Source: Sphingobacteriales bacterium (GTDB taxonomy: Bacteria; Bacteroidota; Bacteroidia; Chitinophagales; Chitinophagaceae). Taken from it: a stretch of 64,000 nt of DNA. The stretch spans positions 1-64,000 of the forward strand of contig JAPLEF010000054.1 in NCBI GenBank assembly GCA_026391525.1, in the 5' to 3' direction. The translations under genes were made by a program, and so were the position numbers. Numbering within the stretch: position 1 is the stretch's first letter; each line of letters starts with the position of its first letter. This document shows positions 1-64,000 of the stretch, in pieces. A model generated the notes under the pieces. It had not been told where the DNA came from. It worked only from the letters and a program-made list of their open reading frames with translations, and searched no databases.

Positions 1-219
1 ATAGAAAAAACCCAATAATGACATAATCTTGCATTTTACACTTAATGATAATGTTGTCTTGGGAATGATATCATTATAAAGGATTCTTTTTAATCGTAAC
101 GTCTCTCGCAGTGGCCCTTGCGTACTTTAGAGGATCCAAAAATGAAATAGTTTAGCTATCAAAACCGGTTCATAACCCACGAACCGGAGTATGAAGCGAA
201 ACTAACCCAAGCTCATAAC

Positions 220-249
220 GTTAAACCTTAAACGATTTAAACTTTAAAC
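220..249. repeat. Short heptamer tract (GTTAAAC CTTAAAC GA TTTAAAC TTTAAAC)
   Basis: Four TTAAAC-ending units just past the pirin stop codon. Confidence 0.6.
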
Positions 250-255
250 TACTTC

Positions 256-966
256 TCACCCCATTGGCACTTCAATAGCCAGCAACTCCGCATCTTCAAT
301 TGCTGTAACATCAAATGAAAGCATATCACTAATACCCAAAGCATCCCGGGTAGATAAGGTTTGTCCGTTTACTTCCGCTTTACCTTTGATCACTACCAGA
401 TAAACGCCATTGCCGGGGAAAGCGGGTGTGTATGCCAGGGTATTCGTTGCCGTTATGTTGGCTAACGCGAATCGGGCATCCTGATTGATCCACAATGCAT
501 CATCTTTTTCAAGTGGTGATACGATGATTTGCCATTGATTGTTCCTGCCGGCTACATCAAAACTCCGTTGATCGTAACGCGGCTTGATATTGCGCAATTT
601 TGGAAACAGCCAGATCTGAAATAGCGTAACCGGGTCTGTTGCCGATGCATTCGCTTCTGAATGCTGAATGCCTGTACCCGCACTCATGATCTGAACATCT
701 CCCGCTTTAATGATGCCTTCGCCTCCTGTGTTGTCTTTATGCTTCAATGCACCGGTAAAAGGGATGGTCACAATCTCCATATTATCATGCGGATGGTTAC
801 CGAATGCTCCGCCTCCTGCAATAAAATCATCATTCAATACCCTGAGCATACCGAAATGCACTTTCGCAGGATCGTGAAACTGAGAGAAACTAAAATAGTA
901 ATTGGGTTTCAGCCAGCCATAATCGGCACTGCCTCTTTCGCCGGCTTTATGTAAAATCGTATTCAT
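256..966 (-). CDS. Pirin family protein (bicupin)
   Basis: ORF protein contains pirin motifs (HPHDNMEIVTIPFTGALKHKDNTG, GTGIQHSE). ATG at 966 (MNTILHKAGERG) preferred to the TTG at 984. Confidence 0.9.
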   Translation of the reverse strand: MNTILHKAGERGSADYGWLKPNYYFSFSQFHDPAKVHFGMLRVLNDDFIAGGGAFGNHPHDNMEIVTIPFTGALKHKDNTGGEGIIKAGDVQIMSAGTGIQHSEANASATDPVTLFQIWLFPKLRNIKPRYDQRSFDVAGRNNQWQIIVSPLEKDDALWINQDARFALANITATNTLAYTPAFPGNGVYLVVIKGKAEVNGQTLSTRDALGISDMLSFDVTAIEDAELLAIEVPMG

Positions 967-1074
967 AATAATTAATTTAAACAATGTTTAAACATCAAAA
1001 TTTATGCCAATCAGTTTTCAATCCTGAAACGGAAAGTTTGTCAGTCATGGCAAGTAAGTGAGCAAGTAATCAGT

Positions 1075-1878
1075 TTAGTTTAGGTGCTTGAAATCTTCAT
1101 CAGTTAGCGGATGATAAGCCTGTTCTTCCCTGTTATCATTGTATTCGATGATGAAATTATTGCGGCCTTCACCGATCAGGATAAACATGAATTGCTGTTG
1201 TACCAGTTCGAGCATATTGAGGAAAAGAAAAATGGCATGGATGCGGTTTTCACAAACTTCAAATATCTTTTCGAACGAAAGTGTTTTTTCACGGCTGGCC
1301 ATATCAAGCATGTAATCGCGAGAGCCTTCCATGGTATAATTGTATTGCACCACGGTATGCACAGGTTGGTTATTTCTTAGCTGTATCCGCTGGATAACTT
1401 TTTCAAAAGCCTTCATCAGCTTGAACATGGTCACCGTTTGTATTTCGGTTCCTTCTCCTGCTTCTTCCCCAATCTGCGCCATCTCTTTCAGCAAATTACC
1501 CCGTTTAACCATTAACATCCGCTCCGCTTCCATCTCTGCCAAACGAACTGAGGCTTCTTTGAATTTTTTATATTCAAGGATCTTATCAACAAGTTCCATC
1601 CTTGGATCTATCTCATTTCCCTGAGCATCCAGTTCTTTTCTGGGGAGAAGCATTTTTGCTTTGATGCGCATCAAAGTACTGATGAAAAGGATGAACTCAC
1701 TGCTCAATTCAATATTCAGCTTTTCAGTTTGATGAATATGATCTAAAAAATCGTTGGTGATTTTAGTGATCGGAATATTGTAGATATCGAGTTCATCCCG
1801 TTCAATAAAAAATAACAGCAGGTCGAAGGGGCCCTCAAACTGTTCGAGTTTAATCTGATAGGAAAGGTTATTGCTCAA
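1075..1878 (-). CDS. scpA: Segregation and condensation protein A
   Basis: YQIKLEQFEGPFDLLLFFIERDELDIYNIPI is a typical ScpA N-terminus; 267 aa. Confidence 0.9.
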   Translation of the reverse strand: MSNNLSYQIKLEQFEGPFDLLLFFIERDELDIYNIPITKITNDFLDHIHQTEKLNIELSSEFILFISTLMRIKAKMLLPRKELDAQGNEIDPRMELVDKILEYKKFKEASVRLAEMEAERMLMVKRGNLLKEMAQIGEEAGEGTEIQTVTMFKLMKAFEKVIQRIQLRNNQPVHTVVQYNYTMEGSRDYMLDMASREKTLSFEKIFEVCENRIHAIFLFLNMLELVQQQFMFILIGEGRNNFIIEYNDNREEQAYHPLTDEDFKHLN

Positions 1879-1890
1879 GTGAATACTATT

Positions 1891-1929
1891 TAATAAAAAA
1901 GCGCTTCAAAGTTAACAACTTCGAAGCGC
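1891..1929 (-). terminator. Rho-independent terminator of the DUF3078 gene
   Basis: GCGCTTC-a-AAGTT-AAC-AACTT-c-GAAGCGC hairpin (1901-1929), followed on the minus strand by TTTTTTATTA. Confidence 0.75.
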
Positions 1930-1954
1930 CCGGTAAGTAAATTTATCCACCTGT

Positions 1955-2899
1955 TTATTTGGCTGCAAACCTGTATGCAAATCCGATACCCATCAATTGC
2001 AACCATTGCGGGGCTGGGCCTTTGGTTGGGTCGATATTTTTGGTGTCATCATCATAAATCATATCCACATTCAAATTGAAAGTGATGTATTTGGTAATGG
2101 ATGCAGATAATACGTTTGTCCAGAAAATATCAATATTCTGTGGGTTTTTCAGGTAGTTCGAAAATAAATCAAGCTTCGTTTTGAACTGGAGATTTTTCCC
2201 GAATTTCTTGTTATAAGTAGCTGATAAAAAAGCGCCAAATTCATTCTTCACTGTTTTACCGGGTTCAATGCCGTAAAGCGGGCCAATCAACTTATCAGAA
2301 GCGATCACCCACCTGGCTGTAACCGGCGATACAAATAATGAAAAATCATCATTCGGTCTGTAATCTAAACCCAGTGATAACAACATATACATCGGTGCAA
2401 ATGGTTTAGAAGTGAGGCTGGATGAATCAGCACCATTTACGTCTTTATTATATGCATAGCCATTGGCAAATTGTGAACGGAAATTGAATAAGCCGGCAAG
2501 GTTTACTTTTTTCCTCAGTGCATATCCGTATTTGGATGTAAACTCAATGCGGTCACTCGCTTTACGTTTGCCCAAACTGGTGGTTTGTACAGTTCCATAT
2601 GCAAGGTCTAAGCTGTTATCCCATGAATGCCTATCTTTTTTATAAAAAGCATAGAGGTTGGCTGAAGCATTCAATGAAAAGGAGAATTTATCACCTCCTG
2701 CCGACCAGTTGCTGAGTGAACCCTGATTTACTGTTAAACCGAATTGTCCGCCAATTTTCCAGATTTTAGGAATGGTATCGTTAGGATCTTTTACAATCTC
2801 TTTTTCTGTGACATTTTTTAGATCCTGTACGGTTGGGTCCTGCGAGATAGCGAGGTTTGCCCAAAGGAGGCAGGTTGAAGCTATAATGATTTTTTTCAT
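1955..2899 (-). CDS. DUF3078 domain-containing outer-membrane-like protein
   Basis: Signal peptide plus WKIGGQFGLTVNQGSLSNWSAGGDKFSFSLN and a beta-strand-rich C-terminus, typical of the Bacteroidota DUF3078 family. Confidence 0.8.
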   Translation of the reverse strand: MKKIIIASTCLLWANLAISQDPTVQDLKNVTEKEIVKDPNDTIPKIWKIGGQFGLTVNQGSLSNWSAGGDKFSFSLNASANLYAFYKKDRHSWDNSLDLAYGTVQTTSLGKRKASDRIEFTSKYGYALRKKVNLAGLFNFRSQFANGYAYNKDVNGADSSSLTSKPFAPMYMLLSLGLDYRPNDDFSLFVSPVTARWVIASDKLIGPLYGIEPGKTVKNEFGAFLSATYNKKFGKNLQFKTKLDLFSNYLKNPQNIDIFWTNVLSASITKYITFNLNVDMIYDDDTKNIDPTKGPAPQWLQLMGIGFAYRFAAK

Positions 2900-2966
2900 A
2901 TGTTGAGTTGTGGCTATTGATTCATAATCAGGAATGATAATTCCTGTTGAACGATTGACCGGTTAA

Positions 2967-3338
2967 TTATTTTTTCAGCGCATCTCTGATTTCCATGAGC
3001 AACTGATCGGTTGATGATGGTGGAGGTGCGGGTGCATCAGCTTCTTTTTTCTTAAAAGAGTTCATGGCTTTGATGATAGAAAAAAGAGCAAGTGCAACAA
3101 TCACAAACTTGATGATAGACGCAAGGAAACTCCCATACTTTACTGCTCCCCAGGCTAGATGGTCGATATCCGCAGCTCCAGCGGCTTTAAGTGCCGGAGC
3201 AAGTATCAATGGATTGATGATGTCATCAACCAGTGATGAAACGATTGAACCAAACGCGCCGCCAATGATTACCGCAACAGCTAAGTCTACAATATTGCCT
3301 TTCATGGCAAATTCTTTGAACTCTTTTAAAAATCCCAT
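2967..3338 (-). CDS. mscL: Large-conductance mechanosensitive channel
   Basis: MGFLKEFKEFAMKGNIVDLAVAVIIGGAFGSIVSSLVDDIINPL is diagnostic of MscL. Confidence 0.97.
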   Translation of the reverse strand: MGFLKEFKEFAMKGNIVDLAVAVIIGGAFGSIVSSLVDDIINPLILAPALKAAGAADIDHLAWGAVKYGSFLASIIKFVIVALALFSIIKAMNSFKKKEADAPAPPPSSTDQLLMEIRDALKK

Positions 3339-3455
3339 AAATTAATTTTGATGTTATAAAATAAGAAAGGCAAATAAACGGCATGCCTTAAACATTACAA
3401 AAAAAATTATTGATATTAAAAATTTCGACAATCTTTATGGTTAATTATAGCGCTG

Positions 3456-4331
3456 ATGGCAAAACAAAATTTGGGCAGTTGGATTATCTTTATTGCTTTG
3501 TCGTTTATTTGGGGCAGTAGTTTCATCCTGATGAAACTTGGATTAAGGGGTTTATCTGCCGTTCAGGTAGCTTCATTGAGGATTATTTTTTCAGCCCTTT
3601 TTTTAATACCTCTTTCCGTTAAAAGTTTCAGTAGCCTGCCAAAAAACAAATGGTTTCCGGTTTTTTTTTCCGGATTGCTAGGTAGTTTATTGCCTGCTTA
3701 TTTATTTTGTATTGCAGAACAGGGAATCGATAGTGCATTAGCAGGCACTTTAAATTCACTCACCCCCATTTTTGTTATCATCACCGGCGCAATATTTTTC
3801 GGAATAAAGGCTTCATCCAATAAGATTTCGGGTATTTTGATTGCTTTAACGGGAAGTTTCCTGCTTTTCCTAAGCCAGCCTGCCAATAGTGAACATCAAA
3901 ATCTTTTATTTGTATTTTATGTACTGATTGCAACTTTCTTTTATGGACTCAATGTGAATTTGGTGCATAAATACCTACATGGGGTGCCATCTTTGCAAAT
4001 TGCTGCACTAGCACTTACACTCAATGCTATTCCGGCAACAATAGTTTTAGCTGCTTCCGGATATTTTTCATCCGATTTCAGTGAGGTGGAGTTTATCAAA
4101 GCGAACGCCTATGCTGCGCTCCTTGGCATTGCGGGTACAGCTATTGCTTCGGTGATTTTTTACAAGCTCATCAAAACGGCGGGAGTTGTTTTTGCTTCTC
4201 TGGTTACCTATGGCATTCCTTTTGTGGCCTGTATGTGGGGTTTATTTCTAGGTGAAGAAATAGGATGGAAGCAATGGGGAAGTTTGGTAGTGATGCTTTC
4301 AGGGGTTTATCTGGCTAACCGAAACCGTTGA
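3456..4331 (+). CDS. DMT (EamA) family transporter
   Basis: About 10 TM helices; WGSSFILMKLGLRGLSAVQVASLRII and a second repeat ending GVYLANR. Confidence 0.88.
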   Translation: MAKQNLGSWIIFIALSFIWGSSFILMKLGLRGLSAVQVASLRIIFSALFLIPLSVKSFSSLPKNKWFPVFFSGLLGSLLPAYLFCIAEQGIDSALAGTLNSLTPIFVIITGAIFFGIKASSNKISGILIALTGSFLLFLSQPANSEHQNLLFVFYVLIATFFYGLNVNLVHKYLHGVPSLQIAALALTLNAIPATIVLAASGYFSSDFSEVEFIKANAYAALLGIAGTAIASVIFYKLIKTAGVVFASLVTYGIPFVACMWGLFLGEEIGWKQWGSLVVMLSGVYLANRNR

Positions 4332-4414
4332 ACAAATACCGGCGGGCTATGAATTCCACAATTGAGACACTCAAAAAAGTACCCCTGCAATTTTATATTC
4401 CAAAGGCCAACCCT

Positions 4415-4422
4415 TACCTTTG
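4415..4422 (+). promoter_or_regulatory. Candidate Bacteroidota -7 box upstream of atpD
   Basis: TACCTTTG matches TAnnTTTG, 38 bp upstream of the atpD ATG; no clear -33 TTG. Confidence 0.35.
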
Positions 4423-4451
4423 CGCCCAAATTAGATACCTCACTTTTATAA

Positions 4452-5966
<1,515 letters not shown>

Positions 5967-5988
5967 GTTCAACCAGAAAAAACAAAAC

Positions 5989-6240
5989 ATGACATTAGAA
6001 ATCTTGACACCGGAAAAAAAGGTATTCAGCGGCGAAGTTTATGGCGTTCAGTTGCCTGGCATTAGCGGGTTATTTGAAGTGCTCGATAAGCATGCGCCAC
6101 TGGTAAGCGCACTTAAAGCCGGTAACCTTAAAATATTGAAGGATAAAAACAGTGCTGCATTATTTACCATTCAGAGCGGATTTGTTGAAGTGCTGAACAA
6201 TAAAACAACTGTTCTGGTAGAAGGTGCCATTGAAAAATAA
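5989..6240 (+). CDS. atpC: F0F1 ATP synthase subunit epsilon
   Basis: MTLEILTPEKKVFSGEVYGVQLPGISGLFEVLDKHAPLVSAL; directly after atpD. Confidence 0.95.
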   Translation: MTLEILTPEKKVFSGEVYGVQLPGISGLFEVLDKHAPLVSALKAGNLKILKDKNSAALFTIQSGFVEVLNNKTTVLVEGAIEK

Positions 6241-6259
6241 ATTACAATGAAGATGATGG

Positions 6260-6292
6260 AAGGCCTGCAGGAATGCGGGTCTTTTCTTTTTT
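6260..6292 (+). terminator. Rho-independent terminator after atpDC
   Basis: AAGGCCTGCA-GGAA-TGCGGGTCTT stem (10 bp incl. G-U pairs), followed by TTCTTTTTT. Confidence 0.8.
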
Positions 6293-6420
6293 CAGCTTTT
6301 ATGCCAATGTGATTTATATAATATGCCAATATTTTATAAATCTTAAATGCCGATGGTATCAAACAAATAGTACAATGAGGCGATAGCCGATATTGGACTA
6401 TATTGTTTGTCCAATCGGTA

Positions 6421-7392
6421 TTACTGTTTCCAGCTGAATTGATTTTTTAACTGAACATGGCTCCAGGCCAAGAAGGGAAAGGTTAATGGAAGTAGGGCCA
6501 AAATTATAGAGGAAAACAGGGCATATAGAACTAAGCCTGCAAGGATAAGATAAATGGGATAGCCAAAAAAGAGCAGCCCTGTCATCACGGAATCGTAATG
6601 ATCGTTGTGCAAAGCCTTTTTAAGGCAAAGCAATTTTACCGGTAGAAACAAGGGCGCATGAAGAAAGGCACCTAAAATGTAAAATGGGAACAGTAATATC
6701 CGTTTAGAAAAGGGCACCTGAATTTTGAAATGATTCACAATGTGTTCATGATCTGCTGTGCTGAAACTTATTACCAGTTTTGTAAGCACTTCCTTTAGAT
6801 GGTTGTTGAATAGTTGAATCGATTGTCCGTAACCGTTACCATTCAATAAAATTTCCTTTCCAAAAGCTTTTCCGAAATTGAGTTCAATATTCTTGCCAAA
6901 AGAAAGGAATGACTGATAGTTGATGCCCAATGGCAGAATGCGTAATGGGATACCTGCTTCCCAGGAGCTTAAAGCAAGGCGTGCTGTGCCTTTCATCAGG
7001 GGGCGCATTTTCCATTCATTGATGCTGCGGCCTTCACTGAAGATGAGTACGATGCCGTTCTTGAGGAAAATATCCCGGCATCTTTCAAAAGTGCCATAAT
7101 TGAGACCAAGATTTTCCTGCCCCTCGCTCATGCGGTATACAGGCAGCATCAGCAGCGCATTGAGTATTCGGGCATAAAATGGATTGCGGTAAACATCTCC
7201 CCTTACAAGAGAATAAACCGGTCGTCTGAATAAAGTAGCAACGATGATGGCGTCGAGAAAGGAATTGGGATGATTGGCTGCAATCAGCAGCGGGCCTTCA
7301 CTTTGTAAAAGTTCAGGATGGTTTATTTTTAGCCGCCTGCAATAGATTTTCATGGCGAAGCGGGCCGGCAATTTTAACAAGGAATAAAGCAA
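6421..7392 (-). CDS. 1-acyl-sn-glycerol-3-phosphate acyltransferase-like (PlsC domain)
   Basis: AANHPNSFLDAI (NHxxxxD-type motif) and FSEGRS motif; C-terminal TM segments. Confidence 0.85.
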   Translation of the reverse strand: MLYSLLKLPARFAMKIYCRRLKINHPELLQSEGPLLIAANHPNSFLDAIIVATLFRRPVYSLVRGDVYRNPFYARILNALLMLPVYRMSEGQENLGLNYGTFERCRDIFLKNGIVLIFSEGRSINEWKMRPLMKGTARLALSSWEAGIPLRILPLGINYQSFLSFGKNIELNFGKAFGKEILLNGNGYGQSIQLFNNHLKEVLTKLVISFSTADHEHIVNHFKIQVPFSKRILLFPFYILGAFLHAPLFLPVKLLCLKKALHNDHYDSVMTGLLFFGYPIYLILAGLVLYALFSSIILALLPLTFPFLAWSHVQLKNQFSWKQ

Positions 7393-7416
7393 TGGCAGGT
7401 TTATGATGGTTAAGGA

Positions 7417-8010
7417 TCAGTTCAATTGCGGATCGATGGGGAAGTTCACCATCATGCGGTATTTGCCTCCAAGGTGACGGATACTTTCTTTCCAAACCTG
7501 GTTATGAGGCAGTTCGAAAACTATTTCACGTGTAGCCGTGGCCGCTAGCCAACTGTTCTCCTTCATTTCAGATTCAAGTTGGGCTTTATCCCACCCGCTG
7601 TATCCGATAAAGAATTTTATCTTTTTCATATCGAGTTGGTTATTGCAAAGGAGGGCTTTTACCGTTTCAAAATCTCCACCCCAATAAATATCTGCTGAAA
7701 CCGGATAGCAACCGGGAATAAGGTCGGGGTATTGGTGGAGAAAGTGTATGGTGTCTTTTTGAACCGGCCCTCCGGCAAATACCGGAACTGTTGTTCCTTC
7801 GAGCCCTGCGATCAATTCATCAAGCGTATGTTCGTAAACCCTGTTTACAATGAAACCGAAGCTGCCTTCGTCAGAATGTTTACAGATATAAATAACAGTG
7901 CGCATAAAATTCTCATCCTTTAAGAAAGGTTCTGCAATGAGCAAGATATCTTCCCGGAGATCAATCATATTTCTAAAGTTAGCTATTCTGCATAAACGTT
8001 CAGGCAACAA
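7417..8010 (-). CDS. YqgE/AlgH family protein (UPF0301)
   Basis: ILLIAEPFLKDENFMRTVIYICKHSDEGSFGFIVNR and FFIGYSGWDKAQLESE motifs. The true start may be internal (MIDLREDILLIAEP). Confidence 0.9.
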   Translation of the reverse strand: MLPERLCRIANFRNMIDLREDILLIAEPFLKDENFMRTVIYICKHSDEGSFGFIVNRVYEHTLDELIAGLEGTTVPVFAGGPVQKDTIHFLHQYPDLIPGCYPVSADIYWGGDFETVKALLCNNQLDMKKIKFFIGYSGWDKAQLESEMKENSWLAATATREIVFELPHNQVWKESIRHLGGKYRMMVNFPIDPQLN

Positions 8011-8081
8011 ACCTTTTTTTCTTTTTTCGTTAAAATTATCATTAGATTGAACTGGTTTTATCAGATACAGGTTTTGTAAGT

Positions 8082-8089
8082 TAATTTTG
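8082..8089 (+). promoter_or_regulatory. Candidate -7 box upstream of the sensor kinase
   Basis: TAATTTTG matches TAnnTTTG, 39 bp upstream of the ATG at 8129. Confidence 0.35.
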
Positions 8090-8128
8090 TATCCACTATC
8101 TTAGAATGATTGAAAGCCTTCCGGCATT

Positions 8129-9451
8129 ATGAAAAGAGTTTTCCCCCTTATTACCATTTTTATCTTACTCTCTTTACTGGGCCTGATCTTTTTTCAGATG
8201 TTATGGTTAAGGGATGCCAAGGGAATCAAGGAAAAACAAATCAACGATAATATCTTCATCGCTACTACTTCTGCAGGAAAGAAATTGATGGAAGACAAAA
8301 CAGGCTTTTTGTCGATGAATAAGAAATCGGATCTGCTTTTTCCGAATGATAAATTAAAGCTTGAAATCCTTCGCCCTTCTGTATTACAGCGTTTCACCAA
8401 AGATGAAATATGGCTGATCATCCGCAATGCGCTCGACAACAATTTTTTGAAAGGCATTCCTTTTGAATTTGCCGTTACCGATAACAGCTTAACCGGCGAG
8501 CAGGTTGAAACGGAACAGTTTTTTAAGTATTTCATCGACTCAGCAGGTACGGTTCGGGTTATCCATCCGCTTGAACCTCCTCCGGGCAGTAATTTGGAAA
8601 ATCTTGCAAAGGAAGAGTACCTGATGGTGATTGTACCCCACCAAAGAGCTATAGTTTTTAGGGAAATATCATTGTTCATTGGGGGCAGTATTTTATTTAC
8701 CATAATTATCATTACTGCCTTTTTTATCAGCATCCGTGCGCTGATGCGGCAGAAGAAGCTGAGTGAAATTAAGTCTGATTTCATCAACAACATGACACAC
8801 GAATTTAAAACGCCACTGGCTACGATATCACTGGCTGTTGATGCACTTCGGAATGAAAAGGTGATGGCTGATAAAGAGAAGAGTAGCTATTTTACAGGCA
8901 TCATCAAAGAAGAAAACAAGCGGATGAACAAGCAGGTGGAAACCATTTTGCAGGCCGCTTTGCTGGATAAACAGGAGGTTCAACTCAATCTAAAGGTATT
9001 GTCTGCCCATGCGATGATCGATAGCGCATTAAAAAATATCGCCCTCCCTCTGGCTGAAAAAAATGGCCAGGTTGAAGTAAAACTGGAAGCTACCAAAGAT
9101 ATGATCCTGGCTGATGAGGTTCATTTTACAAGCCTGATCAATAACCTGCTGGATAATGCAGTAAAATATTCACGTGAAATGGGGCTATTGATTAAAGTAA
9201 CTACCAGCAATGCCGGCAACCAGTTGCGAATCCGTATTGAAGACAACGGCATAGGCATGAGTAAGGAAACACTTAGCAGGATTTTTGAAAAATTTTATCG
9301 GGCACATACCGGTAACCTTCACAATGTAAAGGGGTTTGGTCTTGGCCTGAGTTATGTAAAAACCATGGTGGAAGCACACAAAGGTAGTATCAAGCCCGAA
9401 AGTACCCTAGGGAAAGGCACCATTTTTACCATACTGATGCCCTTGGTTTAA
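8129..9451 (+). CDS. Membrane sensor histidine kinase (HisKA + HATPase_c)
   Basis: FINNMTHEFKTPLATISLAVDAL H-box, NNLLDNAVKYS N-box, GLGLSYVKTMVEAHKGSI G-box; two TM segments. Confidence 0.95.
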   Translation: MKRVFPLITIFILLSLLGLIFFQMLWLRDAKGIKEKQINDNIFIATTSAGKKLMEDKTGFLSMNKKSDLLFPNDKLKLEILRPSVLQRFTKDEIWLIIRNALDNNFLKGIPFEFAVTDNSLTGEQVETEQFFKYFIDSAGTVRVIHPLEPPPGSNLENLAKEEYLMVIVPHQRAIVFREISLFIGGSILFTIIIITAFFISIRALMRQKKLSEIKSDFINNMTHEFKTPLATISLAVDALRNEKVMADKEKSSYFTGIIKEENKRMNKQVETILQAALLDKQEVQLNLKVLSAHAMIDSALKNIALPLAEKNGQVEVKLEATKDMILADEVHFTSLINNLLDNAVKYSREMGLLIKVTTSNAGNQLRIRIEDNGIGMSKETLSRIFEKFYRAHTGNLHNVKGFGLGLSYVKTMVEAHKGSIKPESTLGKGTIFTILMPLV

Positions 9452-9556
9452 TTTACTTTACTTATCCACCCTAATCACATCTAATATGTCCAGTTTTGGC
9501 ATAAAAGCTATACTTACAGGCAGTATTCAGTCTGTGGATAAAAATCTTTTTTTAAA

Positions 9557-9596
9557 AATGTGTCATAAAGTGGGAAAATGTGTTAATTTGTGTTCA
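9557..9596 (+). promoter_or_regulatory. Putative MraZ operator: four phased 10-bp GTG repeats
   Basis: AATGTGTCAT|AAAGTGGGAA|AATGTGTTAA|TTTGTGTTCA, GTG at positions 4-6 of each unit, ending 30 bp upstream of the mraZ ATG. Confidence 0.65.
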
Positions 9597-9626
9597 TAAT
9601 ACTTAAAAACAACCCAAATCCCATTC

Positions 9627-10085
9627 ATGACAGGCTTCATCGGCGAGTTTGAATCCACCATTGATGCAAAAGGAAGATTCCTGCTTCCTTCTGGTTTCAA
9701 GAAGCAATTGCCCGAAGGGGACAATGCCCTGTTTGTGTTGAACCGTGGATTTGAAAAGTGCCTTACCCTTTATCCGCTGCAAAGTTGGAAGCCTATTTTC
9801 AAGGAAATCAGCCAGTTAAACGATTTCGACCCCAAAGTTAGGTCGTTCCGCCGTTATTTTTTAAACGGAGCTACTCAAATAGAACTGGATAGTGCAGGGA
9901 GGTTATTGTTACCTAAAAATTTGATGGAATATGCCGGGCTGGATAAAGATATCATCCTGGCTTCTTCTCTCAATAAGATAGAAATCTGGGATAAAGAAAA
10001 ATACCAACAGTTCTTTGATGCTATCTCACCGGAAGCCTTTAGCGAGCTGGCAAGTGAAGTGATGCAGAAAAAAGAGGATAAATAG
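9627..10085 (+). CDS. mraZ: Division/cell wall cluster transcriptional repressor MraZ
   Basis: GEFESTIDAKGRFLLPSGFKKQLP and second AbrB-like repeat LDSAGRLLLPKNLMEYAGLDKDIILASSLNKIEIWDKEKY. Confidence 0.97.
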   Translation: MTGFIGEFESTIDAKGRFLLPSGFKKQLPEGDNALFVLNRGFEKCLTLYPLQSWKPIFKEISQLNDFDPKVRSFRRYFLNGATQIELDSAGRLLLPKNLMEYAGLDKDIILASSLNKIEIWDKEKYQQFFDAISPEAFSELASEVMQKKEDK

Positions 10086-10095
10086 AATTTCCGGT

Positions 10096-11049
10096 ATGGA
10101 TCATTCAGCAGACATACCTGATGAGCAGCATGGTTCAACACCAGATGCTGATTATCATGTTCCGGTTATGCTTGAGGAATGCATTGCAGCACTCGAAATC
10201 AAACCAGACGGGATATATGTGGATTGCACATTCGGAGGAGGCGGGCATAGCAGGGGCATCCTGAAAAAACTTGGTCCGGATGGTAAATTGATTGTTTTCG
10301 ACCAGGATGCTGCAGCAAAGATCAATTTACCAGATGATGGCCGTATGGTTTTTGTACAACAGAATTTTCGTCACCTGAGGAAATTCCTAAGGGTGAACAA
10401 AGTTTTGGCGGTAGATGGGATTTTAGCAGATCTCGGCGTTTCCAGCCATCAGTTCGATGAACCGGAGCGTGGTTTTTCTACCCGTTTTGAAGCGAAGCTT
10501 GATATGCGCATGGATTCCAGGCAGCAACTAACGGCAGCGCATATACTAAATACTTATGACGCCGCAGCCTTGCACAAGCTTTTTGAAAGATATGGGGAAG
10601 TTACGAATGCAAAAACACTGGCTAACAGGATTGTAACCATTCGTAAAACCAATCCGATCGAAACGGTAAATCAGTTCAGGCAAGCGGTATATGATGAGGT
10701 GAAAGGCAATCCTCACAAGTATTTCGCTCAGGTTTTTCAGGCTTTGCGTATAGAAGTGAACGACGAAATAGGATCACTCAAAGAGATGCTAGCACAGGTA
10801 GCTGAAGTGCTGAAATCAGGTGGTAGGGTGGCTATCATCAGTTTTCATTCATTGGAAGACAGGATAGTGAAGCAGTTTTTCCGCCATGGTGGAGATGAAG
10901 AAGACAAGGATGATCTTTTTGGAAACAAACCGGAAACGGAATTGATCATCATCAATAAAAAACCAATTGTGGCTTCGGCAGAGGAAATGAAACAGAACAG
11001 CCGCTCAAGGAGTGCGAAACTCCGGATTGCAGCAAAGAAAACATTTTAG
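10096..11049 (+). CDS. rsmH: 16S rRNA (cytosine(1402)-N(4))-methyltransferase
   Basis: YHVPVMLEECIAAL, YVDCTFGGGGHSRGIL, GILADLGVSSHQFDEPERGFS. Confidence 0.97.
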   Translation: MDHSADIPDEQHGSTPDADYHVPVMLEECIAALEIKPDGIYVDCTFGGGGHSRGILKKLGPDGKLIVFDQDAAAKINLPDDGRMVFVQQNFRHLRKFLRVNKVLAVDGILADLGVSSHQFDEPERGFSTRFEAKLDMRMDSRQQLTAAHILNTYDAAALHKLFERYGEVTNAKTLANRIVTIRKTNPIETVNQFRQAVYDEVKGNPHKYFAQVFQALRIEVNDEIGSLKEMLAQVAEVLKSGGRVAIISFHSLEDRIVKQFFRHGGDEEDKDDLFGNKPETELIIINKKPIVASAEEMKQNSRSRSAKLRIAAKKTF

Positions 11050-11056
11050 CGATATC

Positions 11057-11404
11057 ATGAGTGAAACACAAGAAAAATCATTTCAGTTTCCATCTAATAA
11101 AAACGAATGGAAACGGTATTTCAATTACCGGTTCATCGTTAGAAATATACCTTTCTTCCTTTTTCTTTCTGTTCTCGCAGTGATATACATCTACAACGGT
11201 CATTATGCTGATAAGCTGATACGGCGGATCGGTACGAGTGAAAAGAACATAAAGGAATTGGAATACGAATACAAAACCATCAAAAGTGAAGTGATTTTCA
11301 GAAGTAAGGCAACAGAAATGGTGAAAGCAGTAGCGCCCATGGGTTTGATGGAAATGAAAGAATCACCGGTAAAGTTATACGATAGCATGCCACCAATCAA
11401 GTAA
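11057..11404 (+). CDS. ftsL: FtsL-like cell division protein
   Basis: Small single-TM protein with coiled-coil between rsmH and ftsI. ATG at 11057 (MSETQEK) preferred to 11012. Confidence 0.75.
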   Translation: MSETQEKSFQFPSNKNEWKRYFNYRFIVRNIPFFLFLSVLAVIYIYNGHYADKLIRRIGTSEKNIKELEYEYKTIKSEVIFRSKATEMVKAVAPMGLMEMKESPVKLYDSMPPIK

Positions 11405-11430
11405 AACAACAATAAACATACACAGCTATT

Positions 11431-13557
11431 TTGGACATCAGGAAAGACATATTATGGAGGGTTTATCTCTGCTTTTTATGCATGATCCTGCTCGGGATAT
11501 TTGTACTGGGAAGGGCTTTTTATATCCAACGTGTTGAGGGTGCCTTCTGGCGTGAAATGGGAGACAGTCTCCATCTTAAATACTTGCCAATTAACGCAGA
11601 AAGGGGCAGTATCTATAGTGAAGATGGGAATATGCTGAGCACTTCGGTTCCGGTGTTTGATGTTTTTGTAGATTTTGGTGCCGATGGGCTTCGTGAAAAA
11701 GGAGGTAAGCGTTTCCGTGAGCATACCGACTCCTTAAGTCTGGCATTAGCTGCACATTTCAGCGATAAGTCGGCCGCTGAATACAAGAAGGAACTGCAGC
11801 TTGCTTATAAGAACAAAGAGCGTTACTATCTGCTCAAAAGAAAAATTTCATTTGAAGATTACAAAGCATTCCGTGAATTCCCACTCGTTCGAATGGGAAG
11901 GAACAAAAGCGGGTTTATCTTCGACATCCGCGATAAACGTATTAACCCCTATGTATTACTAGCCAATAGAACTATTGGTTTGTCGAGAAAGGATTCTTCC
12001 AAAAACGTAGGATTGGAAAAAACTTACGACAGTCTGCTTAAAGGTGTTACAGGGCAACGGCTGATGAGATACTCAGCCGGTGCCTATATGCCTGTTGAAG
12101 GTGCTGAGTTAGATCCGGTAAATGGAAAAGATATCATCACCACATTGGATACTTACATCCAGGACATGGCTGAGCATGAACTGATGGATATGCTGGTAGG
12201 CAATAATTCGTTACATGGTACTGTGATTGTAATGGAAACTGCTACCGGTAAAATCAAAGCAATCGCCAACCTGGGAAAGCAACCGGATGGCACCTATAAT
12301 GAAGATTTTAATTATGGTATTGGGAAAGCTACAGAACCTGGTTCAGTTTTCAAATTGGTAACCCTGCTTAGCTTACTCGATGATAAATATGTAACGGATA
12401 GCAGTATTGTAGATTGTGAGGGCGGTGTGAAATACTTCTCAGGACTAAGGATAAAAGATTCACACCTTGGTGCAGGTAAACTCACGGTAAAAGAAGCCTT
12501 CCTGCGCAGCAGTAATGTGGCTTTTGCAAAGATGGCAACACAATATTATCAGGATCAGCCAGAGAAATGGGTTGAACATATCGACCGTTTCCGTCTCAAT
12601 AAAATTACAGGTATAGATATTGTGGCATCTTCCGGCAAGCCAACTATTAAAACACCAAAGAGCAAAAGTTGGGGCAAAACCACCATTCCTTATATGGCTC
12701 ACGGTTACGAAGAACTGATTACTCCTTTGCATATGCTCATGCTTTATAATGCAGTGGCCAATAATGGTAAGATGATGAGGCCTTATCTGGTAAATGCCGT
12801 TCGCGATTATGGAGTAGATATCAAAACTTTCTATCCGGAAACATTAGTAGAAAAAATTGCCAGCGATGATGCTATCCTTCAGGCGAAATCCTGTTTACGT
12901 GCAGTGGTTGATAGTGCTCATGGAACCGGGCACCGCATCTTATTCGATACGGCCTATTCTATCTCCGGAAAAACAGGTACCGCAGTAACGGCACTGGATA
13001 ACCGCGGTTACAACAAAGGCAATAAAATTTATCAGGCTTCTTTCATCGGGTTTTTCCCATCCGAAAAGCCAGTTTATACCATGGCAGTAGTGATTCAGAA
13101 TAGTAAGGAATCCCGGATGATTTATGGTGCAGATGTATCCGGACGAGTTTTTAAAAACATCAGCGACCATATCTATCGCCGTTACCTCAGTAAGGCTTCC
13201 CTGCAAAAAAATATTACCCCCGACACCACAGCGTATAACTATTATGGATGCAGGCAAGACCTGCATTCCATATTTAGTTATCTCAACATCGCCGCTACAG
13301 ATGCTGTTGCCTCGGGATACTTACGGGCCTTTCAATTTAAAAATAATGCTGCCGGTATGTACACGCCCGACCAGGCATTGACACAGGCAACCGTAACGCC
13401 CGATGTTAAGGGCATGGGTTTAAAAGATGCGGTGTATCTGTTGGAAAACAAAGGACTCAGAACCGTAGTTACCGGAAAAGGAAGAGTGGTGAACCAGAGT
13501 ATTGTTGCCGGTACCACTTTTCTAAAAGGCCAACAAATATTATTAATGCTGAATTAA
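11431..13557 (+). CDS. ftsI: Penicillin-binding protein (FtsI/PBP3-type transpeptidase) with C-terminal PASTA domain
   Basis: ERGSIYSEDGNMLSTSVP, EPGSVFKLVT (SxxK region), SSNVAF, SGKTGTA (KTG); C-terminal PASTA-like TPDVKGMGLKDAVYLLENKGL. TTG start. Confidence 0.95.
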   Translation: MDIRKDILWRVYLCFLCMILLGIFVLGRAFYIQRVEGAFWREMGDSLHLKYLPINAERGSIYSEDGNMLSTSVPVFDVFVDFGADGLREKGGKRFREHTDSLSLALAAHFSDKSAAEYKKELQLAYKNKERYYLLKRKISFEDYKAFREFPLVRMGRNKSGFIFDIRDKRINPYVLLANRTIGLSRKDSSKNVGLEKTYDSLLKGVTGQRLMRYSAGAYMPVEGAELDPVNGKDIITTLDTYIQDMAEHELMDMLVGNNSLHGTVIVMETATGKIKAIANLGKQPDGTYNEDFNYGIGKATEPGSVFKLVTLLSLLDDKYVTDSSIVDCEGGVKYFSGLRIKDSHLGAGKLTVKEAFLRSSNVAFAKMATQYYQDQPEKWVEHIDRFRLNKITGIDIVASSGKPTIKTPKSKSWGKTTIPYMAHGYEELITPLHMLMLYNAVANNGKMMRPYLVNAVRDYGVDIKTFYPETLVEKIASDDAILQAKSCLRAVVDSAHGTGHRILFDTAYSISGKTGTAVTALDNRGYNKGNKIYQASFIGFFPSEKPVYTMAVVIQNSKESRMIYGADVSGRVFKNISDHIYRRYLSKASLQKNITPDTTAYNYYGCRQDLHSIFSYLNIAATDAVASGYLRAFQFKNNAAGMYTPDQALTQATVTPDVKGMGLKDAVYLLENKGLRTVVTGKGRVVNQSIVAGTTFLKGQQILLMLN

Positions 13558-15027
13558 GTGATGCAAACACTGAATAACATATTGTACAAAGTGAATATCA
13601 GGGCTGTTTATGGCAGTACAGGTATCGATATTCACGATTTGCAATCAGATTCCAGACTGGTTCAAAAGGGAACCTGTTTTATAGCCATAAAGGGAACACA
13701 AACAGATGGACATGATTTTATTCAAAATGCCATCACTAACGGTGCTATAGCAGTGGTATGTTCAAAAATCCCTGAAAAGCTCGTTGATCACATCACTTAT
13801 GTTGAAGTGGAGAATAGTGCCCTGGCAGCAGGAATCATCAGCCACCATTTTTTTGGCAATCCTTCTGAATTTATGAAAGTGAGCGGGGTAACCGGAACTA
13901 ACGGTAAAACAACTATTGTTACCCTGCTTTGGAAATTATTTACATCGGGAGGCCATACCTGCGGACTTATAAGTACCATTCAAAATCAGATCGGCGATCA
14001 GGTATTGGAATCCACCCATACCACTCCGGATGCGATTAGCCTTCACCGCTTGTTAAGTAAGATGAAGGATGCCGGTTGTACGCACGTATTTATGGAATGT
14101 AGCAGCCATGCCATACACCAGCATCGGATAGCAGGTATTCAATTTGCTGCTGCGGTTTTCAGTAATATCACTCACGATCACCTCGATTACCATCATAGTT
14201 TTGAAGAATACATCCGTGTAAAAAAATCATGGTTCGATGGATTGCCACCCAATGCATATGCCATCAGTAATGCCGATGATAAACGTGGTATCATCATGTT
14301 GCAAAATTGTAACGCAAGAAAATATTTCTATAGCCTTAAAACGATAGCCGATTTCAAAGGAAAGATCTTAGAAAATAGCTTAACCGGTCTTCATCTGGTT
14401 GTGAATGAAACAGAAGTGCATTTTAAGCTGATAGGCGAATTCAATGCTTATAATTTACTGGCTGTGTTTGCAGTGGCCATCTGCCTGGGTGAAGATAAAC
14501 ATGAAGTGTTGTTGGCCCTGAGTAACCTAACAGGTGCCGAAGGCAGATTTGATTATCAGATAAGCAGGCAAACCGGTGTGGTAGGTATTGTAGATTATGC
14601 ACATACTCCGGATGCTTTGCTGAATGTGCTGGCAACGATACGAAAACTCAGGCAGGGAGAGGAGAAAATCATCACTGTTGTGGGATGTGGTGGTAACAGA
14701 GATACCGCTAAACGTCCGATCATGGCTGAAGTAGCCTGCCAATATAGCGATAAGGTGATCCTTACTTCCGACAATCCACGTAATGAAGAGCCTCAGGAAA
14801 TCATTCGTGAAATGGAGGCGGGTGTCAACGTAGTATCGAGGAAGAAATGCATCAGTATTGCCGACCGTCGGGAAGCAATCAAAACAGCCATCAGCCTCAG
14901 CAATAAGGAAGATATCATTTTAGTGGCCGGAAAGGGCCATGAAAAATACCAGGAAATAAAAGGAGTGAAATTCGCTTTTGATGATAAAAAGGTGATGCAG
15001 GAAATGTTTGAGTTGCTTGAAAAGTAA
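13558..15027 (+). CDS. murE: UDP-N-acetylmuramoyl-L-alanyl-D-glutamate--diaminopimelate-type ligase
   Basis: VTGTNGKTTIVTLLWKLF, DSRLVQKGTCFIAIKG, TSDNPRNEEP motif (DNPR, meso-DAP type). Confidence 0.96.
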   Translation: MMQTLNNILYKVNIRAVYGSTGIDIHDLQSDSRLVQKGTCFIAIKGTQTDGHDFIQNAITNGAIAVVCSKIPEKLVDHITYVEVENSALAAGIISHHFFGNPSEFMKVSGVTGTNGKTTIVTLLWKLFTSGGHTCGLISTIQNQIGDQVLESTHTTPDAISLHRLLSKMKDAGCTHVFMECSSHAIHQHRIAGIQFAAAVFSNITHDHLDYHHSFEEYIRVKKSWFDGLPPNAYAISNADDKRGIIMLQNCNARKYFYSLKTIADFKGKILENSLTGLHLVVNETEVHFKLIGEFNAYNLLAVFAVAICLGEDKHEVLLALSNLTGAEGRFDYQISRQTGVVGIVDYAHTPDALLNVLATIRKLRQGEEKIITVVGCGGNRDTAKRPIMAEVACQYSDKVILTSDNPRNEEPQEIIREMEAGVNVVSRKKCISIADRREAIKTAISLSNKEDIILVAGKGHEKYQEIKGVKFAFDDKKVMQEMFELLEK

Positions 15028-15095
15028 AGAGCAGCATTTTTGTAAGAGGAAAATTGAAATAAGAAATAAAGGGTTGAAAAACCCACCCATTAATA

Positions 15096-16394
15096 ATGTT
15101 GTATCACCTTTTTGATTGGCTTTCGAAAGAGCATTTCCGGTTTCCGGGAAGCGGTTTGTTCCAGTTCATCACCTTCAGGGTTTTGCTGGCGCTGATTCTT
15201 TCGCTTGTTATCACAACGGTATATGGCAAAAAAATCATCGGCATTCTGCAGAAAAAGCAGTTAGGCGAAACAGTTAGAGATCTCGGGCTTGCCGGTGAGC
15301 AACAAAAAAAAGGTACCCCTACCATGGGAGGGATCATCCTGATTTTAGCCATCCTGATACCCACTTTATTGCTCGCGAACCTTGATAAGGTTTATATACG
15401 GCTGATGTTGCTTTGCACGGTATGGCTGGGTGCGATAGGATTCATAGATGATTACCTGAAAATAAGGTCGAAGCGTCTGGCAAAGGAAAAAGGGATCGAC
15501 TACAAAAAAACAGACAGCGACGGATTAGCGGGAAGGTTCAAGATATTCGGTCAGGTGATGTTGGGAATAATAGTAGGAGCTACCCTTTATTTTAATCAGA
15601 ATGTAGTGGTAAAGCGGGAAGTGTTGCGTAGCGACCAGCCTGCGGTTTACAACAATGCCGGCAAACTAATCAAATACGATACCGTAAAAATTGATGGCAA
15701 AGAAAGGGTGTTTACCGATGCGAAATCTGTTATCACCACCATACCATTTGTGAAAGGGCATGAATTCAATTATGCCCGTTTGCTGCCTGCCAGCTGGAAA
15801 GATTACACCTATATCCTGTATATCCTGATTGTGATATTCATTGTTACGGCAGTTTCGAATGGGGCGAATATAACAGATGGGCTGGATGGTTTGGCAACCG
15901 GAGTGAGTGCTATCATAGGCGTGTGTTTGGGCATCTTCGCCTATGTGAGTGGAAATATCAGGTTTGCAGAGTACCTCAATATCATGTATATCCCCAATCT
16001 GGGCGAACTGTCCATTTTCATTGCAGCATTTGTAGGGGCCTGTATAGGATTTTTGTGGTACAATTCTTATCCGGCTCAGGTTTTTATGGGGGATACCGGA
16101 AGTCTGGCGCTTGGTGGAATCATCGCAGCATTGGCCATTATTGTTAGGAAAGAATTGTTGATCCCGATTTTCTGTATGGTATTCCTGGTTGAAAATTTAA
16201 GTGTGGTGATACAAGTGAGTTATTTCAAATATACCAAGAGAAAGTATGGAGAAGGGCGGAGGGTTTTTCTGATGAGCCCGCTTCATCACCATTACCAGAA
16301 ACTGGGTTATCATGAAAGTAAGATTGCAGTGCGTTTTTGGATCATCACGATTCTTTGTGTGGCTATGGCGATAGTGACTTTGAAATTAAGATAA
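15096..16394 (+). CDS. mraY: Phospho-N-acetylmuramoyl-pentapeptide-transferase
   Basis: [60 protein letters not shown]. Confidence 0.97.
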
Positions 16395-16480
16395 GAAACA
16401 TCGCTACACAAAACTGTAGCGTAAAAATATTAAATCACAATACCCTTTGAAACTACCTAACCTGTTAAATTCTATGCTTT

Positions 16481-16704
16481 TGAAGAACCATTTTATCCTG
16501 ATTGAACATTGACCGGAAGGAAAAAGTTGTCCTGTAAACGTCAATACCATTGAAGAACCATTTTTTTTAAACTGTCGGTAACTGACATCGGGAAAGTATG
16601 TCCTGTAAATGTCAATACCATTGAAAAGCCATTTTATCCTGATCAAACATTGACCGGAAGGAACAGGTTGTACTGTAAACGTCAATACCATTGAAGAACT
16701 ATTT
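16481..16704. repeat. 70/71-bp tandem repeat (minisatellite), about 3.2 copies, in the mraY-murD intergenic gap
   Basis: Units 16481-16550, 16551-16621, 16622-16691 plus partial copy. Shared core TGAARARCCATTTTATCCTGAT..AACATTGACCGGAAGGA...GTTGTCCTGTAAACGTCAATACCAT. Confidence 0.85.
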
Positions 16705-16727
16705 TAAATTTTAAGCAGACTATAAAG

Positions 16728-18068
16728 ATGAAAAAGCGTTTGGTAATTCTGGGAGCTGGGGAGAGTGGTGTAGGAGCCGCTATCCTTGCCAAGCAGCAGG
16801 GTTACGATCCGTTTGTAACCGATGCCGGACCAATTGCTATGGAGTACAAAAATGACCTGGTTTCTTTTGCTATCGAATTTGAAGAGCTGCAACATTCCGA
16901 AGAAATGATATTGTCTGCAGATGAAATCATTAAAAGTCCAGGGATACCGGAGAAAGCTCCAGTAATGAAAAGGATCCGTGAAGCCGGCATACCTGTTATC
17001 AGTGAGATGGAGTTTGCTTACCGTTTTATAGGTAACAGTAAGCTTATTGCCATCACAGGCAGCAATGGTAAAACCACCACCACCTCATTGATCTATCATA
17101 TCTACAGGCATGCAGCAGTCGATTGCGCTCTTGTAGGGAATATTGGTTATTCATTCGCCAGGCAAGTTGCACTTGAACCCAAACCGGTTTATGTAGCAGA
17201 AGTGAGTTCGTTCCAGCTGGATGACATCAATACATTCCGGCCTCATATTGCCGTGCTCACCAATATTACTGAAGATCATCTCGACAGATATGAATATAAG
17301 TTAGAAAATTATATCGCCAGTAAGTTCAGGATTACCGAAAATCAGCAACCTGAAGATGTATTCATCTTTAACCTGGATGATGAAATCACCAACCAATATC
17401 TCTCAACCTATCCGATAAAATCAACAAAAGCTCCCATTACCATGCGTAAAGAACTGCCACAAGGTGCCTATTTGATGAATGCTAAAATGCATCTCAAATG
17501 GAAGAATGAAGAAATGCAAATGAGCGTTGAGGATTTTGCAATCAAAGGAAAACATAATCAATACAACAGTATGGCGGCAAGTATGGCAGCAACGGCAATG
17601 GATATCCGAAAGGAAAAGATCCGGGAAGCTTTGCAGACATTCGAAAGCCTCGAACATCGTATGGAACCGGTTGCCACCATCAAAGGTGTGGTGTTCATCA
17701 ATGACAGCAAGGCTACGAATATCAACAGCACCTGGTTTGCATTGGAAAGCATGAACAGTCCGGTGATCCTTATCCTTGGTGGTGTGGATAAGGGCAATGA
17801 TTATTCTTTGTTGAAAGACTTGGTGAAAGATAAAGTGAAAGCGATCGTATGTATGGGTACCGAAAACCGGAAGATACATGAAGCTTTCGGGGATATTGTT
17901 TCCCTTATTGTGAATACCGAAAATGCGAAAGACGCCGTGCAGGCTGCCTATCACTTTGCCAGTAAAGGCGATGTGGTGCTGCTAAGCCCGGCCTGTGCCA
18001 GTTTCGATCTTTTCAAGAACTACGAAGACAGGGGCAACCAGTTTAAACAAGCAGTTAAGAATTTGTAA
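16728..18068 (+). CDS. murD: UDP-N-acetylmuramoyl-L-alanine--D-glutamate ligase
   Basis: VILGAGESGVGAAILAKQQG, AITGSNGKTTTTSLIYHI, VILILGGVDKGNDYS, LLSPACASFDLFKNYEDRGNQF. Confidence 0.97.
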   Translation: MKKRLVILGAGESGVGAAILAKQQGYDPFVTDAGPIAMEYKNDLVSFAIEFEELQHSEEMILSADEIIKSPGIPEKAPVMKRIREAGIPVISEMEFAYRFIGNSKLIAITGSNGKTTTTSLIYHIYRHAAVDCALVGNIGYSFARQVALEPKPVYVAEVSSFQLDDINTFRPHIAVLTNITEDHLDRYEYKLENYIASKFRITENQQPEDVFIFNLDDEITNQYLSTYPIKSTKAPITMRKELPQGAYLMNAKMHLKWKNEEMQMSVEDFAIKGKHNQYNSMAASMAATAMDIRKEKIREALQTFESLEHRMEPVATIKGVVFINDSKATNINSTWFALESMNSPVILILGGVDKGNDYSLLKDLVKDKVKAIVCMGTENRKIHEAFGDIVSLIVNTENAKDAVQAAYHFASKGDVVLLSPACASFDLFKNYEDRGNQFKQAVKNL

Positions 18069-18086
18069 AAAGCACCAATCCATTCC

Positions 18087-19427
18087 ATGGCTTCGATAAA
18101 AAATTATTTCAAACAATGGTTTAGTCCTGCAGCTGAGGGCGAACTTGCCATGGATAACACATTCAGGGGTATCGGCGGTATGGGCGATAACCTGGTGAGG
18201 AAAACAAAAGGCGATAAGATGATCTGGGCCATCGTGGTCATCCTTACACTTGCCAGTTTGTTATTGGTATACAGCAGCATCGGCTCACTTGCTTACCGGC
18301 TCAGCAAAACTACGGAGAGCTACTTGTTCAAACAGTTTGCTTTCATCATGCTGGGGTTGCTCATTATCTATTTTGCGCATCGCATCAACTATACCATTTA
18401 CTCACGTGTAGCCCTGATTCTTTTTTTAATATCCATACCCCTTTTGGTTTATACCCTCATGTTTGGTGTACAATTGAATGCCGGAAGCCGATGGATCAAG
18501 TTGCCTGTGATCAATATGACTTTCCAAACTTCCGATTTAGCTAAACTTGCTTTATTCATGTATCTCAGCCGATTACTTAGTAAGAAGCAACACGTGATTA
18601 AAGATTTCAAAAAAGGATTTTTACCTGTTATCACTCCAGTTGCCATCATTTGTTTATTGATTGCACCTGCCAATCTTTCTACAGCTATTTTGATTGGAGG
18701 AACAAGTATCCTCCTCATGTTCATTGGAAGGGTGAGCACAAAGCATATTCTGATGACGCTTGCAGTAGCCCTCATTCCTTTGTTATTACTGATCGGCATT
18801 GCAGCGTCCACTTATAACAAAGAAACACATGAACAGGAGAAATTGCCGGCATTTCTATCTTCCGGAAGGATTCCCACCTGGATCAGCAGGATCCAGACAT
18901 TCATGTACAGCAATAAGAATGACGACAATGAAAAATTATACCAGATCAATCAAGCGAAAATTGCCATAGCAAACGGAAGTTGGATAGGACGTGGTCCGGG
19001 AAATAGTTTGCAGCGGAATTTTTTGCCACACAGTTATAGTGATTTTATTTATGCAATCATCATTGAAGAGTATGGTTTGATCGGAGCAGCATTTATCATG
19101 TTTATTTATTTGCTATTCCTGTACCGGTGTATCCGTCTATACCGGAAATGCCCTTTTGCATTTGGTGCATTTTTGGCACTTGCATTGAGTTTCACTTTGG
19201 TGATACAGGCGCTGGCCAATATGGCTGTGAATGTAAACCTGTTTCCCAATACCGGGGTAACGCTCCCGCTTATAAGTATGGGTGGCAGCAGTTTTTTATT
19301 CACTTGTTTATCGATAGGTATCATATTAAGTGTGGCAAGGAATGTAGAACAACTGGAAGGATCGCAATTGAATAAAGTGGCAGAAACAGAAGCTGATGAA
19401 CAAGTAACAAATGCAGCAACCACCTAA
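18087..19427 (+). CDS. ftsW: Cell division protein FtsW (SEDS family)
   Basis: SEDS TM topology; LNAGSRWIKLP, GRGPGNSLQRNFLPHSYSDFIYAIIIEEYGLIG, PLISMGGSSFLFTCLSIGIIL. Confidence 0.96.
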   Translation: MASIKNYFKQWFSPAAEGELAMDNTFRGIGGMGDNLVRKTKGDKMIWAIVVILTLASLLLVYSSIGSLAYRLSKTTESYLFKQFAFIMLGLLIIYFAHRINYTIYSRVALILFLISIPLLVYTLMFGVQLNAGSRWIKLPVINMTFQTSDLAKLALFMYLSRLLSKKQHVIKDFKKGFLPVITPVAIICLLIAPANLSTAILIGGTSILLMFIGRVSTKHILMTLAVALIPLLLLIGIAASTYNKETHEQEKLPAFLSSGRIPTWISRIQTFMYSNKNDDNEKLYQINQAKIAIANGSWIGRGPGNSLQRNFLPHSYSDFIYAIIIEEYGLIGAAFIMFIYLLFLYRCIRLYRKCPFAFGAFLALALSFTLVIQALANMAVNVNLFPNTGVTLPLISMGGSSFLFTCLSIGIILSVARNVEQLEGSQLNKVAETEADEQVTNAATT

Positions 19428-19432
19428 CGATT

Positions 19433-20560
19433 ATGCAGGAAATGAATCAAATGCTAACTGGTAAAGTAAAAGGGAGGCGGTTTATTATCGCAGGTGGTGG
19501 AACAGGCGGGCATATATTTCCGGCTATTGCCATTGCAAACGCACTAAAAAAAAATGCACCACAATCTGTTTTTCTTTTTGTTGGTGCAACTGGGAAAATG
19601 GAAATGGAAAAAGTGCCTCAGGCCGGGTACGAAATAAAAGGGCTTACCATTGCCGGGTTCAACAGAAGTTCTTTGATTAAAAATATCAGTTTGCCTTTTA
19701 AATTACTGAAGAGTTTTTTTCAGGTAAGCAGCATTTTAAAATCTTTCAGGCCCGATGCAGTGATTGGCGTTGGGGGCTATTCCAGCTTTCCGGTATTGCG
19801 ATATGCCCAAAGCAAAGGGATTCCCACTTTTATCCATGAAGCCAATTCATTCGCCGGTAAAAGCAATATGCTGTTAGGAAAAAATGCTACCAGAATTTTT
19901 ACAGCCATAGACGGTATGGAAAAATTTTTTCCGCCGGAGAAGATCAGCATCAGCGGAAACCCGGTAAGGAATGCTATTGCACACAGCCAGGTTCAAAAGG
20001 AAGATGCACTAAGATATTTTGGTTTGCAGAAAGGGAAAAAAACAGTGCTCACTGTTGGTGGAAGTTTAGGTGCAAAAAGCATTAATGAAGCAATTGGCAA
20101 ACAGCTTGACCTGTTGCTGCAAAAAGGGATTCAGCTGATCTGGCAAACGGGCACATCGTATAAATCAGAAGCAGAGCGATTGTGTAAAGGGCATGATGGA
20201 ATATATGTGAATGATTTCATAACAGAAATGCCTAACGCTTATGCAGCGGCAGATTTTGTAATCAGCAGGAGTGGAGCAATGGCAGTTTCAGAATTATGTA
20301 TCGTAGGAAAGCCGGTAATTTTTGTGCCTTATCCTTACGCTGCTGAAGATCATCAAACCGTGAATGCACAAAAATTAGTTAATAATCACGCTGCCATGTT
20401 AATTGAAGACAAAGAGGCGTTAAATAAGTTGGTGCCCGCATTACTGGCATTGACACAAAATAGTAGTTTGCAGGAAAGCCTTTCTTATCATATCAGCCAA
20501 ATGGCTATTTATGATGCCGACCAGCGGATTGCAGAAGAAATATTAGCCTATCTGAATTAA
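19433..20560 (+). CDS. murG: UDP-N-acetylglucosamine--N-acetylmuramyl-(pentapeptide) pyrophosphoryl-undecaprenol N-acetylglucosamine transferase
   Basis: IIAGGGTGGHIFPAIAIANAL, VIGVGGYSSFPVLRYAQSKGIPTFIHEANSFAGKSN, ISRSGAMAVSELC. Confidence 0.97.
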   Translation: MQEMNQMLTGKVKGRRFIIAGGGTGGHIFPAIAIANALKKNAPQSVFLFVGATGKMEMEKVPQAGYEIKGLTIAGFNRSSLIKNISLPFKLLKSFFQVSSILKSFRPDAVIGVGGYSSFPVLRYAQSKGIPTFIHEANSFAGKSNMLLGKNATRIFTAIDGMEKFFPPEKISISGNPVRNAIAHSQVQKEDALRYFGLQKGKKTVLTVGGSLGAKSINEAIGKQLDLLLQKGIQLIWQTGTSYKSEAERLCKGHDGIYVNDFITEMPNAYAAADFVISRSGAMAVSELCIVGKPVIFVPYPYAAEDHQTVNAQKLVNNHAAMLIEDKEALNKLVPALLALTQNSSLQESLSYHISQMAIYDADQRIAEEILAYLN

Positions 20561-21982
20561 ATGACAAACCGTTCACAACATATGGCCCCTTTCCTCGAAA
20601 AACTGCATGCTGGTAATGCTGAAGGGTATGCTGTTTATTTTCTGGGGATCGGAGGAATCGGCATGAGTGCGCTGGCAAGATATTTTAATAGCCGTAAGGT
20701 GAAGGTAAGCGGCTACGACAAAACACCAACAGCTCTTACCCTTCAATTGGAAGATGAAGGTATGCAGATACATTATGAAGATGATATCAATATGATAGAA
20801 ACCGATGCTGTACTTGTGGTGTATACTCCTGCAATTCCTGCGGGCCATAAAGAGTTCAATTTCTTTAAAGATGAAGGTTACGCAGTGATGAAAAGAAGTG
20901 AAGTGCTGGGGATTATCACAGTTGATGCTTTCAACATCTGTGTTGCAGGTACTCATGGTAAAACTACTACGAGTACGATGATTGCTCATATGCTGCGTCA
21001 TAGTGGTTATGGTTGCAACGCTTTGCTGGGGGGAATTGCATCTAACTATGATACCAATTTCTGGGCAAGCGAAAAAAATGTGTATGTGGTGGAAGCCGAT
21101 GAATACGACAGGAGTTTTTTACAGTTAAACCCGGATATCGCGATTGTTACTGCAATGGATCCTGATCATTTGGATATCTATGGTACGGCAGCGCGTTTCC
21201 GTGATGCATTTGCCGATTTTTCGGGCAAAGTGCGAAGAGAGGGTACACTGTATTACAAGTATCAGCTGGAAGGAAGCGAAGTTCTTAAAGCGCCAAACTT
21301 AAGAACCTATGCGGTTAACAAAGTGCAAGCAGACTGCAACATTTATGATATAGACGTTATAAACGGGGCATATACCTTTTCATGGAAAACCGATTGGAAA
21401 ACCATAAATAATTTAAAGTTGAATATGGGCGGAATGCATAACGTAGAAAATGTATCGGCAGCTATTGCTGTTGGCGTTCAACTAGGTTTGTCCGACGATT
21501 CGATTCGTGATGCTGTTGCTTCCTTTAAAGGTGTCAGGCGGCGGTTTGAATATGTTCTTCATCGGAAAGATCTGGTGATGATCGACGATTATGCACATCA
21601 CCCTGCGGAACTAACGGCATTGATTAGTGGCACGAAATTGTTGTTTCCTTTCCGGAAGTGCACCATCGTATTTCAACCGCATTTATATAGCCGTACCCGG
21701 GATTTTGCTCTGGGATTTGCGAATGCACTATCCGCTGCCGACGAAGTGATTTTGTTGCCCATCTACCCGGCACGGGAGTTGCCGATAGCAGGAGTGGAAA
21801 GCGATATGATTGCGAAAATGATGGATCAGCAGAAAGTGAGTATTTGCAGTAAAGATGAATTGATGCAGAAATTATCGGTTTCAAGGCAGAAAGGCGGGTT
21901 ATCACTTTTGGTAACTGCCGGTGCAGGCGACATTGATCTTCTGATTCAACCCATTCGTAAAATGTTAACAGAAATTAATTAA
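20561..21982 (+). CDS. murC: UDP-N-acetylmuramate--L-alanine ligase
   Basis: FLGIGGIGMSALARYF, VAGTHGKTTTSTMIAHML, DDYAHHPAELTALISG. Confidence 0.97.
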   Translation: MTNRSQHMAPFLEKLHAGNAEGYAVYFLGIGGIGMSALARYFNSRKVKVSGYDKTPTALTLQLEDEGMQIHYEDDINMIETDAVLVVYTPAIPAGHKEFNFFKDEGYAVMKRSEVLGIITVDAFNICVAGTHGKTTTSTMIAHMLRHSGYGCNALLGGIASNYDTNFWASEKNVYVVEADEYDRSFLQLNPDIAIVTAMDPDHLDIYGTAARFRDAFADFSGKVRREGTLYYKYQLEGSEVLKAPNLRTYAVNKVQADCNIYDIDVINGAYTFSWKTDWKTINNLKLNMGGMHNVENVSAAIAVGVQLGLSDDSIRDAVASFKGVRRRFEYVLHRKDLVMIDDYAHHPAELTALISGTKLLFPFRKCTIVFQPHLYSRTRDFALGFANALSAADEVILLPIYPARELPIAGVESDMIAKMMDQQKVSICSKDELMQKLSVSRQKGGLSLLVTAGAGDIDLLIQPIRKMLTEIN

Positions 21983-21988
21983 AACGTA

Positions 21989-23197
21989 ATGAAAGTATTT
22001 CAACATAACCGTTTGCGCAACGGGCTGATAACTGCAGCCTGGGTAGCCGTTGGCTGCGCCGGATTGTTGCTACTGGTGGCAGCGATGCACAAGAAGGAAG
22101 CAAAGCTGTGCAGTGGAGCGGATATTGAAATCCGAGGACTTAACAATAATTTCTTTATCGACGAAGCCGATGTACTTCAGGTGATCCATAATCATGCGGG
22201 CGGCGAAATCAAGGGAAAACCGGTTGATGCCTTTAACCTCGTGAAAATCGAAAAAGCATTGAGGAAGGAAATGTGGATCGATAAGGCAGAATTGTATTTT
22301 GACAATAACGCCATATTGCATGCTAATATCACAGAAAGGGAACCGTTGGCCAGGGTATTTACTATCGGGGGCGAATCATACTATATAGACCAAACCGGAA
22401 TGATGCTGCCTTTAAGTGAAAAACTGTCAGCAAGGGTTCCCATATTTACCAATTTCCCAACAGAATCGAAAGTGTTATCAACTGTTGACAGCAGCTTGCT
22501 CAAAGATGTAAAGGAAATGGCCCTGTACATACAGAAAGACAGTTTTCTCTATGCCATGATCGACCAGGTTGCCATCAACAGCCAACGCCAGTTTGAACTG
22601 GTGCCGAAAATGGGCGACCAGTTGATTGTATTCGGCGAGGCTACTGAAATACCGGAGAAATTCAATAAGCTGAAATTGTTTTATAAAAAAGTGATGCCTG
22701 CTGTAGGCTGGGGCCGTTATCATACCATCTGTTTACAATATACCGGACAGGTAGTGGCAAAAATCAGGGGCAAAGAAGATATCAAGGCCGACTCCTTGCA
22801 AACCTTGCACATTATGCAAACCACTGCGGCTTACGCAGCAAAGATGGCTGCTGATACTTCGCAAGCTATGGCACCGGATAATGACAGGAACGCCACCCAG
22901 ATTTCTCTGATCATGGAATCTCTTCAGCGTGATGAGGCGGAAGAAAACGGCGTTGCAGCGCTGCCGTTAGTTGATCTCAAAACTGCAATTCCTGCAAAAC
23001 CTGCTGCAGTTCTTCCAGTTGATAAGAAGCCGGTAGTAACAAAACCAGCAGTAAAACCATCCGTTAAGCCGGCAGAGAAAAAGAAGGGAAGCGATTCGAA
23101 AGCTGCAAAACCAAAACAGGCGGTAACGAAACCGCCTGCCAATAAACCGGCTAAGCCCAAAACTACAATGCCTGCTAAACCTAAAAATGATTATTAA
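21989..23197 (+). CDS. ftsQ: Cell division protein FtsQ/DivIB-like, with long Lys/Pro/Ala-rich C-terminal tail
   Basis: Position between murC and ftsA; N-terminal TM, POTRA-like IRGLNNNFFIDEADVLQVI and EREPLARVF; tail KPAVKPSVKPAEKKKG... Confidence 0.85.
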   Translation: MKVFQHNRLRNGLITAAWVAVGCAGLLLLVAAMHKKEAKLCSGADIEIRGLNNNFFIDEADVLQVIHNHAGGEIKGKPVDAFNLVKIEKALRKEMWIDKAELYFDNNAILHANITEREPLARVFTIGGESYYIDQTGMMLPLSEKLSARVPIFTNFPTESKVLSTVDSSLLKDVKEMALYIQKDSFLYAMIDQVAINSQRQFELVPKMGDQLIVFGEATEIPEKFNKLKLFYKKVMPAVGWGRYHTICLQYTGQVVAKIRGKEDIKADSLQTLHIMQTTAAYAAKMAADTSQAMAPDNDRNATQISLIMESLQRDEAEENGVAALPLVDLKTAIPAKPAAVLPVDKKPVVTKPAVKPSVKPAEKKKGSDSKAAKPKQAVTKPPANKPAKPKTTMPAKPKNDY

Positions 23198-23274
23198 AAG
23201 AAAATACTATTTATAACGTTGTTGCGTAAACGAAACAAACAAACCTATCATACAAACAAACAAAACTTACAACT

Positions 23275-24672
23275 ATGAACCCCGAAAATCCCATTATTGT
23301 AGGCTTAGATATCGGCACTACAAAAATTGCCGCTATTGCCGGTCGGAAAAACGAATTTGGTAAACTGGAAATCCTTGGATTTGGCCGCGCTAACAGCAAC
23401 GGCGTTCAACACGGGATGGTACTGAATATCGATCAAACCATCAAAGCCATCCAGATGGCGCTTGAAAACTGCTATGCCTCAAATCCTGAACTGCGCATTT
23501 GTGAAGTTTATGTAGGTATTGCAGGCCACCACATCAAGAGCTTGCAAACCAGAGGCGATATCGTTCGCAAGGAGGTGGAAGAGGAAATCAAGCAGGAAGA
23601 AATCGACCGGTTGATTGAAGACCAATACCGTACTTACATTCCTGCCGGCGACCAGATCGTTGATGTGATACCACAGGAATTCACCGTTGATAATTTCCAG
23701 AACATCGCTAACCCGATAGGATACAGCGGCGTTAAAGTTGGAGCCAATTTCCATATCATCACCGGCGACAGAAATGCCATCCGCAACATCAACAGAAGTG
23801 TAGAAAAAGCAGGATTAAAAACCAAGGATCTGGTGTTGCAACCGCTGGCTTCTGCAGCAGCAGTGATGTGCGATCAGGATTTAGAAGCAGGTGTTGCGAT
23901 AGTTGATATCGGTGGAGGTACAACCGACCTGGCCGTATTTTATGAAGGCATACTGAAACATACTGCAGTAATTCCTTTCGGAGGAGAAAATATCACTAAC
24001 GATATCAAAACGGGTTTGGGCGTATTGAAAACACAGGCCGAGCAAATGAAAATCCAGTTTGGAAGTGCCTTGGCAGATGAAGCCAAAAACAATGCATTCA
24101 TCACCATACCCGGATTACGTGGTATGGCAACCAAAGAGATATCTGTAAAAAATCTGGCCAATATCATACAGGCACGTATGAGCGAAATCATGGATTTTGT
24201 TGCTTACCATCTGAAGCAGGTGGGTTTGGATAACCGTGTACTGAATGGAGGAATCATCCTCACCGGCGGCGGATCTCAACTGAAACATCTGCTGCAATTA
24301 ACCGAATATGTAACCGGATTGAATGCCAGGATCGGTTTGCCCAACGAACACCTTACCGGAACTTATAGCGATGAACTTTCTAAACCTATGTACAGCACCT
24401 GTATAGGCCTTATCCTGAAAGGTTATAACGATTATGAAAACAAGAACAGGCCTGCAGCAACAACATTCATCAAAGTTGGAATTCCTGATGATATTCTCAC
24501 AGAACCGGTAGCTGAAACATTGGTTACATCCGGACGTGAAACTGTAAATGATACAGAAACTGAACACGAAGAGGTTGCCGTTAAGCCAAGAAAAACTTTG
24601 AAACAATTTTTAGACACGTTCAAGATCAATCTGATTGATCTGTTTAAAGAAGAAGAGGACAGTAAATTATAA
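23275..24672 (+). CDS. ftsA: Cell division protein FtsA
   Basis: IIVGLDIGTTKIAAIAGRK, VDIGGGTTDLAVF, GGIILTGGGSQLKHLLQL. Confidence 0.97.
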   Translation: MNPENPIIVGLDIGTTKIAAIAGRKNEFGKLEILGFGRANSNGVQHGMVLNIDQTIKAIQMALENCYASNPELRICEVYVGIAGHHIKSLQTRGDIVRKEVEEEIKQEEIDRLIEDQYRTYIPAGDQIVDVIPQEFTVDNFQNIANPIGYSGVKVGANFHIITGDRNAIRNINRSVEKAGLKTKDLVLQPLASAAAVMCDQDLEAGVAIVDIGGGTTDLAVFYEGILKHTAVIPFGGENITNDIKTGLGVLKTQAEQMKIQFGSALADEAKNNAFITIPGLRGMATKEISVKNLANIIQARMSEIMDFVAYHLKQVGLDNRVLNGGIILTGGGSQLKHLLQLTEYVTGLNARIGLPNEHLTGTYSDELSKPMYSTCIGLILKGYNDYENKNRPAATTFIKVGIPDDILTEPVAETLVTSGRETVNDTETEHEEVAVKPRKTLKQFLDTFKINLIDLFKEEEDSKL

Positions 24673-24740
24673 TATCAACTTTCCGGAGCAATCTGGAACA
24701 AAAAATACTTTACTACTAACTAACCCAAAAACTTACACAC

Positions 24741-26789
24741 ATGATACAATTCGATTTACCTAAAGAGCAATCCTCCATCATCAAGGTTATTGGTGTTGGT
24801 GGCGGAGGAAGCAATGCGGTTAACCACATGTTTTCTCAACATATTGAAGGCGTAAATTTCATCATTTGCAATACCGATGCCCAAGCGATTGCTCAAAGCA
24901 AAGTACCCAATAAGATACAACTCGGTCCACATCTTACCCAGGGTTTAGGTGCCGGTGCTAATCCCAATATCGGCCGACAGGCAACTGAAGAAAGCCTGGA
25001 AGAAATAAAAAGGATCCTGGAAGTGAATACCAAGATGGCTTTCATCACGGCAGGTATGGGTGGCGGAACCGGAACAGGTGGTGCCCCTATCATTGCTAAA
25101 ATATGTAAAGATCTTGGCATCCTTACTGTTGGAATTGTTACTACACCTTTTGCTTATGAGGGCAAGAAAAGGATAGCTCAGGCAGAGGAAGGAATTTCAT
25201 TATTGAAAAGCCATGTAGATACTTTACTGGTGATCAGTAACGATAAATTACGCCATCAGTTTGGTAACCTTAAAATGAAAGAAGCTTTCGGACGCGCAGA
25301 TAATGTTTTAGCAACGGCAGCCAAATGTATAACTGATGTGATCAATACTACCGGACAAATCAATGTAGATTTTGCAGATGTTTGCACAGTAATGAGTAAA
25401 GGAGGTGTGGCCATTCTGGGAAGTGCCGCAGCAGAAGGTGAAAACAGGGCACAGGTAGCCATTGAAAATGCGCTTACCTCTCCGTTATTGAATGACGATG
25501 ATATCCGCGGTGCAAAATGGATCCTGATCAATATCAATTCAGCTGAAGGCGAACATGAGTTTACAATGGATGAAGTGGAGATCATACAGAATCATCTGCT
25601 GGCACAGGCAGGGGATGAAACTGATATCATACTTGGATTGGGCTACGACAGCAGTTTGGAAGCAAAAATCGGGATCACGCTTATTGCTACAGGATTTGAA
25701 AGGAAAGAACCTTTTGTAAATCCGGCTACTGCTGCAGCCAATGCAGGCGAGGGAAAGATCCTCATGCAACTGGAAATGCCGACTCCTGTTATAGCAACTA
25801 TTCCTACAACGGTAACAGAAATTGCCGAAGAAATAAAAGATGTCAATACCATTTCTGAGGCTGTTGCCAATGATGCGATCACAGAGATGGAAACTCTTGA
25901 AGAACCTTCCACAGAAAAAATAATACTCACTCTTGATACTGATGTAGTAGATGAAGTATCAGCAACTGTTTCCATTCAGGAAGAAGTTGTTATTGTTGAA
26001 CCCTCCATTGAAATCAATGCATCAGTTACCGTGCAGGAAGAAATGGTTGAACACCTCATGATGCCAACACTTGTAGAAGAAGAAACCGTAGAACCACTTA
26101 GTAAAAATACTGTGGACAAAATACCCGATACTCCGCAGTTTTTTGAAATATCTTCGGCCGCAGACCAGATACCGCTTACCATTCTTGATCTTGGTGATTT
26201 TCCTATCAATATGCCGGAAACAAAACCGGCAATTGAAATCAACCAGGATTCAGATCAACCTGATTATAACGAAGCTGCTGGTAAAAGTGGCGCTCTTTCG
26301 TCGGGGCGTTACCTGGCAAAGCCATTGCAGATTTATGCAGAGGAGTTGCCAGTACAGCAGGAATCCAATACGAAAGAGGAACCACTGCCTTTGCAGCCAA
26401 CGGCGCAGGAAGACGAACCTGTTATCGATCTGCAATCAGCAGTAAACAATTCCCAGAAAGCGGCGGAGGAGCCAGTTGTACAACAAGCTCAGCCCATCAT
26501 GAAATCTGATGTTGAGGAGCCTGCATTGCAGGACGAAACAGCGGAGTTAAGGCGCCGGGCTGCGGAAAGGATAGCGAAATTGCGAAATCTTTCGTTCAAC
26601 ATCAACGCATCTGATCCTAACAATGAGTTTGAAACCGTTCCGGCATACCTTCGCCGCAATATGGATATCCATAACCAGATCGCCGATGTAGAATCTTTCT
26701 ATAGCAACTATACCGTTAAGTCTAACGAAAATAATCAAATCGAAATCAGTTCCATCAATACTTTCCTCGACGGAAAGAAACCTGATTAA
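24741..26789 (+). CDS. ftsZ: Cell division protein FtsZ with long C-terminal linker
   Basis: IKVIGVGGGGSNAVNHM, MGGGTGTGGAPIIAKI (tubulin signature); near-C-terminal peptide VPAYLRR. Confidence 0.98.
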   Translation: MIQFDLPKEQSSIIKVIGVGGGGSNAVNHMFSQHIEGVNFIICNTDAQAIAQSKVPNKIQLGPHLTQGLGAGANPNIGRQATEESLEEIKRILEVNTKMAFITAGMGGGTGTGGAPIIAKICKDLGILTVGIVTTPFAYEGKKRIAQAEEGISLLKSHVDTLLVISNDKLRHQFGNLKMKEAFGRADNVLATAAKCITDVINTTGQINVDFADVCTVMSKGGVAILGSAAAEGENRAQVAIENALTSPLLNDDDIRGAKWILININSAEGEHEFTMDEVEIIQNHLLAQAGDETDIILGLGYDSSLEAKIGITLIATGFERKEPFVNPATAAANAGEGKILMQLEMPTPVIATIPTTVTEIAEEIKDVNTISEAVANDAITEMETLEEPSTEKIILTLDTDVVDEVSATVSIQEEVVIVEPSIEINASVTVQEEMVEHLMMPTLVEEETVEPLSKNTVDKIPDTPQFFEISSAADQIPLTILDLGDFPINMPETKPAIEINQDSDQPDYNEAAGKSGALSSGRYLAKPLQIYAEELPVQQESNTKEEPLPLQPTAQEDEPVIDLQSAVNNSQKAAEEPVVQQAQPIMKSDVEEPALQDETAELRRRAAERIAKLRNLSFNINASDPNNEFETVPAYLRRNMDIHNQIADVESFYSNYTVKSNENNQIEISSINTFLDGKKPD

Positions 26790-26850
26790 TGGTACGGCAG
26801 CTTAGCCGCTGTTATCATTTCCTGTTGTGTTTGTAATGACTGTTTGTTTG

Positions 26851-26881
26851 GGGCCTCTTTCTTCGGAAAGGGGCCTTTTTG
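26851..26881 (+). terminator. Rho-independent terminator of the dcw cluster after ftsZ
   Basis: GGCCTCTTTC-TTCG-GAAAGGGGCC (10-bp stem with one G-U, UUCG tetraloop closed by C-G) followed by TTTTT. Confidence 0.9.
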
Positions 26882-26930
26882 ATATGTTATTAGTGGTTCC
26901 TGATGTATCAACTTAGCGCTGGATGATAAT

Positions 26931-26954
26931 ATAGTTTACTTTATTGTAAACTAT
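26931..26954. promoter_or_regulatory. Perfect 9-bp dyad upstream of kup
   Basis: ATAGTTTAC-TTTATT-GTAAACTAT, just upstream of a TACATTTG -7-like element (26985-26992). Confidence 0.5.
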
Positions 26955-26984
26955 TATTTTATACAGATTATTCCATTTTACCTA

Positions 26985-26992
26985 TACATTTG
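26985..26992 (+). promoter_or_regulatory. Candidate -7 box upstream of kup
   Basis: TACATTTG matches TAnnTTTG. Confidence 0.35.
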
Positions 26993-27036
26993 TAACTCCT
27001 TAACCAAAACACATCTCGTTTCGAAAATCAAGTTTA

Positions 27037-29061
27037 GTGGGCACACATAATCTCAACAAAGTATCAGCGGCAGGAATATTAATCGCCCTCGGCATCATTT
27101 ACGGAGATATCGGCACCTCTCCACTGTATGTGTTCAGCGCCATCATCAACGGAAAACCTATAGAAGAATTACTCATTGTTGGTGGTTTATCTTGCATCAT
27201 CTGGACGCTTACCTTACAAACTACTGTGAAATATGTATTGCTCACCTTGCAGGCGGATAATAAAGGTGAGGGCGGTATCTTTTCACTTTATACCCTGGTA
27301 AGGCGACAAAAAAAATGGCTGGTTATTCCCGCCATGATTGGAGGAGCGGCATTGCTTGCTGATGGCATGATCACTCCGCCCATTTCCATCACTTCTGCAA
27401 TAGAAGGCTTGCATAATATTCCTTTGCTTGCCGATATCCAGCAGAATACTATTATCATTATCGTATTGGCCATACTGGTGTTGCTATTTTTTATGCAGCA
27501 GTTTGGCACGAATTCTATCGGTAAATTATTCGGGCCGGTGATGTCTATCTGGTTTGTGATGCTGGCGCTGTTAGGGATTGCGAATATTTCTTCCGAATGG
27601 CATGTGCTGAAAGCCTTCAATCCTTATTATGCTTTCAGGTTGCTGTCCATTTATCCTTCGGGGTTTTGGATACTTGGCGCCGTATTCCTTTGTACCACAG
27701 GTGCTGAGGCGCTTTACAGTGATTTGGGGCATTGCGGGAGGGGCAATATTCGCATCTCCTGGATATTTGTGAAAACTTGTTTGATTCTTAATTACCTGGG
27801 GCAAGGTGCCTGGTTACTTAATCATAAAGGGGTAGTATTCGCAAATGATGAATTATTAAAGAATGCAGCTTTCGCAGCAAAATATCCCGCAGCAATTGAA
27901 ATGCAAAATCCATTTTATGCAATCATGCCGCCCTGGTTTTTACTTTGGGGTATTCTCATTGCAACAGTGGCTGCCATCATAGCCAGCCAGGCATTGATCA
28001 GTGGTTCGTTTACCCTTATCAGTGAAGCCATCCGATTGAATCTTTGGCCCAAGATGCGCATCAATTATCCTTCAGAAGCAAAAGGTCAGTTATATATTCC
28101 TGGCATCAATACCCTTTTGTTTATTGGTTGTTGCGGAATCGTGCTTTACTTCAGATCGTCGGGTGCAATGGAAGCTGCCTATGGATTGGCCATCACACTT
28201 TGCATGCTGGCCACTTCGATCTTATTTTCCAATTACCTGGTTTCGAGAAGAGTGCATCCTGCATTTATCTGGTTGTTCCTGTTTGTTTATCTGTCGATAG
28301 AAACTGCATTCCTCATTGCCAATCTTGATAAATTCCCGCATGGTGGATTTGTAACCTTGCTAATTGGAGGCGCTCTGTTTGCTGTGATGTACATCTGGTT
28401 CAGGGCCAGAAAAATTAAGAACCGGTATGTTGAATTTGTAAGAGTGGAAGAGTACGTGCCTAAGTTAGAAGAACTCAGCAACGATAATTCAGTGCCCAAG
28501 TATGCCACGCACCTTGTATATCTTACCAGTGCGAATAACCCGAAGGAAATTGAACACAAGATCATTTATAGTATTTTGAGAGGTAAGCCTAAACGAGCCG
28601 ATATTTATTGGTTTGTACATGTTCATACCCTAGATGATCCTTATACCAGTGAATATTCTGTTGAGCACATCATACCTAACGATATCATAAGGGTGGAATT
28701 CAGGTTAGGATTTCGCATACAACCCAGGCTGAACCTGATGTTTAAGAAAGTGGTTGAAGATCTTGTTGCTAATCGTGAAGTGAACATAACCAGCCGTTAC
28801 GAAAGTCAGCAAAGAAACAATATGGTAGGCGACTTCCAATTTATCGTGATGGAAAAATTCCTGAGTCAGGATAATGAATTACCTTTCTTTGAAAGACTGG
28901 TAATGAAACTTTATTTCTGGTTGAAAGAACTCAGTGTAAGTGAGGAAAGAAGTTTCGGACTTGAACAAAGCAATGTTAATGTAGAAAAATTTCCACTCGT
29001 TGTGGCTCCTGTCAGTAAATTAAAACTTACCCGTATTTGGGATGGTGATGATGAATTTTAA
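27037..29061 (+). CDS. kup: KUP-family potassium uptake protein
   Basis: LGIIYGDIGTSPLYVFSAI, ADGMITPPISITSAIEGL, ALYSDLGHCGRGNI; GTG start. Confidence 0.96.
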   Translation: MGTHNLNKVSAAGILIALGIIYGDIGTSPLYVFSAIINGKPIEELLIVGGLSCIIWTLTLQTTVKYVLLTLQADNKGEGGIFSLYTLVRRQKKWLVIPAMIGGAALLADGMITPPISITSAIEGLHNIPLLADIQQNTIIIIVLAILVLLFFMQQFGTNSIGKLFGPVMSIWFVMLALLGIANISSEWHVLKAFNPYYAFRLLSIYPSGFWILGAVFLCTTGAEALYSDLGHCGRGNIRISWIFVKTCLILNYLGQGAWLLNHKGVVFANDELLKNAAFAAKYPAAIEMQNPFYAIMPPWFLLWGILIATVAAIIASQALISGSFTLISEAIRLNLWPKMRINYPSEAKGQLYIPGINTLLFIGCCGIVLYFRSSGAMEAAYGLAITLCMLATSILFSNYLVSRRVHPAFIWLFLFVYLSIETAFLIANLDKFPHGGFVTLLIGGALFAVMYIWFRARKIKNRYVEFVRVEEYVPKLEELSNDNSVPKYATHLVYLTSANNPKEIEHKIIYSILRGKPKRADIYWFVHVHTLDDPYTSEYSVEHIIPNDIIRVEFRLGFRIQPRLNLMFKKVVEDLVANREVNITSRYESQQRNNMVGDFQFIVMEKFLSQDNELPFFERLVMKLYFWLKELSVSEERSFGLEQSNVNVEKFPLVVAPVSKLKLTRIWDGDDEF

Positions 29062-29377
29062 TACCATAGCTATAGCGCGTATCACCGTAACAGCCCTGAA
29101 AAAGCAGCTGGAACAGGGTGATGATATCTTGCTGGTAGATGTGAGAGAACCTTTTGAACATCAGCATTTCAATATCGGTGGCCTGCTCATTCCGTTTGGA
29201 GAAATCATGCAACATGCCGCTTTGTTTGATACATCCAAATCCGTTGTTTGTTATTGTGCAAAAGGTATCCGAAGCCAGATTGCCATCCAAAGGTTACAAG
29301 ATAAATTTGGGTTTACTAACCTCATCAATCTGGAAGGAGGAATGGATGCCTGGCAACGCTTATATCCGTTTTCCTGA
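29042..29377 (+). CDS. Rhodanese-like domain protein
   Basis: ILLVDVREPFEHQHFNIGG, VVCYCAKGIRSQIAIQRL, LINLEGGMDAW; overlaps the kup 3' end by 20 bp in another frame. Confidence 0.88.
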   Translation: MVMMNFNTIAIARITVTALKKQLEQGDDILLVDVREPFEHQHFNIGGLLIPFGEIMQHAALFDTSKSVVCYCAKGIRSQIAIQRLQDKFGFTNLINLEGGMDAWQRLYPFS

Positions 29378-29425
29378 ATTTTTTTCATTACAAATCTTTC
29401 CATCTTCAAAGAAAAAGGGTAACTC

Positions 29426-30214
29426 ATGAATCACTTACTCCTTTATATTCTTTCAGGATATGCCGTTTTGATGCTGATCGTGTATCTGGTGCAAGAGCGG
29501 TTCATATTCAAGCCGGAAAAGCTGGATCAGGATTTTGTTTACCAATATGATGCACCGTTTGAAGAATTGTTTTTTGATGTTGAACCGGGTGTCCGTATCA
29601 ACGGTCTTCATTTCAAAGTTAAAGAACCGTTAGGGCTCGTTTTGTATTTTCATGGAAACAGCAGAAGCATAAAAGGTTGGGCCAAATATGCCAGAGATTT
29701 TTCTCGGTATGAATATGATGTGGTGCTGGTAGATTACCGGGGATTCGGCAAAAGTACCGGTAAACGTAGCGAAGCCATGATGCTGAATGATATGCAATTT
29801 GTGTACGACAGTCTCGCTGTTCAATATTCCGAACAACACTTCATCGTTTACGGAAGGAGCCTTGGAAGCGGATTTGCAACCAAAATTGCCAGTGATAACC
29901 AACCACGATACCTCATTCTCGATGCACCATACTTTAGCTTTAAAAAAGTGGTGGAACGTTTCATGCCCTTCATGCCAACGCGGTTGCTACTTCGATTTCA
30001 TTTGCGAACTGATAAATGGATCGGGCAGGTACAATGCCATACTTATATCATTCATGGCACAAAGGATTGGCTGATCCCAATAAGTAACAGTGAAAAATTA
30101 CAAGCCATAAATCCAAAAAAAATCACCCTTATCCGGATCATTGGAGGGGCACATAATAACCTTCCCACATTTCCTGCCTATCATGCCATGTTAAGGGATA
30201 TCTTGCAATTCTAA
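29426..30214 (+). CDS. Alpha/beta hydrolase (BEM46-like)
   Basis: LYFHGNSRSIKGWAKYARDF, YRGFGKSTGKRSE, VYGRSLGSGFATKIA, HGTKDWLIP. Confidence 0.88.
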   Translation: MNHLLLYILSGYAVLMLIVYLVQERFIFKPEKLDQDFVYQYDAPFEELFFDVEPGVRINGLHFKVKEPLGLVLYFHGNSRSIKGWAKYARDFSRYEYDVVLVDYRGFGKSTGKRSEAMMLNDMQFVYDSLAVQYSEQHFIVYGRSLGSGFATKIASDNQPRYLILDAPYFSFKKVVERFMPFMPTRLLLRFHLRTDKWIGQVQCHTYIIHGTKDWLIPISNSEKLQAINPKKITLIRIIGGAHNNLPTFPAYHAMLRDILQF

Positions 30215-30216
30215 TT

Positions 30217-31029
30217 ATGAAAAGTAAAAAAAGAAAAATTTTCAACTGGATTAAGATCATCGTCTTCTTGTATTGCAGTATAGGGATTGCCTTGTATTAC
30301 CTGCAGGAAAAATTCCTCTTTCATCCAACACCGCTTCCTGCAAGTCATGTGTTCCATTTCCCTGGCAAGTTCAATGAAATGACGATACCCATCAATGCGA
30401 AAGATAACATCAGCATGGTGAGGTTTCTACCTGATTCAGGTGCTTCGAGAGGGGTAGTATTATTTTTTCATGGCAACCGTGGCAATGTGGAACGGTATGC
30501 AAAATATGCACCGATGTTCACCCAAAAGGGTTATGAATGCTGGATTACCGATTATCCGGGGTTTGGAAAAAGTACCGGCAACCGTTCCGAAAAAGCACTT
30601 TATGAACAGGCTTACCAGATTTACCGACTGGCAAAATCGAAGTTTGGAATGGATAGTATCATCATCTATGGAAAATCTTTCGGAACAGGAATTGCCTCAT
30701 TTCTTGCTTCAGAAACTAAACCCAGATTATTGATTCTGGAAACACCTTACCGGAGCATCCCTTCCTTATTCGGATACTATGCATTCATATATCCGGTAAA
30801 TGCGATGGTTACTTATAAACTTCCTGTTGAAGAATATTTGCAGGACATCAAGATTCCGGTTGTTATTTTTCATGGAACGGATGATGGGGTAATTCCTTAT
30901 GGTTATGCAAAAAAATTACAGCCATATCTCAAACCGGGTGATCAGTTTGTAACCATTGAAGCTGGCAGCCATCATAACCTTGCCGGTTATCCGAAGTATA
31001 AGGCGGTGATGGATTCATTGCTTAGGTAA
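30217..31029 (+). CDS. Alpha/beta hydrolase, tandem paralog
   Basis: LFFHGNRGNVERYAKYAPMF, YPGFGKSTGNRSEKALYEQ, IYGKSFGTGIASFLAS, HGTDDGVIP. Confidence 0.88.
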   Translation: MKSKKRKIFNWIKIIVFLYCSIGIALYYLQEKFLFHPTPLPASHVFHFPGKFNEMTIPINAKDNISMVRFLPDSGASRGVVLFFHGNRGNVERYAKYAPMFTQKGYECWITDYPGFGKSTGNRSEKALYEQAYQIYRLAKSKFGMDSIIIYGKSFGTGIASFLASETKPRLLILETPYRSIPSLFGYYAFIYPVNAMVTYKLPVEEYLQDIKIPVVIFHGTDDGVIPYGYAKKLQPYLKPGDQFVTIEAGSHHNLAGYPKYKAVMDSLLR

Positions 31030-31942
31030 TGTCCGCAATTTCTTTTAAAACAGTCTGTTTGTTGCTGACGTTAAGTTGATAAACACCACCAATTTTCAAA
31101 GCTACATTTTCCTTCCCATGGCTCACCGGAAAATGGAAGCATACCGGATACTTGTATTCATCAACAATTTTCCTGATCAACGATTCCACCTCTTCACCAA
31201 AAGGCCGTTCTGTATCTTTCACATCGGTAAAGCCACCAATTACAAGTGCAGCGAGGTTCTTCAAGAGGCCACTTCCTTTGAGCTGGTAGAACATCCGGTC
31301 GATATGATACAATTGTTCGCCAATTTCTTCAAGAAAAAGGATTTTGTTTCTGGTGTTGATTTGTTGAGCAGTGCCGATTGAGTTCACCATCAGGGTGAGG
31401 TTACCGCCAACTAATTTTCCTGTTGATTTTCCTGTCCGGTTGCAGGGGTGTGGCGAACAGCGATAGGTGTTTCTTTTTCCCTTGAGTATCTTATGCAAAG
31501 AATCAATAGCACGGCTGTCGCCATCAGTGAGGGTAAAAGCTGCAGCCATCGGGCCATGTATTGAACACACTTTACAATTAGCCTGCAAATGGTTATGCAG
31601 TACCGTGATATCACTGAAGCCTACCAGCCATTTCGGATTTTTTTTGAATTTTTTAAAATCAAGTTGGTTGATAATACGCCCCATTCCGTATCCGCCTCTT
31701 CCAAAAATGATGGCGTGGATGTTTACATCATTAAGCATGGCTTGTAATTCATCCCTGCGCTCTTCATCCGTTCCGCTGAAATAATTGCTCGATGCGCTTC
31801 CCAGTGTTTTGCCTACCATCACTTGAAATCCCCATTTTTGCAGGGTTTGAATACAATCAGCTGCTTTTTCTGCAAGCATATATCCTGCAGGGCAAGTGAT
31901 GCCGATGGTTTGTTTGGCTTTAAGGAAAGATGGCTGTTTCAT
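31022..31942 (-). CDS. LD-carboxypeptidase (peptidase S66)
   Basis: IGITCPAGYMLAEKAADCIQTLQKWGF, IIFGRGGYGMGRIINQLDF, LVGGNLTLMVNSIGT. Confidence 0.92.
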   Translation of the reverse strand: MKQPSFLKAKQTIGITCPAGYMLAEKAADCIQTLQKWGFQVMVGKTLGSASSNYFSGTDEERRDELQAMLNDVNIHAIIFGRGGYGMGRIINQLDFKKFKKNPKWLVGFSDITVLHNHLQANCKVCSIHGPMAAAFTLTDGDSRAIDSLHKILKGKRNTYRCSPHPCNRTGKSTGKLVGGNLTLMVNSIGTAQQINTRNKILFLEEIGEQLYHIDRMFYQLKGSGLLKNLAALVIGGFTDVKDTERPFGEEVESLIRKIVDEYKYPVCFHFPVSHGKENVALKIGGVYQLNVSNKQTVLKEIADIT

Positions 31943-32073
31943 GGATTATCATTTAGGTTAATTTGTGATTGCTTTGCATTTACAAGGCATGAATAAATGT
32001 TTAGATGCCTGGTTCAAATATAATACAGTAAATCTGCAAAGTATCAGAAGGATTATTCCTTTAAAAAAAGTTA

Positions 32074-32409
32074 ATGGAAATGAAAAACAGTTCACCGATA
32101 AAACTTTTATTACGAAGCTGCTTTTACCTGATAATGGCTTTATTGGCGGATTCCCTTTTGGTAGGTATGGGAATAGCGTATTACCATTATTTTCCAAGTA
32201 CTTCGGCTGAAGGCAGTGCCTGGGGTAGTTTAGATGATGGGCTTTCTTTAGCAGTGATAGCAGGCTTTTTTACCCTTATCGCCTTGATATGGTGGACGGT
32301 TAAATGCGTGGATACAATGATACGAAACCGAAATAATCATGCTGTTCTGTGGTCGCATATCTTATTATTGCTTCTGGTTTATAGCAGTATGGTGTTTGTA
32401 TTTGTTTAG
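32074..32409 (+). CDS. Hypothetical small membrane protein
   Basis: 111-aa ORF with about three hydrophobic segments filling an otherwise unassigned gap; no recognised family. Confidence 0.55.
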   Translation: MEMKNSSPIKLLLRSCFYLIMALLADSLLVGMGIAYYHYFPSTSAEGSAWGSLDDGLSLAVIAGFFTLIALIWWTVKCVDTMIRNRNNHAVLWSHILLLLLVYSSMVFVFV

Positions 32410-32499
32410 AAGGAATCAAAGGATTCATTTTTCCTAGATCATTTTTTTAATATTAAACAAGTACAATATTCGAAATAACCAACAACTCAATTCCCCTTC

Positions 32500-32587
32500 A
32501 TTATCCATTATCAATTATCCCTTATCAATTGTCCATTATCCATTATCAATTATCCATTATCCCTTATCAACTATCCCTTATCAATTG
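32500..32587. repeat. Heptanucleotide tandem repeat, consensus ATTATCM (12 units plus partial)
   Basis: ATTATCC ATTATCA ATTATCC CTTATCA ATTGTCC ATTATCC ATTATCA ATTATCC ATTATCC CTTATCA ACTATCC CTTATCA ATTG, unbroken 7-bp phase. Confidence 0.95.
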
Positions 32588-32593
32588 CTCCTC

Positions 32594-34975
32594 CTAGTTT
32601 CTCAACGGTTTCCCTGTTTTCAAAATACTTTGAATGCGTTCCAGGGTTTTTTTCTCTCCGGTCAAACTCAGAAATGCTTCCCGTTCCAGATTTAATAAAT
32701 ACTGTTCGCTTACCATGGTTTGTTCACTTAAATCGCCGCCACACATTACATAAGCGAGTTTCTTTGCAACGGTAACATCATGGTCTGTAGCATACTTACC
32801 ACGCCACATGCCATTGATGCCGGCGTGTAATGCGCCCAATACTGAGCGGCCCATTACTTTGATATCTTTTCGCTCAACAGGCATTACATATCCATCATCA
32901 AATAGGGTGATAACTGCTTCTTTCGCTTCTGCTAATCTTCTTGCTGAATTGATACTGATGTTATCGACACCTTTCCGGTAAATGCCCATTTCAAAGGCTT
33001 CATGGGCTGAGGTAGCTACTTTTGCAGTTGCGATGGTGAGGAAGCGATTTTGAATGGTTATGGTTTCGGGTTCCCCTGCATGTAATTCATCAGAAGCCCT
33101 TAATACAAATTCTTTGGTTCCGCCGCCACCGGGAATTACGCCAATTCCGGCTTCTACCAATCCGGTATAGGTTTCAGCAGCGGCTATTACTTTGTCTGCA
33201 TGTAAACTCATTTCACAAGCTCCACCCAATGCCAATCCATGTGGAGCCACCACCACCGGTATCGAAGAATAGCGTACACGCATTATCGTTTGTTGAAACA
33301 TACGGATAGCCATATCTATTTCATCATAATCCTGTTCTATAGCTAACATGAAAATCATTCCAACATTGGCACCGGCACTGAAATTATTTCCGGAATTGCC
33401 AATCACCAGGCCCTTGTATTTTTGTTCTGCAAGGGAAATAGATTGTTGGATCCCTTCAAGCACTTCGCCACCGATACTTCCCATCTTGGTGTACCATTCC
33501 AACCCTAACACATCATCTCCAAGATGATAGGTACGGCAGGCGCTGTTTTTCCAAATGGTTTCATTTTCAAAATTTTTCATCACCAGAAACGCAGATGCTC
33601 CGGGCATTTCATGGTAGATTCCCGATTGGAGATGGTAGTACAACTTTTTGCCATGTGCAGTTTGATAGAATGAACTTATGCCATTAGCAAGCATCTGTTC
33701 TACCCATGGCGATACAGCATACCCGGCTTTTTTCATAGCCGTTACCGTTTTTTCAACACCGAGCAGATCCCAGGTTTCGAAAGCCCCGATTTCCCAACCG
33801 AATCCGGCCATCATGGCATCATCAATACGATATAAATCATCACTGATTTCAGGTATGCGATGAGAGATGTAGGAAAACAGCGCGTAATGAAAGCTTCTGT
33901 AAAAATCTCCTGCTTTATCCTGTGAAGTACATAATGCTTTGATACGTTCTTTAAGGTCTTCAATAGGTTTAGCAGCTTCAAGAGCCGCGAAGCTTGCCCG
34001 TTTGCGGGGTAGGTACTCCATAGTTTCCAGGTTCAGAACCTGTATATCTTTTTCTCCGCCGGCTGATTTTATTTTTTTGAAAAAACCTTGTCCTGTTTTA
34101 TCACCCAGCCATTTGTTATCGATCATCTGCTGTAGCCATGCAGGAATCACAAACTGATCTCGTGCTTCATCTTTCGGACAATTTTCATAAACTCCGTTCG
34201 CAACTTTAACCAGTGTATCGATTCCCACTACATCTGCGGTTCGGAAAGTTGCCGATTTCGGCCTGCCGATCACTGGCCCGGTAAGTGCATCAATTTCATC
34301 AATACTCAACTTAAGTTTTTCCATGCTGTTCATGATGGCCATCATTCCGAAAACGCCAATCCTGTTAGCAATGAATGCTGGAGTATCTTTACAAAGCACT
34401 ACCGTTTTTCCCAGAAAGCGGTCCCCGTAATCCATCAGGAACGATACCACTTCAGGAAGCGTATCGGGGGTTGGAATGATTTCGAGCAGACGCAGGTACC
34501 GGGGCGGATTGAAAAAATGCGTACCGCAAAAATGTTTTTTGAAATCATCCGAACGGCCTTCAAGCATCAGATGAATCGGAATGCCTGAGGTATTGCTGCT
34601 GATCAACGTGCCGGGTTTTCTATATTTTTCTACTTCTGTAAAAATTTGTTGTTTGATATCGAGCCGTTCTACCACCACTTCAATCACCCAATCCGCATTT
34701 GCGATATCCTTCATGTTATCCGTAAAATTTCCGGTAGTGATTTTAGCAGCAACTCCTTTATGGTAGATGGGTGAGGGGTTCGATTTTAATGCTGCTGATA
34801 AGGCATCATTCACCAGCTTGTTCCTTTCTGCAGGTTTGGCATCGGCAGCAACGCCGGCAGGTACCATATCGAGTAATAAAACGGATAAGCCCGCTCCTGC
34901 AAAATGAGCAGCTATCCTGCTACCCATTATTCCGCTGCCCAATACGGCTACTTTTTTTATCGGTCTGTTTGCCAT
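32594..34975 (-). CDS. 3-hydroxyacyl-CoA dehydrogenase/enoyl-CoA hydratase (FadN-like domain order)
   Basis: N-terminal VAVLGSGIMGSRIAAHFAGAG (NAD-binding), C-terminal crotonase VVVAPHGLALGGACEMSLHADKVIAA. Confidence 0.93.
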   Translation of the reverse strand: MANRPIKKVAVLGSGIMGSRIAAHFAGAGLSVLLLDMVPAGVAADAKPAERNKLVNDALSAALKSNPSPIYHKGVAAKITTGNFTDNMKDIANADWVIEVVVERLDIKQQIFTEVEKYRKPGTLISSNTSGIPIHLMLEGRSDDFKKHFCGTHFFNPPRYLRLLEIIPTPDTLPEVVSFLMDYGDRFLGKTVVLCKDTPAFIANRIGVFGMMAIMNSMEKLKLSIDEIDALTGPVIGRPKSATFRTADVVGIDTLVKVANGVYENCPKDEARDQFVIPAWLQQMIDNKWLGDKTGQGFFKKIKSAGGEKDIQVLNLETMEYLPRKRASFAALEAAKPIEDLKERIKALCTSQDKAGDFYRSFHYALFSYISHRIPEISDDLYRIDDAMMAGFGWEIGAFETWDLLGVEKTVTAMKKAGYAVSPWVEQMLANGISSFYQTAHGKKLYYHLQSGIYHEMPGASAFLVMKNFENETIWKNSACRTYHLGDDVLGLEWYTKMGSIGGEVLEGIQQSISLAEQKYKGLVIGNSGNNFSAGANVGMIFMLAIEQDYDEIDMAIRMFQQTIMRVRYSSIPVVVAPHGLALGGACEMSLHADKVIAAAETYTGLVEAGIGVIPGGGGTKEFVLRASDELHAGEPETITIQNRFLTIATAKVATSAHEAFEMGIYRKGVDNISINSARRLAEAKEAVITLFDDGYVMPVERKDIKVMGRSVLGALHAGINGMWRGKYATDHDVTVAKKLAYVMCGGDLSEQTMVSEQYLLNLEREAFLSLTGEKKTLERIQSILKTGKPLRN

Positions 34976-35086
34976 TGCTATTTAGTTAGTTAAACAACTA
35001 TTGTATACCGAAGGTAGCTTTTATGCCTGAAAAAAAGTAAGATTTCTCACTGTCTGCATATTTACTAAAGTAAAGTTGCATTCAGG

Positions 35087-35581
35087 ATGAGATGCCCGAT
35101 AAAGCTACGGGAATACCTCATGTCGGCGGTTGATGAAATTCGTGCCTTATCAAAAAGGATGAATTCGAAAGTGGTTACCATGATAGGATTGCTGGAGAGT
35201 ATTTCTGATATCATCTTCAATAGGGAACACCTCAAACAGAGCGATGTGCAAACAGAAATCGATCTGCAGTTGATTCATCTCTTAACCGAAGAACAGCAAC
35301 TGATGGTATTCCGAATTGTACAAGAACAAACCAGTAATATCATCAAGCATGCCAAATGCACACAAGCCAATATCATGCTGATTCAGCGGGGTAATCAGGC
35401 ACATTTGGTTGTAAGTGATAACGGAGTGGGTTTCGACAAGGAAAAGCAACTGCTACGCAGCATGGGCTTCATCAATATTTTCAATAGGGTAGATGCTTAC
35501 AATGGTAAAGTGGAAGTTGTTACCTCACCCGGAAACGGATGTGCGTTAGTGATTGGCTTTCCATTATCCATTGTCAATTAA
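35087..35581 (+). pseudogene. Histidine kinase 3' fragment: HATPase_c with C-terminal part of the DHp region; no H-box
   Basis: REYLMSAVDEIRALSKRMNSKVV, FRIVQEQTSNIIKHAKC (N-box), SDNGVGFD (G1); no phospho-acceptor His segment or sensor upstream. Confidence 0.6.
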
Positions 35582-35597
35582 CAAATGTCAATTGACA
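35563..35597. repeat. Heptanucleotide repeat tract (five units) at the convergent gene ends
   Basis: ATTATCC ATTGTCA ATTAACA AATGTCA ATTGACA, related to the 32500-32587 tract. Confidence 0.7.
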
Positions 35598-37714
35598 GTG
35601 CTTCCATTATTAGCTTCTCCGCCTGCCTGTACAAATTGTAATTTACCTGAAGCATCTTCAGCCATCAATATCATTCCGTTACTTTCAATGCCACGCATTT
35701 TTCGTGGAGCTAAATTGGTCACTACAACTACTTGCTGCCCGATGACCTGTTCCGGCTGGTAATGTAAGGCGATACCGCTTACAATCACTCTTTTTTCGGT
35801 TCCTAAATCTACCTCGAGTTTTAATAATTTATCGGCTTTTTCCACTTTTTCAGCATTGAGGATAGTGCCTGTTTTCAATTCTACTTTTGCAAAATCATCA
35901 AACTCAATGATTGCTTTTTGTACAGGTGTTTCAGCAATTGGTTTTGCTGATTCTTGATTTGACTCCTCCATTATCTTTTTACTTTTTATTTTTAATTTTT
36001 CAATTTGTGCAGTCACTTCTTCATCTTCCATTTTCCGGAAGAGCAGCTCCGGTGCACGTAAACTATATCCTGTACTCAGCAGGTTTTTTTTGCCTGCATT
36101 TTCCCAATCGAGCATTTTTTCCACCACTTTCATCATGTTGCACATTTTTCTGGCGGTGAAAGGCAGGAACGGATTGATGAGGATGCTTAAATTTGCGTTA
36201 AGCTGCAAACAAATATGCAAACAATTATTGATACGCTGTTGTGCAGCAACAACGGGCAAACCCTTTTCATCGGTTTCTTTGGCTAAAATCCAGGGTTCTT
36301 TTTCCTGCATGTATTTGTTCCCTTTTCGCGACAAGTCGATCACCTCAAACAATGCCTCACGAAACCGGTAAGCCTCTAAATTTTTTTCTACCGAAACTTT
36401 ACATGCCAGGATATCGGCTAATAATTTCTTATCGGTTTCATCCAGGATGGATTCAGTTAATGGGGGTACTTTGCCATTACACAGTTTATGCATCAGCACA
36501 AAAGTGCGGTTCACAAAGTTTCCGAAAATGGCAACCAATTCGCTGTTCAATGCATCCTGAAAACCTTTCCAGGTAAATTCACTGTCTTTTGTTTCTGGGG
36601 CAATCGCTGTTAGATAGTAACGCAAAGCATCAACCATCATACCGCCGCCATTTTCCTTTTTTATAAAGTCGTTGATGTATTCCTCCATTTCAATGCTCCA
36701 GCCCCTGCTGGTACTCATTTTATCTCCTTCCAGATTCATGAACTCATTGCTTGGTACATTTTCGGGTAAAATATTTCCATGCAACTTCAGCATTACAGGG
36801 AAAATGATGCAATGGAAAACGATATTGTCTTTTCCGATAAAATGAACGAGTTTGGTTCCCTCATCTTCCCAATACGGACGCCAGTCTTTTCCATTATTGA
36901 TTGCCCATTGTTTGGTAGCGCTGATATAACCTATTGGCGCATCAAACCAAACATAAAGAACTTTCCCTTTTTCATGAGGAACCGCAACACCCCAATCGAG
37001 GTCGCGGGTAACTGCACGGGGTTGTAAACCTGCTTCTATCCAACCTTTGCATTGACCGATAACATTGGCCTTCCAATCTGCTGCATGATCTTCTAAAATC
37101 CATTGTCTCAAAAAATCTTCATGACGGTTCAGTGGCAAGTACCAATGCGTGGTTAACTTCATCACCGGGGCATGTCCACTTAAAGTGCTTCTTGGGTTTA
37201 TCAATTGTTCGGGTGATAAAGAAGTGCCACATTTTTCACATTGATCGCCATAAGCTGAATGGTTACCACAAACGGGACAGGTTCCGATGATATACCGGTC
37301 TGCTAAAAAAGTTTTGGCTTCCTCATCATAATACTGTTCGGTTTCCTTTTTTTCAAGATCGCCTTTATCATGCAGGGCAGTGAAAAATTCTTTGGCAGTT
37401 TCGTGGTGTATCGGTTCGGTGGTGCGATGATAAATATCGAATGAAATACCAAGGTCGTGCATATTTTCTTTGAGCAAGGCATGGTATTTATCAACGATTG
37501 CTCTTGGTGTAGTTTTTTCTTTCATCGCCTGGATGGTGATGGCTGCTCCATGCTCATCACTGCCACATACATAAACCACCTCTTCTTTTTTTGCTCTCAG
37601 GTAACGTACATATATATCCGCAGGAAGATAAGCTCCGGCAAGATGGCCTATATGTTTGGGGCCGTTTGCATAGGGCAATGCAGAAGTGATCAAATATCTT
37701 TTTGGTTGGGTCAT
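35588..37714 (-). CDS. metG: Methionine--tRNA ligase
   Basis: YLITSALPYANGPKHIGHLAGAYLPADIYVRYLR, KMSTSRGWSIEMEEY, C-terminal tRNA-binding domain VELKTGTILNAEKVEKADKLLKLEVDLG. Confidence 0.98.
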   Translation of the reverse strand: MTQPKRYLITSALPYANGPKHIGHLAGAYLPADIYVRYLRAKKEEVVYVCGSDEHGAAITIQAMKEKTTPRAIVDKYHALLKENMHDLGISFDIYHRTTEPIHHETAKEFFTALHDKGDLEKKETEQYYDEEAKTFLADRYIIGTCPVCGNHSAYGDQCEKCGTSLSPEQLINPRSTLSGHAPVMKLTTHWYLPLNRHEDFLRQWILEDHAADWKANVIGQCKGWIEAGLQPRAVTRDLDWGVAVPHEKGKVLYVWFDAPIGYISATKQWAINNGKDWRPYWEDEGTKLVHFIGKDNIVFHCIIFPVMLKLHGNILPENVPSNEFMNLEGDKMSTSRGWSIEMEEYINDFIKKENGGGMMVDALRYYLTAIAPETKDSEFTWKGFQDALNSELVAIFGNFVNRTFVLMHKLCNGKVPPLTESILDETDKKLLADILACKVSVEKNLEAYRFREALFEVIDLSRKGNKYMQEKEPWILAKETDEKGLPVVAAQQRINNCLHICLQLNANLSILINPFLPFTARKMCNMMKVVEKMLDWENAGKKNLLSTGYSLRAPELLFRKMEDEEVTAQIEKLKIKSKKIMEESNQESAKPIAETPVQKAIIEFDDFAKVELKTGTILNAEKVEKADKLLKLEVDLGTEKRVIVSGIALHYQPEQVIGQQVVVVTNLAPRKMRGIESNGMILMAEDASGKLQFVQAGGEANNGSTVN

Positions 37715-37850
37715 GATTATTTTTTTCCAGCAGAAGCTGACTCATTTTTGGCCTTACTGTCGGCGTTATCTGCAAAAATACCGCAAACAGGGGCAACACC
37801 CAAACAAAACAGGTGATGCCATGAGGGTTTGCAACGATAAATCTGCTGTT

Positions 37851-40277
37851 TTACTTTAAAGAGGCTTCTACGTTAGCAATGGCTTTTACTGTTTTAACAA
37901 TAGAATCAGGCGTAACACTGATACTGTCGATTCCCAACTCCACTAAAAACTGAGCGAAATCTGGAAAGTCTGAAGGGCCTTGTCCACAAATACCAACTTT
38001 AACTTTCATCCTTTTTGCTGTTTCAATCAGCATGCGGAGCATTTCTTTTACAGCAGGATTTCTTTCATCGTACAAATGGGCTACCAGCGAGGAATCGCGA
38101 TCAAGCCCTAGCGTTAGCTGGGTAAGGTCATTCGAGCCTATGGAAAATCCATCAATATGTTCGGCAAATTGGGCGGCCAAAATGATATTCGAAGGAATCT
38201 CAGCCATCAGATACAATTCAAGCGCTGCTTTACCCCTTTCCATGCCAAACTCTTTCATCACCTCTTGTACTTTTAGTAGTTCTTCTACAGTGCGGCAGAA
38301 GGGCACCATCACCACCACATTTTGCAAACCCATTTCTTCTCTCACTTTTCTGATGGCTTTTATTTCGAGGGCAAAGGCTTCTTTGTATTTTGCCGAATAG
38401 TACCTGCTCGCTCCGCGCCAGCCGATCATCGGGTTTTCTTCATGGGGCTCGAAATATTTTCCTCCAAGCAAATTAAAATACTCATTGCTTTTAAAATCGC
38501 TGAACCTCACAATTACTTTGTTGGGATAGAAAGCTGCTGCAATTTTTGCAATCCCATAACTCAATTGCTGAATAAAGAAATCTTCTTCATTTTCAAAGCC
38601 CCTTATCATTTTTCCGATGGTGGTGCTCAGTTCCGGATCATTCAATTCGCGGTGTTTTAACAAAGCCAAAGGATGTATCTGAATATAATTGTTGATGATG
38701 AATTCTTCTCGGGCCAAACCCACACCGGCATTAGGGAGGTGCGAAAAACGGAATGCCATATTGGGGGAAGCTACATTGAGCATCACCGGTGTTTTGATTG
38801 TTGGGAGTTCGTTGAGGTTGGTTTCTACTTTATTGAAAGGGATGATGCCTTCATATACAATACCTTCATCGCCTTCCGCACAGGATGCCGTAATTTCCTG
38901 GCCTTCATTCAGCAACTCTGTGGCAATACCGCATCCAACAATGGCAGGCACGCCTAACTCACGGGCAACAATAGCCGCATGACAGGTTCTTCCTCCTTTA
39001 TTGGTAATGATAGCTGAAGCTTTTTTCATGATGGGTTCCCAATCCGGATCGGTCATATCAGTTACCAAAATATCGCCTGTTTGAAATTCATGACCTTCGG
39101 TTACCCTTTTATCCAATGAAAAAAGAATAGATACTTTTCCTGCGCCAATCTTATCACCTACAGCAATGCCTTTCAACAAAGTGGTTCTGGCAGTTTGTTC
39201 GTCCATCACATATTCTATAATCTTCGAAAAATCTTTTTGGGAGTGGATGGTTTCCGGCCTTGCCTGTACGATAAATAATTCCTTACTCAACCCGTCGATT
39301 GCCCATTCGATATCCATCGGGCACCAATGACCTTTGAGCTTGCTGTAATAGTCTTCGATGCTGCATACCCAATTGGAAAGCTGAATGATGCGTTCATCTT
39401 TGAGGCAATACCTTTGTTGTAAAGGCTTTTCTACCGGAATCACTACAACGCGTTCATCGGGATTGTCGCCATAAACCATCATCTTGTCTTTAACGCCTAA
39501 CTTTTTCTCAATGATACTGCTGAACCCTTCTTTCAGGGTGGGCTTGAACACAATGTATTCATCCGGTGATACGGCTCCTTGCACAATCATTTCACCAAGC
39601 CCAAACGAAGCATTGATCACAACCACATCTTTAAATCCGCTTTCCGTATCTAAAGAAAAGGCTACACCTGAAGCACCCAAATCGCTTCGTACCATTTTTT
39701 GAACACAAACAGAAAGTCCAATACTAAAATGATCATACCCAAAACTTTGACGGTAACTGATGGCACGGTCTGTAAATATGGATGCAAAGCAATTGCGCAC
39801 GGCATTCATCAAGGGTTCAGGGCCACGCACATTCAGGTAGGTTTCTTGCTGTCCAGCAAACGAAGCATCCGGAAGGTCTTCTGCTGTAGCTGAAGAACGC
39901 ACGGCTACATCCGTCATTTCCTGCCCATAGTTTTTACTGAGCTCATAATATTTATCAATGAAAGCCTCACTCAGTTCACGGGGAAATTTTGCATTTTTTA
40001 AAAGTTGTCGCGCCTGCAAACCTCCTCTGCGTAAAGATTCGATATCATCGAGTTTGATATTGTTGATGATGCTATGGATGGCGTCATCAAGATTATTGAA
40101 ACGGATAAACTCACGGTAAGCAGCAACGGTTATCACAAATCCATTCGGAATTTGAATGCCAAGAGGGCTGAGGTGTTGAAGCATTTCACCAAGAGAAGCA
40201 TTTTTTCCACCTACCAGTTCCAGATCTTGCATTCCAACCTTATCAAGGTCGGCAATGTAAATATTTTCCGTGTTCAT
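37851..40277 (-). CDS. ppsA: Phosphoenolpyruvate synthase
   Basis: VGGKNASLGEMLQHL, VRSSATAEDLPDASFAGQQETYLNV, TNKGGRTCHAAIVARELGVPAIVGC. ATG at 40277 (MNTENIYIADLDKVG) preferred. Confidence 0.96.
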   Translation of the reverse strand: MNTENIYIADLDKVGMQDLELVGGKNASLGEMLQHLSPLGIQIPNGFVITVAAYREFIRFNNLDDAIHSIINNIKLDDIESLRRGGLQARQLLKNAKFPRELSEAFIDKYYELSKNYGQEMTDVAVRSSATAEDLPDASFAGQQETYLNVRGPEPLMNAVRNCFASIFTDRAISYRQSFGYDHFSIGLSVCVQKMVRSDLGASGVAFSLDTESGFKDVVVINASFGLGEMIVQGAVSPDEYIVFKPTLKEGFSSIIEKKLGVKDKMMVYGDNPDERVVVIPVEKPLQQRYCLKDERIIQLSNWVCSIEDYYSKLKGHWCPMDIEWAIDGLSKELFIVQARPETIHSQKDFSKIIEYVMDEQTARTTLLKGIAVGDKIGAGKVSILFSLDKRVTEGHEFQTGDILVTDMTDPDWEPIMKKASAIITNKGGRTCHAAIVARELGVPAIVGCGIATELLNEGQEITASCAEGDEGIVYEGIIPFNKVETNLNELPTIKTPVMLNVASPNMAFRFSHLPNAGVGLAREEFIINNYIQIHPLALLKHRELNDPELSTTIGKMIRGFENEEDFFIQQLSYGIAKIAAAFYPNKVIVRFSDFKSNEYFNLLGGKYFEPHEENPMIGWRGASRYYSAKYKEAFALEIKAIRKVREEMGLQNVVVMVPFCRTVEELLKVQEVMKEFGMERGKAALELYLMAEIPSNIILAAQFAEHIDGFSIGSNDLTQLTLGLDRDSSLVAHLYDERNPAVKEMLRMLIETAKRMKVKVGICGQGPSDFPDFAQFLVELGIDSISVTPDSIVKTVKAIANVEASLK

Positions 40278-40405
40278 AAATAGTTTAGGTTTATCTATCA
40301 ATTTAAGTTTAATGATTAAAATAGTTGAGCATGCGGAACGAATTGATATAAAATTAATGTTTTCCTTCATGTCATTAACATTATGTTCATCGTTAACTTT
40401 AAACT

Positions 40406-41425
40406 ATGAACCGTAAGAATTTTCTCCGTTCAACACTGGGAACTTTAGCTGCATTACCTGTTAAAAGTTTGAGTGATGGTTTTTCGGAAGAACCTAGATC
40501 GATAGTTACGCCTCCATATCTTCAATCTAATGATATCATTGGCATTTGTGCACCCGGAGGTTATGTAGATTTGATCGATCTGGAAACTGCCATTCAGCGG
40601 TTAAAAGAATGGGGATTTTCGGTAAAGATTGGCAGCCGTATTGGAAGGCGCGATTTTAGCATGGGGGGAACCGATGAAGAACGATTGTCCGATTTTCAGG
40701 AGTTGCTTAACGATCGTTCTGTAAAAGCGATTCTTTGTGCCAGAGGAGGTTATGGGTCGGTAAGGATCATCGACCGTTTAGATTTTACCCGGTTTGAAAA
40801 ATACCCGAAGTGGATCATCGGTTTTAGCGACATCACTGTTTTTCACAGCCATCTTCATCAGCACCTGAAAGTAGCCAGTATCCATGCCAAAATGTGCAAT
40901 AGTTTTCCTTCCGATTGGGCCATGGCCGAGCCATTGCAAAGAACATCCATCGAATCTATACGTGATTGCCTCACCGGAAAAAAAATGATTTACGAATCAC
41001 CCTATCATTCCCAACAACTTTCCGGAAAGTGCTCAGGACTTTTAGTTGGGGGCAATCTGAAAACCATTGAATCATTGTCGGCCAGCGTGAGCGATATTTC
41101 CACTAAAGGCAAAATTCTTTTTTTAGAGGATACCGGCGAATACCTGTACAGTATCGACCGGATGTTTTGGAATGTTCTGCGTTCAGGAAAATTACAAAAC
41201 CTGGCCGGCCTCATCATAGGAGGTTTTAAAATCAAGCAGGATGAACCGGGAGAGGAGTTTGGACGCAGCCTCCAGGAAATTATACTCGAAAAAGCACGGC
41301 AGTTTGGATATCCCGTAGCTTTTGATTTTCCGGTGGGGCACCAAAAACACAATATGGCCCTTAAATGCGGCATCATGCATCAGCTTGATGTAAGTTCATC
41401 ATCCGTTACCTTAACTGAAATCTAA
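40406..41425 (+). CDS. LD-carboxypeptidase (peptidase S66), exported paralog
   Basis: MNRKNFLRSTLGTLAALPV leader; IIGICAPGGYVDLIDLETAIQRLKEWGF, ILCARGGYGSVRIIDRLDF, LVGGNLKTIESL. Confidence 0.92.
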   Translation: MNRKNFLRSTLGTLAALPVKSLSDGFSEEPRSIVTPPYLQSNDIIGICAPGGYVDLIDLETAIQRLKEWGFSVKIGSRIGRRDFSMGGTDEERLSDFQELLNDRSVKAILCARGGYGSVRIIDRLDFTRFEKYPKWIIGFSDITVFHSHLHQHLKVASIHAKMCNSFPSDWAMAEPLQRTSIESIRDCLTGKKMIYESPYHSQQLSGKCSGLLVGGNLKTIESLSASVSDISTKGKILFLEDTGEYLYSIDRMFWNVLRSGKLQNLAGLIIGGFKIKQDEPGEEFGRSLQEIILEKARQFGYPVAFDFPVGHQKHNMALKCGIMHQLDVSSSSVTLTEI

Positions 41426-41513
41426 TCAGGTGTGAACTGAATTTCAAATCAGGCAGAATCGATTATCTTGCGCAGGCAAAATCGGGGTTTAAATTTCAAA
41501 AAATGTATTTACC

Positions 41514-43664
41514 ATGAAACTGTTAATGAGCAGCCTTGTACTTTTCCTGTTTTCAACCATTTCGTTTGCACAGCAAAAGCAATTGACGATGGAAGAAGCC
41601 ATCCTTGGCGCCAGAACCACACTTGCTCCTGAAAATCTCAAACAACTGCAATTCATCAAGGGCAGCAACGAGTATGTTTATCTGAAAAAGGAAGCCGGAA
41701 CCGAGCAATGGGTTACCGGAAATTTTTCGGCACCGGCAGAAAAACCTTTTTTATCGCTCACCCAATTCAATGCTGCTCTGCGAACGGCCCAGTTGGATAC
41801 AGTAGCTGCTTTCCCGGGAATGCAGTTTCAGTATGATTCGGTAACGGCAATGGTTAAAGGACAGAAGATCGCTTACCGCTATAGATCCGGACAAGTTATT
41901 GTTTTGGCCGATAAGAAGAAATTACTAAGGGAAAACCTTGATGAAAGCAAAACAGGATTAGCTGCCTATCTCGACAGTTTTAATTTGTATGTTGCCAATG
42001 GAAGTAACGTGAAACAAGTTACAACCGACGGCAGCGAAAAAATCGTTTATGCATCAACGGTACATCAAAGTGAATTCGGTATCACCAAAGGTACTTTCTG
42101 GAATAATCAGGGAAACGCTTTAGCTTTTTACCGCATGGATCAATCGAAAGTGCAGCCTTACCCTTTAGTAGACTGGAGCCAACGCCCTGCGCAGGAGAAA
42201 TCGCTTTACTATCCCATGGCTGGTAATGAAAGCCATACCGTTACAGTGGGTATCTATCATGCCGCTCTACAAAAAACTACTTGGGTAAATGCAGCCGGGC
42301 CCGCAGAACAATACCTTACCAATATTTGTTGGAGCCCGGATGATGCTTATCTCTTCATCGTAGTGGTGAACAGGGCACAGGATCATTTCTGGGTGAATCA
42401 ATATCATGCCGGTACTGGCGCTTTTGTAAAAACATTATTTGAAGAAGATGATCCAAAATATGCTGAACCTCTTGTACCGATGCTTTTTGTAAAGAACAAG
42501 CCTGAGCAGTTCATCTGGCAAAGCAGAAGAGATGGCTGGAACCATCTTTATCTCTATAATGCTGATGGCAGTTTGGTAAAACAGCTTACCAAAGGCGATT
42601 GGGATGTGGTGGATGTGAAAGGTTTTGATGAAAGCGGATCACAACTTTTTTTCACCTCAACTCAATCTTCACCACTCTCCCGAAACCTTTCTTCCGTAAC
42701 GATGAAAACCGGTGCAATTAAAGCGGTTACTTCAGGTGCCTTAATGCACAATTGTATTATCAGTGCTGATGGAAGTACGGTGATAGATATATCCAGCAGT
42801 ACCGATAATCCAAGAAAGGTGCAGTTAATTGATGTGAAATCGGGTAAATCAAAATTGCTTTTGCAGGCCACTAACCCTACTGCCAATTATGCAACAGGAG
42901 AACTTTCAGTTTTCCCCATCACCGGTAAATCGGGTGATCAGCTTTATGCAAGGATGTATAAACCAACAGGATTCAATAGTGCCAAAAAATATCCTGTTAT
43001 CGTTTACTGGTATGGAGGTCCGCATGCGCAATTGATTCTTAACAGCTGGAATGGCGGGGCAGGCGATTATTGGTTTCAATACATGGCAGAGCGGGGTTAT
43101 CTGGTATTCAGCATCGATACCCGTGGCAGCTCTAACCGTGGCAAGGCTTTTGAACAAGCTATATTCCGCAAGGCAGGTGAAGCCCAGATGGAAGATCTTC
43201 TCACCGGTATCGATTATCTGAAAAACCTTTCATATGCAGATACATCCAGGATGGGATTGTTTGGCTGGAGTTACGGCGGCTTCCTCACCACTGCATTCAT
43301 GCTCAGGCATCCCGGAATTTTTAAAGCGGCTGTTGCCGGTGGCCCTGTGATGGATTGGAGTTATTATGAAATCATGTATACAGAAAGGTACATGGACAAA
43401 CCCCAGGAAAATCCGGAGGGGTATGCAAATAGTAACCTGATCAGCCAGGCAGGTAAGTTGAAAGGCAAGTTGTTATTGATTCATGGCCTGCAGGATAATG
43501 TAGTACTGCAACAGCATTCAGTATTATTTGTGAAAGCTGCAGTTGATAAAGGCGTGCAGGTAGATTATATGATTTACCCGGGGCACGAACACAATGTGTT
43601 GGGTAAAGACAGGGTTCATCTTTATCAAAAAGTTACGGATTATTTTATGCTGCATCTTCCCTAA
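41514..43664 (+). CDS. S9 family peptidase (DPP4-type)
   Basis: Signal peptide; PVIVYWYGGPHAQLI, FGWSYGGFLTTAFMLRHPGIFKAAVAGGPVMDWSYYEIMYTERYM, HGLQDNVV. Confidence 0.95.
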   Translation: MKLLMSSLVLFLFSTISFAQQKQLTMEEAILGARTTLAPENLKQLQFIKGSNEYVYLKKEAGTEQWVTGNFSAPAEKPFLSLTQFNAALRTAQLDTVAAFPGMQFQYDSVTAMVKGQKIAYRYRSGQVIVLADKKKLLRENLDESKTGLAAYLDSFNLYVANGSNVKQVTTDGSEKIVYASTVHQSEFGITKGTFWNNQGNALAFYRMDQSKVQPYPLVDWSQRPAQEKSLYYPMAGNESHTVTVGIYHAALQKTTWVNAAGPAEQYLTNICWSPDDAYLFIVVVNRAQDHFWVNQYHAGTGAFVKTLFEEDDPKYAEPLVPMLFVKNKPEQFIWQSRRDGWNHLYLYNADGSLVKQLTKGDWDVVDVKGFDESGSQLFFTSTQSSPLSRNLSSVTMKTGAIKAVTSGALMHNCIISADGSTVIDISSSTDNPRKVQLIDVKSGKSKLLLQATNPTANYATGELSVFPITGKSGDQLYARMYKPTGFNSAKKYPVIVYWYGGPHAQLILNSWNGGAGDYWFQYMAERGYLVFSIDTRGSSNRGKAFEQAIFRKAGEAQMEDLLTGIDYLKNLSYADTSRMGLFGWSYGGFLTTAFMLRHPGIFKAAVAGGPVMDWSYYEIMYTERYMDKPQENPEGYANSNLISQAGKLKGKLLLIHGLQDNVVLQQHSVLFVKAAVDKGVQVDYMIYPGHEHNVLGKDRVHLYQKVTDYFMLHLP

Positions 43665-43790
43665 TAAATTAGGAATTCTAAATTGGAAAAAATGGAATCC
43701 CATTTATTTCATCACTAATCAAATTGTTTTTACCATTCGTATAATATTTCACTTTAAAGGCGGTTAAAATTCTTTAACTTTCGGCCAGAA

Positions 43791-44693
43791 ATGGAAATCA
43801 ACCATATGGAGATACTCAATATCAAAAATCTTTCTAAAAACTACGGAACTGTTCAGGCACTTAAACAAGTTAGTTTTTCGGTACCGGCCGGAACGGTATT
43901 TGGAATCCTTGGCCCTAACGGTAGCGGGAAAACGACATTACTGGGCATCGTGATGGATGTATTGAAACCAACTTCCGGCACTTATGAAATTTTTGGACAG
44001 TCGCCTACAGCCGATCAGCGAAAGCAGATTGGGACTTTGCTGGAAACCCCAAATTTCTACCATTACCTTAATGCAGTAGAAAACCTTAAGATAAGTGCAG
44101 CCATAAAAGGAAGGGGAGTTGATGATATAGACCGGGTGCTGGAGGTGGTAGATCTGGCGAAAAGAAAAAATTCAAAATTCAGTACTTACAGCCTTGGGAT
44201 GAAACAACGCTTGGCTATTGGTGCTGCATTACTTGGCAATCCGGATGTGCTGGTTTTTGATGAACCTACCAATGGGCTTGATCCGGTAGGAATTGCTGAA
44301 ATCAGGGAGTTGATTAAAAAACTTTCCAAAGAAGGCAAAACAATCATCATGGCAAGCCACTTGCTTGATGAAGTGGAAAAAGTTTGTACCCATGTGGCCA
44401 TCCTTAAACAAGGTACGCTGATTACTTATGGAGATGTGAATGAGATATTGATCAATGAAGATGTGGTGGAAACTTCCGCTGCCGATCTCGAACAACTCTA
44501 TCAATTGCTGCAACGTATGCCCGGTAAGCTTTCCATCAATAGAAAAGATCAGGTTGTGCAGGTGAATTTTTCATCAGGTACTGCTGATTTGGCTGCGGTA
44601 AACCGTTTCTGTTTTGATGCCGGTATCACCATCACCCATCTCCAACTGAAAAAGAAAAGTCTGGAAACTAAATTTTTAGAGCTTACCCATTAA
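43791..44693 (+). CDS. ABC transporter ATP-binding protein
   Basis: LGPNGSGKTTLLGIVMDVL Walker A, YSLGMKQRLAIGAALLGNPDVLVFDEPTNGLDPVG. The likely start is MEILNIKNLS, a few codons internal. Confidence 0.96.
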   Translation: MEINHMEILNIKNLSKNYGTVQALKQVSFSVPAGTVFGILGPNGSGKTTLLGIVMDVLKPTSGTYEIFGQSPTADQRKQIGTLLETPNFYHYLNAVENLKISAAIKGRGVDDIDRVLEVVDLAKRKNSKFSTYSLGMKQRLAIGAALLGNPDVLVFDEPTNGLDPVGIAEIRELIKKLSKEGKTIIMASHLLDEVEKVCTHVAILKQGTLITYGDVNEILINEDVVETSAADLEQLYQLLQRMPGKLSINRKDQVVQVNFSSGTADLAAVNRFCFDAGITITHLQLKKKSLETKFLELTH

Positions 44694-45535
44694 TGCAAAC
44701 TGCAAGCTATATGCAAAAATTATTACAGATAGAATGGCTTAAACTAAAGAACCACAGACCATTTATCATCATCGCCAGTTTTTTTACCCTTGGGGTATTT
44801 ACTATTAATTATGTTGTGTACATTCTTAATAACACAATTAATAAAGTTCAGGGGGCAGCTCTCATTAAAAGCTCCAATCCTTATGATTTTTATTATACCT
44901 GGCAAACCACCAGTTATTGGACTGGATGGCTATTATTATTACCTTCATTGCTGATCATCATTTTAGTAACTAATGAATTTACTTACCGAACCAATCGTCA
45001 GAATATCATTGATGGATGGAGCCGTAGCCAGTTCATTGAAGTGAAGATGATGCTGGCATTGATTGTTGCCGTTTGTTCAACTTTGCTTGTGGTATTATCT
45101 GCCACTCTTTTCGGATTGCTTTCAGGCTCTTCTTTTTCCACCCATGGTATTTCGCATGTCTTTTTCTTTTTCCTTAAAGCGCTTTCCTATAACGTCATTG
45201 CTGTTTTTATTTCGGTTTGGATTCGCCTCACTGGTTTTGCAATCGGTTCGTTTTTCATCTATATCGGAGCAGAGAATTTCATTTCTATTTTACTAAATAA
45301 TAATTTGAGTTTGAAATTGAGAAATGATTACAATATCGATCTGGGGAGTTTGGGCGATTACCTGCCCATGAATGCGTCAGACGGTTTGCTTACGTTTCCC
45401 GATAACCCGCTCAAAACTATTGCCAAGTCTGCACTTCCAACAGATTATACCTGGCTGGTTGCCTGCTTTGCCGTTGCTTACCTTGTGCTTTTTTTCTGGC
45501 TGAGTAAAAGAAATTACCTGAAGAAAGACCTTTGA
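44693..45535 (+). CDS. ABC-2 type transporter permease
   Basis: Overlapping start/stop with the ATPase gene; about 6 TM helices. Confidence 0.85.
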   Translation: MQTASYMQKLLQIEWLKLKNHRPFIIIASFFTLGVFTINYVVYILNNTINKVQGAALIKSSNPYDFYYTWQTTSYWTGWLLLLPSLLIIILVTNEFTYRTNRQNIIDGWSRSQFIEVKMMLALIVAVCSTLLVVLSATLFGLLSGSSFSTHGISHVFFFFLKALSYNVIAVFISVWIRLTGFAIGSFFIYIGAENFISILLNNNLSLKLRNDYNIDLGSLGDYLPMNASDGLLTFPDNPLKTIAKSALPTDYTWLVACFAVAYLVLFFWLSKRNYLKKDL

Positions 45536-45539
45536 TTTT

Positions 45540-46457
45540 TTAAGGGTAAAGCGATTGTAACGCAGCATCTATACTGGGGTAATGAAAGGTAAATCCGGCT
45601 TCCTTGATTTTTTCTGCGCTAACGGTGCAGCTTTTCAGCACTTCAACACTTCTTTCACCCATCATCAGCTTAAGAACGAATTCAGGCACATGTGCTGAAA
45701 TGAAGAAGTTGCCTTTCATTTTTTTGGCGATACCAAGGGTTAGTTCAGCATTGCTTACCGGAGCGGGTGCAACAGCATTATAAGCGCCATTGATTTCTTT
45801 TTCGATGGCAAAGCAGTACATCCTGCAAAGGTCTTCCAGATGGATCCAGCTTACTTTTTGCTTACCATTTCCAAGGATAGCGGCAATGCCTAAACGAACC
45901 GGTTTTTCGAATTCTTTCAATGCGCCTCCCTCCCTTGTTAAAACGATGCCGGTGCGAAGGGCACAAGTGCGGATACCCATGGCTGAAAAAGGAATAAGAC
46001 TTTCTTCCCAAATCCTGCAGGTTTCCCCAAGGAAATCCTTAGCAGCAGGCGCTGATTCTGAAAATGAAATTCCGGTTGATTGATCAGGGCCGTACCATCC
46101 AATTGCAGATGCGCTGATCACTGCTTTCAGTTGATGTGAGTTGTTTTTGAGCTGATCGGCAATGATATCCATTCCTCTGGTTCTGCTATCGATAATTTCC
46201 TTTTTATAGCGGGCGGTCCATTTTTTTTCAACCACAGCAGCACCTGCCAGATGAATGATGTACTCCGTTTCATCCAATGCGGTTTTATCTATTTTTCCGA
46301 GTGTAAGATCCCAGATTGCATATTGTATTCCGGTAGCAGGGGCCTGAGTTGGGATTTTGCGGGTCAGAATGGTAACCTTATGCCCATGTGAGTGTAACAT
46401 TTTAGTTAACGCTTTTCCCACCAATCCGGTGCCACCGGTGATTAATATTTTTGCCAT
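45540..46457 (-). CDS. TIGR01777 family NAD(P)-dependent epimerase-like protein
   Basis: MAKILITGGTGLVGKALTKMLHSHGHKVTILTR, IGWYGPDQ, LRTGIVLTREGGAL; start moved to 46457. Confidence 0.92.
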   Translation of the reverse strand: MAKILITGGTGLVGKALTKMLHSHGHKVTILTRKIPTQAPATGIQYAIWDLTLGKIDKTALDETEYIIHLAGAAVVEKKWTARYKKEIIDSRTRGMDIIADQLKNNSHQLKAVISASAIGWYGPDQSTGISFSESAPAAKDFLGETCRIWEESLIPFSAMGIRTCALRTGIVLTREGGALKEFEKPVRLGIAAILGNGKQKVSWIHLEDLCRMYCFAIEKEINGAYNAVAPAPVSNAELTLGIAKKMKGNFFISAHVPEFVLKLMMGERSVEVLKSCTVSAEKIKEAGFTFHYPSIDAALQSLYP

Positions 46458-46538
46458 GGTTATTTTTGTATTCAACAATGCCATTACAAAATTGTTGTGC
46501 TGCCGATAATAATGTAATTTTAATACAAAGATCGTTGC

Positions 46539-48053
46539 ATGAAACATCATTACCTCAACTGTTTATTTTTTTTCCTTACTGTGCACTACGCAGTGGCACA
46601 AAAAATGACTTTTTCTGAAATTAACCGCCGTGACAATCAGGATATGTATTTTGAAATCTTAGGAAAGTTCGGCACAGATATATTGGTATATAAATCGATT
46701 AGCCGTGAACACGAATTATCGCGCTATGATGCTGAAATGAAACAGGTATCCACTGTAAAACTAGATTATCTTCCTGAAAGGATATTCAATATCGACTTTA
46801 TCAACTATCCTACTTATTGTTATCTCATCTATCAGCATCAACGCAATGGCATTGTGTATTGTAATGCGGTGAAAGTAGATCAGGAAGGTAAGGCAGTTGG
46901 AGCCGTCCGTTTGCTGGATACAACACGTATCGGTTTTTTTGCCGACAATAAAATATACACAACTACTTTTAGTGAGGACAAGAAAAAATTGCTCATCTAC
47001 AAGAAACACGTAAAGAATGACAACCTTACTATCGTTACCAAATTATTTGATGCAGATCTGAACCAGATTGACAGCACTCATCAATTTCTGCAGTTTGATG
47101 ACCGTAAGGAAGTGTACAGTGATATTTATGTAGACAATGAAGGAACAGTGGTATATGCGAAAGAGAAAAAGAAAACATCCAACGATAACACCAGTGATCT
47201 GGAACTTTGGTTGCATCAACCCGGAGCGATGGAGTTTGAACATACCCAGGTTTCACTTCAGAAAAAATATATTGAAGAGGCTTCTATCAAGATAGACAAC
47301 CTGAACCGGCAATACATTGTAAATTCCTTTTATTATAGCAGCCGTAGGGGTAGTATAGAAGGGCTTTTCACCACGATTGTAAAAAAAGAATCGCTTCAGT
47401 TACCACGGGCGGCTTTCAATCCTTTTTCCGATTCGCTTCGCTCAACCATCAATTCTTCCGATCAATACAAATTTGTTTTTGATAACCTGACTACCAGAAA
47501 TATAGTGGTGAAGAAAACCGGTGGATTCTTCATTGCAGCAGAAGATTTCTATTCTGAAACACGATCATTCAATAATGCATGGAACAGGAATTATTACAAT
47601 AACTTTCCGAATACTACTATGAATGACTTTTATCTTTACAATCCTTACTTTTACGGATATAGGCCGTGGAGCAGCTTTAACGGCGATCAGAGTACCCGGT
47701 ATTATTACGACGATATTGTCATCCTCAGCATAGATAGTTCTTTAAAACTGGTTTGGAATAATATCATCCATAAGAAACAATATGATGTAGACAATGATAA
47801 TTTTCTTTCTTATTCAATAATTAATGCAGGCGGCGAAGTACATTTTTTATTCATCGAAAAGGACCGGCAAAAGCATATTCTCAGTAACCAGGGTATATTA
47901 CCCGGAGGGGAAATCAACCGATATCCAACTTTACGAAGCACTGAAAATGGAATAGAGTTCATGCCTCGTTTGGGAAAACAGGTTGGCGCAAGGGTCATGA
48001 TTATGCCATTTATTCAACGGGGTAAGATAGGCTTTGCAAGGATTGATTTTTAA
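46539..48053 (+). CDS. Uncharacterised secreted protein (504 aa)
   Basis: Signal peptide MKHHYLNCLFFFLTVHYAVAQ; long Tyr/Asn-rich protein; no family recognised. Confidence 0.8.
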   Translation: MKHHYLNCLFFFLTVHYAVAQKMTFSEINRRDNQDMYFEILGKFGTDILVYKSISREHELSRYDAEMKQVSTVKLDYLPERIFNIDFINYPTYCYLIYQHQRNGIVYCNAVKVDQEGKAVGAVRLLDTTRIGFFADNKIYTTTFSEDKKKLLIYKKHVKNDNLTIVTKLFDADLNQIDSTHQFLQFDDRKEVYSDIYVDNEGTVVYAKEKKKTSNDNTSDLELWLHQPGAMEFEHTQVSLQKKYIEEASIKIDNLNRQYIVNSFYYSSRRGSIEGLFTTIVKKESLQLPRAAFNPFSDSLRSTINSSDQYKFVFDNLTTRNIVVKKTGGFFIAAEDFYSETRSFNNAWNRNYYNNFPNTTMNDFYLYNPYFYGYRPWSSFNGDQSTRYYYDDIVILSIDSSLKLVWNNIIHKKQYDVDNDNFLSYSIINAGGEVHFLFIEKDRQKHILSNQGILPGGEINRYPTLRSTENGIEFMPRLGKQVGARVMIMPFIQRGKIGFARIDF

Positions 48054-48138
48054 TATGCTTCGGATCTCGTTTTTTCCTGCTGAGTAAACTATGTATTTTG
48101 TATTCTTAATCCATTATTTTCGACTTTAAAATTTTCAA

Positions 48139-49140
48139 GTGACCGGCACCTTTAAAGCCAATATTCCTTATAATCAGTTTTTGTTGCTGCTTTATGGTTT
48201 TTTATTGAAGCTGCCCATGTTTATCAGTCCGGCTGTACCCTCAGCGTCTAAATCTGATGCGTTTTTATATAAGGAATTGCTCGCTTTGTTATTACCGTTA
48301 GGAAAAGGATTCCCTTTTATCTACAGTATCATTGCTTTTTTTCTCTTATATTCTCAAGCGTTAAGTTTGAATAGAATGGTGAATCAACAACGGCTTTTGC
48401 CTAAGCCCAATTATCTCACCGGCATGTTTTATCTGTTGATCACTTCTATATTTCCTGGATGGTATGGTTTGCATGCAGCATTGATAGCAGCAACATTATT
48501 GATTTGGATACTTTCTAAACTATGTACTATTGGGAATGACCCTAAAATAAAATTCACTTTGTTCAACATTGGTATGGTTGCTGGAATCTGCACCTTTTTC
48601 TATTTTCCTGCCATTATTTATGTATTGCTTATTCTTGCCGCTTTGGCTATTACCCGAACCTTTAAACTCCCTGAATGGCTGATGGTTTTTCTGGGTATTG
48701 CTACTCCCTATTATTTCTTATGGGCCTGGTTGTTTCTCACCGGAAGGCCTTCGAATTTATTGGCTCCCACATTTGCCATGAGTAAAGTAGTCGTGCCAAC
48801 CAGCATATGGTCTTGGGTAGCCATTTCGCTATTACTCGTGCTTTTAGCAGTAGGCATAGTGTTTATCCAAAAAAGTATGCGGAGGTTACTGGTGCAAAGC
48901 CGGAAAAACTGGACGGTTATCTATCTTTTTCTATTACTTGCTATGATCATCCCATTCCTTAACAAACAACCCGCACTCTATTATTGGATGCTCTCATCCA
49001 TACCATTATCCGCCATAGCTGCAGCGGCATTTTTTTTTCCGGAGCGGAAGTGGTTCAGTTTCGTGGTGCATTGGGGGTTGGTTGCAATGATTGTTGTTCT
49101 TGGCGGAATATATGTGATGAATTCAGGAAAGCTGTCGTAA
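48139..49140 (+). CDS. Polytopic membrane protein, DUF6427-like
   Basis: GTG start; about 10 hydrophobic segments; family assignment from memory only. Confidence 0.65.
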   Translation: MTGTFKANIPYNQFLLLLYGFLLKLPMFISPAVPSASKSDAFLYKELLALLLPLGKGFPFIYSIIAFFLLYSQALSLNRMVNQQRLLPKPNYLTGMFYLLITSIFPGWYGLHAALIAATLLIWILSKLCTIGNDPKIKFTLFNIGMVAGICTFFYFPAIIYVLLILAALAITRTFKLPEWLMVFLGIATPYYFLWAWLFLTGRPSNLLAPTFAMSKVVVPTSIWSWVAISLLLVLLAVGIVFIQKSMRRLLVQSRKNWTVIYLFLLLAMIIPFLNKQPALYYWMLSSIPLSAIAAAAFFFPERKWFSFVVHWGLVAMIVVLGGIYVMNSGKLS

Positions 49141-49173
49141 TTTTACAACTTTCAGAAGCAAAACTTTTATATA

Positions 49174-49845
49174 ATGAAATTTGGTGTGGTGGTTTTTCCT
49201 GGTTCAAATTGCGACAGGGATATGATTGAAACCCTCAGTTCAGATCTCAACCAGGAAGTTCGGGTGCTTTGGCATAAAGACCGCGACCTCAGTGATTTCA
49301 AGAGCAATGATTGCATCTTGTTGCCCGGTGGGTTTAGTTATGGTGATTACCTGCGTTGTGGTGCTATTGCCCGGTTTAGTCCGATGATGCAATCGGTAAT
49401 CGATTTTGCATCAGCTGGCGGTAAAGTGCTTGGGGTTTGTAACGGTTTCCAGATTCTTTGTGAAAGCGGGCTCCTGCCCGGCGTATTATTGCGCAATGCA
49501 AAGCAACAGTTTGTTTGTAAGAATGTATATGTAAAGAATGAGCGGCAGCCAGATGGCCAGGTGCTCAAAATTCCAATTGCGCACGGTGAAGGCAGGTATT
49601 TCGCCTCTGCTGAAACTTTGGAAATACTCTATGCAAACAATCAGGTTATTTATCGTTATTGTAATGAATTGGGTGACATAGATGAGCAAAGCAATCCTAA
49701 CGGGGCAATCGATCATATTGCCGGTATCTGTAATGCTGCCGGAAATGTTTTTGGAATGATGCCACATCCGGAGAGAGCTTGCAGCAATGCTTTGGCAAAT
49801 CAAGACGGACGGAGGGTTTTTGCCTCTTTGTTAGCTATCGGTTAG
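49174..49845 (+). CDS. purQ: Phosphoribosylformylglycinamidine synthase subunit PurQ
   Basis: KFGVVVFPGSNCDRDMIETL, LGVCNGFQILCESGLLPG, GMMPHPERA. Confidence 0.97.
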   Translation: MKFGVVVFPGSNCDRDMIETLSSDLNQEVRVLWHKDRDLSDFKSNDCILLPGGFSYGDYLRCGAIARFSPMMQSVIDFASAGGKVLGVCNGFQILCESGLLPGVLLRNAKQQFVCKNVYVKNERQPDGQVLKIPIAHGEGRYFASAETLEILYANNQVIYRYCNELGDIDEQSNPNGAIDHIAGICNAAGNVFGMMPHPERACSNALANQDGRRVFASLLAIG

Positions 49846-49888
49846 TCAGAATTAACAGTTCTAAAGCAATACGCGGCAACTTAAAAAG

Positions 49889-49896
49889 TAAATTTG
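49889..49896 (+). promoter_or_regulatory. Candidate -7 box upstream of the DsbD N-domain gene
   Basis: TAAATTTG matches TAnnTTTG, 26 bp upstream of ATG 49923. Confidence 0.35.
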
Positions 49897-49922
49897 CCGT
49901 ATTATATCATAATCACATTTAC

Positions 49923-50381
49923 ATGAAACATCTTATTGCTCTGATCCTATTATTTGGAAGTTGCATGAGTTTAGCATCAGCACAAATTGCAAACCCGGTT
50001 AAGTGGAGTTATGAAGCTAAAAAAACAGGAGATAAAAAGTACGACATCATTGTAACAGCATTGTTAGATCCCGAATGGCATATCTACGCACAAGATGCTG
50101 GTGAAGGTCCGGAACCTACTTCCTTTGTATTTACAGCAAATCCACTGCTTACTTTAGATGGAAAGGTTAAAGAAGTAGGAAAGCTGGAAAAGAGTTATGA
50201 CCCCAATTTCAAATCCACGCTGAAATTTTACAGTAACAGGGTTTCTTTTGTCCAAAAAGTAAAAGTTAAATCAAGCGCATCAACTGTTTTCAAAGGCACG
50301 ATTACTTACATGGTTTGTAATAATAAAAAATGCTTGCCTCCAAAAGATTTGCCGTTTTCCGTTAAATTAGAAAATAAATAA
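49923..50381 (+). CDS. Stand-alone DsbD N-terminal (nDsbD-like) domain protein
   Basis: Signal peptide MKHLIALILLFGSCMSLASAQ; WHIYAQDAGEGPEPTSF; MVCNNKKCLPPKDLPFSV (Cys pair with PP). Confidence 0.8.
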   Translation: MKHLIALILLFGSCMSLASAQIANPVKWSYEAKKTGDKKYDIIVTALLDPEWHIYAQDAGEGPEPTSFVFTANPLLTLDGKVKEVGKLEKSYDPNFKSTLKFYSNRVSFVQKVKVKSSASTVFKGTITYMVCNNKKCLPPKDLPFSVKLENK

Positions 50382-50397
50382 TCCTACTTTCTTTATC

Positions 50398-50421
50398 ATC
50401 CCGAACATTTCGGGATTTTTT
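50398..50421 (+). terminator. Rho-independent terminator between nDsbD and DsbD genes
   Basis: ATCCCGAA-CAT-TTCGGGAT followed by a T run (TTTTTT including the last stem T). Confidence 0.85.
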
Positions 50422-50432
50422 ATGCTGAACAA

Positions 50433-50822
50433 ATGAAAAATAAGGTTACACTTTTTCTCTTTCTTCTCTTTTGCAGTTTCAGTTTCTTTTCATTTGCTCA
50501 GGATAGTTTACTGGTGAAATGGGAAACTTCCATCGATCATCAAACGGAAAAGCAAATCCATCTTCTATTAAAAGGTACACTCAAAGAAGGCTGGCATGTT
50601 TATAGGGCTGATTCCAGCGAAGGTTTAACCGGTATCACGATACAGTCAACCGACGCTTCGGTGCAACCAGGAATCCCTGAGATAAAGTCCGATTTCCAAT
50701 CTTTACCCGATATGGTATTTGAAGGCAAGCCAAAAGCTGTTGCTAAAGGAACTATTACCATTAATCAGGTGCTTAATATTAACGGGCCTTTACCTGCTAT
50801 GGTTAAATTGAAGATTGTTTAG
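50433..50822 (+). CDS. DsbD 5' fragment (signal peptide + nDsbD domain), probably frameshifted from the downstream ORF
   Basis: WHVYRADSSEGLTGITIQ nDsbD-like; stop at 50820-50822; the next frame is open from 50807 into the DsbD TM domain. Confidence 0.75.
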   Translation: MKNKVTLFLFLLFCSFSFFSFAQDSLLVKWETSIDHQTEKQIHLLLKGTLKEGWHVYRADSSEGLTGITIQSTDASVQPGIPEIKSDFQSLPDMVFEGKPKAVAKGTITINQVLNINGPLPAMVKLKIV

Positions 50823-50851
50823 ATGCTTCAAAGCAAGTAACCAGAGAGGTT

Positions 50852-52327
50852 TTGGTGCCATCTATTGATATCAAACATCCTATAAGCAATTGCGGGGAAG
50901 ATAATCAGGCAGTTACCAATACGAAATCTAAAGGATTAGGGGCTTTGTTTTTTATCGGATTTCTTGGAGGTTTAGTAGCCTTGCTAACTCCCTGTGTATT
51001 TCCTATGATCCCTTTAACGGTTTCTTTTTTCACTAAAAAAGCTACTTCCCGCAAAGCAGGCATCAGGAATGCATTTATGTATGGGTCCTTTATTTTTATC
51101 ATTTACATATTGCTCAGTTTACCTTTTCATTTTCTGGATGGTATCAACCCCGAGATCCTCAACAATATCTCCACCAATGTATACCTGAATGTGTTCTTTT
51201 TTGCCATATTCATATTCTTTGCTTTTTCTTTTTTCGGTTTTTACGAAATCAGTTTGCCGGCTTCTTTTTCCAGTGGTGCCGACCGCAAGGCTGGATCCGG
51301 TAATCTGGCGGGTATTTTCTTCATGGCACTGACGCTTGCATTGGTTTCTTTTTCATGCACTGGTCCGATACTGGGTTCGCTTCTTGCAGGATCATTAACT
51401 TCCGATGGCGGGGCTATGCAGCTTACCGCAGGCATGGCAGGTTTCGGACTTGCATTAGCATTACCCTTTGCTCTTTTCGCTTTATTTCCGGGTTGGCTTC
51501 AATCTTTGCCAAAATCGGGGGGATGGCTTACTACGGTTAAGATTGTGCTTGGTTTTGCCGAATTGGCACTCGCACTTAAATTCTTATCCAATGCCGATTT
51601 AGTGAAACATTGGGGATTGCTGAAAAGAGAAGTTTTTATTGGATTGTGGATTATCATAGGAACAGGATTGACTTTATACCTTTTTGGAAAATTAAAATTC
51701 CCGCACGATTCACCTCCTAAGAAATTAGTTAAAGGTAGAATTTTGGCAGGGTTGATTACCGGTTTGTTCACCCTTTATCTTATTCCGGGTGTAACCAATA
51801 CACCATGGGCCAATCTTAAACTGATCAGTGGTTTTCCTCCACCGCTCTATTATAGCATCTACCAGAAAAAATCGGATTGTGTGCTGGGGCTCAATTGCAG
51901 TAAAGACTTCACTGAAGGGATGAAGATGGCAAAGGCGGCCGGAAAACCTGTGCTGCTCGATTTTACAGGATATGCTTGTGTAAACTGCCGCCGTATGGAA
52001 GAAAATGTATGGAGCGATCCGGAAGTTTACCGGTTGATGAAAGATGAGTTTATTGTGATTTCACTTTATGTGGATGATAAGAAAAATCTACCTCCTGCTG
52101 AACAGTTCACTTATACTACAAAAGAAGGCGATGCAAAACAAATAGAAACAGTTGGCGATTTATGGTCAACTTTTGAAACGGAAAATTTTGCGAATAATGC
52201 ACAGCCGCTTTATGCTATTCTGAACAACGAAAAACAATTGCTTTCTTTTCCTGTTGGCTATACTCCGGATAAAAAGGAATACCTGCAATGGTTGAAATGC
52301 AGTTTGGAGGCGTTTAAAAAGAAATAG
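50852..52327 (+). CDS. dsbD: Thiol:disulfide interchange protein DsbD (TM domain + thioredoxin-like domain)
   Basis: GLVALLTPCVFPMIPLTVSFFTKK, LVSFSCTGPILGSLLAG, DFTGYACVNCRRMEENVWSDPEV. Confidence 0.9.
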   Translation: MVPSIDIKHPISNCGEDNQAVTNTKSKGLGALFFIGFLGGLVALLTPCVFPMIPLTVSFFTKKATSRKAGIRNAFMYGSFIFIIYILLSLPFHFLDGINPEILNNISTNVYLNVFFFAIFIFFAFSFFGFYEISLPASFSSGADRKAGSGNLAGIFFMALTLALVSFSCTGPILGSLLAGSLTSDGGAMQLTAGMAGFGLALALPFALFALFPGWLQSLPKSGGWLTTVKIVLGFAELALALKFLSNADLVKHWGLLKREVFIGLWIIIGTGLTLYLFGKLKFPHDSPPKKLVKGRILAGLITGLFTLYLIPGVTNTPWANLKLISGFPPPLYYSIYQKKSDCVLGLNCSKDFTEGMKMAKAAGKPVLLDFTGYACVNCRRMEENVWSDPEVYRLMKDEFIVISLYVDDKKNLPPAEQFTYTTKEGDAKQIETVGDLWSTFETENFANNAQPLYAILNNEKQLLSFPVGYTPDKKEYLQWLKCSLEAFKKK

Positions 52328-52352
52328 CCATTCCCCTTTTCAGGAGAATGGC
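52327..52352 (-). terminator. Possible terminator for the ECF sigma gene
   Basis: GCCATTC...GAATGGC hairpin, followed on the minus strand by TATTTCTTTTT. Confidence 0.5.
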
Positions 52353-52378
52353 CAGAAGAGTAAGGGGGTTACAAAAGT

Positions 52379-52962
52379 TTAAAGCGCAATCTGCTTCTCG
52401 GTCATCATCTTGCGAAGGTTGATTAAACCATAACGCATCCTACCCAGAGCGGTGTTGATACTGCATTGAGTGAGGGTAGAGATTTCTTTGAAACTTAAAT
52501 CAGCATAGTGGCGCAGGATGATCACTTCACGCTGGTCTTCAGGCAGCATGTCGATCATTTTACGAACACGGTCGTGGCTTTGATCGGCCATCATCCGTTG
52601 ATCGGCACCGGCTTCAGAAAAATTGAGTACTTCAAAAATGTCGCGGTCATCACTGGTTTTGATGCTTGGTCCGCGTTTCACTTTACGGAAATGATCTACA
52701 CAAAGATTGTGTGCAATGCGCATGGCCCATGGAAGGAATTTGCCTTCGTCGGTGTAACGACCTGCTTTAAGAGTGTCGATAATCCGGATAAACACATCCT
52801 GGAAGATATCTTCGGCGAGATACTTGTCTTTCACCAAAAGATAAATGGAAGTGTAGATTTTTTCTTTGTAACGGATTACTAAAGTGGCTAGGGCATTTGC
52901 ATCTCCATCCATGTAAGCACGAACGAGTTGCTGGTCGGTGAGGTTTTGTAAGGATTTCATAA
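52379..52962 (-). CDS. RNA polymerase ECF-type sigma factor
   Basis: DQQLVRAYMDGDANALATLVIRYKEKIY, EDIFQDVFIRIIDTL, LPEDQREVIILRHYADLSFKEISTLTQCSINTALGRMRYGL. Start at MKSLQNLT (52962). Confidence 0.94.
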
Positions 52963-53248
52963 AGCTTCTACAGTTTAAATGGTTTGGATTTTTAATGATC
53001 CAATAAGAGGAGAAAAATTGCGTAGAAGACTCTTTGTTAGGCAACGACGGCTTTTCACTTTTATTGGATACTGGACTGTGAAAATAAAGCGAAATGATAA
53101 ACCGCCAAATCTTTTGGAAACTTTTTTTCTGATTTTCCAAAACTAAAGTACTTGTTCTCGAAATCATTCGTAGAACTACGTAGTATATTTATGAAGAATT
53201 TTGAAAATCATAGTAATAACAACATATTCAGCTAATTTGCTGCTCATT

Positions 53249-56089
53249 ATGACTACATCTGTTGCCAAGAATAAAACGAAGATCAATCTAAAAACACCGG
53301 TTGATGATATCCAGATACATGGGGCCCGTGTACACAACCTTAAGAATATAACGGTAACGATACCACGAAATAAGCTCGTTGTGGTTACAGGCGTTTCAGG
53401 CTCAGGCAAATCGTCGCTCACTATCGATACTTTGTTTGCTGAAGGCCAGCGTCGTTATGCTGAAAGTTTAAGTGCCTATGCCCGCCAGTTCATGCAGCGT
53501 ATGGACAAACCGGATGTGGATTATATCAAAGGGCTTTGCCCGGCTATCGCCATCGAACAGAAAGTGATCACACGTACCCCAAGAAGCACGGTGGGCAGCA
53601 TGACCGAAATGTATGATTACCTCAGGTTGCTTTTTGCCAGGATCGGAAAAACCATATCACCGGTAAGTGGCCGTGAAGTGAAGAAACAGGATGTGGCTGA
53701 TGTGATTGATTTAATGAAGCAACAACAGGGAGGCGACAAGCTTTTGTTATTAGTACCCTTCCAGATCCATCGCAACCGCAATACGAAGGAAGAGCTTTCC
53801 ATCTTGTTACAAAAAGGGTTCTCACGTTTATACCTGACTGGTAACATACTCAGTATCGACGACCTTGTAGAAATGGAAAATCCCGACGGGATATTACAGC
53901 CCGGGAAAGGAAAAAAGCAACCGGTTCCTTATGTATTGATCGATCGTTTGCTGAAAAAAGAATTTGATGAAGATGACTTGCACCGGATTGCCGACTCTGT
54001 TAATACCGCCTTTTATGAAGGGGAAGGTTCGTTAACCTTATTGGTAAATGATGAAATCCGGCATGAATTCAGCAATAGTTTCGAATTAGATGAGATCCGT
54101 TTTGAAGAACCGGTACCCAACCTTTTCTCTTTCAATAATCCTTTCGGGGCCTGCACTACCTGCGAAGGATTCTCCCAGGTTTTGGGTATCGATGCCGACC
54201 TGGTAATCCCGGATAAACGATTAAGCATATACGAAGATGCCGTTGCCCCATGGAAAGGGGAAAAACTAAGTGCCTGGAAAACAGCATTCATACGCACCGC
54301 TTCTAAATTCGATTTTCCTATACATCAGCCGGTGATGGATCTTACACCAGCCCAGTATGAATTGCTTTGGAAAGGGAATGCCCAGGTGAACGGGATCGAC
54401 GATTTTTTTAAGGAAGTTGAACAGAACCTTTACAAAGTGCAATATCGGGTGTTACTTAGTCGCTACCGGGGCAGAACTTCATGCCATGACTGCAACGGAT
54501 ATCGGTTACGCAAGGAAGCACTCTATGTAAAAATAGCAGGTAAGCATATCGGTGAGTTGAGTGCCTTGCCCGTATCAGATTTGTTGCCCTGGCTGGAAAG
54601 TCTTTCGTTATCGGCGTATGATCAGGAAGTGGGAAAAAGAATTCTGTCGGAACTCATTTACAGGCTAAACACCCTTATCAATGTAGGATTGGGTTATCTC
54701 TCCCTAAGCCGTTTGGCAAATTCATTAAGTGGTGGTGAAAGCCAGCGCATACAGCTCACCAGAAGCCTTGGTAGCAACCTTACCAATTCACTTTATATAC
54801 TCGACGAACCTTCAATCGGATTACACAGCAGAGATACTGAAAATCTTATCAGGGTACTGAAATCACTCCGCGATCTGGGAAATACGGTTGTTGTTGTTGA
54901 GCATGATGAAATGATGATGCGGGAGGCCGATCATATCATCGATATGGGCCCGCTTGCCAGCCACCTCGGCGGCGAAGTAGTGGCAACCGGCAATGCAGCA
55001 GCACTTATGAAAGACAAGGCAAGCCTTACCGGTAAATATCTTTCCGGTAAACTAAGTATCGATCCTCCGCTTGTTCTGCGCAAATGGAACCGGAGTATAA
55101 ACATAGAAGGCGCAAGGCAGCATAACCTTAAAAACATCAATGTCAGCTTTCCGTTACAGGTACTCTGTGCCGTTAGTGGGGTGAGCGGAAGCGGGAAAAC
55201 CACTCTGGTGAAGCAAATACTCTATCCCGCCCTTCAAAAACTGAAAGGGGAGATTGCAGATAAACCCGGTCTTTTCCGTTCTATGAGCGGTGATATCGAC
55301 AGTATCAAACAAGTGGAACTTATAGATCAGAACCCAATCGGCAAATCAAGCAGAAGTAATCCCGTAACTTATATCAAAGCTTATGATGAAATTCGAGATC
55401 TCTATGCCCGTCAACCCATGAGCAAGATGCGTGGTTTTTTACCAAAGCATTTTTCGTTCAATGTAGATGGCGGCCGCTGCGATACCTGTAAAGGAGAAGG
55501 CGAACAGGTGGTAGAGATGCAGTTTCTTGCAGATGTGCACCTGCAATGTGATGTGTGCTTTGGAAAGAAATTCAAAGAGGAAGTGCTGGAGGTACAATAC
55601 AATGGAAAGAATATCTATGAACTATTGGAACTGAGTGTTGACGAAGCTATTGCTTTTTTTCAGATAGACCCCCAATCAGGTGCACCCATTGCAAGAGCCA
55701 TCCAACCCTTAAGTGATGTGGGTTTGGGTTATATCAAGCTCGGACAATCATCTAATACCCTTAGTGGCGGCGAAGCCCAGCGGGTTAAACTGGCTTCTTT
55801 TTTGGGTAAGGGAAAATCGCAGGGTGGCATTCTTTTCATTTTTGATGAACCCACTACCGGTTTGCACTTTCACGACATCAGCAAATTACTGGCATCTTTT
55901 AACGCATTGATAGCCCAAGGGCATTCGATCATAGTGATTGAGCACAATACTGATGTGTTGCGTTCGGCAGACTGGATCATCGATCTGGGGCCTGAAGCCG
56001 GAGAAGCCGGAGGGCAATTGGTATTTGCAGGAACACCTGATGATGTAAAGAAAAACAAAAAAAGTATTACCGGAAAGTTCTTGCCTTAA
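53249..56089 (+). CDS. uvrA: Excinuclease ABC subunit A
   Basis: [39 protein letters not shown], two ABC domains, [20 protein letters not shown] zinc-finger region. ATG 53249 preferred to the upstream TTG. Confidence 0.96.
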
Positions 56090-56095
56090 CATTGG

Positions 56096-56515
56096 TTAAC
56101 GAAGCCTTTCACTGTCTCTGATGATCTTATTATCGTGGCGTATACCCTTTACCGCGAGTAATAAAAAAACAACGATAAAAAGCTGCAATAAAGATGTTAA
56201 AGCAATAGTACCTGTGCCGCTAACAAATGATGATGCTTCTTTAAAGTAAAGTGCCAGCAGAATAATTTCCAATAAAAGAGCCAGCAAGGTGAACCTTAAC
56301 TGGAGGGTTCGGTTTTTAAAAAGGAAAATGGAAAGCAATGATACCACTGCAACCAAAATCGTAAACAGCAACAACATGAAATGGTGCGTGTCGGGAAAAA
56401 GTTTGAAAGAAGCCACACCATCTTTATTCGTTCCGCTGTAAAAGGGGAATTGAAAACTCAGGATGGCAAAGGCGGATGCCAGTAATAACCACAATGACTG
56501 CATTCTTTGTAACAT
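56096..56515 (-). CDS. DUF4293 family membrane protein
   Basis: MLQRMQSLWLLLASAFAILSFQFPFYSG with four TM segments, typical of DUF4293. Confidence 0.85.
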   Translation of the reverse strand: MLQRMQSLWLLLASAFAILSFQFPFYSGTNKDGVASFKLFPDTHHFMLLLFTILVAVVSLLSIFLFKNRTLQLRFTLLALLLEIILLALYFKEASSFVSGTGTIALTSLLQLFIVVFLLLAVKGIRHDNKIIRDSERLR

Positions 56516-56530
56516 ATGGAATTTTTTGAT

Positions 56531-57811
56531 TTAAACTATTTCAGGATATAATGGAAACCGTTGCATAAAGGCGTGCACTTCCCCTTTGATTCGCAGGGTA
56601 TGGTCGGCATCATCAATATTCATGAGTATCCGGTGTATGAACGCTACCACTGTTTCCATATCTGCTTCCATCATTCCCCGGGTAGTGATGGCTGGTACAC
56701 CAACCCTGATACCACTGGTTACAAAAGGGCTCTTATCATCAAAAGGTACTGCATTTTTATTTAAAGTGATATGAGCCAGATCAAGGGTTTCCTGCGCTTT
56801 TTTTCCGGTGATATTTTTATTGCGAAGGTCGATGAGCATAAGGTGGTTGTCGGTGCCACCGCTGATGATATCATAGTTTCTTGACATGAACGCCTTAGCC
56901 ATGGCTTGTGCATTTCTTTGAACCTGGGTGATATAGGTGGTAAAATCTTCGGTAAGTAATTCTCCAAACGCAACGGCTTTAGCTGCAATCACATGTTCCA
57001 GCGGGCCACCCTGGGTTCCGGGGAAAACCGCCATATCAAGCAAATGACTCATCATTCGCAGATTTCCTTTGGGATCTTTGATACCGAATGGATTTTCAAA
57101 ATCTTCTTTCATGAGAATAATTCCCCCTCTTGGCCCTCGCAAAGTTTTATGTGTAGTGCTGGTTACAAAGTGACAGTGACTGAATGGCGAAGACAATAAA
57201 CCTTTTGCAATCAATCCGGCCGGATGAGCCATATCGCACAAAACAAAAGCATTGATTTCATCAGCTACTTTTCTGATTCGTGCATAATCGATATCACGAC
57301 TATATGCAGAAGCTCCGCAAATGATGAGGGCAGGTTTTTCAGTTCTTGCTTTTTCTTCAAGCATTTCATAATCGATGAGTCCGGTTTCTTTAATCACACC
57401 ATAAAAGGAAGCCTGATAAAATTTACCGGAAAAATTTACCGGCGACCCATGGGTAAGATGACCACCCATACTCAGGTCTAGCCCAAGAATCTTATCACCC
57501 GGTTTAAGAATGGCCAGCATCAGGGCTGCATTTGCCTGAGCACCACTGTGCGGTTGTACATTGGCATAGGCGCATCCAAATACCAACTTGATACGGTCGA
57601 TAGCCAGTTGTTCTACCTGGTCAACAATTTCACAACCTCCATAATATCTTCTTCCGGGATAGCCCTCTGCATATTTATTGGTAAGCGAAGATCCCATCGC
57701 CTGCATGACGGGTACGCTGGTGAAATTTTCACTGGCAATAAGTTCAATGCCATTTCTTTGGCGTTCGAGTTCTAAACCGATCAGATCAAATACCTGTTTG
57801 TCGTGTTGCAT
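56531..57811 (-). CDS. glyA: Serine hydroxymethyltransferase
   Basis: [55 protein letters not shown]. Confidence 0.98.
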
Positions 57812-57987
57812 ACCCTTGATTTAGATTGCAAATATAAGTGCCGCAGACTAATTTTATCTGTTCAATAATTACGGGGAAGTGTTGTTAACATATCAACAGA
57901 TGTGTGCGGAATACACAAATAAGTGGTATTTTCACTTTTCAGCAAAAACGCCCTAAAGCAGGGTCTATTTTTAACAGCGGTTTATTC

Positions 57988-58989
57988 ATGAAGGCGATCA
58001 TTCCAGTAGCAGGCGCAGGCACAAAGCTTCGGCCTCATACCTATACACAACCTAAGGCGCTTATACCGCTGGCCGGTAAAACTATCCTCAGCATCATTGT
58101 TGATCAGTTGAAAGAAGCTGGCATCACAGATTTTATTTTCATCATCGGTTATCTTGGTGAAAAAATTCAGGATTATGTGATCGCTAATTATCCTGATTTG
58201 AATTGCCATTTTGTTACGCAAAACGACCGTCACGGAACAGGTCATGCGGTAGACTTGACCCGCGAAATTGTGGGTAGCGACGAAGTGCTTATCGTTTTAG
58301 GCGATACCATCGCTGAGTATGATGTGAAGGAAGTATTACAAGCTCCTTTTTCAATGTTGGGTGTGAAGAAAGTAGATGATCCCCGTAATTTTGGAGTGGC
58401 CGAAATAGATGAGGAAGGGTTTATTACGAAAGTGATTGAAAAGCCTGCCATACCTAAAAGCAATATGGCCCTGGTTGGGGTTTATAAGATCAAAGAAACC
58501 CGTTTTTTATACAACTGTTTACAGAAAATCATCCATAGCAATGTTGATTATGATGATTTCAACCTTACCGATGCATTGGAATGTATGATTCAACAAGGTG
58601 CCAAATTTCAGTCGTTTAAAGTATCGAACTGGTTTGATTGCGGGAAAAAGGAGTCCTTGTTAGAATCCAATGCCATCTTACTGAAAAAATTCGGAGGCAA
58701 TATTTCTGAAACCCATCATTTTCAGAATACAATCATCATACCACCGGTGAGTATCGGTGAAGGATGCAATATCAGGAATTCTATAATTGGTCCTAACGTG
58801 GCCATCGGGGAACATACCGATATGTCGTATGCTATTGTAAAAGACTCTATCATAGGCACGTATTCTAATCTTTATGAAATTGTTCTTACCCATTCTCTTA
58901 TCGGCAGCGATGCAGAAGTGAAAGGGGAGAGCCGGAGCCTCAACATTGGCGATAATACAGCTATCCACCTCGGAGGCAGTAAAGGATGA
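57988..58989 (+). CDS. Nucleotidyltransferase (sugar-1-phosphate NTP transferase) with left-handed beta-helix C-terminus
   Basis: MKAIIPVAGAGTKLRPHTYTQPKALIPLAGKTI; hexapeptide-like repeats IRNSIIGPNVAIGEHTDMSYAIVKDSIIG. Confidence 0.92.
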   Translation: MKAIIPVAGAGTKLRPHTYTQPKALIPLAGKTILSIIVDQLKEAGITDFIFIIGYLGEKIQDYVIANYPDLNCHFVTQNDRHGTGHAVDLTREIVGSDEVLIVLGDTIAEYDVKEVLQAPFSMLGVKKVDDPRNFGVAEIDEEGFITKVIEKPAIPKSNMALVGVYKIKETRFLYNCLQKIIHSNVDYDDFNLTDALECMIQQGAKFQSFKVSNWFDCGKKESLLESNAILLKKFGGNISETHHFQNTIIIPPVSIGEGCNIRNSIIGPNVAIGEHTDMSYAIVKDSIIGTYSNLYEIVLTHSLIGSDAEVKGESRSLNIGDNTAIHLGGSKG

Positions 58990-59022
58990 TTGCTGCATTC
59001 GTATGCTGTTAATTTTTTTTGC

Positions 59023-59970
59023 ATGAATAAATTCCAAAACCAAATCACCCGTTTATTTAGCATTGAAATTCCACTCATACAAGCCGGCATGATCTGGGCA
59101 AGCGGATGGCGTTTAGCCAGTGCCGTGAGCAATGCGGGCGGATTAGGTTTGATTGGTAGCGGAAGCATGTATCCGGAAGTGCTTCTTGAACATGTCCGCA
59201 AGTGTAAGCAGGCTACCGATAAACCTTTTGGGGTAAATGTGCCGTTGCTTTACCCAGATATCGACCAGCACATCCAGACCATCATCAACGAAAAAGTACC
59301 CATTGTTTTCACTTCAGCCGGTAACCCGAAAACCTATACTTCAATGCTCAAAGAGGCAGGAATCAAAGTGGTTCATGTGGTGAGCAGCAGCCGTTTCGCC
59401 ATCAAGGCCGAGGAGGCCGGTTGTGATGCAGTGGTAGCTGAAGGGTTTGAAGCAGGCGGGCATAATGGAAGAGAGGAAACCACTACGATGGTTTTAGTGC
59501 CGGCAGTTTGCAATGCAGTAAATATTCCGGTTATAGCTGCAGGAGGCATTGCAACTGGCCGTCAAATGCTTGCGGCTATGGCACTTGGTGCTTCGGGTGT
59601 ACAGGTTGGGAGCCGGTTCGTTGCCAGCTATGAAGCGTCCAGTCATGTTGCTTTTAAAAATGCCGTTTTGAAGGCAGGTGAAGGCGATACGATGCTCACT
59701 TTAAAACAACTTACTCCGGTGAGGTTGTTGCGCAATAAGTTTTATGAAGAGGTAGCTGCCGCTCAGCAGAGATGCGCCAGCCCCGATGAATTAACTAAAA
59801 TATTAGGAAGGGCCAGAGCAAAAAAGGGCATGTTTGAAGGGGATTTAGTGGAGGGGGAGCTTGAAATCGGACAAACCAGCGCACTCATTTCTGCTCTGCT
59901 CCCTGCAGCAGATATCGTTTTGGAAATGTGGACGGAATGCCGGGCCCTGTTACCACAACTCCTGAAATAA
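59023..59970 (+). CDS. Nitronate monooxygenase-family (2-nitropropane dioxygenase-like) protein
   Basis: IEIPLIQAGMIWASGWRLASAVSNAGGLGLIGSGS, AEGFEAGGHNG, VIAAGGIATGRQMLAAMALGASGVQVGSRF. Confidence 0.92.
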   Translation: MNKFQNQITRLFSIEIPLIQAGMIWASGWRLASAVSNAGGLGLIGSGSMYPEVLLEHVRKCKQATDKPFGVNVPLLYPDIDQHIQTIINEKVPIVFTSAGNPKTYTSMLKEAGIKVVHVVSSSRFAIKAEEAGCDAVVAEGFEAGGHNGREETTTMVLVPAVCNAVNIPVIAAGGIATGRQMLAAMALGASGVQVGSRFVASYEASSHVAFKNAVLKAGEGDTMLTLKQLTPVRLLRNKFYEEVAAAQQRCASPDELTKILGRARAKKGMFEGDLVEGELEIGQTSALISALLPAADIVLEMWTECRALLPQLLK

Positions 59971-59974
59971 ATAT

Positions 59975-59982
59975 TATCTTTG
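59975..59982 (+). promoter_or_regulatory. Candidate -7 box upstream of the SLBB/Wza-like gene
   Basis: TATCTTTG matches TAnnTTTG, 32 bp upstream of ATG 60015. Confidence 0.4.
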
Positions 59983-60014
59983 AGCCATCATATTGATCAC
60001 CAACCCCCAAAAGA

Positions 60015-62399
60015 ATGCAACGACTACCCAGGTGGCGTATATTTATTTATATAGTATTGATCTTCTTTAATGTTCAGCCCATAACTGCATTTGGACAGCC
60101 TCCGGTGGTGGAGCAAATTCCCAGAGAGATGCTTCCTACCGATTTAGATCCCAAAAAAATGTCGCAGGAACAATTGTCGGCCTTGCTAAATGATAAGAAC
60201 ACCCAGAACACCGGGAAAGATAAAAATGCAGATTTGCCCAAAGCCATCAAGGTGGAAAAGGATAGTCTGATTAAAGATAAAAGCAAGGAGAACGCTTATA
60301 GTCCGGAAAAAACTTTTGGAGCCAATGTATTCATCAATAGTTCGGTTACCGATTTAAGTGAATTGAGTACTCCACCGCTTGATTATCCTATCGGAGTTGG
60401 CGATCATATCATTGTAGCTCTCTGGGGTGCAGCTGAATTTCAGCAAAGTTATATTGTGGCCCGCGACGGGGCTATCTTTCCTCAGGGCCTGGGAAAGATT
60501 AATGTACAGGGCCTCACTTTCGAAAATATGCGTTCCGTAGTTCAGGGCAGGTTCAGGAAAGTAGTGCCCGGAGGTACAAAAATATCAGTTTCCCTTGGCC
60601 AACCCCGCAGCATCAATGTGAATGTAGTTGGCAATGTGAATAAGCCCGGTCCGGTAACTGTTTCGGCTTTTTCAAATGCCTTTAATGTAATTGCAGTGGC
60701 AGGTGGTGTTACTGATTTTGGAAACCTGCGTAATATCCAAATCAAAAGAGGTGGAAAATTAATTGATACCCTGGATGTATACAAATATCTCACTACAGGT
60801 GATTTTGGCAATTTCCTGTACCTGCAAAACAATGATTTTGTGATTGTAACCTTTGTTGAGAAAAAAGTGCAGGCGAGCGGACAATTCAAACGGCCGATGT
60901 TTTATCAGTTAAAGAAAGACGAAGGCATAAAGGCATTGCTCAATTATGCTGGAGGATTGTCTGCTGGTGCCTTGGGTTCAATTATGCGTGTTTTACGCAC
61001 CGAAAATGAAAAGCAGGTTCAAAGGGATGTTAATGCCAATGCGGTTACAAAAATTTCCGGAGATGACTTTATGCTCAACGACGGCGATATCGTGAGGGTG
61101 GAAATGATTAAAACGGGTATTGTAAATAAAGTGGAGTTGCAGGGTGAAGTTAATTATCCTGGTGTATATGAATTAAGAAAAGGCGACCGTTTATTTGATG
61201 TGATCAACCGTGCCGGCGGTGTTACCCGTAATACTTATCTTCCCAGGGCTTATATCTTCAGGGGTGCAGGCGACTCTGCTAATTTGAAGTCTGATCGTCT
61301 GGAGATCAATCTTGCAGAATTCGAGAGCAACTTTGTAACCAGCTCAAGCAATGTAGAACTGTCGCCAAATGATGTGATTCAATTGTTTGCTCAAAGTGAG
61401 TTTGGTGATCAGCAATATGTAGAAATTTTCGGTGAGGTACGTAAAGAAGGAAAAGTGAAGAAATATGGAGGTATGAGTTTGCAGGACCTTTTATATTTAT
61501 CCGGAGGATTAAAACCTTCTGCAGAATATGGGCGGCTGGAAATTTCGAGTATCGTGAATATGGATTCGGCGCAAGTAGGTTTGAAACCCACACGTACGGT
61601 GATAAAATCGTATGCCATCCAATCGAATCTGCAGATAGATAATGAAGCTTCCAAAGTGATGCTTAAGCCCTATGATCAGGTTTTTGTTCGAAAAAACCCC
61701 ACTTTTGAATTACAACAGAATGTTGAGTTGCGGGGTTTGGTATTGTATCCGGGTTTGTATTCCCGCCTCGATAAATATGAAAGGCTTTCTTCTTATATCG
61801 AAAGGGCAGGTGGCGTGAAAGAGAATGCCAATCTTGAAGGAGCTGTGCTGTTGCGGGTAATGCAAAGGGATATCCGTGAAATACCGATGGATTCTTCAAA
61901 AATAAAACTTGATTCTAACGGGGTAATCATTAAAGACAGTTTGCCGGCAGAACTCAGGTATAAGGATGAACCCGTGAGTATTGATCTGGCCAAAGCGTTG
62001 CAAAATAAAAATTCCAAGTACGATATCATCCTTCAGGAAAATGACGTTGTATATGTACCCGAAGTAAATCCGTTTATCAGTGTGGAAGGCAGGGTACAAT
62101 CCCCGTTGAAAATCGCATTTGATAAAGAACACACCAAAACCAGCTATTACATCAATAAAGCAGGAGGTTTTGGGGTGAGGCCATGGCGGAAACGTGTATA
62201 TGTTACGTATGCCAACGGAAAAAGTGAGCGAACGAGGAACTTCCTTTTCATTCATTCGTATCCCAAAGTGAAAGAAGGATGCGTGGTAACCGTTCCGGAA
62301 AGGCCACAGGGTCAGGAGATGAGTGATATTGCCAAATCCATTCTTTTGTCTACCATCCCTGCCATACTCACTGCGGTGATACTGAAGAATATCAATTAA
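60015..62399 (+). CDS. SLBB-domain polysaccharide export protein (Wza-like)
   Basis: YPIGVGDHIIVALWGAAE (Poly_export), repeated SLBB modules (VNVVGNVNKPGPVTV, VELQGEVNYPGVYELRKGDRLFDVINRAGG). Confidence 0.94.
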   Translation: MQRLPRWRIFIYIVLIFFNVQPITAFGQPPVVEQIPREMLPTDLDPKKMSQEQLSALLNDKNTQNTGKDKNADLPKAIKVEKDSLIKDKSKENAYSPEKTFGANVFINSSVTDLSELSTPPLDYPIGVGDHIIVALWGAAEFQQSYIVARDGAIFPQGLGKINVQGLTFENMRSVVQGRFRKVVPGGTKISVSLGQPRSINVNVVGNVNKPGPVTVSAFSNAFNVIAVAGGVTDFGNLRNIQIKRGGKLIDTLDVYKYLTTGDFGNFLYLQNNDFVIVTFVEKKVQASGQFKRPMFYQLKKDEGIKALLNYAGGLSAGALGSIMRVLRTENEKQVQRDVNANAVTKISGDDFMLNDGDIVRVEMIKTGIVNKVELQGEVNYPGVYELRKGDRLFDVINRAGGVTRNTYLPRAYIFRGAGDSANLKSDRLEINLAEFESNFVTSSSNVELSPNDVIQLFAQSEFGDQQYVEIFGEVRKEGKVKKYGGMSLQDLLYLSGGLKPSAEYGRLEISSIVNMDSAQVGLKPTRTVIKSYAIQSNLQIDNEASKVMLKPYDQVFVRKNPTFELQQNVELRGLVLYPGLYSRLDKYERLSSYIERAGGVKENANLEGAVLLRVMQRDIREIPMDSSKIKLDSNGVIIKDSLPAELRYKDEPVSIDLAKALQNKNSKYDIILQENDVVYVPEVNPFISVEGRVQSPLKIAFDKEHTKTSYYINKAGGFGVRPWRKRVYVTYANGKSERTRNFLFIHSYPKVKEGCVVTVPERPQGQEMSDIAKSILLSTIPAILTAVILKNIN

Positions 62400-62413
62400 C
62401 CAAAATAGGTCAA

Positions 62414-63445
62414 GTGACGAATAAAGAACTCATCAAAACATTATTCCTGCGGGTGGCGAAGCTTAAGTTCCTCATCCTCGCAACAGGATTACTGTTTGCT
62501 GTTGCGATGTATATTTATGCAAAGCGTACGCCAGCAGTTTACGCTTCAAAGGCTACGGTTTTTCCATTGAATGCCGGAAATGATAATTCAGGCGCTACCA
62601 GCGCACTAACCAGTATGCTGGGCTTATCCGAAACGCCGAAGAGTTTCAGTCAGGAGGCATCGATCAATATTGTTGAACTGGCCCAAAGCCGCAACACCCG
62701 GGAAGCCGTTGCCATGAGCCGGCTACCGGAAATGGGTAACCGAACCGTTGCAGAAAAAATGATCGAAATCTATAACAAGAACAAATCTTTTCTAACAGCA
62801 TCGATACCTGTTCCTTCAGATAGTGCTTCACTTGCTGCAACCGGAGGCAATTTGCTGAAGGACGATTTTATTGCCAAGATCACCAAGAACGGCATCCTTG
62901 AAATCAATTTCAGCTCAACCGAAAAATCGATCATCACACCGGTAAGCTATATATTCATTGATAAGATATCGGAATTCTATAAAGAGCTTAAGATAAAAAA
63001 AGCGAAATTGGATTATGAGTTTACGCTGGGCAAGATCGATTCGTTGGATGCGGTTCTTAATGGTTACGACCGCAAGGCTGTTCGCATGGCCAATACCACA
63101 TTGTTTGTTGCGCCTGAGAAAATTCAATACCAGATACCAAAGGAAAACCTCGTGAATGAAAAAGACCGGGTGCTTCGCCAGCGTGATGCATCAGCCAACA
63201 ACCGCGAAGAAGCCCTTTGGCGTTTACAAAAAGTTACACCCATCATTGCAGTGCTCGATAGGCCCGACCCACCTTTTGATGAGAAAAAACCTTCCGCACT
63301 TATTTTTGCTGCAGGTGGGTTCATCACAGGCCTGTTGCTGGGAACCTTACTGTTTATTTCGGGTATTCTTTACCGTTATTTAGTGGCTGAAATCAAGAAA
63401 GCCATCTTCGGGAATGAAGAAGTTGCTACAACTCCAGCCAACTGA
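62414..63445 (+). CDS. Wzz/chain-length-determinant-like protein
   Basis: GTG start; two terminal TM segments, N-terminal AVYASKATVFPLNAG, C-terminal PPFDEKKPSALIFAAGGFITGLLLG (proline-rich Wzz motif). Confidence 0.88.
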   Translation: MTNKELIKTLFLRVAKLKFLILATGLLFAVAMYIYAKRTPAVYASKATVFPLNAGNDNSGATSALTSMLGLSETPKSFSQEASINIVELAQSRNTREAVAMSRLPEMGNRTVAEKMIEIYNKNKSFLTASIPVPSDSASLAATGGNLLKDDFIAKITKNGILEINFSSTEKSIITPVSYIFIDKISEFYKELKIKKAKLDYEFTLGKIDSLDAVLNGYDRKAVRMANTTLFVAPEKIQYQIPKENLVNEKDRVLRQRDASANNREEALWRLQKVTPIIAVLDRPDPPFDEKKPSALIFAAGGFITGLLLGTLLFISGILYRYLVAEIKKAIFGNEEVATTPAN

Positions 63446-64000
63446 TCAGGAACGGGCAAATGCCCATTTCAGCATCTCTTTCCAGCTGGGTTTCTTTCCA
63501 TACATCAGGATGCCGGTGCGGTAAATTTTTGCGGCAAGCCAGGTAAAAAACAGGAAACATCCAATTAATAGTAGCATAGAAAGCGCTAATTGCCATCCCG
63601 GAATATCATAAGTGATTCTTCCCATCATCACTATTGGTGATGTTAAAGGAAACAAACTTCCGAATACGGCCAGGCTGCTATTGGGGTCGTTGATGGCTTT
63701 GGTCATGATTACAAACCCCAGGATGATGGGCATCAGCACCGGAAATACCAGTTGCTGTGCTTCCTGTTGGTCTTCACTCACCACACTTCCTATTGCCGCA
63801 AACATCGACGCATAAGTAAGATATCCGCCAAGGAAATAGAAGATGAAAGAGAAGGCAATCTTTGCCAGAGGAAGCGAACTGATTCCCTGTATGGCAGTAA
63901 CCGCCATAGAGTTACCGGCTTGCTGCGATGCAACCCCTGCCTGGCTCACCTGTTCCATGATACCCGGAAAAATAAGTGGTATGGCCATTTGCAACATAAA
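63446..64000 (-). CDS. ABC-2/NatB-like transporter permease, 5' end beyond the window
   Basis: MFAAIGSVVSEDQQEAQQLVFPVLMPIILGFVIM typical of NatB-like permeases; the frame is open to the window edge. Confidence 0.85.
   Translation of the reverse strand, partial: FMLQMAIPLIFPGIMEQVSQAGVASQQAGNSMAVTAIQGISSLPLAKIAFSFIFYFLGGYLTYASMFAAIGSVVSEDQQEAQQLVFPVLMPIILGFVIMTKAINDPNSSLAVFGSLFPLTSPIVMMGRITYDIPGWQLALSMLLLIGCFLFFTWLAAKIYRTGILMYGKKPSWKEMLKWAFARS

Follow-up and report, generated by a model that had tools for sequence, protein, structure and literature searches.

MraZ boxes have been described in E. coli, where they lie at the promoter Pmra (Eraso et al., 2014, as cited in PMC8475190), and in Mollicutes, where direct AAAGTG[T/G] repeats occupy the mraZ promoter and MraZ represses its cluster (Fisunov et al., 2016, as cited in the same paper). 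The mraZ promoter of M. genitalium is given there as the sole chromosomal locus of AAAGTG[T/G] repeats (PMC8475190). As a positive control, the E. coli genome (NC_000913) was read as well, and three GTGGG units at 10-bp spacing were found upstream of mraZ (GTGGGAAATTGTGGGGCAAAGTGGGA). A second regulator to be considered is DnaA. A 2021 review (PMC8203912) lists its binding to the ftsL promoter region in B. subtilis and to ftsZ in Caulobacter, and adds that DnaA has not been shown to have a major effect on when cytokinesis takes place.

In this study, the window, that is, the whole analysed stretch of 64,000 nt, was found to carry four contiguous GTG-containing decamers directly upstream of mraZ, which heads the dcw cluster (Table 1). 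Direct reading of 9557–9596 placed the GTG starts at 9560, 9570, 9580, and 9590, in direct repeats spaced 10 bp apart, with 30 bases left between 9596 and the mraZ ATG (9627). The first-pass annotation had described four 10-bp GTG units ending 30 bp before this ATG, with neighbouring decamers lacking GTG, and both statements proved exact on re-reading, with one addition, an out-of-phase GTG at 9534 (CTGTGGATAAA) that it did not mention and that is part of a separate conserved element. The pattern of four phased GTGs has a single match in the window when one mismatch is permitted (0.12 expected) and a single match in the whole 2.85-Mb assembly. When the 120-bp stretch preceding mraZ was dinucleotide-shuffled 100,000 times, no shuffle contained four phased GTGs and 20 contained three.

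Similar to the E. coli operator, the array consists of 10-bp-spaced units upstream of mraZ. Unit 2 fits both known unit spellings, TGGGAN5 (E. coli) and AAAGTG[T/G] (Mollicutes), as had been claimed, and its GTGGGA is the E. coli unit itself. However, the E. coli units read GTGGG, whereas units 1, 3, and 4 of the window read GTGT, keeping GTG[T] with the rest of the published spellings absent. The E. coli units also lie downstream of a likely −10 element, while those of the window run through a likely −7 element, and no DnaA box was seen beside the E. coli units, whereas the window has a putative one. The Mollicutes operator resembles the present one in its direct repeats at the mraZ promoter and its AAAGTG core, GTGT units being found here too, but it belongs to another phylum and promoter type, and the unit spelling is less uniform in the window.

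Table 1. Features at and around the mraZ promoter in the window.
Feature	Sequence	Position	Strand	Remarks
Sensor histidine kinase		8129..9451	+	Upstream neighbour, outside the operator
Putative DnaA box	TTATCCACA (TGTGGATAA on +)	9533..9541	−	Starts 37 bp upstream of the unit-2 GTG
MraZ-box unit 1	AATGTGTCAT	9557..9566	+	Lineage-variable; GTG in 33/80 named relatives
MraZ-box unit 2	AAAGTGGGAA	9567..9576	+	Canonical; GTGGGA near-invariant in the family and identical to the E. coli MraZ-box unit
MraZ-box unit 3	AATGTGTTAA	9577..9586	+	Abuts the putative −7 element; G/T/G 95–100% conserved in the family
Putative −7 element	TTAATTTG	9583..9590	+	Mostly TTATTTTG in relatives; departs from TAnnTTTG at one position; placed by analogy with the class-wide register
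MraZ-box unit 4	TTTGTGTTCA	9587..9596	+	TTTG common to the putative −7 element; GTG 98–100% conserved in the family, partly imposed by the alignment rule
mraZ		9627..10085	+	Presumed regulator; two MraZ domains; DxxxR motifs D13-R17 and D88-R92
mraW/rsmH		10096..11049	+	Second gene of the dcw cluster

The mraZ product contains PF02381 in two stretches, as a cognate two-domain MraZ does, and its closest solved sequences are four MraZ (1n0e, 9qlr, 9qlg, and 9sx6, by sequence match only); on these two matches the MraZ of the window genome is intact. Both domains hold the DxxxR motif, which we take to be characteristic of MraZ. The remainder of the dcw cluster follows mraW, and 175 bp separate the histidine kinase gene from mraZ. 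The dnaA gene was located on the same contig (G000:C35:68145-69533), ~4 kb beyond the window end and about 58 kb from mraZ, and the dnaA–mraZ distance in another genome (G178) is likewise about 66 kb.

The mraZ upstream regions compared came from 80 genomes within the family, 69 from the other families of its class, and 30 from classes elsewhere in the phylum. Period-10 GTG runs of at least two units were detected in 78/80, 62/69, and 27/30 genomes, respectively, and runs of at least three units in 75/80, 49/69, and 9/30, against a dinucleotide-shuffle background of 2–5% for at least two units and at most 0.2% for at least three. GTG runs at the control periods of 7, 8, 9, 11, 12, and 13 were almost nil, and the opposite strand of these regions gave nothing notable for phased GTG. 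The phased GTGs are thus retained before mraZ from genus to phylum, and the conservation check set by the first-pass annotation was passed strongly. In a set of 80 named records, which were fetched separately yet overlap the first family set and are Chitinophagaceae, many labelled Ferruginibacter, three or four units were present in 79. Since genus mates are related, such counts are not independent events, and the raw counts carry less weight than the recurrence of the repeat in many tens of families.

Among 98 aligned sequences, the Chitinophagaceae core GTGGGAAAAAGTGTTATTTTGTG was near-invariant, some of its columns being imposed by the alignment rule. The unit consensus in other Bacteroidia, AAAGTGG[TG]AAA, fits the published MraZ-box spelling and equals that of the E. 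coli box. Because the GTG of unit 1 is present in just a minority of the named relatives (Table 1), the conserved array comprises units 2–4; the description as four units therefore holds for close relatives, while beyond them the three-unit core is what is conserved.

The specificity of the repeat to mraZ was evaluated in 90 genomes of the genus, in most of which the three-unit pattern marked the mraZ promoter, with about nine other sites in total, one of them a second exact copy in a genome with a listed contamination of 8% (G021). The reversed control pattern gave 19 matches in the same genomes, more than the approximately nine matches outside mraZ. By this count, MraZ in the genus seems to control a single operator, the situation recorded for M. 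genitalium (PMC8475190).

The relation of the array to the promoter differed among lineages. In 38 of 62 cases from other Bacteroidia, TAnnTTT[AG] begins 15–16 bp past the last GTG; a 45-bp control window upstream contained the element in 4/62. The nearest equivalent in Chitinophagaceae is TTATTTTG or TTAATTTG, located 13 bp after the unit-2 GTG, which puts unit 2 approximately at the last-unit place of other families, with units 3 and 4 overlying the putative −7 element. The family's HU promoters, inspected by eye, show the usual TAnnTTTG, preceded at about 20 bp by TTTG. Near the operator, no perfect TAnnTTTG was found, no −33 element was evident at the mraZ promoter, and a sigma-70 promoter and terminator scan of 9400–9700 returned nothing. 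The TAnnTTTG-like sequence TTAATTTG given at 9583–9590 in the first-pass annotation lies there as stated, and its proposed overlap with units 3 and 4 is plausible by the class-wide register, although one consensus position is missed. In the other classes of the phylum, the GTG units lie downstream of TTGACT/TTGACA promoters; at several of these loci (L153, L154, L175, L176, and others), GTGGG units follow a TTGACA/TTGACT + TACATT promoter, which puts the operator after the −10 element, the E. coli arrangement.

The sequence of the GTG array, its phasing, its conservation, and its near-uniqueness are direct observations. We conclude with high, though incomplete, confidence that 9557–9596 is an MraZ operator, and the earlier proposal of such an operator is supported both by the conserved phasing and by the E. 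coli positive control. MraZ binding, repression, and the transcription start site are predictions. In the proposed mechanism, an MraZ oligomer would touch one GTG-centred unit per helical turn along 9557–9596, staying on a single face of the helix. The array would cover the core promoter, whose putative −7 element TTAATTTG falls partly between and partly within units 3 and 4, and MraZ, on accumulating, would therefore shut off its own operon (negative autoregulation). Against the operator reading stand the imperfect −7 element and the absence of an evident −33 element, the fact that unit 2 alone matches the published unit spellings, the possibility that the GT of unit 4 is conserved for the promoter, and the relatedness of sequences from one genus. 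An operator of this kind is already known, and the open-access literature, to which the search was confined, yielded no report of an MraZ operator in Bacteroidota, in line with the first-pass annotation.

Other readings of the array were weighed against this one. If the conserved block were promoter only, a −7 element with AT-rich flanks of which the phased GTG is a by-product, the near-invariance of TTATTTTG in the family would be accounted for, and the GT of unit 4 fits the TTTGT extension of the family's HU promoters; however, the final G of unit 4 is not explained by an HU-type TTTGT. In addition, the array lies wholly upstream of TAnnTTT[AG] in other families (by 15–16 bp) and downstream of TTGACT/TTGACA in other classes, so the phasing persists while the position changes. 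That the unit phase is kept as its place relative to the promoter shifts favours a repeat-reading protein over promoter conservation, and the promoter-only reading is considered very unlikely. A regulator other than MraZ could be that protein, as units 3 and 4 depart from GTGG[GT]A and MraZ binding is here a prediction, but in the genus the repeat goes with mraZ and scarcely occurs at other loci, and its unit is common to the MraZ boxes of E. coli and Mollicutes, which leaves this idea with only a slim chance. A fortuitous arrangement of GTGs in an AT-rich spacer has the shortness of the unit in its favour and nothing beyond, while the shuffles contained no four-unit array and conservation extends from genus to phylum; the probability of chance is practically negligible, and this origin was rejected on the conservation.

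Besides the MraZ operator, a second conserved block, TGTGGAWAAA, emerged 37 bp upstream when family sequences were aligned on unit 2, with 88–99% conservation per position and A/T at W. TGTGNAWAA occurred at exactly the −37 register in 66 of the 80 named relatives and within a few bases of it in 70, while other offsets were almost empty. The variants at this register were TGTGGATAA (38), TGTGGAAAA (20), TGTGCATAA (4), TGTGTATAA (3), and TGTGAAAAA (1). Their variation is confined to the two open positions of the DnaA-box consensus TTWTNCACA, and in the raw columns these two were the least conserved of the nine. The minus strand of the window at this place matches TTWTNCACA perfectly, and the word, TTATCCACA, is a classical DnaA box (PMC8203912). 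It is not over-represented globally in its own genome, with 16 matches vs. 20 for the reversed word. In one relative (L281, G097:C1:2214022-2214040), a degenerate promoter-proximal box, CGTGGAAAA, was observed together with a tandem TTATCCACAGTTATTCACA farther upstream of mraZ.

Identical words were recovered at putative replication origins of the family. Upstream of nadA, TTWTCCACA was found 32 times in 24 family genomes, as against 0.56 expected from shuffles and 2 within the coding region of nadA, and seven DnaA boxes were located within 250 bp upstream of nadA in genome G111. These clusters (L182, L300–L324) mark the probable chromosomal origin in Chitinophagaceae, which would not lie beside dnaA; the dnaA flanks, when searched as origins, contained no box clusters. 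A search for clustered TTWTHMACA triples in 42 genomes gave few matches, one of them clear (G111). The box upstream of mraZ thus shares its word with the origin of its lineage, itself placed by inference from the family nadA clusters. The nadA of the window genome lies 125 bp from a contig end, so its own origin is unreadable and the comparison rests on family genomes. In two Chitinophagaceae (L209 and L213), TTTTCAACA was seen in a T-rich stretch about 150 bp upstream of dnaA, a possible autoregulatory site.

Outside Chitinophagaceae, other spellings stand in place of the DnaA box. Many families carry TTWTYAACA on the plus strand 10–13 bp before the first GTG, and a few have the canonical TTTTCCACA; in the other classes sampled, an upstream element of the TTWTYAACA type is rare. 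About a dozen of the 25 class genomes also have TTWTYAACA as a spaced pair before hup, and in two cases such a pair precedes purH. These TTATTAACA/TTATCAACA pairs (L248, L222, L250, L251, L227, L253, L255, L257, L260, L262, and L238, near position 1500; L220 and L252) lie, in the case of hup (HU), ~100 bp upstream of the gene, all in non-Chitinophagaceae Bacteroidia. In the HU upstream regions of Chitinophagaceae, TTWTCCACA was not consistently found in place of TTWTYAACA. The idea that TTWTYAACA is simply the DnaA box of other Bacteroidia was weakened by genome G491, which has a canonical origin-like cluster despite TTATTAACA at mraZ. Based on the hup and purH pairs and on G491, the element seen across the class may be read by a regulator other than DnaA; the TTATTAACA/TTATCAACA word, which also precedes the mraZ operator in those genomes, appears to be where a conserved but unnamed regulator binds. 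Replacement of the class-wide element with a perfect DnaA box may be a peculiarity of Chitinophagaceae.

For the second element only, the alternative takes TGTGGATAA as an MraZ box detached from the array, or else as a site for an unnamed activator, instead of a DnaA box. The similarity of GTGGAAAAA to GTGGTAAAAA speaks for a detached box, but the element is off-phase, with 36 bp between the GTGs, has A after GTGG instead of the G/T of MraZ units, and requires T before GTG. An unnamed regulator is suggested by the TTWTYAACA at a comparable place in other Bacteroidia, paired before hup and purH too, and by G491, in which TTATTAACA at mraZ coexists with canonical TTATCCACA in the origin-like cluster. 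Against both stand TGTGCATAA, TGTGTATAA, and TGTGGAAAA, which differ only where TTWTNCACA permits, and the identical words crowding the nadA-adjacent putative origin. This alternative has an appreciable chance, though we lean against it. As for a DnaA box, the −37 register in 66 of 80 relatives and the identical words in putative origins make a DnaA input to the division cluster plausible, with DnaA occupancy and the sign of its effect presumptive. Positioned about 55–60 bp upstream of the probable start site, a box there may allow DnaA to modulate the mraZ promoter. That DnaA at the fixed box beside the operator directly times or scales dcw transcription with replication initiation in Chitinophagaceae, jointly with MraZ feedback, is a tentative proposal whose prospects fall slightly short of even.

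Similar to ftsL of B. subtilis and ftsZ of Caulobacter, a DnaA-box-like site here lies upstream of division genes; unlike those cases, it keeps one fixed register beside an MraZ operator throughout the family and is predicted from sequence. The array represents a specific, testable dcw operator across Bacteroidota, in which the GTG core and 10-bp phase of the MraZ unit persist, whether the unit precedes, overlies, or follows the −10/−7 element. In Chitinophagaceae, the fixed distance of the putative DnaA box may reflect a direct coupling of replication to the division genes, and the pairing of this box with the operator would make the long-standing question of whether replication initiation acts directly on division-gene transcription testable at one promoter.
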